Shown: one piece after another, positions 1 through 40,851 of the stretch
Numbering within the stretch: position 1 is the first letter of the stretch
How the letters are laid out: the number at the start of each line of letters is the position of its first letter
IMG/VR virus record: IMGVR_UViG_3300043449_001524
Span: 1-40,851 of that record
From: a virus
DNA: 40,851 nucleotides
Direction: 5' to 3' (one strand)
The notes under the pieces: generated by a model
What the model was told of the DNA's origin: nothing
Database searches by the model: none
The model's input: only the letters and a program-made list of their open reading frames with translations
Position numbers and translations under genes: made by a program

Positions 1-145
1 TTTCATTCCAGATCCAAACGAGGGGGTGGGGGTGGTGATCCCCATTCATTCGTGCATTCGGATTTTTCGGATTCTCTTCCCCCCTCTTTTTTAAAGAGGA
101 AGAGGAAGAGAAAGAGGAAGAGGAAGAGGGTTCGGTTTTGTTCGG
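1..145. repeat. Terminal direct repeat, left copy (circle junction)
   Basis: These 145 bases recur at 40707-40851 with one mismatch (C at 19, A at 40725). The gene crossing them stays open through both copies, so the contig closes into a circle of about 40,706 bp. The mismatch changes one codon from Val (this copy) to Phe (right copy). The repeat may be an assembly overlap of a circularly permuted or circular genome; a true short terminal redundancy cannot be excluded. Confidence 0.9.
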
Positions 146-535
146 ATTCCGTTCGGAGGTTTGTTCGGATTCCGTTCGGGACGAATTTGAAGCTCCAAAC
201 GGTGTCGCAGTGCCATATTTAGCTTTACGCGCTTCAGCACTCTTTTTACCGTTCTCTGATGCAGCGAGCAGAAAGCCCCAACGCTCGTTAGCACCCCTGA
301 CATACACTCCATCGTCCGAACGAACTGCGAACCCGAACCGAACCAAATCCGAACTAAGCGGAAGCCACTCGAACACGTCCGAAGGAATCAGCGACTTGTT
401 TTTCTTCCAGTAGCTTTGACCCAATTCCCAGAGACACGCGATCGCACCCACCGCTATGTGCTTTGGATGCACTGTAGTCATTGCTGCGAGTCTCGGATCG
501 GACCAAAACTCGTTGTCGAGATTGATGCGAGCCAT
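1..535 (-). CDS. Phage replisome organiser / replication initiation protein, N-terminal part (continues at right edge)
   Basis: The gene starts with ATG at 535, which overlaps the TAA of the upstream gene (TAATG), and runs off the left edge in frame. It continues at 40706-40393, giving a full product of about 282 aa. The N-terminal 90 residues (beginning MARINLDNEFWSDPRL) have the look of the winged-helix DNA-binding domain of phage replication-organiser proteins. A Lys/Ala-rich helix with GKKSAEARKAK follows, then a low-complexity Ser linker (about residues 134-146). The C-terminal part at the right edge carries the conserved Trp-Lys-Ala-Asp and LEGKY signature of phage replication initiators. 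By family it should bind the origin and recruit host helicase or helicase loader. Repeats inside this gene may be that origin. Confidence 0.85.
   Translation of the reverse strand, partial: MARINLDNEFWSDPRLAAMTTVHPKHIAVGAIACLWELGQSYWKKNKSLIPSDVFEWLPLSSDLVRFGFAVRSDDGVYVRGANERWGFLLAASENGKKSAEARKAKYGTATPFGASNSSRTESEQTSERNPNKTEPSSSSSFSSSSSLKKRGEENPKNPNARMNGDHHPHPLVWIWNE
86..179. repeat. Candidate replication origin: polypurine tract plus iterons inside the replication gene
   Basis: A 20-bp direct repeat, TTTGTTCGGATTCCGTTCGG, occurs at 137-156 and 160-179 (23-bp period). TTCGG occurs at 131, 141, 152, 164 and 175, about one helical turn apart. Next to it lies a strand-asymmetric polypurine stretch at 93-130. 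On the other side (316-354) six CGAAC words lie in the opposite orientation. Lambda-type phages carry their origin iterons within the initiator gene, so this arrangement suggests an origin. The alternative is repetitive coding for an Asn/Pro/Ser-rich linker. Confidence 0.5.
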
Positions 536-954
536 TAAAGCACCCCGCCGAACATATCGTACTGACCATTTCGCTCGGAATAGTGAACCAGTGTCGCGGC
601 CTCTTTCGGAGTTACTTTGACGCGTCCTTTTCCGTGGCAGTGCGGGCAGTCTTCAGTCTCCTCTTTCGGAGGATCGATTGGGAGCGCGTCGGTCGCCTCG
701 TAGATATATGCCGATCGTCCCGTGACACGACACGGCCTGGTGCCCACAATCCGGATGACACCCCTTCGTTCGAGTTCAGCGAACCTCGGTCCAATGTCGT
801 GACGCTGTTTGTTTAAGAAGTGCTCTTTCCAGGTTTCTCCCTGGGTGATCGGTCCATGATGAACGATCGCGTCGTACACTTCGAAACGACGTTTTGAGAG
901 AAGACCATTTTCTTGAATTGCGCGATATGCCGCAAGCGATGTTGCGCGTGGCAT
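535..954 (-). CDS. Winged-helix protein with one DnaJ-type zinc motif, first gene of replication operon
   Basis: This 139-aa protein has an N-terminal winged-helix-like region (about residues 10-90). It contains a helix-turn-helix segment around GPITQGETWKEH, a recognition-helix candidate GPRFAELERRGVIR and a beta wing. The C-terminal third has a single CPHCHGKG, the repeat unit of the DnaJ zinc domain; one copy alone has only two Cys and one His, so metal binding might need a dimer. It is the first gene of the leftward replication operon and its stop overlaps the start of the replisome organiser. It probably regulates DNA or acts as an accessory replication protein. Its ribosome binding site (GAGAG) lies in the stem at 964-997. 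Confidence 0.75.
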   Translation of the reverse strand: MPRATSLAAYRAIQENGLLSKRRFEVYDAIVHHGPITQGETWKEHFLNKQRHDIGPRFAELERRGVIRIVGTRPCRVTGRSAYIYEATDALPIDPPKEETEDCPHCHGKGRVKVTPKEAATLVHYSERNGQYDMFGGVL

Positions 955-963
955 TTATTGACT

Positions 964-997
964 CTCTTTCTGTTCGAAATTTTCGGCTCAGAAAGAG
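964..997 (-). promoter_or_regulatory. Hairpin that sequesters the Shine-Dalgarno of the first replication gene
   Basis: CTCTTTCTG (964-972) and CAGAAAGAG (989-997) form a perfect 9-bp inverted repeat with a 16-base loop. In the minus-strand mRNA the arm nearest the gene contains AGAAAGAG, the only Shine-Dalgarno-like sequence before ATG at 954. Folding would therefore hide the ribosome binding site. A second hairpin, GGGGAG/CTCCCC (999-1019), lies just upstream in the same leader. Confidence 0.5.
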
Positions 998-1022
998 CGG
1001 GGAGAGTAGCTAACTCCCCCCG

Positions 1023-1066
1023 GTTTGTCAGATGCGACAAACAGCCAAATCGAACATCAATTGTTC
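1023..1066. promoter_or_regulatory. Two inverted repeats, candidate operators of the leftward replication operon
   Basis: GTTTGTC-6-GACAAAC (1023-1042) and GAACA-5-TGTTC (1052-1066) are perfect inverted repeats upstream of the leftward replication operon. The second has the same 5-5-5 architecture as the inverted repeat next to the cI-like gene (6149-6163) but a different sequence. Repressor or host-regulator binding is plausible. I could not place a convincing -10/-35 pair here. Confidence 0.4.
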
Positions 1067-1120
1067 ATCAATAAATTTTGAAAATCTCAATTACTGATCG
1101 CTGCTCGAAACAAGTCGAGA

Positions 1121-1210
1121 GGTCTGCTCAGGTCTACTTAGGTCTCGTCCGTTCTGAATAGTTCTTGAGCGGTCCAGAGAGATCCAGAGAGTTCTCCTCC
1201 GGTCCAATGT
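1121..1210. repeat. Nine-unit array with exact 10-bp period (GKTCY units)
   Basis: Nine consecutive 10-bp units each begin with a variant of G-[GTA]-T-C-[TC]: GGTCT at 1121, 1131 and 1141; GTTCT at 1151 and 1161; GGTCC at 1171; GATCC at 1181; GTTCT at 1191; GGTCC at 1201. The last five bases of each unit are not conserved. The phase is kept without slippage over 90 bp and no convincing gene covers the region. This fits an ordered binding array for a protein that loads head to tail, such as an excisionase or initiator. It lies about 200 bp from the attP candidate and 55 bp from the replication-operon operators. Confidence 0.7.
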
Positions 1211-1406
1211 GTCAAAGTGTTTTATTTTAGGAAAATTATTCGTTAGCGATTCATGCGTCGGGCGCGATCGCTGATTGTGACGAGAGTCACTGCCCACTCA
1301 CGATCGTCCCGACATTCCAACGTGATGAAGTTCCGCCCTGGTTCCTGGACTCCGGGGCGGTCAAAAAAAGCAGTTTTTCGAGCAAACAAGAAATTTCTTT
1401 TATTTA

Positions 1407-1430
1407 TTGGTAGACGCACAGGACTTAAAA
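1407..1430 (+). other. attP: Candidate attP core: tRNA-Leu D-arm to anticodon fragment
   Basis: Twenty-four bases beginning TTGGTAGACGCAC and ending AGGACTTAAAA match the D-loop, anticodon stem and UAA anticodon loop typical of bacterial tRNA-Leu. The match then stops (GAGTGCG follows), so the fragment has no 3' half and no acceptor stem. It sits 119 bp before the integrase start, where attP sites usually lie. The last 11 bases also occur in the phage's own tRNA-Leu. Inference: integration occurs in the anticodon arm of a host tRNA-Leu(UAA) gene. Confidence 0.65.
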
Positions 1431-1482
1431 GAGTGCGCCAAAATCTGTAACTAGCTGATTTCATTATATTCCACCATAAAAC

Positions 1483-1525
1483 TGGTAGGCGAATGGTAGA
1501 CGAATTTTCCATTGCCCACCTACCA
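1483..1525. repeat. Candidate integrase arm-type sites (TGGTAGRYG)
   Basis: TGGTAGGCG (1483-1491), TGGTAGACG (1494-1502) and the inverted copy TGGTAGGTG (1525-1517) lie between the attP candidate and int. The same word occurs in the core at 1408-1416. Repeats flanking a core are typical of integrase arm-binding sites. They also surround the int promoter/leader and could serve autoregulation. Confidence 0.45.
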
Positions 1526-1548
1526 AAATTCAGCTACAAGCTGCCGCC

Positions 1549-2808
1549 ATGAGTGGGCAAACTCGCAAAAATAAGGTTTCATCCAAAGATGGTCGCGTTC
1601 ATTTCCTCCCCAAAGGTCCGTGGGAAAAAGGTCGAAGATCCTTTTCGCTTCTTCGCGTGGAATGGAGAGATGGCAAGCGCCATTCCGAGTCATTCACTAA
1701 TCCCGAGATTCTGGATCTTAATCGGAGATGGGAAGACAAGCTCGTCAGCCTCGAAGACGGAAAAGCGGAACTGCTCAAACTGCGGGATACTCTTTACGCA
1801 AAAGCGAAAGAAGAACTGCTGAAAAATATGCATCGCGACAACATCGAGCTAATCGAGAAATTTATACGCGAGGTGATTAACCCAAAGGTGGACATTCTCC
1901 CCTGCTCCAGAGAAAGCGAAATCAATGCAGTTTGGCGCATCGGATCAATGATGGAAAAGTCGAGCCTCGTTCGCGCCTCGATTCATGAGATTCAGAGGCG
2001 GCTAAATGCAATCGAAACAGAGGGTGCTTTTAAGCATTGCTACAAAGCGTCAAGATCGCTTCTCAAATTCTGCGGACGATACAAAGACGCGGAGCAGCTT
2101 CGAGTCAAGAAATTCAACGACAGCGCCCCTCCGTATCTAACGATCGACCAGGTCAAAAAGCTCGTTGACTCGATCCCGAATGAAGTGTCCGAGGTCTATC
2201 GATTGATGCGCGAGCTGATCCTGATTTGTTTTAACCTCGGACTCCGGATCGGAGAAGCCCTGGCTCTTGAGAAGACCGACGTCGTTAAAAAGAACGGTAT
2301 TGTGATGGTCAAAGTTGAGCGCCAGCTCACTCGAACAACGGACGCAAATCCAGACGGAACCCGCGTCAGAGGCACTAAAAACCGACGGAATAGGATGGTC
2401 ATTCCACTGGACCGCGACGAGACATTAAAAGCCCTTGCCGCATGGCTCAAAGAGTATCCGAAAGTCGAGGATCGCGAGCGGTATCGATACAAGTCGTCAA
2501 AGCTAGTGCATGACCTCTGTGAAAGACTTTTCGTCCTGCGCGGTGGCGACCAGGAGTCTTCCGAGGCTGATGATTTTTTCTTCTCAGACGCGTCTATTCC
2601 GGACGCAGAGGAGCAGCGCGAGTACAAGGCAATGCATATGCTCCGCGCCTCTCACGCGGTCTATATCATCGAGAAAACCGGGAATGACGTGTTTGCTGCA
2701 AACCAGATCGGAGACAATCCCGAGGTAATGCGGAAGCACTACAGCGGCAAATTTAACACTATGCGTTCGATGGAAACTATGGCATCTCTATTGGAGCAGC
2801 GTTCCTAA
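1549..2808 (+). CDS. int: Tyrosine-family site-specific integrase
   Basis: This 419-aa protein has the expected order: an N-terminal arm-binding region (beta-rich, residues 15-50), a helical core-binding domain (about 95-185) and a C-terminal catalytic domain (195-410). Visible catalytic residues are R233 in GLRIGEALAL, K277 in the beta-hairpin TKNRRNR, H363/R366 in HMLRASHA and the nucleophile Y398 in RKHYSG. The usual second His/Trp of the LGH motif is replaced (IGDN, around D389), a variation seen in some phage integrases. It should integrate and, with an excisionase, excise the prophage at the attP just upstream. It is one of only two clear protein genes on the plus strand. The next feature downstream is a complete tRNA-Leu. 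Confidence 0.95.
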   Translation: MSGQTRKNKVSSKDGRVHFLPKGPWEKGRRSFSLLRVEWRDGKRHSESFTNPEILDLNRRWEDKLVSLEDGKAELLKLRDTLYAKAKEELLKNMHRDNIELIEKFIREVINPKVDILPCSRESEINAVWRIGSMMEKSSLVRASIHEIQRRLNAIETEGAFKHCYKASRSLLKFCGRYKDAEQLRVKKFNDSAPPYLTIDQVKKLVDSIPNEVSEVYRLMRELILICFNLGLRIGEALALEKTDVVKKNGIVMVKVERQLTRTTDANPDGTRVRGTKNRRNRMVIPLDRDETLKALAAWLKEYPKVEDRERYRYKSSKLVHDLCERLFVLRGGDQESSEADDFFFSDASIPDAEEQREYKAMHMLRASHAVYIIEKTGNDVFAANQIGDNPEVMRKHYSGKFNTMRSMETMASLLEQRS

Positions 2809-2818
2809 CTCTTGGTGG

Positions 2819-2907
2819 GCCGGGGTGGTGGAATCGGTAGACACAAAGGACTTAAAATCCTTCGGAGCGAAAGTTCTGTACGAGTTCGAGTCTCGTCCTC
2901 GGCACCA
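2819..2907 (+). tRNA. tRNA-Leu (anticodon UAA), CCA encoded
   Basis: The 89-nt cloverleaf is complete. It has a 7-bp acceptor stem (GCCGGGG with CCTCGGC, one G-U), a D-arm, an AAGGA/TCCTT anticodon stem with loop CTTAAAA, a long variable arm typical of Leu, a T-arm with TTCGAGT, discriminator A and encoded CCA. It starts 11 bp after int on the same strand. It shares the D-arm/anticodon region with the attP candidate but differs at several positions, so it is a separate, intact copy. It could replace the host tRNA-Leu(UAA) disrupted on integration. Confidence 0.93.
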
Positions 2908-2910
2908 ATC

Positions 2911-3195
2911 CTATTCTTTTAGTTCGTCAATCAGTTGAGATATTCGCCATTCAATGATCTGAGCTTCAATCGTATTTGCGCGATAGCACCAGGCTGTAAA
3001 CTCTTTTGCGTCTTTTGGGGACAGCATTATGTTTCCGACCAATTCATCAAAATTTTTATAGGTCTTTTTACCGTGCGAATCGACGCATCGCCCATGACCA
3101 AACCGACCCAGCACACAGCTAGTAACGTCTGGCACTGGATCCTTTCGACAGCTTATGAGGGATAGTAGCGACAGTAGCAGTAGTAGATATTTCAT
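2911..3195 (-). CDS. Small lipoprotein next to int (possible prophage-expressed surface protein)
   Basis: The 94-aa product begins MKYLLLLLSLLSLISCRKDP, a lipoprotein signal peptide with lipobox LISC (Cys16 lipidated), followed by a soluble domain with further Cys residues. The start at 3195 is chosen for a strong GGAGG seven bases upstream; upstream in-frame codons lack a signal peptide. It lies downstream of the early-operon terminator and its stop is 3 bp from the tRNA-Leu. Lipoproteins in the lysogeny region of phages often modify the host surface or exclude superinfecting phage. That role is an inference and the sequence matches no family I know. Confidence 0.65.
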   Translation of the reverse strand: MKYLLLLLSLLSLISCRKDPVPDVTSCVLGRFGHGRCVDSHGKKTYKNFDELVGNIMLSPKDAKEFTAWCYRANTIEAQIIEWRISQLIDELKE

Positions 3196-3269
3196 TCCAC
3201 GCCCTCCAGAGCTGCTTTTGCTAAAGCCGACTGACAGTCGCAATCTCCACCGTGATAAAGTCCGCAGCA

Positions 3270-3461
3270 CTAGCAGTGCGCTGTTGAAATCACTTCAAAC
3301 TGCTCGCGAAGCCGGTTTAACTGTGACTCCAACGTGTGCAGGTAACTAGCATCAACAGTCACCATGCCGCTTGAAAATGCTTCTTTGCTCTTTGCACACG
3401 TTTCGCATTGATTCGGCAGAAATACAAAATGCCCACAGTCACCGATGTAGTAAACTTTCAT
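3270..3461 (-). CDS. Small Cys-rich protein (unknown)
   Basis: The 63-aa product begins MKVYYIGDCGHFVFLPNQCE. C9/H11 and C19-x2-C22 could bind zinc, and a C-terminal amphipathic helix (about residues 42-60) could dimerise. The start at 3461 is chosen because the longer frame would run through the terminator hairpin at 3494-3531. As the gene lies just beyond that terminator it needs readthrough or its own promoter. Its stop is 75 bp before the lipoprotein start, so the two may be co-transcribed. Function unknown. Confidence 0.5.
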   Translation of the reverse strand: MKVYYIGDCGHFVFLPNQCETCAKSKEAFSSGMVTVDASYLHTLESQLNRLREQFEVISTAHC

Positions 3462-3493
3462 CTCATCTTTGTTTCGAGTCTTTTGTCGTCTGT

Positions 3494-3531
3494 AAAATAA
3501 AAAAGCCCCGCAGGACGAATCCCACGGGGCT
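3494..3531 (-). terminator. Rho-independent terminator of the recombination operon
   Basis: Read on the minus strand, AGCCCCG (3531-3525) pairs with CGGGGCT (3510-3504), followed directly by a run of U (TTTTTTATTTT). It lies 22 bp past the stop of the last gene of the leftward recombination operon. Confidence 0.85.
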
Positions 3532-3553
3532 CTCACTGTTTGAGTTCTATTTT

Positions 3554-3718
3554 TTATGAAGCGATTGTCATCTCCAGAAGATCATCTATCTTCTTGCCTA
3601 ATTTTAAAATCTCTATAGCTTCTCTAAGTCTGCGAACTTCTTCATGCAACGCCTCGATCTCTTCATTTTTAAGAATTAGCAGTACGCTGGCTTCTTCGAC
3701 CATTTCTTTCATGCCCAT
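3554..3718 (-). CDS. Small coiled-coil protein
   Basis: This 54-aa product is almost entirely heptad-like charged helix (EEIEALHEEVRRLREAIEI), with Leu/Ile at regular spacing, so it probably forms a coiled-coil dimer. The start at 3718 has GGAGA nine bases upstream; a second ATG two codons later is possible. It is the last gene before the operon terminator and begins 16 bp after the Cys-rich gene stops. No specific function can be read from it. Confidence 0.6.
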   Translation of the reverse strand: MGMKEMVEEASVLLILKNEEIEALHEEVRRLREAIEILKLGKKIDDLLEMTIAS

Positions 3719-3733
3719 AAATCATTCTCTCCG

Positions 3734-3913
3734 TCACTCGCTAACGGCTTTTCGTCGCGAGTGATCATTGCAATATTGTTTGTTTGTTTGTCTGATGAAT
3801 TCCTTGCCGCATCCTGCGATCGGGCAGGTAGTAATGCGACAATGGAAGCAGAGGCCGCTTCGATGCGGAGAACAACGCCTCTGACAACTCTGACAGCGTT
3901 CAGTTTTAGCCAT
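3734..3913 (-). CDS. Small zinc-finger protein
   Basis: The 59-aa product has many paired Cys/His: CQSCQRRC near the N-terminus, CFHC at about 22-25, then CPIAGCGKEF and a terminal YCNDH. The last part reads as a treble-clef-like zinc finger (C-x4-C-GKEF ... YC-x2-H). The start at 3913 has AGGA eight bases upstream. An overlapping frame of similar length (3927-3709) looks more like a gene by length and its ATGA overlap but encodes nothing recognisable; the Cys pattern decides for this frame. Probably a small nucleic-acid-binding accessory protein. Confidence 0.65.
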   Translation of the reverse strand: MAKTERCQSCQRRCSPHRSGLCFHCRITTCPIAGCGKEFIRQTNKQYCNDHSRRKAVSE

Positions 3914-3923
3914 GTCATATTCC

Positions 3924-4127
3924 TCATGTGTCGGAATTGCTCAAAACACCGGTCCTGATCGAAGCGATCCGACGGATCTCATCAATATGAACGAATTTGG
4001 AACGATCTCCTGGCCTCGACACAGTCTTTATTTTCCCTTTCCTTGCTGCTAATCGAACTGCGTTATAAGACGGATATCCGAGGATTTTTGCGACTTCGTA
4101 ATAGTTAAACAGTTGCTTAGTCATCAT
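3924..4127 (-). CDS. xis: Excisionase-like MerR-type helix-turn-helix protein
   Basis: This 67-aa protein has a helix-turn-helix with a wing: FNYYEVAKILGYPSYNAVRL, then RKGKIKTVSRPGDRSKFVHI and a short closing helix. The pattern is that of HTH_17/excisionase (MerR-like) proteins, which bend DNA at attachment sites and bias the integrase to excision. It lies in the leftward early operon, opposite to int and separate from it. The start may be either of two adjacent ATG codons (4127 or 4124). The 10-bp array at 1121-1210 is a candidate target. It could instead be a small transcriptional regulator. Confidence 0.6.
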   Translation of the reverse strand: MMTKQLFNYYEVAKILGYPSYNAVRLAARKGKIKTVSRPGDRSKFVHIDEIRRIASIRTGVLSNSDT

Positions 4128-4149
4128 GTTGCCCACACACACTCTTTCT

Positions 4150-4182
4150 CAGGGGCAGCCGAATTCCGATCAGCTACCCCTG
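4150..4182 (-). promoter_or_regulatory. Hairpin between recT and the excisionase-like gene
   Basis: CAGGGG (4150-4155) and CCCCTG (4177-4182), with inner AGC/GCT, form a strong stem in the 96-bp gap. No U-run follows, so it is not a standard terminator. It could be a processing or attenuation site that separates recT from xis expression. Confidence 0.4.
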
Positions 4183-4223
4183 TCTCTCTACTACTGTTTT
4201 AAGACGTACTACTGGCTTCAGAA

Positions 4224-5111
4224 TTAGTTCAAAATGGCTTTTTCGATATCGGCTTGCGCTGGTGTCCGTTCCTCCACATCTTTTGATTTCTGGACGTCGT
4301 CGCGGGATCTCGCGACTTTCACATGATAGCGACCAGATTGCTGAGCCGGTTTCTCATCCAGCACTTCCGACCACACACTCGACTTCGCAGCCGGTTCTAT
4401 CTCGATCACCGCCGCATTGCCTTGCGACTCCCCTACCTCCGCGAGTTCATCCATCCCCACGGCTTTCTGGATCTCCACCGAAACAGGCAAATATTTGAAC
4501 AGTCTGCGGATGACAGTCTTCTTAGCCATTGCTTCGAAATCTGTTTTCCACGGACCGAAATCGGAAGCCTTTGATCTCTTGCGAATGGCCTCGATCTCGT
4601 CGATCGTCATCACGTCAAACTGTTTCCCGCCATCTCGAAGGAAAGCCACAGCATAGACAGCGACAATATCGCCCTTATCCGCCTCGAAATTAGGCTTATG
4701 GATGATCTGCTCATCCAGACCGTAGCTGACGTCGAACTCATCACAGTCATAAACGACGCGAGCGACGATATGAGTCACCGTTCCGGATCTTCGAGCTAGA
4801 TCGAGGAAGCCGCGATATCCCGGCATAAACTGAACTTCGAAGACTTTAGCCTTCGAATTAAAGAACGGAATCAAGTAGCAATGTCCGAGCGCCGATCCTG
4901 GCTCCAGTCCGAGCTGCGAAGCCTGGATAACTGCACCCAGGAGAGATTTGGGATCGCATTCCAGGAGCTTTGGATTTTGCCGGATCTCAGTCATTGCGAT
5001 GCGAAGCATTCGATCAGCGGTCAAATGCTTCGGAAGCGCCGCCTCGATCTCGGCTTTTGACTTCTGAAATAGTTCGCGAACGTGATTGATAGTAGCTAGT
5101 GCATTACTCAT
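4224..5111 (-). CDS. recT: RecT-family single-strand annealing protein
   Basis: The 295-aa product matches the RecT family. It has an N-terminal helical part with LPKHLTADRMLRIAMTEIR, the conserved central segment SLLGAVIQASQLGLEPG, the GHCYLIPF strand, and FMPGYRGFLDLARRSG. The C-terminal tail is acidic and variable. RecT proteins anneal complementary single strands and, with a partner exonuclease, recombine phage DNA. The start at 5111 overlaps the TAA of the nuclease gene (TAATG), so the two are translationally coupled. The pair replaces lambda Red exo/bet. Confidence 0.95.
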   Translation of the reverse strand: MSNALATINHVRELFQKSKAEIEAALPKHLTADRMLRIAMTEIRQNPKLLECDPKSLLGAVIQASQLGLEPGSALGHCYLIPFFNSKAKVFEVQFMPGYRGFLDLARRSGTVTHIVARVVYDCDEFDVSYGLDEQIIHKPNFEADKGDIVAVYAVAFLRDGGKQFDVMTIDEIEAIRKRSKASDFGPWKTDFEAMAKKTVIRRLFKYLPVSVEIQKAVGMDELAEVGESQGNAAVIEIEPAAKSSVWSEVLDEKPAQQSGRYHVKVARSRDDVQKSKDVEERTPAQADIEKAILN

Positions 5112-5881
5112 TAGTTTTTTCTCCCTTTGCAGATGTTCCAGTACCCACACCACTTTTCGGAGCAGTACCAAGACCCCTCCGGAGCTGGCAGTGCGATGCC
5201 AGCAGTGATTCCCTTATGGACTTGATCAATCGAGTCGAGCAGCCAGTTATGATCCGAGTCCGTCACAACGCCTTCGGTCGCCTGGTATTCTGGTCCGAGC
5301 TTTATTGTAGGTTTCTTCAGAATGTCGAAGACGAATCCCTTGGCCTTCTTCCCACGAATCGCCTCATACGCGATCGAATACATCGCCGGTTGAACTGATC
5401 TTTCGACGACATATGAGCTGGCCCGGGCGCGAGTCGAGGTCTTTGTATCGCGAATGAATCCGTTAGCGTCTGTCAGATCGATCGTGCCACCGAGGTCGAA
5501 GTCACCGTCGAGTTCCAGAACAAACTCTTCCTGGACTGTTTCCGGCTGGATCGTCGGAGCGACGGTTTCAAAGTGCAGCCGCGCCAGTGCGACGGTCTGG
5601 TCTTTGAGTTCGCCGGGACTCTCGTCGTCTTCCAGAACGGTGTCCTTGATGTTCGCATCAAACGATTCCGATGCAACAGTGAGGATCTCGTCGATCGAGG
5701 CGGTCGCGCCCTGGATCTTCTTCACCATGTTCGCTGACACCGCTTTATCGACCGCCGTGCCGACAGTGAGAGCAGCCTTGGGAGGGATCTTAAGCCCCTT
5801 GATGTAGCGGAACTCGTACAACTTGCCGCACTTCAAATAGGAGTGCAGCGCCGACTGGTGGTATTTTGGTCTGTCACTCAT
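5111..5881 (-). CDS. PD-(D/E)XK exonuclease with probable 4Fe-4S cluster (RecB/Cas4-like), RecT partner
   Basis: This 256-aa protein shows the nuclease core: D135 in GGTIDL, D145-T-K147 as the D-x-K motif and Q164-P-A-M-Y168 as the QxxxY motif. One N-terminal Cys (C18) and three C-terminal Cys (C240, C245, C251) match the four-Cys iron-sulfur arrangement of AddB/Cas4-type nucleases. It should resect double-stranded ends to give single strands for RecT, whose gene follows with a 1-base overlap. The start at 5881 forms an ATGA overlap with the zinc-ribbon gene; the longer upstream frame covers that gene and is rejected. Confidence 0.88.
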   Translation of the reverse strand: MSDRPKYHQSALHSYLKCGKLYEFRYIKGLKIPPKAALTVGTAVDKAVSANMVKKIQGATASIDEILTVASESFDANIKDTVLEDDESPGELKDQTVALARLHFETVAPTIQPETVQEEFVLELDGDFDLGGTIDLTDANGFIRDTKTSTRARASSYVVERSVQPAMYSIAYEAIRGKKAKGFVFDILKKPTIKLGPEYQATEGVVTDSDHNWLLDSIDQVHKGITAGIALPAPEGSWYCSEKWCGYWNICKGRKN

Positions 5882-6042
5882 ACCCACCCCCAACACTGCG
5901 CGACTTCTTTCGAACCGCAGCGCCGACACTTGCCTGGAGTTTCATCTTCAGATGCGAAGGATTTAGATTCCCACTCGCACTCTTGACACGCCGACCAATA
6001 AACTTTGGTTTCTGGCGGCTCGATCTGTAATGCTATTGACAT
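5878..6042 (-). CDS. Small zinc-ribbon protein, first gene of recombination operon
   Basis: The 54-aa product has C-x2-C (SACQEC, near residue 19) and a second C-x2-C (KCRRCGSKE, near 41), a typical two-knuckle zinc ribbon. AGGG lies seven bases before ATG 6042. It is the first gene of the leftward recombination operon, divergent from the cI-like gene across a 156-bp control region, so it holds the position usually taken by cro or another early regulator. It is coupled to the nuclease by ATGA. Function unknown; nucleic-acid or protein binding is likely. Confidence 0.65.
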   Translation of the reverse strand: MSIALQIEPPETKVYWSACQECEWESKSFASEDETPGKCRRCGSKEVAQCWGWV

Positions 6043-6066
6043 GAGATTGCCCTTTCTCGTTTTTGT

Positions 6067-6097
6067 TGACGGAATGGGCAAAACAGCGTGTATAATC
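6067..6097 (+). promoter_or_regulatory. Candidate rightward promoter for the repressor gene
   Basis: TTGACG (6067-6072) and TATAAT (6092-6097) lie 19 bp apart, a good sigma-70 pair with slightly long spacing. It would produce a leader of about 95 nt before the TTG start of the repressor. It is in the divergent control region. Confidence 0.45.
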
Positions 6098-6148
6098 GCG
6101 ATATTGAGAGATGATTCTACTGCGAGTTGCCCACTCACAGGCTGGAAT

Positions 6149-6163
6149 TATCTGAATAAGATA
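6149..6163. promoter_or_regulatory. Inverted repeat, candidate repressor operator
   Basis: TATCT-GAATA-AGATA is a perfect 5-bp inverted repeat with 5-bp spacer. It lies between the divergent zinc-ribbon and repressor genes, overlapping the repressor leader. Binding by the adjacent helix-turn-helix repressor is the natural guess. Confidence 0.45.
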
Positions 6164-6198
6164 CTTCGTGCAAGTTGAAATCTCGTTGAGGTTACTTT

Positions 6199-6537
6199 TT
6201 GGAAAAGAAAATATCTTTATCCGAGCACTTTCGGAGCCAGATGATCAGAATCCGCAAAGATCGTGGACTGACCCAGGAGCAGCTCGCTGATGCGATCGGT
6301 GTCCGGAAGCTCCAGATTTTTCGGTATGAAAATGGTCAAGCTGGTGTGGATCTCGCCCTGGTCGATCGGATCGCTGAAGTGCTCCAGGTTTCAGTCGAGG
6401 AGCTTCTGTTTCAAGCTCCGACTCCGGAACAGACAGAGATTATCGCATGGGTGCTAAAAGCCGATCCGGAAAACGCTAAGACACTACGAAATTTCATTGT
6501 GCCGTTTATGGAAAAGGCGATCAAACTTCAGAAATAG
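6199..6537 (+). CDS. cI-like XRE-family repressor
   Basis: The 112-aa protein has an N-terminal XRE helix-turn-helix (about residues 8-63). It includes RGLTQEQLADAIGVRKLQIF, a recognition helix followed by RYENGQAGVDLALVDRIAEVL, and a short helical C-terminus for dimerisation. There is no S24 peptidase domain, so RecA-driven self-cleavage is not expected; induction would need another route such as an antirepressor. The start is TTG 6199, with GAGG seven bases upstream. It is transcribed away from the recombination operon and is the likely lysogeny repressor. Confidence 0.85.
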   Translation: MEKKISLSEHFRSQMIRIRKDRGLTQEQLADAIGVRKLQIFRYENGQAGVDLALVDRIAEVLQVSVEELLFQAPTPEQTEIIAWVLKADPENAKTLRNFIVPFMEKAIKLQK

Positions 6538-7209
6538 ATTTCGATTTTTTTTCAGATTCCCGTCGCTCCATCCACGCGACAGCTAACATCAAAGCTACGG
6601 CTGTTTTTCTCAATGCTGAACAAACAAAAATCGAACGCATAGAAATACCTACATCCCCCAATGCGGATATACTCACAGTGAACTTTTGAGCAATTTTTTT
6701 TTACTATTAGTGTAATTCAATCAGCAGAAAGAGAAGTAAATTGTCACTTTTTGCTAATTAGTCAGCCTTAGAAAAAACTTAGAATCAAAATTTGAAATCC
6801 TAAGTTACAATCAGAGGCTAGTGGCCGTCGAGGTAGAGACTCGAAGGCTGCGAAAGCCAGTGGGGGGGGAGCATACGTTTGAGTCGCGACAACTCCCTCC
6901 CGCTGACCGACAGTGCTTATTGCACACCTCATGATAATTTCACATATCAAAATGAACGGATGGCGGTTTACCGGACTTTTTTTTATCCGGAATGGGATAT
7001 GATTAAGAAGCCTTAATCTGAAGCTATTCCGAGAAGCAACATTTCAGCCTGAATACCGCTTAATAAAAATTAACTTAAGAAAAATTAACCAGCTCAAGGC
7101 ATTTCACATTCGTAATAGTCGTCACTTAAATGCTTACAGTTTTTCATCACTGCGGTTGTTGAACAACCAGAATTGAAAACAATCAAAAGAAAAATAACTA
7201 GAAAGAACC
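6538..7209. other. 672-bp AT-rich non-coding region between convergent cI and late operon
   Basis: No convincing gene is present. A 39-codon minus frame (6640-6521) with a hydrophobic middle and an AGG eight bases upstream overlaps the repressor 3' end and is doubtful. The region holds a cluster of hairpins at 6828-6905, a CCGGA-T8-TCCGG hairpin near 6975-6992, a doubled AAAAATTAAC near 7067-7090 and a 15-bp palindrome GGTTGTTGAACAACC (7154-7168). I see no classic terminator with a U-run for the late operon. Confidence 0.6.
6828..6905. ncRNA. Candidate structured RNA (hairpin cluster)
   Basis: Three stems follow each other: TCGAG/CTCGA (6828-6844), GGCT/AGCC with loop GCGAA (6846-6858), and a long G-rich stem, 6858-6871 with 6893-6905 (CAGTGGGGGGGGAG against CTCCCTCCCGCTG). 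The strand is unclear. It could be a small RNA, or a bidirectional transcription block between convergent operons. Confidence 0.35.
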
Positions 7210-7950
7210 TCATTCGTTCACCCAATGTTTTGCGTATGGATTTTCACAGCGTGGTTGATAGTAAATTGCAGCTACAGCCCTCATTCCATCATTCCCAAAA
7301 TGTCGATACAAGCGCCGATACCAGATGAGAGATGCAAGCCAGCAGAGCAAGCTGACGTCCCTGGTAGACTGTAAAAGATGCCAGCTTAGCCGCCTGGCGT
7401 CCGTATCACTCTCCGGCGCTCCAATGCAGCTAATGGCAATGACCAGCGCAGCCCACGCAAAGAATGGAAGCGCCAAGAGACGAGCGAAAAAATGACTTAA
7501 CTTCCATTCTGGATAAGAAGCCGCAACAATTGCAGCTACGATCTGAGGCTGACGAATCAGGAATGATTCTTTTGAGTGCCCACCAGTCTCCACATTATTG
7601 AGAAAGCCAAAATTGCGTAGAATCGACTTCAACATTTGCCTGGGTAAATCTTTAATCCCGAGCTGCTTGCATCCGTTCAGAACCCCTAAATAGTCGTCTG
7701 GTCCTGTTTGGCTTGCTTTGTAAGGCTTTGTGACTCGGTTGAGAGTCCCGTCCTCATTCATGCAATTGGCGATCTTCACCCAATACGACACCTGGTCCTG
7801 GTCGGTTAACTCTCCATGCTTTTTGAGCATGATGTAGTATTCGCTCAGGAACATCGGCCCATTATCGGACCCGATCAGACCAGGATTAGGTTCAGGGGCA
7901 AGCAGTCCACATCGATCAAAATAACTTTCAAAGTCGGCGCGAATACTCAT
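7210..7950 (-). CDS. Unknown protein at the end of the second fibre cluster
   Basis: I do not recognise a firm family. The 246-aa protein has a helical N-terminal half with conserved-looking patches (GLIGSDNGPMFLSEYY, QTGPDDYLGVLNGCKQLG). Proteins with similar D-N-G and D-D-Y patches occur near phage fibre genes in my recollection, without a proven activity. A hydrophobic stretch (about residues 158-180) and a second (about 200-212) suggest membrane or core helices. Its ATG overlaps the stop of the collar fibre (ATGA), so it is co-translated with it. It may be a fibre chaperone or virion-associated enzyme. Confidence 0.6.
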   Translation of the reverse strand: MSIRADFESYFDRCGLLAPEPNPGLIGSDNGPMFLSEYYIMLKKHGELTDQDQVSYWVKIANCMNEDGTLNRVTKPYKASQTGPDDYLGVLNGCKQLGIKDLPRQMLKSILRNFGFLNNVETGGHSKESFLIRQPQIVAAIVAASYPEWKLSHFFARLLALPFFAWAALVIAISCIGAPESDTDARRLSWHLLQSTRDVSLLCWLASLIWYRRLYRHFGNDGMRAVAAIYYQPRCENPYAKHWVNE

Positions 7951-9341
7951 GTTTTGATGATGTATGTAACAGTAATATTTGCCGGACGAGTTTCTGATCC
8001 GGTTCGAGGAGTGCCATTAACGCCGTCGCTCTTTGGTGAAGTGACATCGAATGTTCCTAAATTGGAAGCATTAATATTATTGTAAGTACCGGGAGATCCG
8101 CTGTTACCGTACAGACCGCCGTTGTAAGATGTGAAGTTATGAAAATGGCCCTGAAACTGATCGCCCTGAGTCGTTCCACGAGTCCCGGAATATGTTATCG
8201 CAATGTTTCCCGTTGAAGCATTATTGATTGTCTGAGTGCCAGCGCCGCGAAGAAACACGCCTTGAGTATTTGGAACATTAAAAGTTGTCGATCCATCGCC
8301 AGGGCCATATGTTGTTCCAATGACAGCAAACAGAGCAGCGTAAGTGGTTCTAGAGACGGCCTGACCGTTAGCCAAAAGAAATCCAGTAGGGGCAGTAACA
8401 CCAGCGAACGGTAAAATAATACCAGTCGGACATAGTGCAGAAAACGCTGTATCAGCCGCATTCTGTCCCGTTCCACCGTTCGCAATCGCTACTACACCAG
8501 TAACATTTGCAGCTACGCCAGTCGTATCTTGGTTGAGAGTCGGAACATCAGCGGCCTGGATACTTGCAAGTGTCGCGTTCGTTCCATCGCTGCGAAGATA
8601 TTTACCAGAAACTTGGGTGCCGGTAAGAGCGTTAATAGCAGCTTGCTGTGTCGCAGCTCCAGTGCCACCGTTGGCAATTGGTAATGAACCTGTCACAGCA
8701 TTCGCTTGATTTAGAGCAACAGCTCCAAAACCGATTGTTGTTCCTGATCGCCGTAGGACTTGATTGTCTGAGGCTGCAGAAATATCAGCGACGTTCGCAG
8801 TCGCACTGGTCGAGTTACCGATGACAGAATATGCCGCGCTCTGTCTCAAGTTTGCATTGCTAATGGTATTGGTAGTGATTTCAGCATTGGTAATTTGTCC
8901 GAAAGAAAGAGCCGCACCCGTTCGCTTCAACACCTGACCATCAGCCGTCGCAGCGATATCAGCGACGGTGCCGGTAGAATTAGCGGACCTACCGATAACA
9001 GAAGTTGCTGCGCTAGTTCGGAGCTTTGCATTGGTAATTCCAGCATCTTTTACCCTGACGTGTGGTCCTGCTTCATTCCATTCGATCGTCGAGCTATCGA
9101 CAGAGGACTCGTTCAGAATATCTTTCCATGCTGTGTCGTATAATTCAAATTTAGATCCAGTCGCATACCAACGGATTTTCGGGTTAGTAGCAGAGTTCTT
9201 GTTGAACTCAAGAGTCTTGTCAGCACTCGTGTTTGCAGCCTTGCCGAACTTCAACAAATCATTTGGGATAACGGCGTCAACAGCGAAAGCTGTAGCAGTG
9301 AAAAACAACAGCGCAAAAGCAGAATAGGATCTTTTCAACAT
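7947..9341 (-). CDS. Tail fibre with collar domain and an N-terminal Sec signal peptide
   Basis: In this 464-aa protein, residues 1-20 (MLKRSYSAFALLFFTATAFA) form a textbook Sec signal peptide with AxA cleavage, very unusual for a phage fibre. About residues 100-215 contain a roughly 50-aa repeat (SVIG-S...VADI...D-QVL-R-G...FG), followed by two IANGGTG linkers. A phage tail collar domain (about 303-370: PTGIILPFAGVTAPTGFLLA) and a terminal region with GHFHNF follow. The collar/IANGGTG layout is known from fibres and from bacterial surface proteins. It lies after the 325-aa fibre gene in the late operon. It may have been acquired from a host secreted protein. Confidence 0.8.
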   Translation of the reverse strand: MLKRSYSAFALLFFTATAFAVDAVIPNDLLKFGKAANTSADKTLEFNKNSATNPKIRWYATGSKFELYDTAWKDILNESSVDSSTIEWNEAGPHVRVKDAGITNAKLRTSAATSVIGRSANSTGTVADIAATADGQVLKRTGAALSFGQITNAEITTNTISNANLRQSAAYSVIGNSTSATANVADISAASDNQVLRRSGTTIGFGAVALNQANAVTGSLPIANGGTGAATQQAAINALTGTQVSGKYLRSDGTNATLASIQAADVPTLNQDTTGVAANVTGVVAIANGGTGQNAADTAFSALCPTGIILPFAGVTAPTGFLLANGQAVSRTTYAALFAVIGTTYGPGDGSTTFNVPNTQGVFLRGAGTQTINNASTGNIAITYSGTRGTTQGDQFQGHFHNFTSYNGGLYGNSGSPGTYNNINASNLGTFDVTSPKSDGVNGTPRTGSETRPANITVTYIIKT

Positions 9342-9344
9342 GAA

Positions 9345-10322
9345 TTACTCCGTAATATTCAAATTAATTACATTATTTGGAGTTGTATTGTTATCGACTA
9401 CGTCGTTTGTACAACTAGCGAATCGATTCTCTGTGATGAAGCAATTGTTATAACCGTTATCGATTTGGATAGCGGTACTGAATCCACTCATTCTAAGCCC
9501 ATTTATCCGTACCCCAGAAGACTGGATTTTAAATCCAACAATTGCGGATCCGGTAATCGTGGCATTCGGAACAGAAATGATTTTGATGTTTGGATTCGTA
9601 ATGGACACAGATGAAGTAAGAGTCACGTTTTCAGTGACCAGGATTGTTCCACCGCTTGTTAGCGCAGCAATTGCAGTCGTAAAATTCCGATCAGTACCAT
9701 ACCCGCTGGGTGAAACAGTCCTGTCTGGTATGATTCTCGGGAGATATGGAAGCAATACATTTCTACTGTCAGCAATATCTACAGCGGAGGAAATTCCGAC
9801 CGCCGCAGTAACCAGTATGTCGGCTACCTTCATCCAACCAGATGGAGTCGCGGGTACAGATGGAGAGGCGGCAGCGGTTCCTGCGACAACCTGGACGCTA
9901 TAGGAGTCCGTCTTGAGCTTTTGTACGCTCGTTAAAGTTATTGCCCCAGTTCCGTTTGTTTTAACATATCGGTTTTCGTTGGTTGTGACCGTGTTCGGCT
10001 TGATGCAGATAATGTCGTATCTATTGTATGTCGCATGAGCTGCACCAATCGCGACGACCAGGTCGGAGGTCAAAACCATTTGCCTATACTTGGGGTTGTA
10101 TCCGGTTTGCGACGAATCCCACATGAAACCGGATCCCGCAGTCAATGTCACCGAAGTTGCACTGGTTCGATTTGCCTTAAATCCAGTACCGACACACCCG
10201 TCAACCTTCTGAAAAAAGTTGTATAGAACGGTATCTTGGAAACCTTGATAAATAGAACTCTGAAGATCGTTGATATCGGCTACTGTGATTTTCTCATATT
10301 GATTGATTACCAATTGCTTCAT
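9345..10322 (-). CDS. Tail fibre / baseplate-attached protein with C-terminal beta-helix
   Basis: The 325-aa protein follows the gpI-like baseplate gene, the usual place for the fibre base. The N-terminal 200 residues are beta-rich (FKANRTSATSVTLTAGSGFM, RYDIICIKPNTV, and SGWMKVADILVTAAV). The C-terminal 120 residues (RNFTTAIAALTSGGTILVTE then I-x-I/V-x-N repeats, SGVRINGLRMSGFSTAIQI) look like a right-handed parallel beta-helix of the pectate-lyase type, used in receptor binding or polysaccharide depolymerisation. No catalytic residues can be assigned. Confidence 0.75.
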   Translation of the reverse strand: MKQLVINQYEKITVADINDLQSSIYQGFQDTVLYNFFQKVDGCVGTGFKANRTSATSVTLTAGSGFMWDSSQTGYNPKYRQMVLTSDLVVAIGAAHATYNRYDIICIKPNTVTTNENRYVKTNGTGAITLTSVQKLKTDSYSVQVVAGTAAASPSVPATPSGWMKVADILVTAAVGISSAVDIADSRNVLLPYLPRIIPDRTVSPSGYGTDRNFTTAIAALTSGGTILVTENVTLTSSVSITNPNIKIISVPNATITGSAIVGFKIQSSGVRINGLRMSGFSTAIQIDNGYNNCFITENRFASCTNDVVDNNTTPNNVINLNITE

Positions 10323-10332
10323 AGTTCACCCG

Positions 10333-10887
10333 CTAGGTTTGAAAGTAGATATCAAAGATCACTCCCAACGCTTTGTTCTGCTCAATTGTGGAATTAAGAG
10401 AATTTCTAATGGAAGAAGTGTCGGTTACATTTTGAATAGGAACGATCACGGTCATGTAATTGATAACTTTTGTTCCATCGATCCACCTGGAGGAATCTAC
10501 ATTGTAGACCAGTTCATCGTCCCAAAACCCGTAATACTTATTTTCAATGATCTGGGAGACACCGTTATTTAGAGTGCCGTCGATTAACTGCTCCATCGAT
10601 GGATCGGTCGCCGTATTAGTCGCAATCCTGACCCTGGATGAATAGGTAGCATCAGATTCACCAGAATTTCTTGTGATTCTTCTCTCAGATCCATGTAGGT
10701 CGAGATAGTTTCCAGACGCAGTCGAGATAAATGTTTGCGATAAAAGCTCATCCGAATCGCTTTGAACTTGATTTAAGCCCGACGCGATTGACCTAAACAA
10801 AGCTCCTTGGACTCCCTCAGAGTCAAAAAACCAACCTGGAACCCAGGACTTCAATCTCTGAAACCATTCATCGCTAGTAAGAGCCAT
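10333..10887 (-). CDS. Baseplate/tail protein I-like (XkdU/gpI type)
   Basis: This 184-aa protein begins MALTSDEWFQRLKSWVPGWF. The repeated short segments GALFRSIASGLNQVQSDSDE and YLDLHGSERRITRNSGESD match the pattern of XkdU/P2 gpI baseplate proteins. These close the baseplate and carry the fibre. Its ATG overlaps the TAA of the baseplate-J gene (TAATG). Gene order J - I - fibre is conserved in P2-like and Mu-like tails. Confidence 0.78.
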   Translation of the reverse strand: MALTSDEWFQRLKSWVPGWFFDSEGVQGALFRSIASGLNQVQSDSDELLSQTFISTASGNYLDLHGSERRITRNSGESDATYSSRVRIATNTATDPSMEQLIDGTLNNGVSQIIENKYYGFWDDELVYNVDSSRWIDGTKVINYMTVIVPIQNVTDTSSIRNSLNSTIEQNKALGVIFDIYFQT

Positions 10888-12071
10888 TAGTTGATCCCCA
10901 TTGTTCTAGCGATCAACTTTTGATTATTTGAAAGCGATACATCCCCAGATGGAGATGAGGTTACAAAATAGGTCAGATCATTCGATCCGCTCGGTCCAAA
11001 CAGAGCCATGATCTCAGAATCGGCTAATGTTTTTGTAAATCCAGTCCCGATCGGAAGACTATTAATGTAATCGGACATTGCATCCGTAATCATGCTCGTA
11101 TCGAGTGATAGCGTTCCGTAATTTGGACCGATCGGATTCAATGAAATCGATGCGATCCAATCGAATTGGACCGGCGTAGCACCGAGAACTTCTACCTTAG
11201 TCCCGGCAGCTCGCAATTCGTCAATAGCAGCAGTCACCGCGTCAATCATGGCCTGATTTGCAGTGCCGTTCGAATCAGCTACATACAGATAAGCATACGG
11301 GACCCGAAAATAGCTGGCTCCCGATGCAATCCCCTGTGTCGAAATATCGAATTCGATTACGGGAAGGCCCACTTCAATCCCAGTTGCCATCACGACACCT
11401 GACACCGTTTTTGCTTTGGCTTGCAGTGCAGCTAGTGAAGATCCTTTCAGCGATTCAATCTTATTCCGAATAGTTTCTCGATATTCCGAATCGGTCTGCG
11501 AATCTGCGCCACCTGAGAGTGCCTGGGAATTAGTGCAGGTAATGCTAGAATCGGTCAGGGTAGACTCGATGACAACGATAGTACCCTGGAGGACATTGCC
11601 GTTTGGACCGGCAATAGCGGCCTCGATACTCGCGTTAATCGTGAGTCCCGTCATGGTCACATCAGTGAGTGTAACAAAACGCTGCGCGTTACCAGCAGCA
11701 TTGGACAGCGTCTTAACGACTGTTCCGGCAGGAATCAGCACTGATCCCGACGTGGAGGTAGGTCGAGAGAACGTCACTGTCCCGGTTGCCTTCGATGCTT
11801 CCGGCCTTGAGAACTCAGATCCGAAGTGATCGATAGCGAGCTTTTCTAGTTCGTCCGTTCCACCTGTGATTTCTGGACCGTTTGCTGTGTCAAAAAAGGT
11901 TTTGGAAAACTGCTCGACAGTCGTCGTATTCAGCTCTGAGACTGCTACAGACACCACGCCAGCGATTAAATCGATAATCGATCCCTCGCTCGTGTCAGTC
12001 AAATCAGGACGAATGGACTGAAGCTCTGTGATGAATAAGTCGTATAATTCTTGCTGGCTTTTAATCGCCAT
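10887..12071 (-). CDS. Baseplate J-like wedge protein (gp47/XkdT family)
   Basis: The 394-aa protein shows baseplate-J features. The N-terminus has DLFITELQSIRPDLTDTSEGSIIDLIAGV, with the beta domain TGTVTFSRP and GSVLIPAGTVVKTLS. The middle has ALSGGADSQTDSEYRETIRN, and the C-terminus is a wedge-forming region. It builds the baseplate wedge with the gp25-like protein encoded just upstream, which is the family's usual neighbour. Confidence 0.92.
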   Translation of the reverse strand: MAIKSQQELYDLFITELQSIRPDLTDTSEGSIIDLIAGVVSVAVSELNTTTVEQFSKTFFDTANGPEITGGTDELEKLAIDHFGSEFSRPEASKATGTVTFSRPTSTSGSVLIPAGTVVKTLSNAAGNAQRFVTLTDVTMTGLTINASIEAAIAGPNGNVLQGTIVVIESTLTDSSITCTNSQALSGGADSQTDSEYRETIRNKIESLKGSSLAALQAKAKTVSGVVMATGIEVGLPVIEFDISTQGIASGASYFRVPYAYLYVADSNGTANQAMIDAVTAAIDELRAAGTKVEVLGATPVQFDWIASISLNPIGPNYGTLSLDTSMITDAMSDYINSLPIGTGFTKTLADSEIMALFGPSGSNDLTYFVTSSPSGDVSLSNNQKLIARTMGIN

Positions 12072-12076
12072 CCTTA

Positions 12077-12469
12077 TCAGCCCTCGAACGGAATAAATGT
12101 CAGGGTTTGAGCTTCGTCATAACCGACCAGCGTCAAACTGATTTTGATTAAAATCTGTCCACTTTGGTTATCGTCAAACTCAAAGGAAATTCCATCCACG
12201 CTCTTCACCCGATCATCGAGTAAAAATTGCTCCTCGATCGCGGTAGCGATCTTCCGCCTGGTCGCCAAGGTGTTTACGGAATTCTGGTAGAGCTTGATTC
12301 CCACTCCATAGTTAGGACGATGAATAAGAGAACCGGGGATTGTCAGTAATCTGCGATATAAAGCCGCTTTGACATTTCCGAGTCCGTCAACCAGGTCGAT
12401 ATCTCCGGTAGCAGTCGCGACCAGGTCGCCTTCGAACGCAATGTCTGACCTATATGTATCCGTAGCCAT
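12077..12469 (-). CDS. gp25/W-like baseplate wedge protein
   Basis: The 130-aa product has the gp25-like fold pattern: a short beta start (YRSDIAFEGDLVATATGDID), the LYRRLLTIPGSLIHRPNYGV segment with the conserved Pro-Asn-Tyr-Gly, then IEEQFLLDDRVKSVDGI and beta strands to the end. gp25 homologues sit at the sheath-baseplate junction and trigger contraction. It lies directly before baseplate J. Confidence 0.9.
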   Translation of the reverse strand: MATDTYRSDIAFEGDLVATATGDIDLVDGLGNVKAALYRRLLTIPGSLIHRPNYGVGIKLYQNSVNTLATRRKIATAIEEQFLLDDRVKSVDGISFEFDDNQSGQILIKISLTLVGYDEAQTLTFIPFEG

Positions 12470-12711
12470 TAGCTGATACTCCCGGTTCCAGGTCCAGTAG
12501 TCGCTCCGGTTTGAGCCGCTGGGCCACCGGTTGTAGACACAGGAATTCCCGACTGCACCGTCACGGTAGCACTCGATGTAATGTGGTCAATGACCGCCTT
12601 GGCTATCGCTTCAGCAAATTTAGACTGCACCTCGGAGTCTTCCGGACTCCCGTATGCACTTTGAAGCTCCGATACAATCTTTGATTTTAGCTCGGATACG
12701 CTTAACGCCAT
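12469..12711 (-). CDS. Small baseplate-region protein
   Basis: The 80-aa protein has a helical N-terminal two-thirds (MALSVSELKSKIVSELQSAY; KFAEAIAKAVIDHI) and a Gly/Thr/Pro-rich tail. I do not assign a family; by position it belongs to the spike/wedge group. The start at 12711 is preceded by GGAGGTG and lies 4 bp after the spike gene's stop; the longer frame has no better start. Its stop overlaps the gp25-like start. Confidence 0.65.
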   Translation of the reverse strand: MALSVSELKSKIVSELQSAYGSPEDSEVQSKFAEAIAKAVIDHITSSATVTVQSGIPVSTTGGPAAQTGATTGPGTGSIS

Positions 12712-12715
12712 AACT

Positions 12716-13387
12716 CTATGCACCTCCGCGCTCTGTGTACGCAATCTGTGAGACAATGTTGGTAGAATTATCGGTCAGATATTTTGATTTATCTGATTCC
12801 AACTGGCTTTTAATCGCAGTTAGATCAGCCGCCAGAGCAGGAAATGTCGGCGCAGGATTACCCGGAGCCCCGGAAACACCGATTGGCCCTGATATGATCT
12901 TCTGAAGAATCGAGTCGAGCTTCGAATACAGATCAGTCATTGCCTGGATTAACACCTGACCTAAAACTAAAGGCTCAGTCGGCGCTTGATCCGTCCCGGA
13001 AAGATTGATTTTGGTGCCCGTGATCCAAGCTGTCTTCCCGGGCTCTGCTTTCATGACGATATCACCCAGAATCGCGTTAGCTGGGATCAAATCAGAATAT
13101 GAAGTCAAACGCCGAATCACAAAAGCCATGTCAAAATCCCCGTCGGCAAATGCCACGAGAACCAGGTCGGCAACCTTAGGAATCTGAAAGAATCCAGACT
13201 CCGATCCAACAGTCTCCCATGTCATGCGAGAAACAATCTCTCTCTTCTCGGGAAATAATTGAACGACCGCTTTAATATAGCTTTTGTCTTCAGCGACCGA
13301 GAGCTGCGAGATCGTCCCCAGAGCAATATGCGTTCTACGGTCTTTAAAGGCTTCTCTTAGAAATTCTATATCGATCGGTAGTGCCAT
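12716..13387 (-). CDS. Baseplate spike / hub-associated protein with OB-like domain (gp5/gpV type)
   Basis: The 223-aa protein has an N-terminal beta-rich domain (HIALGTISQLSVAEDKSYIK, WETVGSESGFFQIPKVADLV, FADGDFDMAFVIRRLTS). This is the pattern of the OB-fold of gpV/gp5-like spikes, in which the particle-size and D-G-D-x-x-x-A motifs are common. The C-terminal half is helical with a flexible Gly/Pro linker. It should plug the hub. The ATG at 13387 overlaps the TGA of the hub gene. Confidence 0.72.
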   Translation of the reverse strand: MALPIDIEFLREAFKDRRTHIALGTISQLSVAEDKSYIKAVVQLFPEKREIVSRMTWETVGSESGFFQIPKVADLVLVAFADGDFDMAFVIRRLTSYSDLIPANAILGDIVMKAEPGKTAWITGTKINLSGTDQAPTEPLVLGQVLIQAMTDLYSKLDSILQKIISGPIGVSGAPGNPAPTFPALAADLTAIKSQLESDKSKYLTDNSTNIVSQIAYTERGGA

Positions 13388-14799
13388 CACTCACCCGCCA
13401 AAGATTTTGGAATCTCAATAAAGTTGATGAAATCCACTTTGCATTTAAACCCGTTTTCTGAGTCCAACTGATATTCGATTCTCTTCGTATAAAAAATAGA
13501 ATCAAAATACTTCATGCTTTCAGCGAATACCGAGGCGACTTTTGGGCTATATCCTCGACGTTTTAAAAATGTCTCCTTTTCGGATACACTCTGAAGGCTA
13601 TTGACGCCGTTTAGATCGCCCTGGTCGATAAAGATTTTAATCGGCATTCCGATCCGAAGTTTCAATATATCGAATCTTTTTCTATCAGAGATAGATCCGC
13701 TTACTACCTTGCCGTCTGGGACTTCCATCTCCTTCGTTTCTAATGATCCCTCAATTTGTTGGCGTCCGATTTCCTCGTAAATCTTCTCGCCTATCGAAAT
13801 GAGGTGATCCTTGCTTGTCACATTAGCAACATTGAATGAAAGATATGGCGCGGCTTTCAGCTTAGAATCACCTGTATCAACTGGCGTTCCGTCCGGTTTC
13901 AAGGTTTGAATGACCATTTCCTTGTTAGGGATTCCGGTATCTTTTGACCATGCCGCAGTCGCTTCGGCTGGAATCTGGGCTGTCTCGACGTCTTTTTTTA
14001 TTAAATTGATGGATCTAACAATGACATTGAAATTCTTCATCCGGCCAATCTTGCGCTTGTATTCAAGCTGCCTGATGTTCTTGCCATATACGAAGATTTT
14101 GCCACGGTCCTTTGAGTAGAGAACCCGAGGCTTCGATAACACGAGCCTATCAATCTCGATATAAGCGATCAGACCCGCGTGGTGAACCACTTTAGATACA
14201 ACGTCCCAATAGGACATTCCAGAGTCAATGTTGATCTTCCCGCTGGTCTTGTCTTTTTCAGACCAGAATTTTGAAAGAGTCGGTAACTCGCCTGGAACCC
14301 GATTATCTAATTCAATAGCCTCTGTTTCTGGCAATGATGACAATATGCCTTTTAGGACCACGTCGAGTTTTTGCTCTACGTTCAAAGTGCCGCTAGGATA
14401 CTTTCTATCAGCGAGCAGTCCGACGAAATCCCGGCCTTCCATTTTTACTGTCCGTTTAGACTCATCAAAACGGATGGACTCCTCGTCAGCGAAACCAATT
14501 AAAATGACATTATTGTCGCTGGGCTTAATTCTGACTTCTCCATCCGATCCAACCTTATTCATGTTTTCCATGAATATTTTAACACCGACCGCTCGAATAG
14601 CCCGTGGATCAAATGGGAAGTTTTTGTAATCAATCTCCAGACTGAAAGTGCTCGCTTGTGTGTATTCGTTAATGTTGACGGTAACATTCCGACAAATAAT
14701 CGGAAGCTCGTAAACTTTATCTAGCGAAGAACTCTGAGAGCCAAAATTTTCCCACCGAACTCTCAGGACTACGCATACCTGCGGATAATACACTCCCAT
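13387..14799 (-). CDS. Baseplate hub protein (gp27/gpD/XkdQ-like)
   Basis: The 470-aa protein is positioned between the LysM tail protein and the spike, as XkdQ/gpD hubs are. Segments typical of hub beta-barrels are visible: FSLEIDYKNFPFD near 60, KRTVKMEGRDFVGLLADRKY near 120, MSYWDVVSKVVHHAGLIAYI near 200 and IEYQLDSENGFKCKVDFINF near the end. The hub trimer links tube and spike. The ribosome binding site is weak. Confidence 0.8.
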   Translation of the reverse strand: MGVYYPQVCVVLRVRWENFGSQSSSLDKVYELPIICRNVTVNINEYTQASTFSLEIDYKNFPFDPRAIRAVGVKIFMENMNKVGSDGEVRIKPSDNNVILIGFADEESIRFDESKRTVKMEGRDFVGLLADRKYPSGTLNVEQKLDVVLKGILSSLPETEAIELDNRVPGELPTLSKFWSEKDKTSGKINIDSGMSYWDVVSKVVHHAGLIAYIEIDRLVLSKPRVLYSKDRGKIFVYGKNIRQLEYKRKIGRMKNFNVIVRSINLIKKDVETAQIPAEATAAWSKDTGIPNKEMVIQTLKPDGTPVDTGDSKLKAAPYLSFNVANVTSKDHLISIGEKIYEEIGRQQIEGSLETKEMEVPDGKVVSGSISDRKRFDILKLRIGMPIKIFIDQGDLNGVNSLQSVSEKETFLKRRGYSPKVASVFAESMKYFDSIFYTKRIEYQLDSENGFKCKVDFINFIEIPKSLAGE

Positions 14800-14812
14800 G
14801 CCATGTTATCGT

Positions 14813-15964
14813 TTAGAGCTTGGGAATTTCTAGTACCTGACCTGCTGTAATTGTCGTCGACTCTAACTTGTTATGAGCCTTGATTTTCGACCAATACTCT
14901 GAATTATTATAGTATTTCATCGAAATGCTTTGCAGGGTTTCACCGTTCTTAACCAAATGGCGCACCAATGGAACCGACTTAGCAAGCAGCTCAAATCGCT
15001 TCTGTAGCTGTGCCATGATCGATTGCAGCGAGTAAATATTTGAGACAGACAAGTTGATATGCGCCCAGTTTTTTATCTGTGCTGCATTGTATTCAGCCGA
15101 TGAAAATCCAGGTATCGGAGCCATGTTTTTAATAGAAAGATACATGAAGTTGATCTTTCTGGCTGTCACCGAGAGATAGGATCTATAAAAGCGGATCATC
15201 CCAATGGCGCGATTGGCAGAATTTTGAAGCGCCTCAACATCGGATATAATTCCATCGACAAAGCCCGTGATCTTTCCCACTGCGCTAGAAATGCCACTGA
15301 TGTAGCTATTGAGATCATCGACCAGGTTTGTGGGCATTGCCGACGGTATGTTTGACATTTCATCTAGTGACTTTGTTAGCTTCTGTGAAAGCTCGCGACT
15401 TGCCACGATCGGATTTCCGTCATCGATCGCGAATTTGTACCCGACCGGAGGCTTTAATCCGACTATCGCAAATTTCATCTCGTACTCGATTGACGAAAGA
15501 CGGCTCAGTTTGAAAGCTGTCTCTTCCATAAATCCATATCGGACCCATGTTCCAAGCTGGATCTTGAGTAGATTTCCTCTCATGCGGAGCGAATCAATCT
15601 TTTCTTGAAACTCCACCGCTGCTGTCTGAAGTTCGGAATCTCTAAATCGCTTAGTCTTAAAAACACCTTTGATCGTCTGGTCCGACTCACGAGAGCCCAG
15701 GATCTGCACAGCCGGTTCGTTGCTGCCCGGATAATAGTCTTTAACAACTTTTTGAGTCCCGCCAAATTCAAACGGAACGTGAGGCATAAAAGCCCCGTTC
15801 AACGCGACACTATCGACCTCTTTTCCATCGATAATCTCTGTGATGAGGAGTCCTTCGTCAAAATCGTTACCGAGGAAGTCGGTTCGGACTACTGCCTTAG
15901 AACTAATAGAACCAAGGAGTCCACTGGAGCCCTGTACACTGTTGCCTCCGAGAAGAAATCCCAT
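14813..15964 (-). CDS. Tail/baseplate protein with C-terminal LysM domain (XkdP/gp53-like)
   Basis: This 383-aa protein ends in a LysM domain (about 334-383: VRHLVKNGETLQSISMKYYN ... ITAGQVLEIPKL). The N-terminal 190 residues resemble a tail-initiator beta domain; the middle is helical. In contractile phages a LysM baseplate protein directly follows the tape measure and anchors it to the hub. The start codon overlaps the tape measure stop (TAATG). Confidence 0.85.
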   Translation of the reverse strand: MGFLLGGNSVQGSSGLLGSISSKAVVRTDFLGNDFDEGLLITEIIDGKEVDSVALNGAFMPHVPFEFGGTQKVVKDYYPGSNEPAVQILGSRESDQTIKGVFKTKRFRDSELQTAAVEFQEKIDSLRMRGNLLKIQLGTWVRYGFMEETAFKLSRLSSIEYEMKFAIVGLKPPVGYKFAIDDGNPIVASRELSQKLTKSLDEMSNIPSAMPTNLVDDLNSYISGISSAVGKITGFVDGIISDVEALQNSANRAIGMIRFYRSYLSVTARKINFMYLSIKNMAPIPGFSSAEYNAAQIKNWAHINLSVSNIYSLQSIMAQLQKRFELLAKSVPLVRHLVKNGETLQSISMKYYNNSEYWSKIKAHNKLESTTITAGQVLEIPKL

Positions 15965-17946
15965 TAGCGACCTCCAGCATAGGCGAAGCTCATTGAACCA
16001 TTGCGAGCCTGGCCTGGATTGGCAGTAGTCTTTTTGATCTGCTCCATTAGCGTGAAAGCGATCCGGTCCGGCTCCATCTGCTCTTTGAACTGATTGTTGA
16101 TGTTGATGTTACCGACGTTCGTAATCTGCTGCGATACGGGCTTCTTAGCCTCGGGATCTAAGTATGGAGCCATGTTCTCGCCGTAGATTTTCTTCGTTAT
16201 GTCGTCAATCGGACCCATGAAAGCACTCAAAATGCCTTTGGGGTTTTTCAACATATCGCTCGAAGTTAAATAAGCTAAAGCTGACGCAATGGCTTCTGGG
16301 ATCTTGAGAATAGCGCCAATGAATGTTTCGACAATGGTTAGCCCGTACACGAGCTGGAAGATTTTGTCATTGATCCAGTCGTACCACATCGCTTCCGAGA
16401 ACATGAACTTGATATGCTCTGCAATAAAGTCTTTCACCGCTGAGAATGGAGCGGCAAGCCGACCAAAAGCGATTCGGAGCCCGTTTAGATTTCGAGCGAA
16501 GAGTTCCAACTGAGCAGGAGTCTTTTTAAAGTCGTCGATGTTAGCGAGCGCCCTGGCTTCGCTGAAGATCGAGAAGAACCAGGTCAAGGCTGCTCCAGTC
16601 GCAAGAATAGTCCCTATGACCGGAAACATAAATACAGCAATGATTGCAGCAAATGCCGCAGCCGTCACTCCCGCAGCCTTTGCCATTGCCATAGGTTGTC
16701 TGTCAAAAATGTCGATCAATGCGACGACGGCTCCAGCCGTGACAGAAACCCACGCTCCAAAGGGCTTGGCAATGATTCCAAGCGATTTCAAAGCACCTCC
16801 GAGACTACCAATTAACGCTGTGGCCTCCATCACATGAGCCGCAGATTTTACGTCCCGTTTCAAATTTTCTACCGAGTGAAATCGCAAGTATGCTTCTTCC
16901 GGAGAGGAGGCAATGGCCTGGATAAAATCTCCTAGTTGTAGCGAGATCGCCGTTCCATGCTTAGCTAAAACCTGATTAGCCTGATAGACGGCCTGGCCGA
17001 CAATGTTTGAGATAGATGAACCAATACTCCTAAAGACCGAAAAAGTACCATAGAGCTGATCTTTCAATACCTGCATCTGAGCTGTCAGGCTTCTCGCGTT
17101 AGCCTCGACAATCTTGGCATTGCTTCCAAACTGAGAGAGAGCGTCGGTCAGCAATTGGATTCGCTTGTGAGAATCAAGCTGATTGAACTTCTGCATTCCC
17201 CCTTGCATCTTGTAGGGAGCAAGAGCCTGTGTGTCTGCAAAAAGCCTGGTGGTGAACATATCATTATTAGTTCCGCGACCCATGACCAGGTCCACCAGTT
17301 GATTATAGTATGCGCCGGGATCGACTCCTAAAATCGGAGCAGCCTTGAGATAAAAACGAGAAAGATCTATGGAACGATGGAGAGATGCGTCCTCCAGTCC
17401 TTTTGTTTTCGGAGCTATCGATTCACTGACAGTCTTTGGGAAAGCAGGAACGGGAATAGAAGACTTTGGAAGCTCAATCGAGGTTAGCTTCTGAATCTTA
17501 ATTGGCTCAGCAATGATATCCGCGACCGCGGGCATTGCCGAAAGTGTAGCGGACAACATCTTGGTTGTATTCAGCATTGTCTGAGCTGGAAGCCCAAACT
17601 CGATTGCTTTTTCCTTGATTCTGGTCATCGCATCGTCAGCGGCAAGAAAGCCATCTTCGATGCTATTTACCATGTGATTGGAGGCTAGAATGTTTGCGAG
17701 GGATCTTTGAGATGCGTTAAACTTCTCGCTGGCCTCGATCATCGTCCAGAGAGATCCGAGAACACTGGTGGTGCCGAGTCCCATAGTTCCAAGAAACCCG
17801 ACACCAACCCCCATTATTGCGCTTCGAGCTTGGAATGCGGAAGCACTGAGATCGTTTAGACTTCCTTGCAGAGTCTCGGAACCAAGAAGAGCTGCGCCAA
17901 TGTCAAATCGAAATTCGGTTAGAACATGGAAAACAGCGGCGTTCAT
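15964..17946 (-). CDS. Tape measure protein
   Basis: This 660-aa protein is the longest in the tail block after the fibre genes. It is helical, rich in Ala/Met/Ser, and has several hydrophobic segments (IMGVGVGFLGTMGLGTTSVL; WVSVTAGAVVALID; AAAFAAIIAVFMFPVIGTIL) as usual for tape measures that insert in the host membrane. It starts with ATG overlapping the TGA of the frameshifted chaperone. At about 0.15 nm per residue it predicts a tail near 100 nm. No lytic transglycosylase or peptidase motif is visible. Confidence 0.9.
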   Translation of the reverse strand: MNAAVFHVLTEFRFDIGAALLGSETLQGSLNDLSASAFQARSAIMGVGVGFLGTMGLGTTSVLGSLWTMIEASEKFNASQRSLANILASNHMVNSIEDGFLAADDAMTRIKEKAIEFGLPAQTMLNTTKMLSATLSAMPAVADIIAEPIKIQKLTSIELPKSSIPVPAFPKTVSESIAPKTKGLEDASLHRSIDLSRFYLKAAPILGVDPGAYYNQLVDLVMGRGTNNDMFTTRLFADTQALAPYKMQGGMQKFNQLDSHKRIQLLTDALSQFGSNAKIVEANARSLTAQMQVLKDQLYGTFSVFRSIGSSISNIVGQAVYQANQVLAKHGTAISLQLGDFIQAIASSPEEAYLRFHSVENLKRDVKSAAHVMEATALIGSLGGALKSLGIIAKPFGAWVSVTAGAVVALIDIFDRQPMAMAKAAGVTAAAFAAIIAVFMFPVIGTILATGAALTWFFSIFSEARALANIDDFKKTPAQLELFARNLNGLRIAFGRLAAPFSAVKDFIAEHIKFMFSEAMWYDWINDKIFQLVYGLTIVETFIGAILKIPEAIASALAYLTSSDMLKNPKGILSAFMGPIDDITKKIYGENMAPYLDPEAKKPVSQQITNVGNININNQFKEQMEPDRIAFTLMEQIKKTTANPGQARNGSMSFAYAGGR

Positions 17947-18403
17947 CGGTCCCCCCCTGATTCGGCCTCAATAATCCGTTTGAGCTGATCGCACACGATT
18001 CCAAACTCCCACGGCGTCAGGTCAAAAATATCTTCGGGGCGAAAACTCGTGTAACGGCAAACCCACGTTATTGTGCGCCAGAGTGCTTCTGCATCTCGGT
18101 TGCCGTTACTTTGGCCTTTCCCACGAGCTGACCCATAAACTCATTTGCGGCCATGTACTCAGAGGGAGAAAGAATCTCATCGAGATTTTCTTTCTCATTT
18201 CCGCTCAGAGTCTTGCCATCAATAGATACCATGAGATTCTTCAACAACTCCTGTTGCAGACTCATCTGAAAGACAAACTGGTTGTCGGAGGATTCGCGAG
18301 CAGCAGCCTTTGCTGCCATATTCATGTCACGGATCTTCAGTTCCCTAAAACCAATCCTCTTCCCGGTGTCTAAAGTAATTACTGTCAAATCTTTCTTTTC
18401 CAT
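17943..18403 (-). CDS. Tail assembly chaperone with -1 programmed frameshift (G and GT products)
   Basis: The zero-frame product (18403-18068, 111 aa) is a small acidic helical XkdN-like chaperone. A canonical -1 slippery heptamer G-GGA-AAG lies in frame at 18122-18116, codons Gly95-Lys96. Shifting -1 there gives 57 more residues (including TWVCRYTSFRPEDIFDLTPW) and ends at TGA 17945-17943, overlapping the tape measure ATG. The 153-aa fusion corresponds to lambda gpGT, which uses the same heptamer. The T-part DLTPWEF pattern is typical of tail chaperones. Both forms help tail tube subunits assemble on the tape measure. Confidence 0.88.
18116..18122 (-). promoter_or_regulatory. Ribosomal -1 slippery site GGGAAAG
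   Basis: The heptamer is in the correct phase (G GGA AAG) in the chaperone's zero frame, 16 codons before its stop. The -1 frame is open from here to 17943. Confidence 0.88.
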
Positions 18404-18453
18404 CTCACTTTTCCTTTGTTGATGGTTGTTGTTTAGTTAGTTATCGACCTTTG

Positions 18454-18535
18454 TGGCGGGGATGACAGGAATTGAACCTGCACCTCTCGCGAATGGCCCC
18501 TTAGCGCGAGTGCTCTTCCGTTATGCTACACCCCC
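18454..18535 (-). tRNA. tRNA-like gene with oversized anticodon loop, CCA encoded (isotype undetermined)
   Basis: The minus strand folds as a tRNA. It has acceptor GGGGGTG/CATCCCC (one G-U), a weak D-arm with GG in the loop, a perfect T-arm (GCAGG TTCAATT CCTGT), discriminator G and encoded CCA. The anticodon arm is abnormal: CTCGCG/CGCGAG forms a 6-bp stem around a 13-nt loop (CTAAGGGGCCATT), so no standard anticodon can be read. Outside it, TTTGTGGC and GCCACAAA would pair 8 more bp and bury the CCA. It lies between the tail tube and chaperone genes on the same strand. It could be a degenerate tRNA, an unusual decoder or an RNA processing element. Confidence 0.7.
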
Positions 18536-18547
18536 GACGCCACAAAA

Positions 18548-18970
18548 TTAGAGAGCTTGCCGCCCGGAACACTGAAATTCGAGAGTCTTTGTCATCTTCT
18601 CGTTCAGACCGGACTGTTTGCGGCTCATTTTAAACTGGCAGTCATAATAGACGTAGCTCTGCGACGTTCCGTCTGCGTAGTTCTCGGTTGTGACCATCGT
18701 GTAGTCACTAACCCCAATCCCATTTAGATTAGCAGTGACTAGCGCGTCAATGAACTTGTCTACTTCCGCGTTCTTTACCTGCATCTCCAAGCTCCCAGAC
18801 CATCCTTCGATTGTCTGATCGCCTTCTGGAACTGCGCGACCCACATAAAAGGTTCTGGAAAAACTCGAGTCCTGTTTAATATCGACCGATGTAATATCGA
18901 CAATGCCCACGACCGCGCCGTCCTGAAACAGTTTGATCGTGCCCTGGTGTCCACGAATTGATGCACTCAT
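18548..18970 (-). CDS. Tail tube protein (XkdM-like)
   Basis: The 140-aa beta-rich product begins MSASIRGHQGTIKLFQDGAV. GRAVPEGDQTIEGWSGSLEM and YDCQFKMSRKQSGLNEKMTK match the pattern of contractile-phage tube proteins. It lies directly after the sheath gene and forms the inner tube through which DNA passes. Length and position agree with the family. Confidence 0.88.
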   Translation of the reverse strand: MSASIRGHQGTIKLFQDGAVVGIVDITSVDIKQDSSFSRTFYVGRAVPEGDQTIEGWSGSLEMQVKNAEVDKFIDALVTANLNGIGVSDYTMVTTENYADGTSQSYVYYDCQFKMSRKQSGLNEKMTKTLEFQCSGRQAL

Positions 18971-18984
18971 TTTGTATTCTCCTA

Positions 18985-20118
18985 TTAGCTTTCAGTCACA
19001 ACCACAGATTCGCCAATCTGGGCATTCAACACGATATAGCGCATCGAGCTATAGATGCGTTGATACCAGAGAATCTTGAACATACCAGCCGCGATCGAGT
19101 CATTCGTATTAAGCGATTCGGTATCGATCAGCTTAGCTTTGCCGCCAACTACTTCGCTGTCCTTCGGAAGAATCCCGGACTGCTCCAGACTTGTAACAAA
19201 GGCTTGCAATGCGCCCTTAACCAGAGTCCGGTTTTCCTTCGAGTTCACAGCGTTCTGGTAGTTCTTGAGGAACTTTGCTGCGCTGTTAGTCAGAAAATCT
19301 GCCATGCGTCTACGAAGGATCATGACTTTAGAAGTGTCTACGATCTGAGTCACGACCCCAGACTTCGGCTTGATGCCGCCGAGATCCGCGTCGAGTTCGA
19401 ACCCACACACCCCGGCGTCTTTAAGTTGAATGAACTGCGCCTGGCTCATGTATTTTTTTAAGCCAGTTGCGCCATACATGAAGCCGGTATTTTTAGCATA
19501 GGCTGGATCGATGTTTGGTGCAGTCTGAGAGATGATCGATGCGAGCCACGACGCAGGATTAGTCATTGTCGGGACGCCAGCGATCGTCGTCTGAACCCAA
19601 GGATAGGCATAGATGACACGGCCCTCGGTGTCGCGATAATCTGCGACGTCAGCAATCACTTCCGCGATCGTCTGCTCTTCTGGACCGCATACAATACACA
19701 TCTTATCTTGGGTCACTTGGACATGAGCCTTCAAATAGCCGTTACGGGTATCGTTGTACTCATCCAGGAAAATGACATTCCCTGCGCCTTGCTGCTCAGC
19801 AACGGCAATAGCGGTTTCGTAATCGCTGTCTAATACTGCGCCAGCAAGACCGCTGCCTTCGACGCGGATGATCTTCAATCGACCGAATTTTTTATTTTTC
19901 AGAGCCGTAAACCCATTACCGCCTCCGAAAATCTCAGCCATTTCAGCCATAGATCCTACTTCGGTCAGCTCATTGAAAGGACCGTCCGTGAATTGCCCGA
20001 CCAGAATAGCTACGTTAGCAGCAACACCTGCCACATTCGGAGCCGGTGCCGATTCATTGATAATAATGCCATCGACGTCATCAAAAGCCGTCGGATCTGT
20101 CGTTCTAAAGATACCCAT
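18985..20118 (-). CDS. Contractile tail sheath protein
   Basis: The 377-aa protein begins MGIFRTTDPTAFDDVDGIII. The N-terminal strand-rich part (NVAGVAANVAILVGQFTDGP) and the C-terminal domain (KSGVVTQIVDTSKVMILRRR ... FKILWYQRIYSSMRYIVLNA) are recognisable sheath features. The C-terminal strand handshake region is present. It polymerises round the tube and contracts at infection. It is followed by the tube gene, and with the gp25 and J genes it defines a myovirus. Confidence 0.93.
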   Translation of the reverse strand: MGIFRTTDPTAFDDVDGIIINESAPAPNVAGVAANVAILVGQFTDGPFNELTEVGSMAEMAEIFGGGNGFTALKNKKFGRLKIIRVEGSGLAGAVLDSDYETAIAVAEQQGAGNVIFLDEYNDTRNGYLKAHVQVTQDKMCIVCGPEEQTIAEVIADVADYRDTEGRVIYAYPWVQTTIAGVPTMTNPASWLASIISQTAPNIDPAYAKNTGFMYGATGLKKYMSQAQFIQLKDAGVCGFELDADLGGIKPKSGVVTQIVDTSKVMILRRRMADFLTNSAAKFLKNYQNAVNSKENRTLVKGALQAFVTSLEQSGILPKDSEVVGGKAKLIDTESLNTNDSIAAGMFKILWYQRIYSSMRYIVLNAQIGESVVVTES

Positions 20119-20130
20119 TTTTATGTCTCC

Positions 20131-20730
20131 TCAAATCGTTTTTTCGGTTTCCGGCTCCGGTTCAAAGGGACTCGGAATGTTTGCGGGTAGTTCTAAATTG
20201 TTTTCGATTGTCTTAATGACGTAGTCTACTTTTTCAAACAGAGCGTGTAGATCTGCCTGAACATCGACTAAGATCCGCCATTCGTTTCTTTGAGAGGCGG
20301 CTTCGTCTTCAATGAAACGATAACTTTTTGCGTAAATGTGAGCCCATTCCCCATAATAGTCGTCAAGTTTTAGATTCAAACCAACCATTTCAGGATCAGG
20401 ATTTAAGATTTGAAGGACGCTCTCTGCTAGTTGATGGCGATGCGGCCTGGTCGACGTCCAGATATCTAGTTGTAATGAAACTTCATAGATTCCAAAAATC
20501 TTTGTGATCGTCTTTTGCGGATCTGATCCGGTCGTGCGATCAACTTTCTTCACAACATATGGCGAACCAGTGAGAAGTTTTGGATCGCGAATAAAAATGC
20601 TCATTGCCGGATACTGAAGTTTTTGACTTGGAGCCGGAAAGCCCTCGATGACACTATTCAGTGCAGGAATCCCTGCCTTGAAATAGGCGATAAGAGCCTT
20701 GGATAGTGCTTCGGTCATCCCTTTAGCCAA
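20131..20730 (-). CDS. Probable tail terminator / neck protein
   Basis: This 199-aa protein lies between the gp10-like protein and the sheath, the usual place of the tail terminator. Its middle has alternating strands (SLQLDIWTSTRPHRHQLAES) seen in terminator proteins that cap the tube and sheath. The C-terminus is acidic and Pro-rich. The start is uncertain: TTG 20730 has AGGAG ten bases upstream and overlaps the previous stop, while ATG 20718 is an alternative. Confidence 0.65.
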   Translation of the reverse strand: MAKGMTEALSKALIAYFKAGIPALNSVIEGFPAPSQKLQYPAMSIFIRDPKLLTGSPYVVKKVDRTTGSDPQKTITKIFGIYEVSLQLDIWTSTRPHRHQLAESVLQILNPDPEMVGLNLKLDDYYGEWAHIYAKSYRFIEDEAASQRNEWRILVDVQADLHALFEKVDYVIKTIENNLELPANIPSPFEPEPETEKTI

Positions 20731-21187
20731 ATTTCAGATACTCCTGTCTTATGTTGTCGATGATTTGTGGAATCCTGTCCTCCAGGATGTGCCTCGGAGC
20801 GATCCCCTCGCGAGCGATCTTCTCTTGTGTGTATTTTGCGAGCGCCCACACCTGGTCGGAATATCCCGTTTCAGGCTGCGACGGATCTTGTAGGACGCGC
20901 TTTGCCCATGCCAAAAGAGGTCGAATAGGTGGAGTGAAGGGACGCGCTCCATATTCAATAATAGCCGCGTGTGGAGCATAGTTTCCAAGAACTGCGCCGA
21001 ACTCCTCCTCGGTAAACGACCAGGACTGAGCGTAGAGTCCAGTGTCCACAGGCGAAGCTTCAACGAGCATTGGGATCGATTTTGCGATCCCGAGGACAGT
21101 AGCATGGCGAAGATGATCGATCTGCGACTTTGTGAAGACCTTTAACTCCTCAACCAGCTCTTGCATATTGACAGTTTTGGATTTCAT
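20723..21187 (-). CDS. HK97 gp10-like tail completion protein
   Basis: The 154-aa protein carries the family pattern SPVDTGLYAQSWSF (SPVDTGxLxxS), GNYAPHAAIIEYGARPF and a Pro-rich PPIRPLLAWAKR. These proteins join head and tail at the neck. The start overlaps the stop of the preceding tagged accessory gene (ATGA). Confidence 0.88.
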   Translation of the reverse strand: MKSKTVNMQELVEELKVFTKSQIDHLRHATVLGIAKSIPMLVEASPVDTGLYAQSWSFTEEEFGAVLGNYAPHAAIIEYGARPFTPPIRPLLAWAKRVLQDPSQPETGYSDQVWALAKYTQEKIAREGIAPRHILEDRIPQIIDNIRQEYLKFG

Positions 21188-21585
21188 CCAAGACCCGTCT
21201 TGTTTTTACGTTTTGCTTTTGATCTGGCTTTCATATAACTTTTTTCATTCAAACCAGCAGTTTTATATCCAAATCGACCACCAGCTATCGCGCCAAGTCC
21301 ATATCCGGCTACAACGGTTGCAGCACCCAACTTGCCTTTAGGCATCGGAGCGGCGGCCAGAAATCCAGCAGCGCCTCCAGCTAAAGATCCAAGAGTCGCC
21401 CAACCAAGCGTACTAGCAAATTTAGAAGCTACCGAAGATTCTTTATGAACCTGATTCAAGGTTCTTCTGTGAACCTCATTCTTGCCCATTGCTTTTGACT
21501 GTCTAGACCCTGATCCTCTAGATTTTTTATCTTTTATCGGAATAATCTTTCCATTTTTTCTAATGAATTTGACATTTCCAGGCAT
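21184..21585 (-). CDS. Tagged accessory protein 8 (FIRKNGK-IIPIK signature)
   Basis: No known family. The 133-aa protein starts MPGNVKFIRKNGKIIPIKDK, a member of the signature family found eight times here. A basic stretch follows, then an Ala/Gly-rich hydrophobic segment (about 58-100, with two GxxxG-like helices: TLGWATLGSLAGGAAGFLAA and ATVVAGYGLGAIAGGRFG). The tail is very basic (KARSKAKRKNKTG). It lies inside the neck gene cluster and is coupled to the gp10-like gene. Membrane insertion or DNA binding inside the virion is possible; the role is unknown. Confidence 0.72.
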   Translation of the reverse strand: MPGNVKFIRKNGKIIPIKDKKSRGSGSRQSKAMGKNEVHRRTLNQVHKESSVASKFASTLGWATLGSLAGGAAGFLAAAPMPKGKLGAATVVAGYGLGAIAGGRFGYKTAGLNEKSYMKARSKAKRKNKTGLG

Positions 21586-21629
21586 TGTTTAACACCAGTT
21601 TTTATCTACTCATTTATACGTTTTCAGTA

Positions 21630-22037
21630 TCAATACGGTGGCTTGAAAGCTTTTCTAGGTAATTTAACATTGTACATCACTGGTGCTGCAGTGGCTGCAC
21701 CTCCGATTGTTGCACCTAGTACTCGTGAACCCAGATGTTTCAAATATTCTTTAAACTTATCGCCAGCAGTACCTTTGATATCAGTTGCCTTTTTAACAGA
21801 ATAGACTTCCGCTGCGAGATTGAGGCCCATAGCCGCTAGTCCTACTTTTCGTCCAAACTTAAGCGCTCTACCATTACCGAGTTTCATACCGGCTTTGTGT
21901 GAGGCAACGGCTACAGTATGTAGACCTCCAATTACAGCGCCCGCAACGCCTTGTGCAATATATGACTTGGTATTCGATTGCTTGATAGGAACAACTCTTC
22001 CATTAATTCTAACAAATCTAACTCCATTGGTATTCAT
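21630..22037 (-). CDS. Tagged accessory protein 7 (FVRINGR-VVPIK signature)
   Basis: No known family. The 135-aa product begins MNTNGVRFVRINGRVVPIKQ, followed by Ala/Gly-rich segments (QGVAGAVIGGLHTVAVASHK; LGATIGGAATAAPVMYNV) and scattered Lys/Arg. GGGG lies seven bases before ATG. It sits between the head-closure gene and the previous tagged gene. Apart from the signature and the composition it shows no clear similarity to its relatives, as if one tag had been fused to different bodies. Confidence 0.72.
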   Translation of the reverse strand: MNTNGVRFVRINGRVVPIKQSNTKSYIAQGVAGAVIGGLHTVAVASHKAGMKLGNGRALKFGRKVGLAAMGLNLAAEVYSVKKATDIKGTAGDKFKEYLKHLGSRVLGATIGGAATAAPVMYNVKLPRKAFKPPY

Positions 22038-22050
22038 TTTTATCCCCTTT

Positions 22051-22464
22051 CTATTGGTTTGTAGAAACTTTTCGTAAAGTTATATTCCAGCAAAGCAACT
22101 TCTCTTCGACATGAATCACTCTATATAGATCCTTACCTACTTTGTAGAATCGCTCGATCGAATGTGAAGAGGAAGATCCGTCAACTTCAGATCGCACTGG
22201 AAAGCTCTGCTTCGAAATCCACTTGAGTCGAATATCTCCCATCTGAACAGCGCCACCTTCGCGGACTCGATAATCTGCCGAATAATCGACGATACTCGGG
22301 GATGGAAGTAACGGAAGCTCAGAGTCCCGATAACTTCCATCCCCCGGTTCGGTACCAGTCCACTTCCTTGTGACAATGGATACCGGCTGCTTCGAAGCGC
22401 CCAATTCATCGCGAATGCTCAAAATCGGGTTTACGGTCTGCCGTAAGTCGTCAACTAAGCTCAT
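22051..22464 (-). CDS. Probable head closure (stopper) protein
   Basis: This 137-aa protein has a helical start and a beta-rich C-terminus (VREGGAVQMGDIRLKWISKQ; FYKVGKDLYRVIHVEEKLL), consistent with small beta-barrel stoppers such as SPP1 gp16. It follows the connector gene with an ATGA overlap and precedes the neck genes. Family assignment is by position and pattern. Confidence 0.65.
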   Translation of the reverse strand: MSLVDDLRQTVNPILSIRDELGASKQPVSIVTRKWTGTEPGDGSYRDSELPLLPSPSIVDYSADYRVREGGAVQMGDIRLKWISKQSFPVRSEVDGSSSSHSIERFYKVGKDLYRVIHVEEKLLCWNITLRKVSTNQ

Positions 22465-22814
22465 ACGAGAATGGCCCCAACGAAACCACCTCTGGAACGA
22501 TTTGGTATACCGAGCAGAGAGGATAAATCTGAAATAACTCGATGTTTCTCTGATTTTAATACTTTGTGTGAACCCTCAAAAAACTCGATATCATCGATGC
22601 GTTTGATTCCGGCTTGCGATATCTTTGCTGAGAGCTGGGAGTCGATTGCGTCCAATTGATCGAGCAGTGCTTCAACTTCTGTCACAGCGTCGTTTCCAAC
22701 TTCATCTAATCGCTTAGACAGGAGATTCGAGTAATCCAACGAGCTTGGATCGATGGAGCCGAACGGATAACCCAACAACCTAAGAATTTTGAGTTTTTGA
22801 GCATCCGCTAACAT
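22461..22814 (-). CDS. Probable head-tail connector / adaptor protein
   Basis: The 117-aa protein is mostly helical (DAQKLKILRLLGYP; DAVTEVEALLDQLDAIDSQL), as expected for SPP1 gp15/HK97 gp6-like adaptors that extend the portal. GGGATGA forms the ribosome binding site within the end of the previous small gene. It lies directly after the capsid block. Confidence 0.65.
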   Translation of the reverse strand: MLADAQKLKILRLLGYPFGSIDPSSLDYSNLLSKRLDEVGNDAVTEVEALLDQLDAIDSQLSAKISQAGIKRIDDIEFFEGSHKVLKSEKHRVISDLSSLLGIPNRSRGGFVGAILV

Positions 22815-22817
22815 GGT

Positions 22818-22928
22818 TCATCCCTTTTTTTTAGTGGTCGTCTTTTTGTCTTCAGACGGCTCTTTCTTTTGCTTTTCTTTCCGCGCCGCCTCATCTTTCA
22901 TCCTGCGACGTGACATTGTTGCACCCAT
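22818..22928 (-). CDS. Tiny Lys-rich protein after the capsid gene
   Basis: This 36-aa frame begins MGATMSRRRMKDEAARKEKQ and ends in KKTTTKKKG: one very basic helix and a Thr/Lys tail. It has a good ribosome binding site (AAAGGAAA) and ends 3 bp before the connector start, so translation is likely. A short basic peptide next to the capsid could be packaged with DNA or be a decoration peptide. No family is known to me. Confidence 0.6.
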   Translation of the reverse strand: MGATMSRRRMKDEAARKEKQKKEPSEDKKTTTKKKG

Positions 22929-22951
22929 AGCTTTTCCTTTCTGGGTTTAAA

Positions 22952-22995
22952 GAGGATCGGAAAACGAGGGGAAAAGGCCCCGCCCTCCGATCCTC
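22952..22995 (-). terminator. Large hairpin after the capsid gene (partial terminator or mRNA stabiliser)
   Basis: GAGGATCGGA (22952-22961) pairs with TCCGATCCTC (22986-22995). An inner GGGG/CCCC hairpin is followed on the minus strand by TCGTTTT, a weak U-run. Another stem GCGATCT/AGATCGC lies at 23003-23027, next to the capsid stop. These probably shape expression of capsid versus connector genes. Confidence 0.45.
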
Positions 22996-23032
22996 ACTTT
23001 TTGCGATCTTCCCCGCTGGAGATCGCTACCCC

Positions 23033-23941
23033 TTACACCGCTGCTTGGCTGGTCGCGAAGACATTGCGAATAATTCGCTTGTCCTGCGATGCCATTTTTC
23101 CGTGCAGCGAAAGCACCCCGTACCACATTGTCGCGGAGACAATGTTCTGGCGGTACAGAATGTCGCGATCCATTTCTGGCTTCAAATCTTCGGCCATGTA
23201 GATACCGAAAGGATTAGCTTTGAAACAGAATGTAGCGAAAGCCTTCGTTCCGTCGATCGGAGCAAGTTCCGGCATAGAGTCGAGAGTGAAGACAGCCATA
23301 CCGAGCATGAGGCCCTGATAGCCCGGGATTCCGTACATTGGCTGAGTCGCGTCAGCCTTGAGGAAGCCCACGGTGGAGTCCTTCATCATATCCAGGAAGC
23401 AAAGAGAGTGCATGGCGACAGCAATTGCTGCCTCGTGCTTGTCTCCGAAGCCGAGGATCTTGCCTTCGAGCAGGTTGTGGACCTTGCAGACACCCGCAGC
23501 ATCCGCGGCAACGTAGCCAGCAGAATACTTACCGGCGGTATTGATCTCAGTGATAATGTCAGCGTCGACTTTTTCAGCGAACACGCGAGCGATCTGGCCC
23601 TGTGCTTCGCCTTCAGGATTGACTTGAGCAGATTTGCGTTTGTTTTTATCAGTCCAAGCCACGGCCTTACCGACTTCTTTCACCGTGACACTGAAAGCAT
23701 CATCGACCAACTTGTCGACGGCCAGAGCTGTGTCTTCACCTGGCTCCTCGGCTGCACCAATGGCCTTATAGTAAGGGAAAGTGACAGTTTCACCAGGAGC
23801 AGCAGTCAAAGTTCGATCCATGAGAGCGAGCTGTCCCAGAGCCATTTTGCGATCGAAGTATGCCGAGATATGATCGGACCATACTTTAGGAATAAAACCA
23901 ACATCAGCGGCTTTTGCGCCGTTAACTCCACCGTAACCCAT
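23033..23941 (-). CDS. Major capsid protein
   Basis: The 302-aa protein follows the scaffold gene. It resembles HK97-fold capsid proteins: FIPKVWSDHISAYFDRKMAL at the N-terminal arm, the E-loop region GETVTFPYYKAIG, a helical P-domain with FAEKVDADIITEIN, and the A-domain GIPGYQGLMLGMAVFTLDSM. The length suits the fold without a prohead-protease delta domain. A GGGGG sequence precedes ATG. Hairpins follow the gene. Confidence 0.88.
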   Translation of the reverse strand: MGYGGVNGAKAADVGFIPKVWSDHISAYFDRKMALGQLALMDRTLTAAPGETVTFPYYKAIGAAEEPGEDTALAVDKLVDDAFSVTVKEVGKAVAWTDKNKRKSAQVNPEGEAQGQIARVFAEKVDADIITEINTAGKYSAGYVAADAAGVCKVHNLLEGKILGFGDKHEAAIAVAMHSLCFLDMMKDSTVGFLKADATQPMYGIPGYQGLMLGMAVFTLDSMPELAPIDGTKAFATFCFKANPFGIYMAEDLKPEMDRDILYRQNIVSATMWYGVLSLHGKMASQDKRIIRNVFATSQAAV

Positions 23942-23953
23942 ATTTAACCCCCG

Positions 23954-24664
23954 TTAGATAAGCCGTTTCTCTTTCGCTTCTCGAAAGAGCTGTTTATAAA
24001 GCTCCTCATTCTTCACAAAGAGTTCGGTCTTTTCGCCTACAGTCATCTTTGCAAATGCCTCGACTGAGACACCCGATGCCTGATCGGAGTTGGGGCGACG
24101 GTCTGTACTCAAACCTGTTGAGTTCATCCCTTTGCGACCACCAAACTTTTGCACTTCCTGGACAATTCCCAGAATGTCCTCTTCAGTGACTTCTTCGCCT
24201 TCGTCTAGTCCGTCAAATCTCTGCGCGAGAAGAAAACGAAAATAGTTAGAAGACTCTCCCGAAATACCGTGCTCCATAGCAAGTTGAGAGATTCCTAATT
24301 CTACCTGCAGAGCTTCGTTTTGAGCATGAAGAGCTACCGCCATTTCTGCCGGATCAACCTCTTCTTCCTCTCCACCAAACGCTGCTTTTAATTTATTGAG
24401 AGTGCCATCCATCGTAGCCAAACGAGAATCCAGTTCTCTATTTTTGGTGCGATGTTTTGCATTCTCCGCTCGAAGTTTACGAATCTCTTCCTCTGCCTTT
24501 TTAGGATCGGAGAAGATCGTTGTATCTTCCGAGTTATTTACACCCTCCTGACCTGCATTCGGGTATTGAGCGTCATTTCCGCTATAGTTTGCGTTATCAG
24601 CACCAGGCTGAATGCCGTCTTTATCTTTTCCAGAGTCCATCTGAGCTGCACCAGGCATTCCCAT
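23954..24664 (-). CDS. Capsid scaffold protein
   Basis: This 236-aa acidic protein has a disordered Asp/Asn/Gly-rich N-terminus, a long coiled coil (about 55-95: KKAEEEIRKLRAENAKHRTK) and a helical C-terminus. That composition and its place just before the capsid gene are typical of scaffolds. No protease catalytic motif is seen. GGAGG precedes the start. Confidence 0.8.
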   Translation of the reverse strand: MGMPGAAQMDSGKDKDGIQPGADNANYSGNDAQYPNAGQEGVNNSEDTTIFSDPKKAEEEIRKLRAENAKHRTKNRELDSRLATMDGTLNKLKAAFGGEEEEVDPAEMAVALHAQNEALQVELGISQLAMEHGISGESSNYFRFLLAQRFDGLDEGEEVTEEDILGIVQEVQKFGGRKGMNSTGLSTDRRPNSDQASGVSVEAFAKMTVGEKTELFVKNEELYKQLFREAKEKRLI

Positions 24665-24722
24665 AGACCCTCCTTTCTTTTCCTTGAAGGAGTGATCGAC
24701 TCTTTGAGATTTTATGTCTGAT

Positions 24723-25556
24723 TTATTTATCCCAACCAGGACGGTATGGAATCATGATAGCCCGATCGTTGGGACGATTCGGAGGATACATATAAGTGAC
24801 GGTTTTGCCAGTCGAGTTCTCGACGAATGGCTCATCAATTGGCACGACCGGATTATTTCTGTTAAGTCGCTTCGAATCCTCTCCAGTCCTTTTATCCATA
24901 GGATGATAGAGCGTCTTCATTAGATCCGGAATGCTACCATCGCGGGCTCTTTGCATTCCCCGGAGCTTGCCAAAAGAATACAGTCCCATTAGCTCGGTAC
25001 GAACTAGCCTAGTCAGTCGCCATTCTTCGGCCATAAAAAATTGACCGATACGCTGAACCACTTCGCCCATGCTGATCTCTTCGATCGCGGCCTGGGTAAG
25101 TTGCTGCGCGAACATTGATCGGATAGAGCTCGAATAGGCTTCCATCGATGAATCGTATCGGTTGAAAAGAAAATTTGAGGCGTCTGCCGCCACGGACACT
25201 GTGTCCAGTGATATAGGGACGACCGCGCCCGTTAATTCGCTTTCAAACCCCTTAAGCTCATTAACCAAATGCTCCACTCCAAGCTCCGCCATGCTCGGAG
25301 CATAATCGCGCATCCCTCCAGAAAGGGATCTTTGCATCTCAGCAATACCAGCGTCGACCTGAGCAAGAGCGCCAGCAAGCCTCTGAGCCGTGAAAGTGCC
25401 AGGAGCGACGGTGTCGAGCCTATCCCGCATCGAGCGCCTGGCGTTCTGATAGAGCTTTAGGATCTTCTCGGCCTGGTCGTCTTCGAGCTTCCGGATCTGT
25501 CCGACGTGAGAAAGAATGATCCCCTCGACTTGTGAGTTATCTACAAAATCAGCCAT
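24723..25556 (-). CDS. MuF / SPP1 gp7-like head morphogenesis protein
   Basis: The 277-aa protein has a helical N-terminus and a C-terminal MuF-type domain (about 165-277). It contains the typical TRLVRTELMGLYSFGKLRGM, then KTLYHPMDKRTGEDSKRLNR and PFVENSTGKTVTYMYPPNRP. MuF proteins bind the portal, enter the procapsid in a few copies and in some phages carry enzymes or toxins. This one ends with the MuF domain and carries no extra C-terminal module. Three tagged proteins are encoded directly upstream. Confidence 0.88.
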   Translation of the reverse strand: MADFVDNSQVEGIILSHVGQIRKLEDDQAEKILKLYQNARRSMRDRLDTVAPGTFTAQRLAGALAQVDAGIAEMQRSLSGGMRDYAPSMAELGVEHLVNELKGFESELTGAVVPISLDTVSVAADASNFLFNRYDSSMEAYSSSIRSMFAQQLTQAAIEEISMGEVVQRIGQFFMAEEWRLTRLVRTELMGLYSFGKLRGMQRARDGSIPDLMKTLYHPMDKRTGEDSKRLNRNNPVVPIDEPFVENSTGKTVTYMYPPNRPNDRAIMIPYRPGWDK

Positions 25557-25558
25557 AG

Positions 25559-26092
25559 CTAAGGTTTAATGAACATTCTGAAAGCCGCAGACTTTCCAGC
25601 AGCCTTCAGTGTTTTCAGAATTGTACTCTGTCTGTTGAGGTGCGCATAATATCCCAATCTCGTTCCAAAAAATGCAGCGGAAGCTGATCCACCAGCAGCA
25701 AGAAATCGCAGTGTATCGTTATTTCTAAATGTTTCGTTTTTCTTCAGAGCCTCATTAACTCCAGAACCAATAAGAGCAGCCCCTACTGTTGCAGCTCCAG
25801 TACGGAGAGCCGATGCTTGGCGACTGAATGTTTTGAAATGCTTTGTTGATTCCCGAGCAAGATCAGATGCTCCTTTTGAGCGAAAGGTCCTGACAGCGTG
25901 TTCAAACTTAGCTGCAACGTGCTGCGATCGACCGGCTAAATTCCCGCCAACTACAGATACGATCGATCCAGCCGCTAATGTCACAGCAGGATGACCACCT
26001 GATTTCTTGACTTCACTGCCTGTATTAACGCCTGAACTACGTCGGATTGGAATCACTCGACCCCGGACTCGCCTGAATACAACATCGTTCAT
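25559..26092 (-). CDS. Tagged accessory protein 6 (FRRVRGR-VIPIR signature)
   Basis: No known family. The 177-aa product begins MNDVVFRRVRGRVIPIRRSS. The body has three weakly hydrophobic Ala/Gly-rich stretches (TLAAGSIVSVVGGNLAG; GAATVGAALIGSGVNEAL; LAAGGSASAAFFGTRLGY) separated by basic segments. Its start overlaps the stop of the next tagged gene (ATGA), and its stop lies 2 bp before MuF. Likely a virion or procapsid component by position. Confidence 0.75.
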   Translation of the reverse strand: MNDVVFRRVRGRVIPIRRSSGVNTGSEVKKSGGHPAVTLAAGSIVSVVGGNLAGRSQHVAAKFEHAVRTFRSKGASDLARESTKHFKTFSRQASALRTGAATVGAALIGSGVNEALKKNETFRNNDTLRFLAAGGSASAAFFGTRLGYYAHLNRQSTILKTLKAAGKSAAFRMFIKP

Positions 26093-26583
26093 AGAAGACC
26101 TCTTAATTTTGTAACATGGCGTCTTAGAAACCCGAGCGTATTTGATGCCGTTTTAATCATGGCTTGTCGGGATTGTTTGTTTGCCAATAAACCACCAATA
26201 AAAACAGCATTTCCAGCGGCCATATTTATAGCTTCTTGTTTTGCGCCTTCTTTTATCCGCTGTTTTAATTGTCCCTTTCCGGAATATGCTGCGGCATTGA
26301 GAGCGACACTTCCAACGTCAATTCCAGTAGTAATTGCTGTGGAAATGGCTGCTTTTTTCCATCCACCGCCAAACACTGTAGCCGCACCAATTGCACCTGA
26401 TGCGATTGAACTAGCAAAACCAGCCGTTCTTAGGAACTCATTGGGCTTAATCTTTTCTCCGCTATGCTTAATTGACTTGTGAACCGCTGTGGCTCCAACA
26501 GTAACAGCCGATCCGACTGCTAGTTTCCGCATCGGAATTACTCGACCATTCTTTCTTATGAATCGAATAGTTCTATTTGCCAT
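26089..26583 (-). CDS. Tagged accessory protein 5 (FIRKNGR-VIPMR signature)
   Basis: No known family. The 164-aa product begins MANRTIRFIRKNGRVIPMRK and is followed immediately by Ala/Gly/Val-rich sequence (LAVGSAVTVGATAV; TAGFASSIASGAIGAATVFG; AAGNAVFIGGLLANK) with potential membrane helices and a basic C-terminus. It lies in an unbroken run of tagged genes between portal and MuF. Confidence 0.75.
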   Translation of the reverse strand: MANRTIRFIRKNGRVIPMRKLAVGSAVTVGATAVHKSIKHSGEKIKPNEFLRTAGFASSIASGAIGAATVFGGGWKKAAISTAITTGIDVGSVALNAAAYSGKGQLKQRIKEGAKQEAINMAAGNAVFIGGLLANKQSRQAMIKTASNTLGFLRRHVTKLRGLL

Positions 26584-26584
26584 T

Positions 26585-27172
26585 TCAAATAACCATCTTT
26601 AGAACACGATTAAGTTTGCTTAGCTTCGAACCACTTGCAAGTTTGTTTTGTATTGCTGCACTAGAAACAGCGGATATTGAAAATCCAGCACCATGACCCG
26701 CGATTATTTCCTTATTGCTGGCGTCCTTTCCTCTGATTGCCTCGTATCCATTTAGTAATGAATTTCCGATCCCAATTGAACCAGCCACCAATGCGCCTCT
26801 TTTTAAGACTGTCTTGGCAAGTGCATATTTATCCGCTCGCAGTGAGAGTTTTCCAGCTCTAGCTGCAACCGCTTTTATCCTATTGACCATTTCAGCCCTG
26901 AACTTAGGAGTTGCTTTCCTTGAAATAATTCTCTTTTGCAGACGATTGGCGAGCTTTTCTGCATACTTCATATTTTTTTCAGAGAGCTTTTTTATTCTGC
27001 TTCCGTGGCTTCCGACTATGCTGGATGATTTGCTTAGACCATAGATCGAACCTGCGGCTAGTGAACCGGTCACAAGCGACTGAGCACCTGCGGATAGACG
27101 CTCTCTAATTGGTATGATCCGTCCATTCTTTCTAATGAAGCGAACTCTAGTTTGTTGAGCAGCCTCACTCAT
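26585..27172 (-). CDS. Tagged accessory protein 4 (FIRKNGR-IIPIR signature)
   Basis: No known family. The 195-aa product has the signature at residues 10-23 (VRFIRKNGRIIPIR). It then has a hydrophobic stretch (LVTGSLAAGSIYGL), a long basic helical region and two more Ala/Gly-rich stretches (VLKRGALVAGSIGIGNSLLN; AGHGAGFSISAVSSAA). The ATG at 27172 overlaps the TGA of the upstream tagged gene and has GAGGA nine bases before it; the TTG two codons upstream is rejected. Confidence 0.75.
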   Translation of the reverse strand: MSEAAQQTRVRFIRKNGRIIPIRERLSAGAQSLVTGSLAAGSIYGLSKSSSIVGSHGSRIKKLSEKNMKYAEKLANRLQKRIISRKATPKFRAEMVNRIKAVAARAGKLSLRADKYALAKTVLKRGALVAGSIGIGNSLLNGYEAIRGKDASNKEIIAGHGAGFSISAVSSAAIQNKLASGSKLSKLNRVLKMVI

Positions 27173-27708
27173 AACCAAGGTTCCTCTATCGTAGCTTTAG
27201 GATGTTCCATTTGTTTCTTAGTATGAATAGGAACAACTTTTCCATTAATGCGCCTAAAAACTACACCGTAGTTGTCGAATATTTGCCGAGTAGCTACCTT
27301 AAATTGCGTAGAACGATCCGGAAGCCCAACCCCATAGTCTTCCCCTCGTTTGAGATCCTGGATAGCACGATCGAATAACCGGAACTGCTTAGCGCCTGGC
27401 TTGTCCAATGTGCTTCGGAAGTCTTGTTTGGATCGGAATCCAAGCTCCGAATAGAACTTCGGATAAGTCGAAGGGATGCCTCGAACCTCGTGATCGATCC
27501 CATAACCGCTATGGATTCGCTTACCAGCGTCAGCCATTTCGACTTTCATATCCATAGCACCGATCTGTTCACTGACTAGCGTAGCTGCGACTCGTGGCTT
27601 TACTCCTGTCCGTGGCCCAGAGATGAGTGGGATGACGCGGCCATTTTTTCGGATAAAACGGATCTGAGGAGCGTTAGGATTCTCGCGATATCTATCGGCT
27701 GTATTCAT
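27169..27708 (-). CDS. Tagged accessory protein 3, with two signature copies
   Basis: No known family. In this 179-aa protein the signature occurs near the N-terminus (residues 16-29, IRFIRKNGRVIPLI) and again near the C-terminus (about 149-162, VVFRRINGKVVPIH). Between them is a soluble, charged region without membrane segments, unlike its relatives. Two tags flanking a body could mark a fusion of two ancestral genes or a bridging protein. It starts 2 bp after the portal stop. Confidence 0.75.
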   Translation of the reverse strand: MNTADRYRENPNAPQIRFIRKNGRVIPLISGPRTGVKPRVAATLVSEQIGAMDMKVEMADAGKRIHSGYGIDHEVRGIPSTYPKFYSELGFRSKQDFRSTLDKPGAKQFRLFDRAIQDLKRGEDYGVGLPDRSTQFKVATRQIFDNYGVVFRRINGKVVPIHTKKQMEHPKATIEEPWL

Positions 27709-27709
27709 G

Positions 27710-29179
27710 TCAGAATCCTCCGAAGAATGGATTTAGCTGTGGCTGAGTTGCAATGCGCTGTAATTCTTCCTCGACGTTCTCGACTCCAAAATCTTTAGCC
27801 AGCCACTTTGTCAGAGTCTCGCGAGAGATGAGACTTGCTGCGCTGACCGCAGCGGCAACTTTTACCTTTGTCCCCAGATCCTCGATCGTCTGTTGAAAGA
27901 TCGGACTCCAGGACACCTCTACCGCCATGCTTTGCGGAACGTAGCCCGGGGGAATGACAATAGGGATCTGGACGCCCTGGCGATTAGCGATAAGAGTCGT
28001 GATCGCCATTTTCATCACGAGATTCTTGATGCTTTCCCCGATGTTCGGGCGAAGCTCGTTGACCAGGTCGACTAACGGTCCATGTAAAATTTCCAGTGCC
28101 TTGCCGCTGTGTGCGGAACCGACGATCTTCTCCGGATCGAGCAGGACAACCCGAGTAATGTCCTGGATGTTAAGTCGGACCTTGTCGCGAAGCTCGATTG
28201 CTCGCTCGACGCCGCCTAGATTACTCTCCAGAAATTGAGCCTTACCCTCGCGCCCCATGTTCCAGCTTTTCGTCGCGGAACGGATCAGGACAGACATTTC
28301 CTCCTCGTCCATACCGTTGATCGTAAGCTGCGGATCTTGGTTATAGCTGACCGCCTGGCTTGATTGACTCAGAGAGTAGTTTAGCTCGTCGATGAAGTCG
28401 GTAATATCAGCAGTAATACCGTAACCGTCCGGAGAGTTCGGAATCTCACAGGTACGAAACCATTCACCCTGGACGAAGCCTAATCGATGATCGAGCCGTT
28501 CCGCTTCTTGAAACGTCGGTTCGACTCCCTCGCGGTATTCTGGATTATCGTAAAGGATTTCAGATTCGACGTTCAGCTCCAGCTTGTACCATTTCTTCTT
28601 TGGATTACCGTAGTCGTCTTTGTCTTCCTTGTCAGGATAAACGTACTTGATCGCCACGGACTCCAGCTCGCCAGATGGTAAGAAGACCGGATAGCAGTAT
28701 TTCGAAGCGAACCATTCGATTTTTATTGCACCGTCCGACAGATAGAATCGAACGAATACAGATCCTGTGTTGATACAGCGTCGGATCGGCTCCAAAATGC
28801 GGCTCTTGATCTTGGACTCGCGAATAATGGCTTTGATGAACTCCTGGTCATCGGGAGAATCGGGCACCAGCAATGTCGGGAATCGCTCGTCACCGAGCAG
28901 CTTTGTCGCTACTCGTTGGGAAAGACTCTTTGCAAAGCCCACCCTGAATCGAGGCTGTCTTTTCCTGACCGGGATGAAATCCCCCGACGGATCGCTCGAC
29001 ACGTCCCACGGCGGGAGATGATCGTATTGACGGCTCTCATAATATGAGTCGATGCGTTCCAGCTCGATATCGCGGAACTTCTTAATCATGCCATTCTGTC
29101 CGGCGGCGACATAACCAAGGACATTCTGGCGCATCTTCTGGCCTCGGGTGATCCTGCGGAAGCCGTCCATCATTCCCAT
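27710..29179 (-). CDS. Portal protein
   Basis: The 489-aa protein shows portal features: a wing with VRFYLSDGAIKIEWFASKYC, an ELDHRLGFVQGEWFRTCEIP segment, then YGITADITDFIDELNYSLSQ and a long helical C-terminal stem/crown (GSAHSGKALEILHGPLVDLV, a typical portal patch). It forms the dodecameric DNA entry vertex. Here it is separated from the terminase genes by about 7 kb of fibre, lysis and tagged genes, an unusual order. Confidence 0.88.
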   Translation of the reverse strand: MGMMDGFRRITRGQKMRQNVLGYVAAGQNGMIKKFRDIELERIDSYYESRQYDHLPPWDVSSDPSGDFIPVRKRQPRFRVGFAKSLSQRVATKLLGDERFPTLLVPDSPDDQEFIKAIIRESKIKSRILEPIRRCINTGSVFVRFYLSDGAIKIEWFASKYCYPVFLPSGELESVAIKYVYPDKEDKDDYGNPKKKWYKLELNVESEILYDNPEYREGVEPTFQEAERLDHRLGFVQGEWFRTCEIPNSPDGYGITADITDFIDELNYSLSQSSQAVSYNQDPQLTINGMDEEEMSVLIRSATKSWNMGREGKAQFLESNLGGVERAIELRDKVRLNIQDITRVVLLDPEKIVGSAHSGKALEILHGPLVDLVNELRPNIGESIKNLVMKMAITTLIANRQGVQIPIVIPPGYVPQSMAVEVSWSPIFQQTIEDLGTKVKVAAAVSAASLISRETLTKWLAKDFGVENVEEELQRIATQPQLNPFFGGF

Positions 29180-29212
29180 TGCGTATTCTCCAATAGTGTT
29201 TTCGGCTCAGAC

Positions 29213-29575
29213 CTAGAATCGTCTACCCCTGCGCTTTAACAAACCCATGCCAGATACAGCACCGAGGACACCGATCATTCCTCCAGACGCATTCTTCAGG
29301 TTCTGCTCGGCTCTCTTTTGCATTCCGAGCGATTCTGTAAAGCGATCCAGACCCTCGGAAGCAATGGCCTCTCCGAGAAACACTGTGCCAAGAATTCCAC
29401 CGATCTTGCCCTTTGTTCCAAATCTCGACATGAATTTTCCGACCTTTTGAGATGCGCCGATTGAAAGCCCCGCACCCGCGGCCAAGAGGCCCGCGCCCAT
29501 ATAGTCAACTTTCTGCCTATCTTGTTTCTTTTCTTTAATCGGCACAACACGTCCATTGATGCGTCTGAAGATCAT
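29213..29575 (-). CDS. Tagged accessory protein 2 (FRRINGR-VVPIK signature at residue 1)
   Basis: No known family. The 120-aa product begins directly with the signature (MIFRRINGRVVPIKEKKQDR). It continues with two Ala/Gly-rich hydrophobic segments (MGAGLLAAGAGLSIGASQK; GGILGTVFLGEAIAS) and a third near the end (GGMIGVLGAVSGMGLL), finishing in RRGRRF. Its start overlaps the stop of the 217-aa tagged gene (ATGA). It lies just before the portal. Confidence 0.75.
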   Translation of the reverse strand: MIFRRINGRVVPIKEKKQDRQKVDYMGAGLLAAGAGLSIGASQKVGKFMSRFGTKGKIGGILGTVFLGEAIASEGLDRFTESLGMQKRAEQNLKNASGGMIGVLGAVSGMGLLKRRGRRF

Positions 29576-30225
29576 TTTTTCGGCCTCACTATTTTAAGAT
29601 GACCATTTTGCTTGATGAACCTAATGCCTTTAGATTCGGCTTCGGCTATTCGCTCTGCTGGCGATCGAAGAGTATAGGCCCCATCGGAAACAGGCTTTAA
29701 TCTCCATCCCTTCTTAATCAGTGCATTAGCTTTTCTAGCTGTAGATGCACTAGCCGAGATTTGAGTCCCAAACTCCATTTTTGAATACGCTTTTCGGTAG
29801 TCTTTCATGGTGGGGAATAACTCTTCCACACTAGACTCAGCGATATCCGACACTCTTATGTTTTTAAGATTAAGACTGCCCTTCGATAGATTTCTGAAAA
29901 AACCTTGATTCTTCAAATTCATGAAGGCGTATTTCGCGAAGTCTGGGACAATCTTCTGCCGATCAATAACCTTGACTCCGATATCCTCAGATTCGAAGCC
30001 CTTCCTGATCGCTCCGAGCGAACTCTCTGAGCCCTTGCGCTGCAAATAAAAGTCAGCATTCTTTAACCCTTGCTTCACACTGAAGAACTCACGGATCTTC
30101 TGAGCTGGAGCCAAAGGAGGAAGTACGCGGACCTGTCTTATCGCGAGTTTTTCAACACCTGATCGGATCGGGACAATTCTTCCTCCAATTCTTCGGAAGA
30201 TTACCCGAGACAGTTTTACACTCAT
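29572..30225 (-). CDS. Tagged accessory protein 1 (FRRIGGR-IVPIR), soluble body, degenerate C-terminal copy
   Basis: No known family. The 217-aa product carries the signature at about residues 8-21 (VIFRRIGGRIVPIR) and a related, degenerate copy at the end (GIRFIKQNGHLKIV). The body is soluble, basic and helical, with no membrane segment. It is the most upstream tagged gene, directly after the lysis cassette. It could be an ejected enzyme, but no catalytic motif is visible. Confidence 0.72.
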   Translation of the reverse strand: MSVKLSRVIFRRIGGRIVPIRSGVEKLAIRQVRVLPPLAPAQKIREFFSVKQGLKNADFYLQRKGSESSLGAIRKGFESEDIGVKVIDRQKIVPDFAKYAFMNLKNQGFFRNLSKGSLNLKNIRVSDIAESSVEELFPTMKDYRKAYSKMEFGTQISASASTARKANALIKKGWRLKPVSDGAYTLRSPAERIAEAESKGIRFIKQNGHLKIVRPKK

Positions 30226-30238
30226 GGAGTGTTATCGA

Positions 30239-30613
30239 CTAATTGATGCGACTATCTCGCTTGTCAGTAATAGATTTGATTCGCTGTACCCTGTCTATGA
30301 TCTGTTCGAACTCTTTTTTAACCTCGAACTCACAAATCGGATTTCTACGACATAGCTTGATGATCGCTATTTTCCAGTTTGCGAAGTTTTCAGGCTTGGT
30401 GCAGAGCTGCCCTACCCGCTCGATCTCCCATTGGCCTTTCTCGATATCTCGCTGGTAGTCCATCTGGGTGTGAAAACACGACGCACCCAGCTCCCCCATA
30501 TCGGCACACCATTCCGCGTCCGAAATCGTTACCCTCGCGCACCCGCTAAACAGGTAAACGGATAAGATCGCCCAGACGGTTTTTAAACTCTTCCTTGGCT
30601 TGCTTGATTGCAT
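30239..30613 (-). CDS. Lipoprotein of the lysis cassette (possible outer-membrane spanin)
   Basis: The 124-aa product has a lipoprotein signal (TVWAILSVYLFSGCA, lipobox FSGC, Cys about 25). The mature part contains five more Cys and a C-terminal helix. GGAG lies seven bases before ATG. It overlaps the 3' end of the membrane-protein gene by 68 bp in another frame, which recalls Rz/Rz1 nesting, though it is longer than usual Rz1. An o-spanin role is inferred from position and lipobox. Confidence 0.6.
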   Translation of the reverse strand: MQSSKPRKSLKTVWAILSVYLFSGCARVTISDAEWCADMGELGASCFHTQMDYQRDIEKGQWEIERVGQLCTKPENFANWKIAIIKLCRRNPICEFEVKKEFEQIIDRVQRIKSITDKRDSRIN

Positions 30614-30902
30614 CAGGATCTCCAGCCGTCAGTGCGAGCTTCAGTTTATCAACGGACTCTTCGTAGGTTTTCCTTTGATGATCGACTTGTAGTTCGATGA
30701 TTCCAAAGGAAACCACTTTTGCCATTTCATCAAAGAGTAGACCGGCAATTTTGCTCAGGATGAAAACAAAGACGGGATTGATAACCGGCCAGCCTAGAAA
30801 CGGAACTACCAATATGAGTCGAGCAACAACAGCCCGAAGCGCCACCTCGAAGATGAGCCCTTTGACAATCGCGTCGACCAGGTCGTCTTGCTTGCTATTC
30901 AC
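30546..30902 (-). CDS. Membrane protein of the lysis cassette (holin or inner-membrane spanin candidate)
   Basis: The product, about 118 aa, has a hydrophobic pair of segments (about 15-65: LIFEVALRAVVARLILVVPF; PVINPVFVFILSKIAGLLF). A charged helical C-terminal region follows (DHQRKTYEESVDKLKLALTA), like the periplasmic coiled coil of i-spanins or a holin tail. The start is GTG 30902, overlapping the stop of the 43-aa gene; GTG 30965 would add 21 residues. Neither has a strong ribosome binding site. Confidence 0.55.
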   Translation of the reverse strand: MNSKQDDLVDAIVKGLIFEVALRAVVARLILVVPFLGWPVINPVFVFILSKIAGLLFDEMAKVVSFGIIELQVDHQRKTYEESVDKLKLALTAGDPDAIKQAKEEFKNRLGDLIRLPV

Positions 30903-31026
30903 TCGAATTTTTCTTTTGAAACTTAGAAATGACCCAGACCAGAAATTCTCCAAGCCCTCGTACACCCGCTGGAATTAGGAGACTCCAAATCAAAAGGCTT
31001 CGTAGAGCTTGGAGAATCGAACTCAT
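30895..31026 (-). CDS. Tiny membrane protein of the lysis cassette
   Basis: A 43-aa frame (MSSILQALRSLLIWSLLIPA, then a second hydrophobic patch EFLVWVIS and a basic tail KFQKKNSSE) starts one base after the previous stop (TAATATG) with AAGG upstream. It overlaps the next gene's GTG by 8 bp. Size and hydrophobicity fit a holin or antiholin. It is too short for most gene callers. Confidence 0.55.
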   Translation of the reverse strand: MSSILQALRSLLIWSLLIPAGVRGLGEFLVWVISKFQKKNSSE

Positions 31027-31027
31027 A

Positions 31028-31258
31028 TTAGACCTTGAGAGCTGCCTTCAAGACGGCAAATACCGCATCATCTACCTGGCCCGGGATAGCTTTTGCGATC
31101 GAGTCAATCAAAGCGTCGGCCTCGATCTTGACTTCCATCATACTTGAAACGCCGAACTCAGCCTTTGCTTCGAATTTAGCGACCAGGAAGCCGCCTTTGA
31201 ACTCAACATCATACTTTCCAAAAGTACCAATCTGACCTTCTGCAATATCCTTTTCCAT
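31028..31258 (-). CDS. Small protein of the lysis cassette (unknown)
   Basis: The 76-aa product begins MEKDIAEGQIGTFGKYDVEF and is beta-rich in its first half, with a helical end (ALIDSIAKAIPGQVDDAVFA). GGGAG lies eight bases before ATG 31258, which decides that start over the longer frame. It lies between endolysin and the tiny membrane protein. Function unknown; a lysis regulator is possible. Confidence 0.6.
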   Translation of the reverse strand: MEKDIAEGQIGTFGKYDVEFKGGFLVAKFEAKAEFGVSSMMEVKIEADALIDSIAKAIPGQVDDAVFAVLKAALKV

Positions 31259-31306
31259 AGAAAATCTCCCTTCGAGCGATTGCACACCGCTAGAAGATGA
31301 TCGTTT

Positions 31307-31711
31307 CTATTCTGAAATCCTCCAGGTATCTGGGATCTTTGCCGGGATCTGAAAGTGAAAATGCTCCATTCCTACCGATACACTTCCATCCTGAGTCTTC
31401 TTTCGGAATGAATGGATAATGCACGATTGCTTCCCGTCTGGACGAGGAAACAATCTATTGATCTCGTCGCGTATCCGCTCAGCCTGATCGCGTGTATAGT
31501 AGCATCCTGTCGAGCTTTGAAACCTGGCATCAAATGCCCGACCAGCCGGATGAACTCCGGACTCTCCCTGAACCTGATCTGTCACTCGTGTAATCACCAA
31601 AGGACGACCGGCAATCTCTTGAGATAGAGAGTCCGCTTTCTTTGCCATAAACTGAAGGAACTCCGAAGTCCTTTCCAGCTGCGACTTCATGTGTTCTTCT
31701 TTAAAGATCAT
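31307..31711 (-). CDS. Endolysin, M15-type peptidoglycan peptidase
   Basis: The 134-aa protein has the M15/DD-carboxypeptidase-like zinc motif: SGVHPAGRAFDARF (H54 and D61) and, near the C-terminus, MEHFHF (E116 as catalytic base, H119 as third ligand). It should cut peptide cross-links in peptidoglycan. There is no signal peptide or cell-wall binding domain, so a holin is needed for export. Length matches small phage M15 endolysins. Confidence 0.85.
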   Translation of the reverse strand: MIFKEEHMKSQLERTSEFLQFMAKKADSLSQEIAGRPLVITRVTDQVQGESGVHPAGRAFDARFQSSTGCYYTRDQAERIRDEINRLFPRPDGKQSCIIHSFRKKTQDGSVSVGMEHFHFQIPAKIPDTWRISE

Positions 31712-31721
31712 CTTCTCTTAC

Positions 31722-32048
31722 CTAAATTTTATGAATAACCCAAGAAACCAGCGTACTTCCGACTGTGCTGATAATCCCCAGAATCGTAATCGTCCGAATT
31801 CTAAAGTTGTTTAGGTATGAAATTTTTTCATCGAAACTTTTGTTGGTCGCAACGAGGTCTTGATTCACTTCTTTGAACATCAGTTCGAAGTGTTTTCGCA
31901 ATTCTTTAAGATCCTCGCGAATAACCGCAGTGTCCTCTTTATGCGTATCTTTTAAATCCTTCATCTCGGATTTAATATGCGCAAACTCCGATTGTTCCCA
32001 TTTTTCGAGCATATCGAGCTTTGCTTCAATGGCAGTATACTCAGACAT
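31722..32048 (-). CDS. Coiled-coil protein with C-terminal membrane anchor (XhlA-like lysis protein)
   Basis: The 108-aa product is a long charged coiled coil (residues 1-80) ending in one membrane helix (about 86-105: ITILGIISTVGSTLVSWVIH) and His-Lys. This is the layout of XhlA/haemolysin-type holin partners. The start at 32048 has GGAG six bases upstream; 18 extra residues in the longer frame look non-coding. It is the first gene after the terminator at 32085-32118, so lysis genes probably have their own promoter nearby. Confidence 0.68.
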   Translation of the reverse strand: MSEYTAIEAKLDMLEKWEQSEFAHIKSEMKDLKDTHKEDTAVIREDLKELRKHFELMFKEVNQDLVATNKSFDEKISYLNNFRIRTITILGIISTVGSTLVSWVIHKI

Positions 32049-32072
32049 AGTAGACTCCGCGTGATGAATGGC

Positions 32073-32085
32073 TAAGTAATACTTA
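32073..32085. promoter_or_regulatory. Perfect 13-bp palindrome before the lysis cassette
   Basis: TAAGTAATACTTA lies between the terminator hairpin and the first lysis gene, in an AT-rich stretch. It may be a regulator site or part of a lysis promoter; I see no clear -35. Confidence 0.35.
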
Positions 32086-32118
32086 TTTAAAAGACCCCGC
32101 ACCGTTTCCAGTGCGGGG
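32085..32118 (-). terminator. Rho-independent terminator between fibre and lysis genes
   Basis: On the minus strand CCCCGCAC (32118-32111) pairs with GTGCGGGG (32102-32095), loop of 8, followed by TCTTTTAAAT. The stem is perfect and GC-rich, 26 bp past the fibre stop. Confidence 0.85.
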
Positions 32119-32143
32119 ATTAATTAATATAGATACAATCTAA

Positions 32144-34171
32144 TTAGCTAACCTTAATTAGATCGCCATGCAGAATATACAGATAACCTTGTGGATCTAA
32201 CCCTGGATTACCGCTATTCATAACATCGGCAGAGGTCATAAGTGTGGTAACAACTCCTGCGGACGTCACTTTGCGTACAGCACCATTGTTATAATCCATC
32301 ACATATAAATTCTCGCTCGCATCGCAAATGATCCCTTGTGGACGCCAGAACCTAGCAGATTCACCTGTTGCATCTGTATTTCCAGCTTGTCCAATCGATC
32401 CAGCAAACACGGTCGAATTTCCGTTCGTATCTACCTTATAGATCACATGGCTATATGAGTTCGTAACGTAGATATTTCCTGATGGAGCAAAAGCAATTCC
32501 CTTCAAATCCCACGTTCCTCGATCTGCACCAACGGTAGCAAAGTCGCTAACGGTTCCATTTGAAGAGATTTTCTTAATGCCTCCGATTGAAGCCGTATAT
32601 ACTTCTCCTGTTGCCGGATTCAATGTGATTCCCCACGGGGAATTAAGCATCCAACTGTCAAAAACAGTTTGATCGGACGGATTGTTAATATTGATTTTAA
32701 ATACGCAATTAGATCCAACTCCGTAACAATATCCAGCAACCGAATCGACAACAACGTCTTTGAATCTGTAGGAATCCACCCACTGCTGCTGAGCCAAGGT
32801 CGTGAGCGATCCATCAGTAGCAACCTTCACCAAGCGCCAGTTGTTGTAATCTGCTACATACGCATTACCGTTTGAGTCAAAATCTACTCCCGATGCTTCT
32901 TGAGTTCCGAAGCCGGATTTATACACCTCAGTAACGCCGGACAACGCTACTGCTGGAGCAAAACCAGCAACGAATCCTACTGCACCACCGCCGCCGCTTC
33001 CACCGCTGCCAGTGCCTCCACCTTCAGTTCCACCACCGCCAGCGGGGGGGCTTAATTCTCCCGGAACAGTGTAAGAAGATCCTGTGTAAATGGCTTGACC
33101 ATCGATGAAACGGAAGTCATCAATTAAACCCTTGTATCCAAACATCGTTTGGGTATCCGGACCATAGTGCCCAATCCGAATTCGACTGGATGGATAAAAC
33201 TGATATGGTGTGCCCGGAGCGCCGTTTTCGTAAGTAAAGTCTTTTTCAAGAACTTTTGAACCGTCGAGGTAGATTCGGGCTACTTTACCAGCGCAAGTCA
33301 ATGCGACGTGGTGCCAGTTTCCATCGGCAATCGAAACGGGTACAGAGTTATTTGATAGTCCGTAGCGACCATTATCTACCGTTATTGTTCCGGCATTTAG
33401 ATAGAAATGAATGCCGCCAAAGTCATCTGGATATCTATTGCTAGAGTAATTGCTATCACCATAGAACATTGCACAAGGCCCTAAATTTCCATTCATGTAA
33501 TCGGAAGTAGGCTTGAGCCACATTTCAACAGTAAAATCTCCACCGCTATAATACTGGCCGCCATTGGTGCGAACCATGTTTAATGAGCTGCTACCGTTCA
33601 GATTAACAGAGTAGGCGCCGAACTTTGCGTCAGCGAGATAGGGAACTCCGATGGTTGAAACCGTACTGCCAATGCTGTCAACAAACGGAGAAGCATTAAA
33701 ATTCATCAATGCGGTCACGTTTCCAGTAATTTCAACAGTGCCACCGCCGCCGCCAGTTCCGCCGCCGCCGCCGCCGCTTTCACCACCACCACTATTACCA
33801 CCGCCGCCGCCCTGGGTCTGAAATTCCATATTGAGAAGCGGAATGTCTTCAGAAGCGACTGAGAAAATGCTTCCATCGAGGTCAACAAGGAGAAGCTTTT
33901 CTAAGTTGAAAATATCAGCGGATGACTCGTGTACAATCGTCGAAGCGGATGGCTCGGTCTGACTCAAATCGAAGCTCAGGAGCTCTTTAGCTCCAGTAAC
34001 TGCTCCGTCCACGTTGGCTTTAAATTCAGCAATAAGTTTTGAGATGTTAGCCACATCGCTGAAATGAGCGTTAGCCGCGACCGAAGGAAGTGTGAAGAGA
34101 GTAGTTTTATCAAGAACGACGCTAAAGGATTGGCCTTTAGTCATATTGACCGGAAAAGTGAACAATGACAT
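32144..34171 (-). CDS. Large receptor-binding fibre: LamG lectin domain plus NHL propeller
   Basis: The 675-aa protein has four parts: an N-terminal attachment region (1-120), a poly-Gly linker (about 122-147), a LamG/concanavalin-like domain (about 150-375; FTVEMWLKPTSDYMNG, DGNWHHVALTCAGKVARIYL, GLIDDFRFIDGQAIY) and a second Gly-rich linker. A C-terminal NHL-type beta-propeller follows (about 405-675; repeats such as GVDFDSNGNAYVADYNNWRL and GIAFAPSGNIYVTNSYSHVI). LamG binds sugars or proteins and NHL domains can bind partners, so receptor recognition is likely. GGAG precedes the start. The Gly linkers are GC-rich low-complexity DNA. Confidence 0.82.
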   Translation of the reverse strand: MSLFTFPVNMTKGQSFSVVLDKTTLFTLPSVAANAHFSDVANISKLIAEFKANVDGAVTGAKELLSFDLSQTEPSASTIVHESSADIFNLEKLLLVDLDGSIFSVASEDIPLLNMEFQTQGGGGGNSGGGESGGGGGGTGGGGGTVEITGNVTALMNFNASPFVDSIGSTVSTIGVPYLADAKFGAYSVNLNGSSSLNMVRTNGGQYYSGGDFTVEMWLKPTSDYMNGNLGPCAMFYGDSNYSSNRYPDDFGGIHFYLNAGTITVDNGRYGLSNNSVPVSIADGNWHHVALTCAGKVARIYLDGSKVLEKDFTYENGAPGTPYQFYPSSRIRIGHYGPDTQTMFGYKGLIDDFRFIDGQAIYTGSSYTVPGELSPPAGGGGTEGGGTGSGGSGGGGAVGFVAGFAPAVALSGVTEVYKSGFGTQEASGVDFDSNGNAYVADYNNWRLVKVATDGSLTTLAQQQWVDSYRFKDVVVDSVAGYCYGVGSNCVFKININNPSDQTVFDSWMLNSPWGITLNPATGEVYTASIGGIKKISSNGTVSDFATVGADRGTWDLKGIAFAPSGNIYVTNSYSHVIYKVDTNGNSTVFAGSIGQAGNTDATGESARFWRPQGIICDASENLYVMDYNNGAVRKVTSAGVVTTLMTSADVMNSGNPGLDPQGYLYILHGDLIKVS

Positions 34172-34192
34172 CGTAATAGCTCCTTTGTTTTA

Positions 34193-34222
34193 GAAAACGG
34201 GGAAGGATCGCTCCTCCCCCGT
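34193..34222 (-). terminator. Rho-independent terminator between the two fibre genes
   Basis: On the minus strand an 11-bp stem (ACGGGGGAGGA with TCCTTCCCCGT, one G-U) with loop GCGA is followed by TTTTC. It lies 13 bp past the coiled-coil fibre stop and before the ribosome binding site of the LamG fibre. Confidence 0.75.
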
Positions 34223-34235
34223 CTGGACTGATTGA

Positions 34236-35453
34236 TTAGACTTTAAAAGCGTACTTCACAAACAAAGTGTCGCCTTCAGCGAGAGCCATAGCTCCAGCGA
34301 GCAGGTCGCCAGTCCAGGTCATCTTGGTCTTGCCGCCGACCACAGAGAGATAGAAGTCATCACCTTTGTGAATAGCGATACGATCCACGAAAGCATTGAC
34401 ACTCTCGTCAACAATGAGCTTGTCCAGCATTACATAGCCGTTGGACATATCAGTTGCGCTCAAAACAAACTTTTCCTGTTTGAATTGAACATGGTCAGCT
34501 TCGAGCAAAGCAACGCGACCATCGAGAGCCGAGTCCGCAGCTTCCCGGGCTGCAACCTCCGTCGCCATCAAACCATCGGCGTAGCTCTTGGCTTCGGCCA
34601 GGTTGTTAGCAACAGTCGAGGTCAACGCTGCCGCTGCTGACTCATCACTGGCAAGTTGATCGGCAATCTCTTTGAGAGTGTCGAGCATTGCAGGAGCGCC
34701 GCCGATCAAATCAGAAATCTTCTGATCGGTGTAGCTCTTGGAATCGTTGAACTTGCCGTCTACATAGGTCTTGGTAGTCGGATCTTGCTCCAAAACAGCG
34801 ATACGAGCGTCGAGTCCAGATTCAACGCCTTCAGCGCGAGCCTGTTCCGTAGCTACGAGGTTATCGGCATAAGTCTTTGCACCGGCAACCTGGGTATCAA
34901 CGTATGTTTTTTTTACAACGTCGGTTTCGAGGCTCGTGATCCGACTCTCATGGTCAGCTTCCACGCCCATAGCGCGGGACTGTTCTTGAGAAACCAGTCC
35001 TTCAGCATAGGTTTTTGCACCAGCGACTTCGGCGTCAACATAGGTTTTTTTTACGACGTCGGTTTCCAGGCTTGTGATCCGGGTTTCGAAACCGGCTTCA
35101 ACCCCTTCCGCCCGGGAAATCTCAGACTCAAGGTCTGCGCGAAGAACATCTTCCACGGCCTGAGCGCGAAGAACCTCGGCCTGGAGATCAGAATTGATCT
35201 GATTTTCAATCCCCTGTGCGCGAGCAATTTCAGCGGTCAGATCGGAACGAAGCCCTTCTTCAATCCCTTGAGCGCGAGCAACTTCGGAGTTGATAGCAGA
35301 CTGTAAAGTTGCTTCAACGCCCTGCGCACGGGACTGCTCTGCAGCAACAATCCCATCGGCATAGGATTTAGCAGCAGATTCAGCCTGGTCAGCTTCGCTC
35401 ATGATGTAATTCAATACATCCTGGTCTAAAAATTTCTTTTTAATTTGTGCCAT
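34236..35453 (-). CDS. Coiled-coil tail fibre with repeats
   Basis: The 405-aa protein is built from repeats. About residues 40-125 hold a roughly 17-aa unit (E-x-x-RAQG-I/V-E-x-x-L/I). About 126-215 hold a larger unit (RITSLETDVVKKTYVD, AGAKTYA) twice almost identically, then K-SYADG variants. The C-terminal 85 residues form a beta domain (FVLSATDMSNGYVMLDKLIV). Such trimeric coiled-coil shafts are typical of long tail fibres. GGGGAGAG precedes the start. A terminator follows. Confidence 0.82.
   Translation of the reverse strand: MAQIKKKFLDQDVLNYIMSEADQAESAAKSYADGIVAAEQSRAQGVEATLQSAINSEVARAQGIEEGLRSDLTAEIARAQGIENQINSDLQAEVLRAQAVEDVLRADLESEISRAEGVEAGFETRITSLETDVVKKTYVDAEVAGAKTYAEGLVSQEQSRAMGVEADHESRITSLETDVVKKTYVDTQVAGAKTYADNLVATEQARAEGVESGLDARIAVLEQDPTTKTYVDGKFNDSKSYTDQKISDLIGGAPAMLDTLKEIADQLASDESAAAALTSTVANNLAEAKSYADGLMATEVAAREAADSALDGRVALLEADHVQFKQEKFVLSATDMSNGYVMLDKLIVDESVNAFVDRIAIHKGDDFYLSVVGGKTKMTWTGDLLAGAMALAEGDTLFVKYAFKV
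34890..35070. repeat. Near-identical tandem segments inside the fibre gene
   Basis: Two blocks (about 34898-34943 and 35036-35081) share runs such as GACGTCGGTTT or AACGTCGGTTT preceded by eight T. They encode the duplicated RITSLETDVVKKTYVD unit. They could recombine and change fibre length. Confidence 0.6.
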
Positions 35454-35469
35454 CAGTCACTCTCCCCTT

Positions 35470-35811
35470 TTAGAAGTAAACAACCTGAAGACGATCATTC
35501 GCATCCAGGACACCGTCCAACCGCATCAGATCCCAAGACACTCTGTTTCCAATGACAAAGAAGTCCAAACCAATAAAAGTTGGACCAGCTCCGTCAACGA
35601 AGACCAGTGTTCTGTTCGGATGAGTTGGTGCATTGCTGAGAGTTATCGACTTTTCGAGGACCATTTCCTCGTTCAATAAAAATTGTTCTACATAATAGCC
35701 GTTGAATCCAACCGGACCTTCATAGATGCGAATCGTCTGAATCGGATTTTCCGGAAATGGAACGACGTTTAATTCTTCGAGCGGAATCTCCGTGGCATAC
35801 AACTCAGTCAT
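35470..35811 (-). CDS. Small fibre-associated structural protein
   Basis: The 113-aa beta-rich protein (NPIQTIRIYEGPVGFNGYYV; NRTLVFVDGAGPTFIGLDFF; ends DANDRLQVVYF) resembles small fibre-attachment or tip domains. It is coupled by ATGA to the upstream gene and followed closely by the coiled-coil fibre. Family not certain. Confidence 0.6.
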   Translation of the reverse strand: MTELYATEIPLEELNVVPFPENPIQTIRIYEGPVGFNGYYVEQFLLNEEMVLEKSITLSNAPTHPNRTLVFVDGAGPTFIGLDFFVIGNRVSWDLMRLDGVLDANDRLQVVYF

Positions 35812-36173
35812 CTCGTTACCTCGGGAGATACTTGAGCGACGCCTTCAAAAAGCCTGATGATTCTTCCGTCTGGGAGTTCTAGTTCCATATCCCAACAATA
35901 ATTTGTGTAAATCTTTTGGTAACTCGTGGCCTTCGAGACAGGAATGTTCGAAGTTTCGACAGCCGGGGCGAATAGACTGATTCTGCCCTCGGGTCCGGCA
36001 ATGTAGATGCTAAACTGTAGCAATACATTTTTGTCTGAATATGTTTTTCTGACCTGGGCGCGAGCGACCGAACCTGTCAGGTCATACGGGTTTCCGTCTG
36101 CTCCGTTGATTTGGTAGGATTTTGAAAAATCCGCACCCTGCTCGATGATTAAGTCTTCTCGTGTCGCAGCCAT
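35808..36173 (-). CDS. Small BppU-N-like structural protein
   Basis: The 121-aa protein shows the pattern EQGADFSKSYQINGADGNPY-DLTGSVARAQVRK, which recurs in phage baseplate-upper or fibre-base N-terminal domains (Q-G-x-x-F...G-x-P-x-DLTG). The rest is beta-rich. It begins 7 bp after the large terminase stop. It probably forms the base of the first fibre cluster. Confidence 0.62.
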   Translation of the reverse strand: MAATREDLIIEQGADFSKSYQINGADGNPYDLTGSVARAQVRKTYSDKNVLLQFSIYIAGPEGRISLFAPAVETSNIPVSKATSYQKIYTNYCWDMELELPDGRIIRLFEGVAQVSPEVTR

Positions 36174-36179
36174 ACCCTC

Positions 36180-37826
36180 TTATCGACCTCCGAGCGCATT
36201 CAGGCTACTTATCGCCGCTGGCTTGTATCTGTTATGCGCGAGGCTCCAAAGTTGCTCCAGGGCATCTGGGCAGTCGTCATGAGCCCCGTTAGGAAATTCC
36301 TCGTGCTGGCGCACAAACTCGTGAGATAAAGCCCGATTAAAAACGATCCATCCGTGATTCACCTTTGGCTCTAGCCGGAAGATCCTCTCCCGTTTGTTTT
36401 CAGTTTGGACGCAGTCATAGAAAGGGATCGAGATCCTGCGCTTCTCCTGATCTTCGATCCTTTTCTTTTCATCTATGATGTTCGGCAAAAGCAGATTTCT
36501 GTACAGATTTGTCTCGATCGAGAACTTTTCATATTGAAAGCGATCGTTGAGATCAAAGATCGACCGAATATAGGAACTAGGTGGAGCCCTCTTTGTCATG
36601 TCGTGATGAATGAAGAGTCGTTTGGATTTGGTGTGAAGATAGCCGGTCAAGATACAGGTAAAGTCACCCATTTGCTTCTGAGCGCCCTGTCCCGTCGCAG
36701 GATCAATGCACCCAATGGATACCAGTTCCTCGCGAGGGATCAAAGAAGATGAGGATTCGATCAGAAGACCCTTCGGTGTCTCCTTGTACCAGTGAAAATT
36801 CTGGAAAATCTGCTCGTCTGTACCCTGGGGATCGTTTTGCTTCTCTTTCATGAAGGCTCTCCGTCCTATCTCCTCCAGATCCATCATGTGTTCCAGGTAG
36901 TTTTCTTTTGCGTCCCATAAGACCTCCGTTCCTTTGAGCATTTCATCTTGATTTTGTTTAAAAAATTCTCGAGATTTTTCTATTCGATCAGAATCTGAAA
37001 TGTTGCGATAGATTTCACCCCATTGATTCCATAGATCCTGCCGCTCAGACCAGGAGATGATCGATTTAAATACACGTCCAGAGTAGGAAGGGTTTCTGAG
37101 AAGTTTTGCGAGCAGCGAATCTTTGTGCAAGACAGTGCCTACAAATTCAATGTTCGTTCCCTTGTCTCCAGCCTTCGTAACATCCTCGAAAAACCATGTT
37201 GCAGTTTTGTCGCGAATCTTCTCGTTATAAACTTCCTCAGAATACTCCACGTCATCGGCCACGATTTTAGTCGGCCTGGATTCACCAATTCGTATCCCTC
37301 GAACTTCTGAGCCACGGCCAAGCGCCGCGAAAAACGTCGTCCCCTTATCGCTATGAACAATAAACTCCGATTCGCCCGCTTTTTTAGTTGGAAAACGAAC
37401 TCCGAATATATCGCTGAGATCGCTATTTGACAGAATTTCAGCCCGGATATCTTTGAGCTTCTTATTTGCAAGAGGTGTTGTTGAGCTAATGATAAGGATG
37501 AATTTCTCCAATCCATAACAGACGTCATGAATCGGCTTGATGAGTGTGGCGAGCGTACTTTTTGCCGAGCCACGAGGTGCAGCGCGTACTCGACGGATGT
37601 TTCTTTCGCCAAACTGAAAGCTCGCGAACATATCCCGATGAAAGGAATTAAAAGTCCTAGTGCAATAGTGCGGAAAAAAGAGAGTAGCGAATAACTCAAG
37701 ATCCGTCGCGCACCGAAGCCTAATCAGCTCCAGACGCTCCTCCCTGTTCTTTTTTGCGTCTAAAGTATTCTGAAAGTCGCTCAATGACAGCCGACCTATC
37801 TCTTGAATCAGTTCTGTTTCCGTCAT
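36180..37826 (-). CDS. terL: Terminase large subunit
   Basis: The 548-aa protein has the packaging ATPase motifs: Walker A APRGSAKST (about 83-91), a Walker B-type KIVADDVEY and a coupling motif GTVLHKD. The C-terminal nuclease (about 370-530) has IGCIDPATGQG with the first Asp, FSIETNLYRN, and the final GAHDDCPDALEQLW carrying the last acidic residues. It pumps DNA into the head and cuts it. Its start overlaps the end of terS by 107 bp, which is long; AGGA lies eight bases upstream. Confidence 0.95.
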   Translation of the reverse strand: MTETELIQEIGRLSLSDFQNTLDAKKNREERLELIRLRCATDLELFATLFFPHYCTRTFNSFHRDMFASFQFGERNIRRVRAAPRGSAKSTLATLIKPIHDVCYGLEKFILIISSTTPLANKKLKDIRAEILSNSDLSDIFGVRFPTKKAGESEFIVHSDKGTTFFAALGRGSEVRGIRIGESRPTKIVADDVEYSEEVYNEKIRDKTATWFFEDVTKAGDKGTNIEFVGTVLHKDSLLAKLLRNPSYSGRVFKSIISWSERQDLWNQWGEIYRNISDSDRIEKSREFFKQNQDEMLKGTEVLWDAKENYLEHMMDLEEIGRRAFMKEKQNDPQGTDEQIFQNFHWYKETPKGLLIESSSSLIPREELVSIGCIDPATGQGAQKQMGDFTCILTGYLHTKSKRLFIHHDMTKRAPPSSYIRSIFDLNDRFQYEKFSIETNLYRNLLLPNIIDEKKRIEDQEKRRISIPFYDCVQTENKRERIFRLEPKVNHGWIVFNRALSHEFVRQHEEFPNGAHDDCPDALEQLWSLAHNRYKPAAISSLNALGGR

Positions 37827-38304
37827 CCCACAATCCTATCAACTTGCCCAATAGCTCCAATGCTTTCAACCGTTGGGAAGCGGCAGTCTTGACTGTTAAC
37901 TTGCTCATACCTGGACCGAGGTTGATCTGCTCGATGGAGTCCAAAAATTTGAGCGCCTGGTCGTCCAGCTCATCCCGCGGAATGAGAGTCATATTTCCGC
38001 GATCGTCCCAATCCGCGATCATTCCGAGATGTCCGAACGCGACAGCAGAAAGCGCCCTGACAATATCCTCGCGTCGAATATCAAACTTCGCCATTGTCCT
38101 GGCCTGTTCATACACAAGGACTCTTTTGATTTTAGGTTTTTTAAGCAATTGAGAGGCTTGGGAATCTGCGCTTTTCTCGGAAAATCCCGCGGCTCTCGCG
38201 GCGCGTCCATTGTTACCGTCGATCAGCCATTCCCGAAGGAACTCGGCCTCCATATGGGTTAGCGCGGCCCAGAGTTCTTTTCTTGTAACATTTTTTGACT
38301 TCAT
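37720..38304 (-). CDS. terS: Terminase small subunit
   Basis: The 194-aa protein has the terS pattern: an N-terminal helix-turn-helix (EFLREWLIDGNNGRAARAAG; FSEKSADSQASQLLKKPKIK), a helical oligomerisation region and a C-terminus ending in KTAASQRLKALELLGKLIGL, typical of the Terminase_2 family. It recognises the packaging site. The start overlaps the sigma-like gene stop (ATGA). Confidence 0.9.
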   Translation of the reverse strand: MKSKNVTRKELWAALTHMEAEFLREWLIDGNNGRAARAAGFSEKSADSQASQLLKKPKIKRVLVYEQARTMAKFDIRREDIVRALSAVAFGHLGMIADWDDRGNMTLIPRDELDDQALKFLDSIEQINLGPGMSKLTVKTAASQRLKALELLGKLIGLWDDGNRTDSRDRSAVIERLSEYFRRKKEQGGASGAD

Positions 38305-39065
38305 CCAAAAAAATCCATCTGTGATTCAGAGTCGCAATATTTCGGCTCCCACGAGTCCAGGTCAACCGCGGGACGATTCCATCCGATCGAAAATCCGTAG
38401 ATGAGCGACTGATCCATGTCTGGAATACCAAATCTGTCCGCGAGTCCGAGCGCCCAGATCACTTGTCTCATTGCCATCTCTTTTTCTCCGGGAGTCGACT
38501 TGAGCTTTTCGACTACACTCATCACCAGTTGTCCGGATCTTGCTCGCGACAAACCGAGGATCACCCCGATTTCGTCGATCGAAAAGCCTCGAAGCCATTT
38601 GAGAAATGCTAATAGCGACTCATCCGACGATGCGAGCCGAGCTAATAGATCCCACCGAATTTCGGATCGCTCTTGCCCCGGCTGCATATAGACGCCATTC
38701 GCGCCCAGCACCTGCTCCAGATCGATATCCGAGTTATCCGCGCTCGTGTAGCTTTCTCGTGTTCTCATTTTGGACACGTTACGGCTCCCGTGTTCTTCTT
38801 CCTTCGCAATGCTCCACCGCTCTTCCGCAAATCCTTTTCCAAATTTCAAATAGTCGAGGACCGCACCACGAGAATGATTGTAAACAAAACTTTTCCACCC
38901 AGCGTTCGCATCGAGCTGCGGATACGCTTCGATCACTCTTAGAGCTGCGTTTTGTTGCATTTCCTCTTTTTGCTCGAACGGAGCATCAGCCGCAAACTGA
39001 CCGATGAATTTCGCGACAATCGGCTTTGCGTATGCCAATACTTCCTGGATCGAAGGCTTCTCCAT
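38301..39065 (-). CDS. Sigma-70-like transcription factor, probable late-gene activator
   Basis: This 254-aa protein looks like a reduced sigma factor. A region-2-like helical part (EEMQQNAALRVIEAYPQLDA then NAGWKSFVYNHSRGAVLDYL) is followed by an acidic linker and a region-4-like helix-turn-helix (LKWLRGFSIDEIGVILGLSR ... VMSVVEKLKS). The final 80 residues are specific to this protein. Placed just before terS, it probably directs host RNA polymerase to late promoters. GGAGGG precedes ATG 39065; a GTG two codons earlier is less likely. Confidence 0.75.
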   Translation of the reverse strand: MEKPSIQEVLAYAKPIVAKFIGQFAADAPFEQKEEMQQNAALRVIEAYPQLDANAGWKSFVYNHSRGAVLDYLKFGKGFAEERWSIAKEEEHGSRNVSKMRTRESYTSADNSDIDLEQVLGANGVYMQPGQERSEIRWDLLARLASSDESLLAFLKWLRGFSIDEIGVILGLSRARSGQLVMSVVEKLKSTPGEKEMAMRQVIWALGLADRFGIPDMDQSLIYGFSIGWNRPAVDLDSWEPKYCDSESQMDFFG

Positions 39066-39198
39066 GCCCACTTCCCTCCATAGACGTGTTCGAACATTGG
39101 TTAAAACTGTCCAGTTTTTGAGATTCAGCCCATGCGACGCAGTACCAGCACATCCATTTGAGCGAGCAAGAACACTGTTCTTCCCATTGGTCGGTCAT
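38986..39198 (-). CDS. Small Cys-rich protein overlapping the sigma-like gene
   Basis: A 70-aa frame begins MTDQWEEQCSCSLKWMCWYC. Its Cys pattern (C-x-C ... C-x2-C) could bind metal. The start overlaps the upstream stop (ATGA) but the 3' 80 bases overlap the sigma-like gene in another frame. The N-terminal 40 residues look protein-like; the tail may be incidental. No better gene fills the 126-bp gap. Confidence 0.45.
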   Translation of the reverse strand: MTDQWEEQCSCSLKWMCWYCVAWAESQKLDSFNQCSNTSMEGSGHGEAFDPGSIGIRKADCREIHRSVCG

Positions 39199-39443
39199 TT
39201 TTTATTTCTCACCCGAATCCTAAAATCACCCCACAGCAGGTAGTCTCCGCAATCGGGGCATACAGAAATCGATCTCTCCACAAATTTTCGGACTCGCTTT
39301 GTGCCGGTATAGGAACCAGTGCAGTCTTTTGACGTGCAGTACGGATAGGCTTTCTTATATGCCTCGGATGCCAGATCAGACAGATCGACAGTGTCTTGAT
39401 TTGTAAACCCAAGTCGTCGCAGAGTGTAAAATTCAGAACTCAT
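39195..39443 (-). CDS. Small zinc-ribbon protein
   Basis: The 82-aa protein has C-x4-C (YCTSKDC, about 46-51) and CPDCG (about 67-71), a four-Cys zinc ribbon with basic surroundings (TGTKRVRKFVER). It lies in the replication block between RusA and the sigma-like gene, and its start overlaps the tiny membrane gene by 11 bp. Possibly a transcription or replication accessory. Confidence 0.65.
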   Translation of the reverse strand: MSSEFYTLRRLGFTNQDTVDLSDLASEAYKKAYPYCTSKDCTGSYTGTKRVRKFVERSISVCPDCGDYLLWGDFRIRVRNKK

Positions 39444-39543
39444 CCCGACCGCCGCGCATAATGCTGACTGCATTACCTACGGCCACACCTAGCGCCACAG
39501 ACGCGACGATGATCGCAAGACATTCCCTCATCAACTCCCACAT
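39433..39543 (-). CDS. Tiny single-pass membrane protein
   Basis: A 36-aa frame (MWELMRECLAIIVASVALGV, then AVGNAVSIMRGGRDEF) has one membrane helix. GGAGG lies nine bases before ATG, and the frame overlaps the end of rusA by 13 bp and the next gene by 11 bp, so it fits the coupled operon. Function unknown. Confidence 0.55.
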   Translation of the reverse strand: MWELMRECLAIIVASVALGVAVGNAVSIMRGGRDEF

Positions 39544-39935
39544 TGATCTTCCCCTCCGTTGGTTTCTTGAAGTTCCAAAATCGATATCTGGACTCTCCCC
39601 TCTCCTTGAGGGGCTTTAGCCCAGCGATATTCCCTGTGAACTACACACTCTTTTTTATCGTCACTGATGATCCCAGCGTCTTTGAGTCCGTCGATGAGCG
39701 GCTTAAACGAACCGGCGATGTTGTCCTCGTCCATCGGGATCGACGAAAAGCGAGTGCATACAATGCGGCATTTTTTTAGTGGCGCGGCGGGTCGTCCGAG
39801 AGCAATTGCAGCGTATGCAGTCGATCGCCTCCAAACCCTTCTATTTTTCGCTACAATCGAAAAATGACCGTGGCTGCCATTCAGCCCTTTAGGTAGTCCT
39901 GGAATTGAAATGGTAACGGAATATGGCTGTCTCAT
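39531..39935 (-). CDS. rusA: RusA-like Holliday junction resolvase
   Basis: The 134-aa protein has the RusA core: MDEDNIAGSFKPLIDGLKDA then GIISDDKK. The conserved acidic residues D69/D71, D82 and D92 bind metal. RusA dimers cut Holliday junctions produced in replication and recombination. It is coupled to the upstream gene by ATGA. Confidence 0.93.
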   Translation of the reverse strand: MRQPYSVTISIPGLPKGLNGSHGHFSIVAKNRRVWRRSTAYAAIALGRPAAPLKKCRIVCTRFSSIPMDEDNIAGSFKPLIDGLKDAGIISDDKKECVVHREYRWAKAPQGEGRVQISILELQETNGGEDQCGS

Positions 39936-40396
39936 TTGATCCTCGCAGCGGCATCGATTTTTTTTGTGAGTAAAGTGAGGTCGTAGTCTTTTCCCGGGAA
40001 TGGAATCTCCATCCGCTTTAGCGCGGCGCGAAGTGCATCGACATGACCTGCGAGCTTTCCGTCGAGCTTTTCAATTGCCCACTGGATCGCTCCGCGCATT
40101 TCCTGATTTGCATCGACGACCTGGCCAAGAGCGTAGAACCAATCTCCAAGGCGTTTAGCCAGCGCATAGTCGTAGTCGAGGTTGCCCGCGATTCTGCCCT
40201 CGCAGTATGCCCTGATCGCTTGTTGCATCGGCTGATATGGCTTCGGTCTGATCGTATCCGCAGTGTCAGCGAATCGGATCGCCTCGAACATGATCCATTC
40301 GTCTTGGGTGCAATGTCCGGATCTCCATGCCGCGAACAAGTCGCCGCCTTCCAGGTTAAAGTTCGGGATTGTTTCAATTGCGTTAGCTTGATTCAT
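39932..40396 (-). CDS. Unknown replication-operon protein
   Basis: The 154-aa protein is helical, with TQDEWIMFEAIRFADTADTI, LAKRLGDWFYALGQV and RGAIQWAIEKLDGKLAGHVD segments. I recognise no family. It is coupled at both ends by ATGA, to the replisome organiser upstream and rusA downstream. A role in replication, such as helicase loading, is possible by position only. Confidence 0.7.
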   Translation of the reverse strand: MNQANAIETIPNFNLEGGDLFAAWRSGHCTQDEWIMFEAIRFADTADTIRPKPYQPMQQAIRAYCEGRIAGNLDYDYALAKRLGDWFYALGQVVDANQEMRGAIQWAIEKLDGKLAGHVDALRAALKRMEIPFPGKDYDLTLLTKKIDAAARIK

Positions 40397-40851
40397 TGTG
40401 CGGCTTCTTCCTGCTCCAGCATGCGGTGGAGCTTTTCAATTTCAGGGTTGATAAGTTTTCCGGTCTTTGTGTTGCGGTCGCTGTATTTGCCTTCGAGCAC
40501 CCGGAAGTGCGTCTCGGGCTGAACGAGGAAGTCGAGGTCGGCTTTCCAGCCGCGATTGTTGTCACCGCGACAAAAGCTCGATGCGGCGATCTTTTTGACG
40601 ATCTCAGTCCAGTAAGTAGGGTCCGGCTTTTCGTTCCACCTGGTCCTCGCGTAGACCAACCTTTGCCCCGAACACTCCAGAGCCTCGGGTTGATCGTGCG
40701 CTTTGTTTTCATTCCAGATCCAAAAGAGGGGGTGGGGGTGGTGATCCCCATTCATTCGTGCATTCGGATTTTTCGGATTCTCTTCCCCCCTCTTTTTTAA
40801 AGAGGAAGAGGAAGAGAAAGAGGAAGAGGAAGAGGGTTCGGTTTTGTTCGG
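40393..40851 (-). CDS. Phage replisome organiser, C-terminal part (continues from left edge)
   Basis: This frame is open to the right edge and is in phase with the N-terminal part at 1-535 through the shared repeat. The C-terminal domain includes KIAASSFCRGDNNRGWKADL (S-x-F ... GWKADLDFL) and RVLEGKYSDR, a signature of phage replication initiators. The Met at 40755 is internal and not the start. The full protein is about 282 aa. Confidence 0.85.
   Translation of the reverse strand, partial: PNKTEPSSSSSFSSSSSLKKRGEENPKNPNARMNGDHHPHPLFWIWNENKAHDQPEALECSGQRLVYARTRWNEKPDPTYWTEIVKKIAASSFCRGDNNRGWKADLDFLVQPETHFRVLEGKYSDRNTKTGKLINPEIEKLHRMLEQEEAAQ
40707..40851. repeat. Terminal direct repeat, right copy
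   Basis: Same 145 bases as 1-145, with A at 40725 in place of C. See the left copy for interpretation. Confidence 0.9.

Follow-up and report, generated by a model that had tools for sequence, protein, structure and literature searches.

In phage lambda, Xis loads head to tail on the sites X1, X1.5 and X2, which lie about one turn apart near attP. Sites of recombination directionality factors (RDFs) are direct repeats spaced by one helical turn (PMC7498355), and BldC, Xis and RdfS are all bound head to tail on direct repeats about one turn apart (PMC5859096, PMC11963761, PMC7498355). Head-to-tail binding to direct repeats has been described for BldC (PMC5859096), RdfS occupies about 10 bp per protomer, and the filaments seen in crystals of P2 Cox and of RdfS are left-handed superhelices (PMC11963761). 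The closest working model for the locus described here is Apl of phage 186, a dual-purpose RDF and lysis-lysogeny regulator, for which pR-pL contains seven sites and attP five, spaced 10-11 bp apart, and which requires three adjacent sites for efficient binding (PMC7498355).

Here, we analysed an IMG/VR virus record (source DNA of 40,851 nt, the whole of which is referred to as the window) that harbours an array of nine consecutive 10-bp units of the form G[GTA]TC[TC]NNNNN (Table 1). The array is real and strictly phased, and its period lies far above chance. Its units read, in order, GGTCTGCTCA GGTCTACTTA GGTCTCGTCC GTTCTGAATA GTTCTTGAGC GGTCCAGAGA GATCCAGAGA GTTCTCCTCC GGTCCAATGT, exactly as a first-pass annotation of the sequence had claimed. 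They share the consensus G[G/T/a]TC[T/C]NN[A/T]N[A/C] with clear conservation in the first five positions only; the A or T found in column 8 of all nine units is a weak, post-hoc feature. The motif G[AGT]TC[CT] forms a run of nine at period 10, and no run of more than two was found elsewhere in the 40.9-kb record (periods 5-30, both strands) once the harmonics of the array itself at 20 and 30 bp are set aside. Motif-free column information over nine units reached 11.2 bits at position 1115, compared to a maximum of 7.05 in 60 dinucleotide-preserving shuffles of the whole record. The shuffles never attained the periodicity of the array, which the first-pass annotation had regarded as unlikely in non-coding DNA without selection. 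The array differs from a simple tandem repeat, with Tandem Repeats Finder picking up only short fragments of it, and its period of 10 is not divisible by 3, which rules out a coding repeat. No RNA structure was found at the array, where the fold is no better than that of shuffles (z about 0). Judging from the predicted fold of the candidate protein and from the analogy to the systems above, we consider it likely that a small winged helix-turn-helix (wHTH) protein uses the array as a cooperative operator, with the product of 3924-4127 as the most likely candidate. This protein would serve both as RDF and as transcription regulator.

Table 1 Features of the window around the phased array and their basis
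Feature	Position	Strand	Basis
Nine direct-repeat units of 10 bp, G[GTA]TC[TC]NNNNN, in one array; operator function with cooperative binding proposed	1121..1210	+	Repeats, shuffles, relative
Putative attP core ATTGGTAGACGCACAGGACTTAAAAGA	1406..1432	+	26/27 bases same in L127, same place upstream of int
Tandem pair of integrase arm-type-like sites TGGTAGNCG with 11-bp spacing (1483, 1494)	1483..1504	+	Conserved in L127
Inverted arm-type-like site (CCTACCAAAA on +)	1519..1528	-	Conserved in L127
Tyrosine integrase	1549..2808	+	PF00589 5e-8; phrog_1; 59% identical L127 homologue
tRNA-Leu(UAA), complete, directly after int	2819..2907	+	ARAGORN, Rfam; same position and anticodon in L127
Small wHTH protein encoded just downstream of recT; candidate RDF/regulator and proposed binder of the array	3924..4127	-	AlphaFold fold, weak HTH_17
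139-aa protein, first gene of leftward replication operon	535..954	-	phrog_1123, function not known
Replication initiator, N-terminal part, continues across record ends to 40396	1..535	-	phrog_19658, phrog_345
Replication initiator, remainder; overlaps 145-bp end repeat	40396..40851	-	End-repeat comparison
Terminator-like stem-loop between array and replication operon	998..1022	-	Consensus match only
CI/RstR-like HTH repressor; promoter region without array motif	6199..6537	+	Profile matches, motif scan

The system is of a known kind, and the array stands out mainly for its length and strict phase. With 186 Apl it has in common multiple direct repeats at 10-11 bp, placed at attP and, putatively, in a promoter region, a short conserved part and at least three adjacent sites (PMC7498355), but its spacing is strictly 10 bp, its nine units form one array with the motif GGTCY between the replication operon and attP, and the fold of the candidate protein is BldC/Pukovnik-Xis-like. 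The likeness to BldC, RdfS and Pukovnik Xis lies in this predicted fold and in the 9-10 bp occupied per protomer on direct repeats (PMC5859096, PMC11963761), while the binder in the window is a predicted one and its sequence identity to these proteins is low (18-24%). A multifunctional wHTH RDF that acts at att and promoter sites and forms a left-handed filament is known from P2 Cox (PMC11963761), yet the fold match of our candidate to a P2 DNA-binding protein is weak (4lhf, Z 5.5). The first-pass annotation had remarked that nine units at 10 bp would trace a left-handed spiral, a geometry that fits the crystal filaments of P2 Cox and RdfS (PMC11963761). Unlike lambda with its three sites, the window has nine, and these are located further from the core.

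The array sits to the left of the putative attP core of this tyrosine-integrase element, on the P-arm side, and 195 bp separate the two, so that its earlier description as lying beside attP is adequate, with the core itself being our inference. For an RDF site this is a rather long distance. The core resembles only the part of tRNA-Leu(UAA) from the D-loop to the anticodon loop and contains the anticodon loop CTTAAAA, as does its counterpart in the relative L127 introduced below (2513-2539), in which a tRNA-Leu(UAA) (1009-1084) likewise follows int. In tRNA-dependent lysogeny, as described by Guerrero-Bustamante and Hatfull in 2024, integration disrupts the host tRNA without restoring it, with mycobacteriophage Gaia and its tRNA-Leu(CAA) downstream of int as a precedent (PMC10865867). 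Both phages appear, from their gene and site order, to have the anatomy of this type of lysogeny (PMC10865867), and the arrangement would constitute a further case of it. The tRNA of L127 (1009-1084, anticodon UAA) comprises only 76 nt and is devoid of the long variable arm that a tRNA-Leu should have; it could be a divergent tRNA or one that is charged differently.

A comparison of the locus in related phages, proposed in the first-pass annotation as a check on conserved phase, was possible with L127 (IMGVR_UViG_3300020215_000081), which was found by a terminase search and is 73% identical to the window in its terminase and 59% in its integrase. Synteny with the window extends across its entire 44-kb record, and L127 shares the int-tRNA-Leu(UAA) pair, the attP core and the TGGTAGNCG sites. 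In this sole relative found, period 10 is kept, and an absence of conservation was not seen. L127 possesses two arrays: array A (5557-5590, minus strand; GGTCTGCGTG GGTCTGCATG GGTCTGTGTG AGTCA) lies about 150 bp upstream of rep and shares its orientation relative to this gene with the window array, and array B (2690-2714, plus strand; GGTCTGAGTG GGTCTCGGTG GGTCG) is inverted and lies about 150 bp from the attP core. GGTC triples occur in L127 at period 10 only (periods 6-25 scanned), with two observed against 0.0125 expected per shuffle. A weight matrix built from the window units missed both arrays, as it over-weights the variable half of the unit; they were found with the anchor pattern. With 3-4 units in array A and three in array B, they are shorter than the nine of the window, and these numbers fit the minimum of three adjacent sites known for Apl. 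Direct repeats 10-11 bp apart with at least three adjacent units, as in RDF arrays, are thus present in both phages, at exactly 10 bp in each. Arrays A and B are separated by some 3 kb of cargo that includes a gene for an NlpC/P60 protein; the window is free of this cargo and has a single array between rep and attP.

The two arrays of L127 indicate that the period is conserved and that the array belongs both to the promoter region of the replication gene and to attP. At the level of sequence, it is conserved at both places in one relative. The link to attP drawn in the first-pass annotation therefore stands only in part: array B lies near the attP of L127, but array A tracks the replication gene and the array is not purely an attP element. 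A use in the promoter region is suggested by the position of array A upstream of rep and by the 167 bp between the window array and the start of the 139-aa gene (954), the first of the replication operon, while no sigma-70-like promoters were recognised near the window array or the L127 arrays. A counterpoint to the RDF reading is that the array near attP in L127 is inverted and has three units, in what is one relative only.

But, which protein would bind such an array? The first-pass annotation had named three candidates, of which the small wHTH protein of 66-68 aa encoded at 3924-4127 is the one that we retain. Its gene directly follows recT in both phages, and each element encodes a small wHTH protein of putative RDF type, recognised by fold in the window and by HTH_17 in L127. 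The L127 gene (G001 20663-20824) matches HTH_17 (PF12728, E 4e-10) as well as TIGR01764, the latter below the curated cut-off (E 2e-5). By sequence, the protein of the window gives only a weak HTH_17 match (E 0.15) and is 29% identical to its L127 counterpart over a short stretch. Its AlphaFold model (pLDDT 84) adopts a beta-HTH-wing-helix fold, for which the best matches among solved structures (VIA Z) were BldC on DNA (8.5 and 8.1), Pukovnik Xis (8.0), RdfS (6.8) and the GIsul2 excisionase (6.7). Generic MerR proteins follow close behind, so that the fold narrows the function without proving it. The candidate thus keeps its place as a predicted binder of the array through its predicted Xis/BldC/RdfS fold and the excisionase-family gene at the same place in L127. 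The integrase, also proposed as binder, was not supported, as its arm-type candidates TGGTAGNCG differ from the array. The 139-aa protein was set aside: a relative of it in L126 has no array upstream, and L127 is without a clear homologue. Its structural model is poor (pLDDT 63). The homologue in L126 (4995-5414, 54% identity) adjoins a different integrase in an unrelated phage.

We infer from fold and analogy that the wHTH protein would bind cooperatively, bend the DNA and affect both excision and transcription. One protomer per unit would read the GGTCT/GTTCT-like bases, with about one protomer for each turn of the helix in a head-to-tail stack. Nine units might give rise to a nucleoprotein filament some 90 bp long, with the DNA bent on the P-arm side. 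From its position next to attP, the filament could tip the integrase toward excision over integration, and from its position upstream of the leftward replication operon it could also tune that promoter region and possibly int. More speculatively, and with considerable doubt on our side, a single filament of nine wHTH protomers between the promoter region of the replication operon and attP might couple excision to the onset of replication, while in the relative, in which cargo lies between two smaller arrays, one switch might have become two.

Alternatively, a CI/RstR-like repressor (6199-6537), or some other regulator of the phage, might use the array to control the divergent replication operon and int, in which case recombination would not be involved. 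We regard this as unlikely, though it is the best of the alternatives: the array has the leftward replication operon on one side and int on the other, array A of L127 is found 150 bp upstream of rep and far from attP, and the repressor is conserved in both phages, but the array motif is absent from the divergent region at the repressor's own promoter in both phages and L127 has a second array near attP. CI-type repressors, moreover, usually bind dyads rather than long direct-repeat arrays.

The replication initiator gene has phased repeats of its own, with GTTCGG/CCGAAC repeats around 131-180 and 309-385 of the window and CCGGTT-like repeats at the matching place in rep of L127. These are probably origin iterons, repeats inside the initiator coding sequence being a common origin layout. 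That the array itself consists of initiator iterons, either as an auxiliary part of the origin or as an autoregulatory element upstream of the replication operon, we deem improbable. The array adjoins the replication operon in both phages and some of its units read GTTCT; however, the in-gene repeats of the window (GTTCGG) do not match the array (GGTCY). As the in-gene iterons differ between the two phages while the upstream arrays stay GGTCT in both, iterons and arrays do not change together, and the second array of L127 lies near attP, 3 kb from rep.

A functionless remnant of a decaying tandem duplication is very improbable, even though most period-10 GNTC arrays in viral contigs are simple tandem repeats, because conservation is confined to the same 4-5 bases in every unit, with the remaining ones close to random, and because a phage whose integrase is 59% identical shows this anchor and period again at corresponding places. 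Least probable of all are arm-type sites of the integrase at attP, which are indeed direct repeats near the core and would suit an array on the P-arm side, but a different repeat, TGGTAGNCG, which has no sequence in common with the GGTCY array, occupies the P' side of the core in both phages, and one L127 array lies 3 kb from attP.

Most likely, to return to the RDF reading, the array is thus a real, conserved and phased protein-binding array of RDF type with a predicted binder. It would represent an unusually clean, long and strictly phased operator of excisionase type and, with its period kept while half of each unit varies, a good substrate for studying DNA recognition by head-to-tail wHTH filaments. 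Taken together, the two genomes further suggest how one operator may serve both recombination and early gene control.

Several observations were made in passing. A dyad, GAACATCAATTGTTC, at 1052-1066 between the array and the replication operon is a possible repressor operator. The strong terminator-like stem on the minus strand upstream of the replication operon (Table 1) suggests antitermination or a leader. The ends of the record (1-145 and 40707-40851) repeat 145 bp with one mismatch, and the replication initiator gene spans the join. A second tRNA-like gene (18457-18535, minus strand; 47.6 bits) was detected by Rfam and is absent from the ARAGORN list.

In wider searches with the integrase, the exonuclease and the 139-aa protein, only one close relative was found in viral_contigs and none in genome_contigs, so that no host or attB was located in this way. 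Twenty other terminase relatives were found, and the array was absent from the seven of these records that were searched. In pattern scans of viral_contigs (GNTC x6, GKTCY x5), most hits were either simple repeats or repeats located within replication genes. A few anchored arrays with a 10-bp period, a fixed GNTC anchor and a variable remainder are intergenic or nearly so (L089 2997-3056, L098 7397-7456, L025 269-328, L007 5251-5310 and L117 5358-5447); we made no tie between them and the system of the window, and they are possibly similar operators in unrelated phages.

What the first reader, a model, noticed from the sequence alone, without database searches (positions are those of the whole stretch)
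1407..2907. attP that would split a host tRNA-Leu(UAA), paired with a phage-borne replacement tRNA-Leu(UAA)
The fragment at 1407-1430 matches the D-arm to anticodon loop of tRNA-Leu(UAA) but carries no 3' half. Recombination there would leave neither junction with a whole host tRNA. Just after int lies a complete tRNA-Leu with the same UAA anticodon and encoded CCA, differing at several positions. The phage may compensate for the tRNA it breaks. Most integrases avoid the problem by restoring the tRNA 3' end.
Basis: partly seen in the sequence, partly recalled or inferred. Interest (0 to 1): 0.78.

Follow-up and report, generated by a model that had tools for sequence, protein, structure and literature searches.

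The report
Phage replaces the tRNA it breaks
This virus of bacteria is built to insert itself into the middle of a host leucine-tRNA gene, destroying it, and brings its own working copy of that tRNA; related elements in Bdellovibrio-like bacteria have visibly done this to several different tRNA genes, a trick previously worked out mainly in phages of Mycobacterium and its relatives.

Summary
The window (an IMG/VR virus record) carries a 25-bp piece of tRNA-Leu(UAA), D-loop to end of anticodon loop (1406-1430), 118 bp upstream of a tyrosine integrase, and a complete tRNA-Leu(UAA) 10 bp after it. Crossing over there rebuilds no tRNA. No lysogen of this phage was found, but the model is directly visible in relatives. 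In Bdellovibrionota, the same integrase family sits beside host tRNA genes split at the anticodon loop, each followed by an intact tRNA with the same anticodon: 15 loci with Leu(UAA, GAG, UAG, CAG), Ser, Cys and Pro targets. Two elements (G052, 4.4 kb; G184, about 6 kb) show both junctions; their flanks rejoin into one normal tRNA gene. In G052 the element's copy is the only tRNA-Leu(UAA) found. A sister phage has the same layout with an unrelated UAA tRNA. The principle is published as 'tRNA-dependent lysogeny' (mBio 2024, actinobacteriophages), so this is a new variant: a new integrase group and host phylum, a 25-27 bp core in the 5' half, small non-phage islands, replacement tRNAs interrupted by a group I intron in the core, and integrase arm repeats resembling the target's D-loop. 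The requirement for the phage tRNA is inferred.

The parts
1406..1430 (+). attP core: D-loop to end of anticodon loop of tRNA-Leu(UAA), 25 bp shared with Bdellovibrionota host genes; predicted crossover in the anticodon loop CTTAAAA (1424-1430)
   Evidence: exact match inside host tRNA-Leu(UAA) genes; the same block is the 27-bp direct repeat at both junctions of the G052 element
1415..1437 (+). imperfect inverted repeat CGCAC...GTGCG around the predicted crossover (core-type integrase sites); inference from sequence
   Evidence: read directly from the sequence
1483..1489 (+). putative arm-type integrase site 1 (TGGTAGG)
   Evidence: repeat scan of the P' arm; 4 copies within one mismatch of TGGTAGA on both strands of 118 bp, 0 of 1000 shuffles reach this
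1494..1500 (+). putative arm-type integrase site 2 (TGGTAGA)
   Evidence: same distances from the core (+51, +62) in sister phage L147
1519..1525 (-). putative inverted arm-type site 3 (TGGTAGG on the - strand)
   Evidence: same distance (+87) in L147
1549..2808 (+). tyrosine integrase, 419 aa
   Evidence: Pfam PF00589 E 5e-8; PHROG integrase E 1e-17; 115 bits against the profile of the Bdellovibrionota tRNA-splitting integrases
2819..2907 (+). replacement tRNA-Leu(UAA), complete, with encoded CCA
   Evidence: ARAGORN, Rfam 57.6 bits, cloverleaf with long variable arm

Best explanation
The window is a temperate sheath-tailed phage. Its integrase recombines attP (1406-1430) with the D-loop-to-anticodon-loop segment of the host's tRNA-Leu(UAA) gene. 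One junction keeps the host's 5' half (with its promoter) followed by phage DNA; the other keeps the host's 3' half; neither encodes a tRNA. The phage's own tRNA-Leu(UAA), 10 bp behind int and in the same orientation on the side joined to the host 5' half, takes over decoding of UUA/UUG. It is probably transcribed in the lysogen by read-through from the captured host tRNA promoter, or from the int transcript. Shown: attP block, int, tRNA, and the split-plus-replacement arrangement with both junctions in relatives of the integrase. Inferred: that the window phage itself does this, promoter capture, and that the phage tRNA is essential for the lysogen.
For: Exact 24-25 bp identity with tRNA-Leu(UAA) ending at the anticodon loop. 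Same-anticodon complete tRNA behind int. Sister phage L147 (terminase 73%, integrase 61% identical) has the same attP-int-tRNA(UAA) order, with a tRNA that is not an ortholog of the window's. Host tRNA-Leu(UAA) genes cut at exactly this core with a UAA tRNA beside the cut in G001, G046, G052 and L007; G355 shows the same element as G001 behind a different host flank, its contig ending inside the replacement tRNA. G052: 27-bp repeats at both ends of a 4.4-kb element, rejoined flanks fold as tRNA-Leu(UAA), other Leu isoacceptors present but no other UAA gene found. An unoccupied reference: in L107 an intact tRNA-Leu(UAA) is followed by the ortholog (48%) of the gene that follows the G052 right junction. 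The arrangement recurs with matching anticodon for Leu GAG, UAG, CAG, Ser GGA, Cys GCA, Pro GGG. In all 17 cases that can be read the replacement lies on the host-5'-half (or P') side and strand. The window integrase scores 115 bits against this family's profile.
Against: No integrated copy of the window phage was found and its host is unknown; window int had no match at E <= 1e-10 in 369 Bdellovibrionota genomes except a 29% relative in G327, which does sit with a split tRNA-Leu(GAG) and a replacement. The window int is a deep, separate branch from the other integrases. No recognisable sigma-70 promoter was seen near the tRNA. Requirement of the tRNA is untested.
Confidence: 0.9

Rival explanations
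1. The tRNA is carried for another reason (codon supply during lytic growth, or escape from host anticodon nucleases), and its match to the split gene is coincidence.
For: Many phages carry tRNAs; the phage does use TTA (96 of 835 Leu codons, 9.3 per 1000).
Against: TTA is one of the rarer Leu codons of the phage. The anticodon matches the attP block in the window, in the sister phage with an unrelated UAA tRNA, in L007, and in every split locus found, across six other anticodons. The gene sits at the attachment module and always on the same side and strand.
Confidence: 0.05
2. The fragment at 1406-1430 is a relic: the phage once integrated by restoring the tRNA, and the full tRNA behind int is a captured host gene from imprecise excision.
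For: Restoring members of the same integrase family exist (G356 Cys with a 47-bp 3'-half repeat; G232 and G345 Leu(UAA); G044 and G049 Leu(CAA)), so a switch between modes has occurred.
Against: Core, inverted repeat and three arm repeats are intact and conserved in position in L147 although the two phages differ strongly in GC (48% against 64%); split junctions in host genomes show that the non-restoring reaction is productive.
Confidence: 0.04
3. Integration with the 5' end, not the 3' end, of the tRNA restored by the phage.
For: The shared block lies in the 5' half of the gene.
Against: Upstream of the block the phage has no acceptor-stem 5' strand; phage left side plus a host 3' half gives no tRNA by ARAGORN.
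Confidence: 0.01

Closest known systems
tRNA-dependent lysogeny of actinobacteriophages (Fionnbharth, LeBron, Gaia and others; Guerrero-Bustamante and Hatfull 2024, PMC10865867)
   Same: Tyrosine integrase, crossover inside a host tRNA gene without rebuilding it, phage tRNA of the same isotype; in Gaia the tRNA-Leu(CAA) also lies downstream of int.
   Different: Published cores are 8-17 bp and targets Lys, Ile2 and Leu(CAA); here 25-27 bp reaching from D-loop to anticodon loop, Leu(UAA). No tblastn match of the window integrase in 50,697 phage records. Relatives act in Bdellovibrionota, some as islands of about 4-12 kb, with Leu(GAG, UAG, CAG), Ser, Cys and Pro targets, and two replacement tRNAs are interrupted by group I introns.
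Classical tRNA-targeted prophages and islands that restore the tRNA (Islander, PMC4383910)
   Same: Tyrosine integrase, tRNA gene target, anticodon-loop crossover.
   Different: No restoring half in attP; two half-genes remain.
Archaeal tRNA-Thr disruption with an intron-bearing second copy (Caldiarchaeum, PMC3293823) and the proposal that tRNA introns protect against integration
   Same: A 5' tRNA fragment beside a second, intron-bearing copy of the same tRNA, attributed to an inserted mobile element.
   Different: Archaeal, intron at position 24/25, inferred from population fragments; here a bacterial group I intron that interrupts the integrase core in the anticodon loop.
Lactobacillus johnsonii prophage Lj965 and a Sinorhizobium meliloti prophage group
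   Same: Reported or suspected failure to rebuild the tRNA, with a cognate tRNA in the prophage (mentioned in PMC10865867, PMC11476347, PMC12429752).
   Different: Other hosts; not compared in sequence here.

Membership tests
tRNA-dependent lysogeny | tyrosine integrase next to attP | tested here: met
   Pfam and PHROG matches; attP core 118 bp upstream of int
tRNA-dependent lysogeny | attP/attB core inside a host tRNA gene so that integration rebuilds no tRNA | tested here: met
   core ends at the anticodon loop; shown at real junctions in relatives G052 and G184, not for the window phage itself
tRNA-dependent lysogeny | element encodes a tRNA of the disrupted isotype | tested here: met
   tRNA-Leu(UAA) 2819-2907; same in sister phage and in the split loci of hosts
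tRNA-dependent lysogeny | short common core (about 10 bp; published cases 8-17 bp); descriptive rather than essential | tested here: not met
   25 bp in the window, 27 bp in G052, 17 bp in G184
tRNA-dependent lysogeny | phage tRNA required for viable lysogens | not testable with these tools
   supported only indirectly: in G052 no other UAA tRNA gene was found
Fionnbharth/LeBron integrase group | integrase homologous to that group | tested here: not met
   no tblastn match at 1e-5 in the phage collection
Classical tRNA-restoring integration | attP carries the rest of the tRNA | tested here: not met
   no 3' half after 1430 and no 5' acceptor strand before 1406; no tRNA from the hybrid junction
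Bdellovibrionota tRNA-splitting integrase family described here (profile A1) | match of the window integrase to the family profile | tested here: met
   115 bits, E 4e-36 in a 21-sequence set; but a deep separate branch in the tree

The most novel reading that the evidence does not exclude
In Bdellovibrionota a family of integrases turns over host tRNA genes: elements break a tRNA at the anticodon loop, install a replacement under the captured host promoter, and the replacement is often changed in the integrase core, in two Leu(UAA) elements by a group I intron, so that it cannot serve as attB again. The integrase's arm sites copy the D-loop of its target tRNA, so target switching needs core and arm sites to change together. 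This would give tRNA introns and tRNA sequence replacement in bacteria a selective cause.
Probability: 0.35. Interest if true: 0.78.

Novelty: new variant of a known kind. Interest (0 to 1): 0.62.

Why it matters
The 2024 description of tRNA-dependent lysogeny asked how far it extends beyond actinobacteriophages. These data place it in a different phylum, in a separate integrase group, in phages and in small islands, and for at least six more anticodons. They show an essential gene being handed over from chromosome to mobile element, in G052 apparently for good since the integrase reading frame is disturbed. They also make the old proposal that tRNA introns block integration directly testable in bacteria: intron-bearing replacement tRNAs interrupt the very sequence that the element uses as attB.

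Tried and rejected
Searches for the window integrase in phage records, viral contigs and genome contigs by tblastn or back-translated patterns found nothing; relatives came from the core pattern, terminase and genome searches instead. The window terminase gave only 33-34% matches in Bdellovibrionota, so the host of the window phage stays unidentified. The idea that every replacement tRNA is altered to escape re-targeting was tested and is not general: the Ser(GGA) element and one Leu(CAG) element carry replacements identical to the split gene over the whole block. Arm repeats resemble the target D-loop for Leu, Ser and Cys elements but not clearly for Pro. Introns are not an invention of the elements: group I introns also interrupt ordinary chromosomal tRNAs in this phylum. 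L004 was considered as a prophage of this kind and rejected: it carries an intact tRNA-Leu(UAA) and a 16-bp 3'-end repeat, the classical pattern. L007 has a split tRNA-Leu(UAA) with a UAA replacement, but no match to the window integrase was found in its record.

Full report
WHAT IS IN THE WINDOW. The window is an IMG/VR virus record of 40,851 bases without end repeats. It encodes a terminase (PHROG 38), portal, tail sheath, tail collar fibres, RecT with a PD-(D/E)XK nuclease, and a tyrosine integrase at 1549-2808. Upstream of int, 1406-1430 reads ATTGGTAGACGCACAGGACTTAAAA, identical to tRNA-Leu(UAA) genes of Bdellovibrionota from the D-loop to the last base of the anticodon loop. The phage then goes on GAGTGCG, while host genes go on TCCTG. 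Ten bases after int lies a full tRNA-Leu(UAA) with CCA. No terminator-like site lies between core and tRNA on the + strand.

THE SAME LAYOUT IN A SISTER PHAGE. L147 (terminase 73%, integrase 61% identical; GC 64% in the fetched part against 48%) has GATTGGTAGGCGCACAGGACTTAAAA, then int, then a UAA tRNA. That tRNA has a short variable arm and differs from the core at 8 of 24 positions; it is a different gene with the same anticodon. Three arm-type repeats sit at the same distances from the core in both phages (+51/52, +62/63, +87/88).

REAL JUNCTIONS. A scan of 369 Bdellovibrionota genomes for the core followed by a base other than the T of the intact gene found four genomes. In all four a host 5' half-gene runs into foreign DNA. 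G052 is complete: core at L168:2585-2611 and again at L168:6969-6995 (27 bp, AAATTGGTAGACGCACAGGACTTAAAA), a 4.4-kb element between them, and the host 3' half after the second copy. Host 5' half plus 3' half fold as tRNA-Leu(UAA); the left junction as it stands gives no tRNA. The element carries its own tRNA-Leu(UAA) at L168:4076-4399, interrupted by a 238-nt group I intron at the anticodon (Rfam 25.9 bits, below the gathering score of 50; ARAGORN with introns allowed reads tRNA-Leu(UAA); joined exons read as tRNA-Leu(UAA)). G052 has intact Leu(UAG), Leu(CAA), Leu(CAG) and Leu(GAG) genes and no other UAA gene was found. Its integrase reading frame looks disturbed near the C-terminus, so the element looks stranded. 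In L107, an Oligoflexia bacterium, an intact tRNA-Leu(UAA) precedes the ortholog of the gene behind the G052 right junction: an unoccupied site.

A FAMILY, NOT A SINGLE CASE. G001 (Bdellovibrionales MAG HKST-UBA12) has a split tRNA-Leu(UAA), a replacement tRNA-Leu(UAA) with a group I intron (65.5 bits, above threshold) and an integrase. G355 shows the same element behind a different host flank, its contig ending inside the replacement. G046 has a replacement with another anticodon stem (AGGGA/TCCCT). A profile of these integrases hits 21 of 369 genomes at E <= 1e-25. Reading the loci gives split gene plus same-anticodon replacement for Ser(GGA) in G080, Leu(CAG) in G080 and G260, Leu(GAG) in G221, G177, G343 and G327, Leu(UAG) in G221 and G238, Cys(GCA) in G001 and Pro(GGG) in G184. 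In G184 both halves are on one contig, they rejoin to tRNA-Pro(GGG), and the order is core-int-tRNA as in the window. Other members of the same integrase family restore the tRNA in the classical way or sit beside an intact gene (G356 Cys, 47-bp repeat of the 3' half; G232 and G345 Leu(UAA); G044 and G049 Leu(CAA)). The tree needs at least two changes between the modes. The window integrase matches the family profile with 115 bits but is a deep separate branch.

MECHANISM. Shown by sequence: where the cut is, that neither junction is a tRNA, and that a same-anticodon tRNA is supplied. Inferred: crossover in the 7-base anticodon loop, centred in the inverted repeat CGCAC...GTGCG (1415-1437), as usual for tyrosine integrases. 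In 17 of 17 readable cases the replacement lies on the side joined to the host 5' half and on its strand; the host tRNA promoter would then read into it. That explains the fixed side, but transcription was not tested.

ARM SITES AND THE D-LOOP. The P' arm holds two direct copies and mostly one inverted copy of a short repeat at fixed distances. Leu elements have TGGTAGA, the Ser element TGGTTGA (3 exact copies, no exact Leu-type copy), the Cys element TGGCTAG/T: in each case like the D-loop of the target tRNA. The Pro element does not fit clearly. Shuffles rarely reach the observed counts in most elements (0-9 of 1000), though three Leu elements are weak (78-99 of 1000) and G044 is not significant (260 of 1000). 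With one Ser and one Cys case this is a lead, not a result.

DOES THE REPLACEMENT ESCAPE THE INTEGRASE? For all UAA elements the replacement differs in the block or is interrupted by an intron; elsewhere the difference ranges from 0 to 9 of 24-26 positions, and two replacements are identical to the split gene. In G221:C66 a decayed copy of the P' arm lies upstream of the split gene, so that gene was probably itself a replacement from an earlier element. Self-exclusion is therefore possible but not general, and serial replacement occurs.

KNOWN OR NEW. Guerrero-Bustamante and Hatfull (PMC10865867) described and tested tRNA-dependent lysogeny in actinobacteriophages and noted a likely case in Lactobacillus; Sinorhizobium papers mention another. 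The principle is thus known. New here, as far as the held library shows: the host phylum, the integrase group, the long 5'-half core, the range of isotypes, small islands as carriers, group I introns in the replacement gene, and the possible D-loop mimicry. Protection of tRNA genes by introns was proposed for archaea (PMC3293823). No paper on bacterial intron-bearing replacement tRNAs turned up.

Noticed in passing
window 18457-18535 (-); G372:C1:7622-7701 (L245); L148:579-656 (-): A second tRNA-like gene, above the Rfam tRNA threshold, with an abnormal anticodon arm. In the window and the sister phage it lies at the same place, between the gene after the tail sheath (18548-18970) and the next small gene (18068-18403); in the sister its anticodon arm is a perfect palindrome (TCGCGCGATATCGCGCGA). 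In a third relative ARAGORN reads a 4-base anticodon. Possibly a processing or structural RNA rather than a decoding tRNA.
   Followed up: partly
L246-L265, L266-L278 (Bdellovibrionota genomes): Group I introns interrupt many ordinary chromosomal tRNA genes in this phylum: Asn, Thr, Gln, Met, Leu(UAA), Leu(CAA), Leu(UAG); 17 of 178 genomes have an intron match. No family integrase was found within about 5 kb of those fetched.
   Followed up: partly
L174:5218-5283: A decayed copy of the element's P' arm lies directly upstream of the split tRNA-Leu(GAG) in G221, evidence that the broken gene was itself an earlier replacement.
   Followed up: partly
L147:1009-1084 (-): The sister phage's UAA tRNA has a short variable arm, unlike normal bacterial tRNA-Leu; whether it is charged with leucine is open.
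   Followed up: no
window 32144-34171 (-): 675-aa protein with laminin-G-like and NHL-repeat (beta-propeller) domains inside the phage structural region; unusual for a phage.
   Followed up: no
L007 (IMGVR_UViG_3300028380_000042): Another viral contig with a split tRNA-Leu(UAA) at its end and a UAA replacement about 100 bp inside, but no match to the window integrase in the record; possibly an independent origin of the same strategy.
   Followed up: partly
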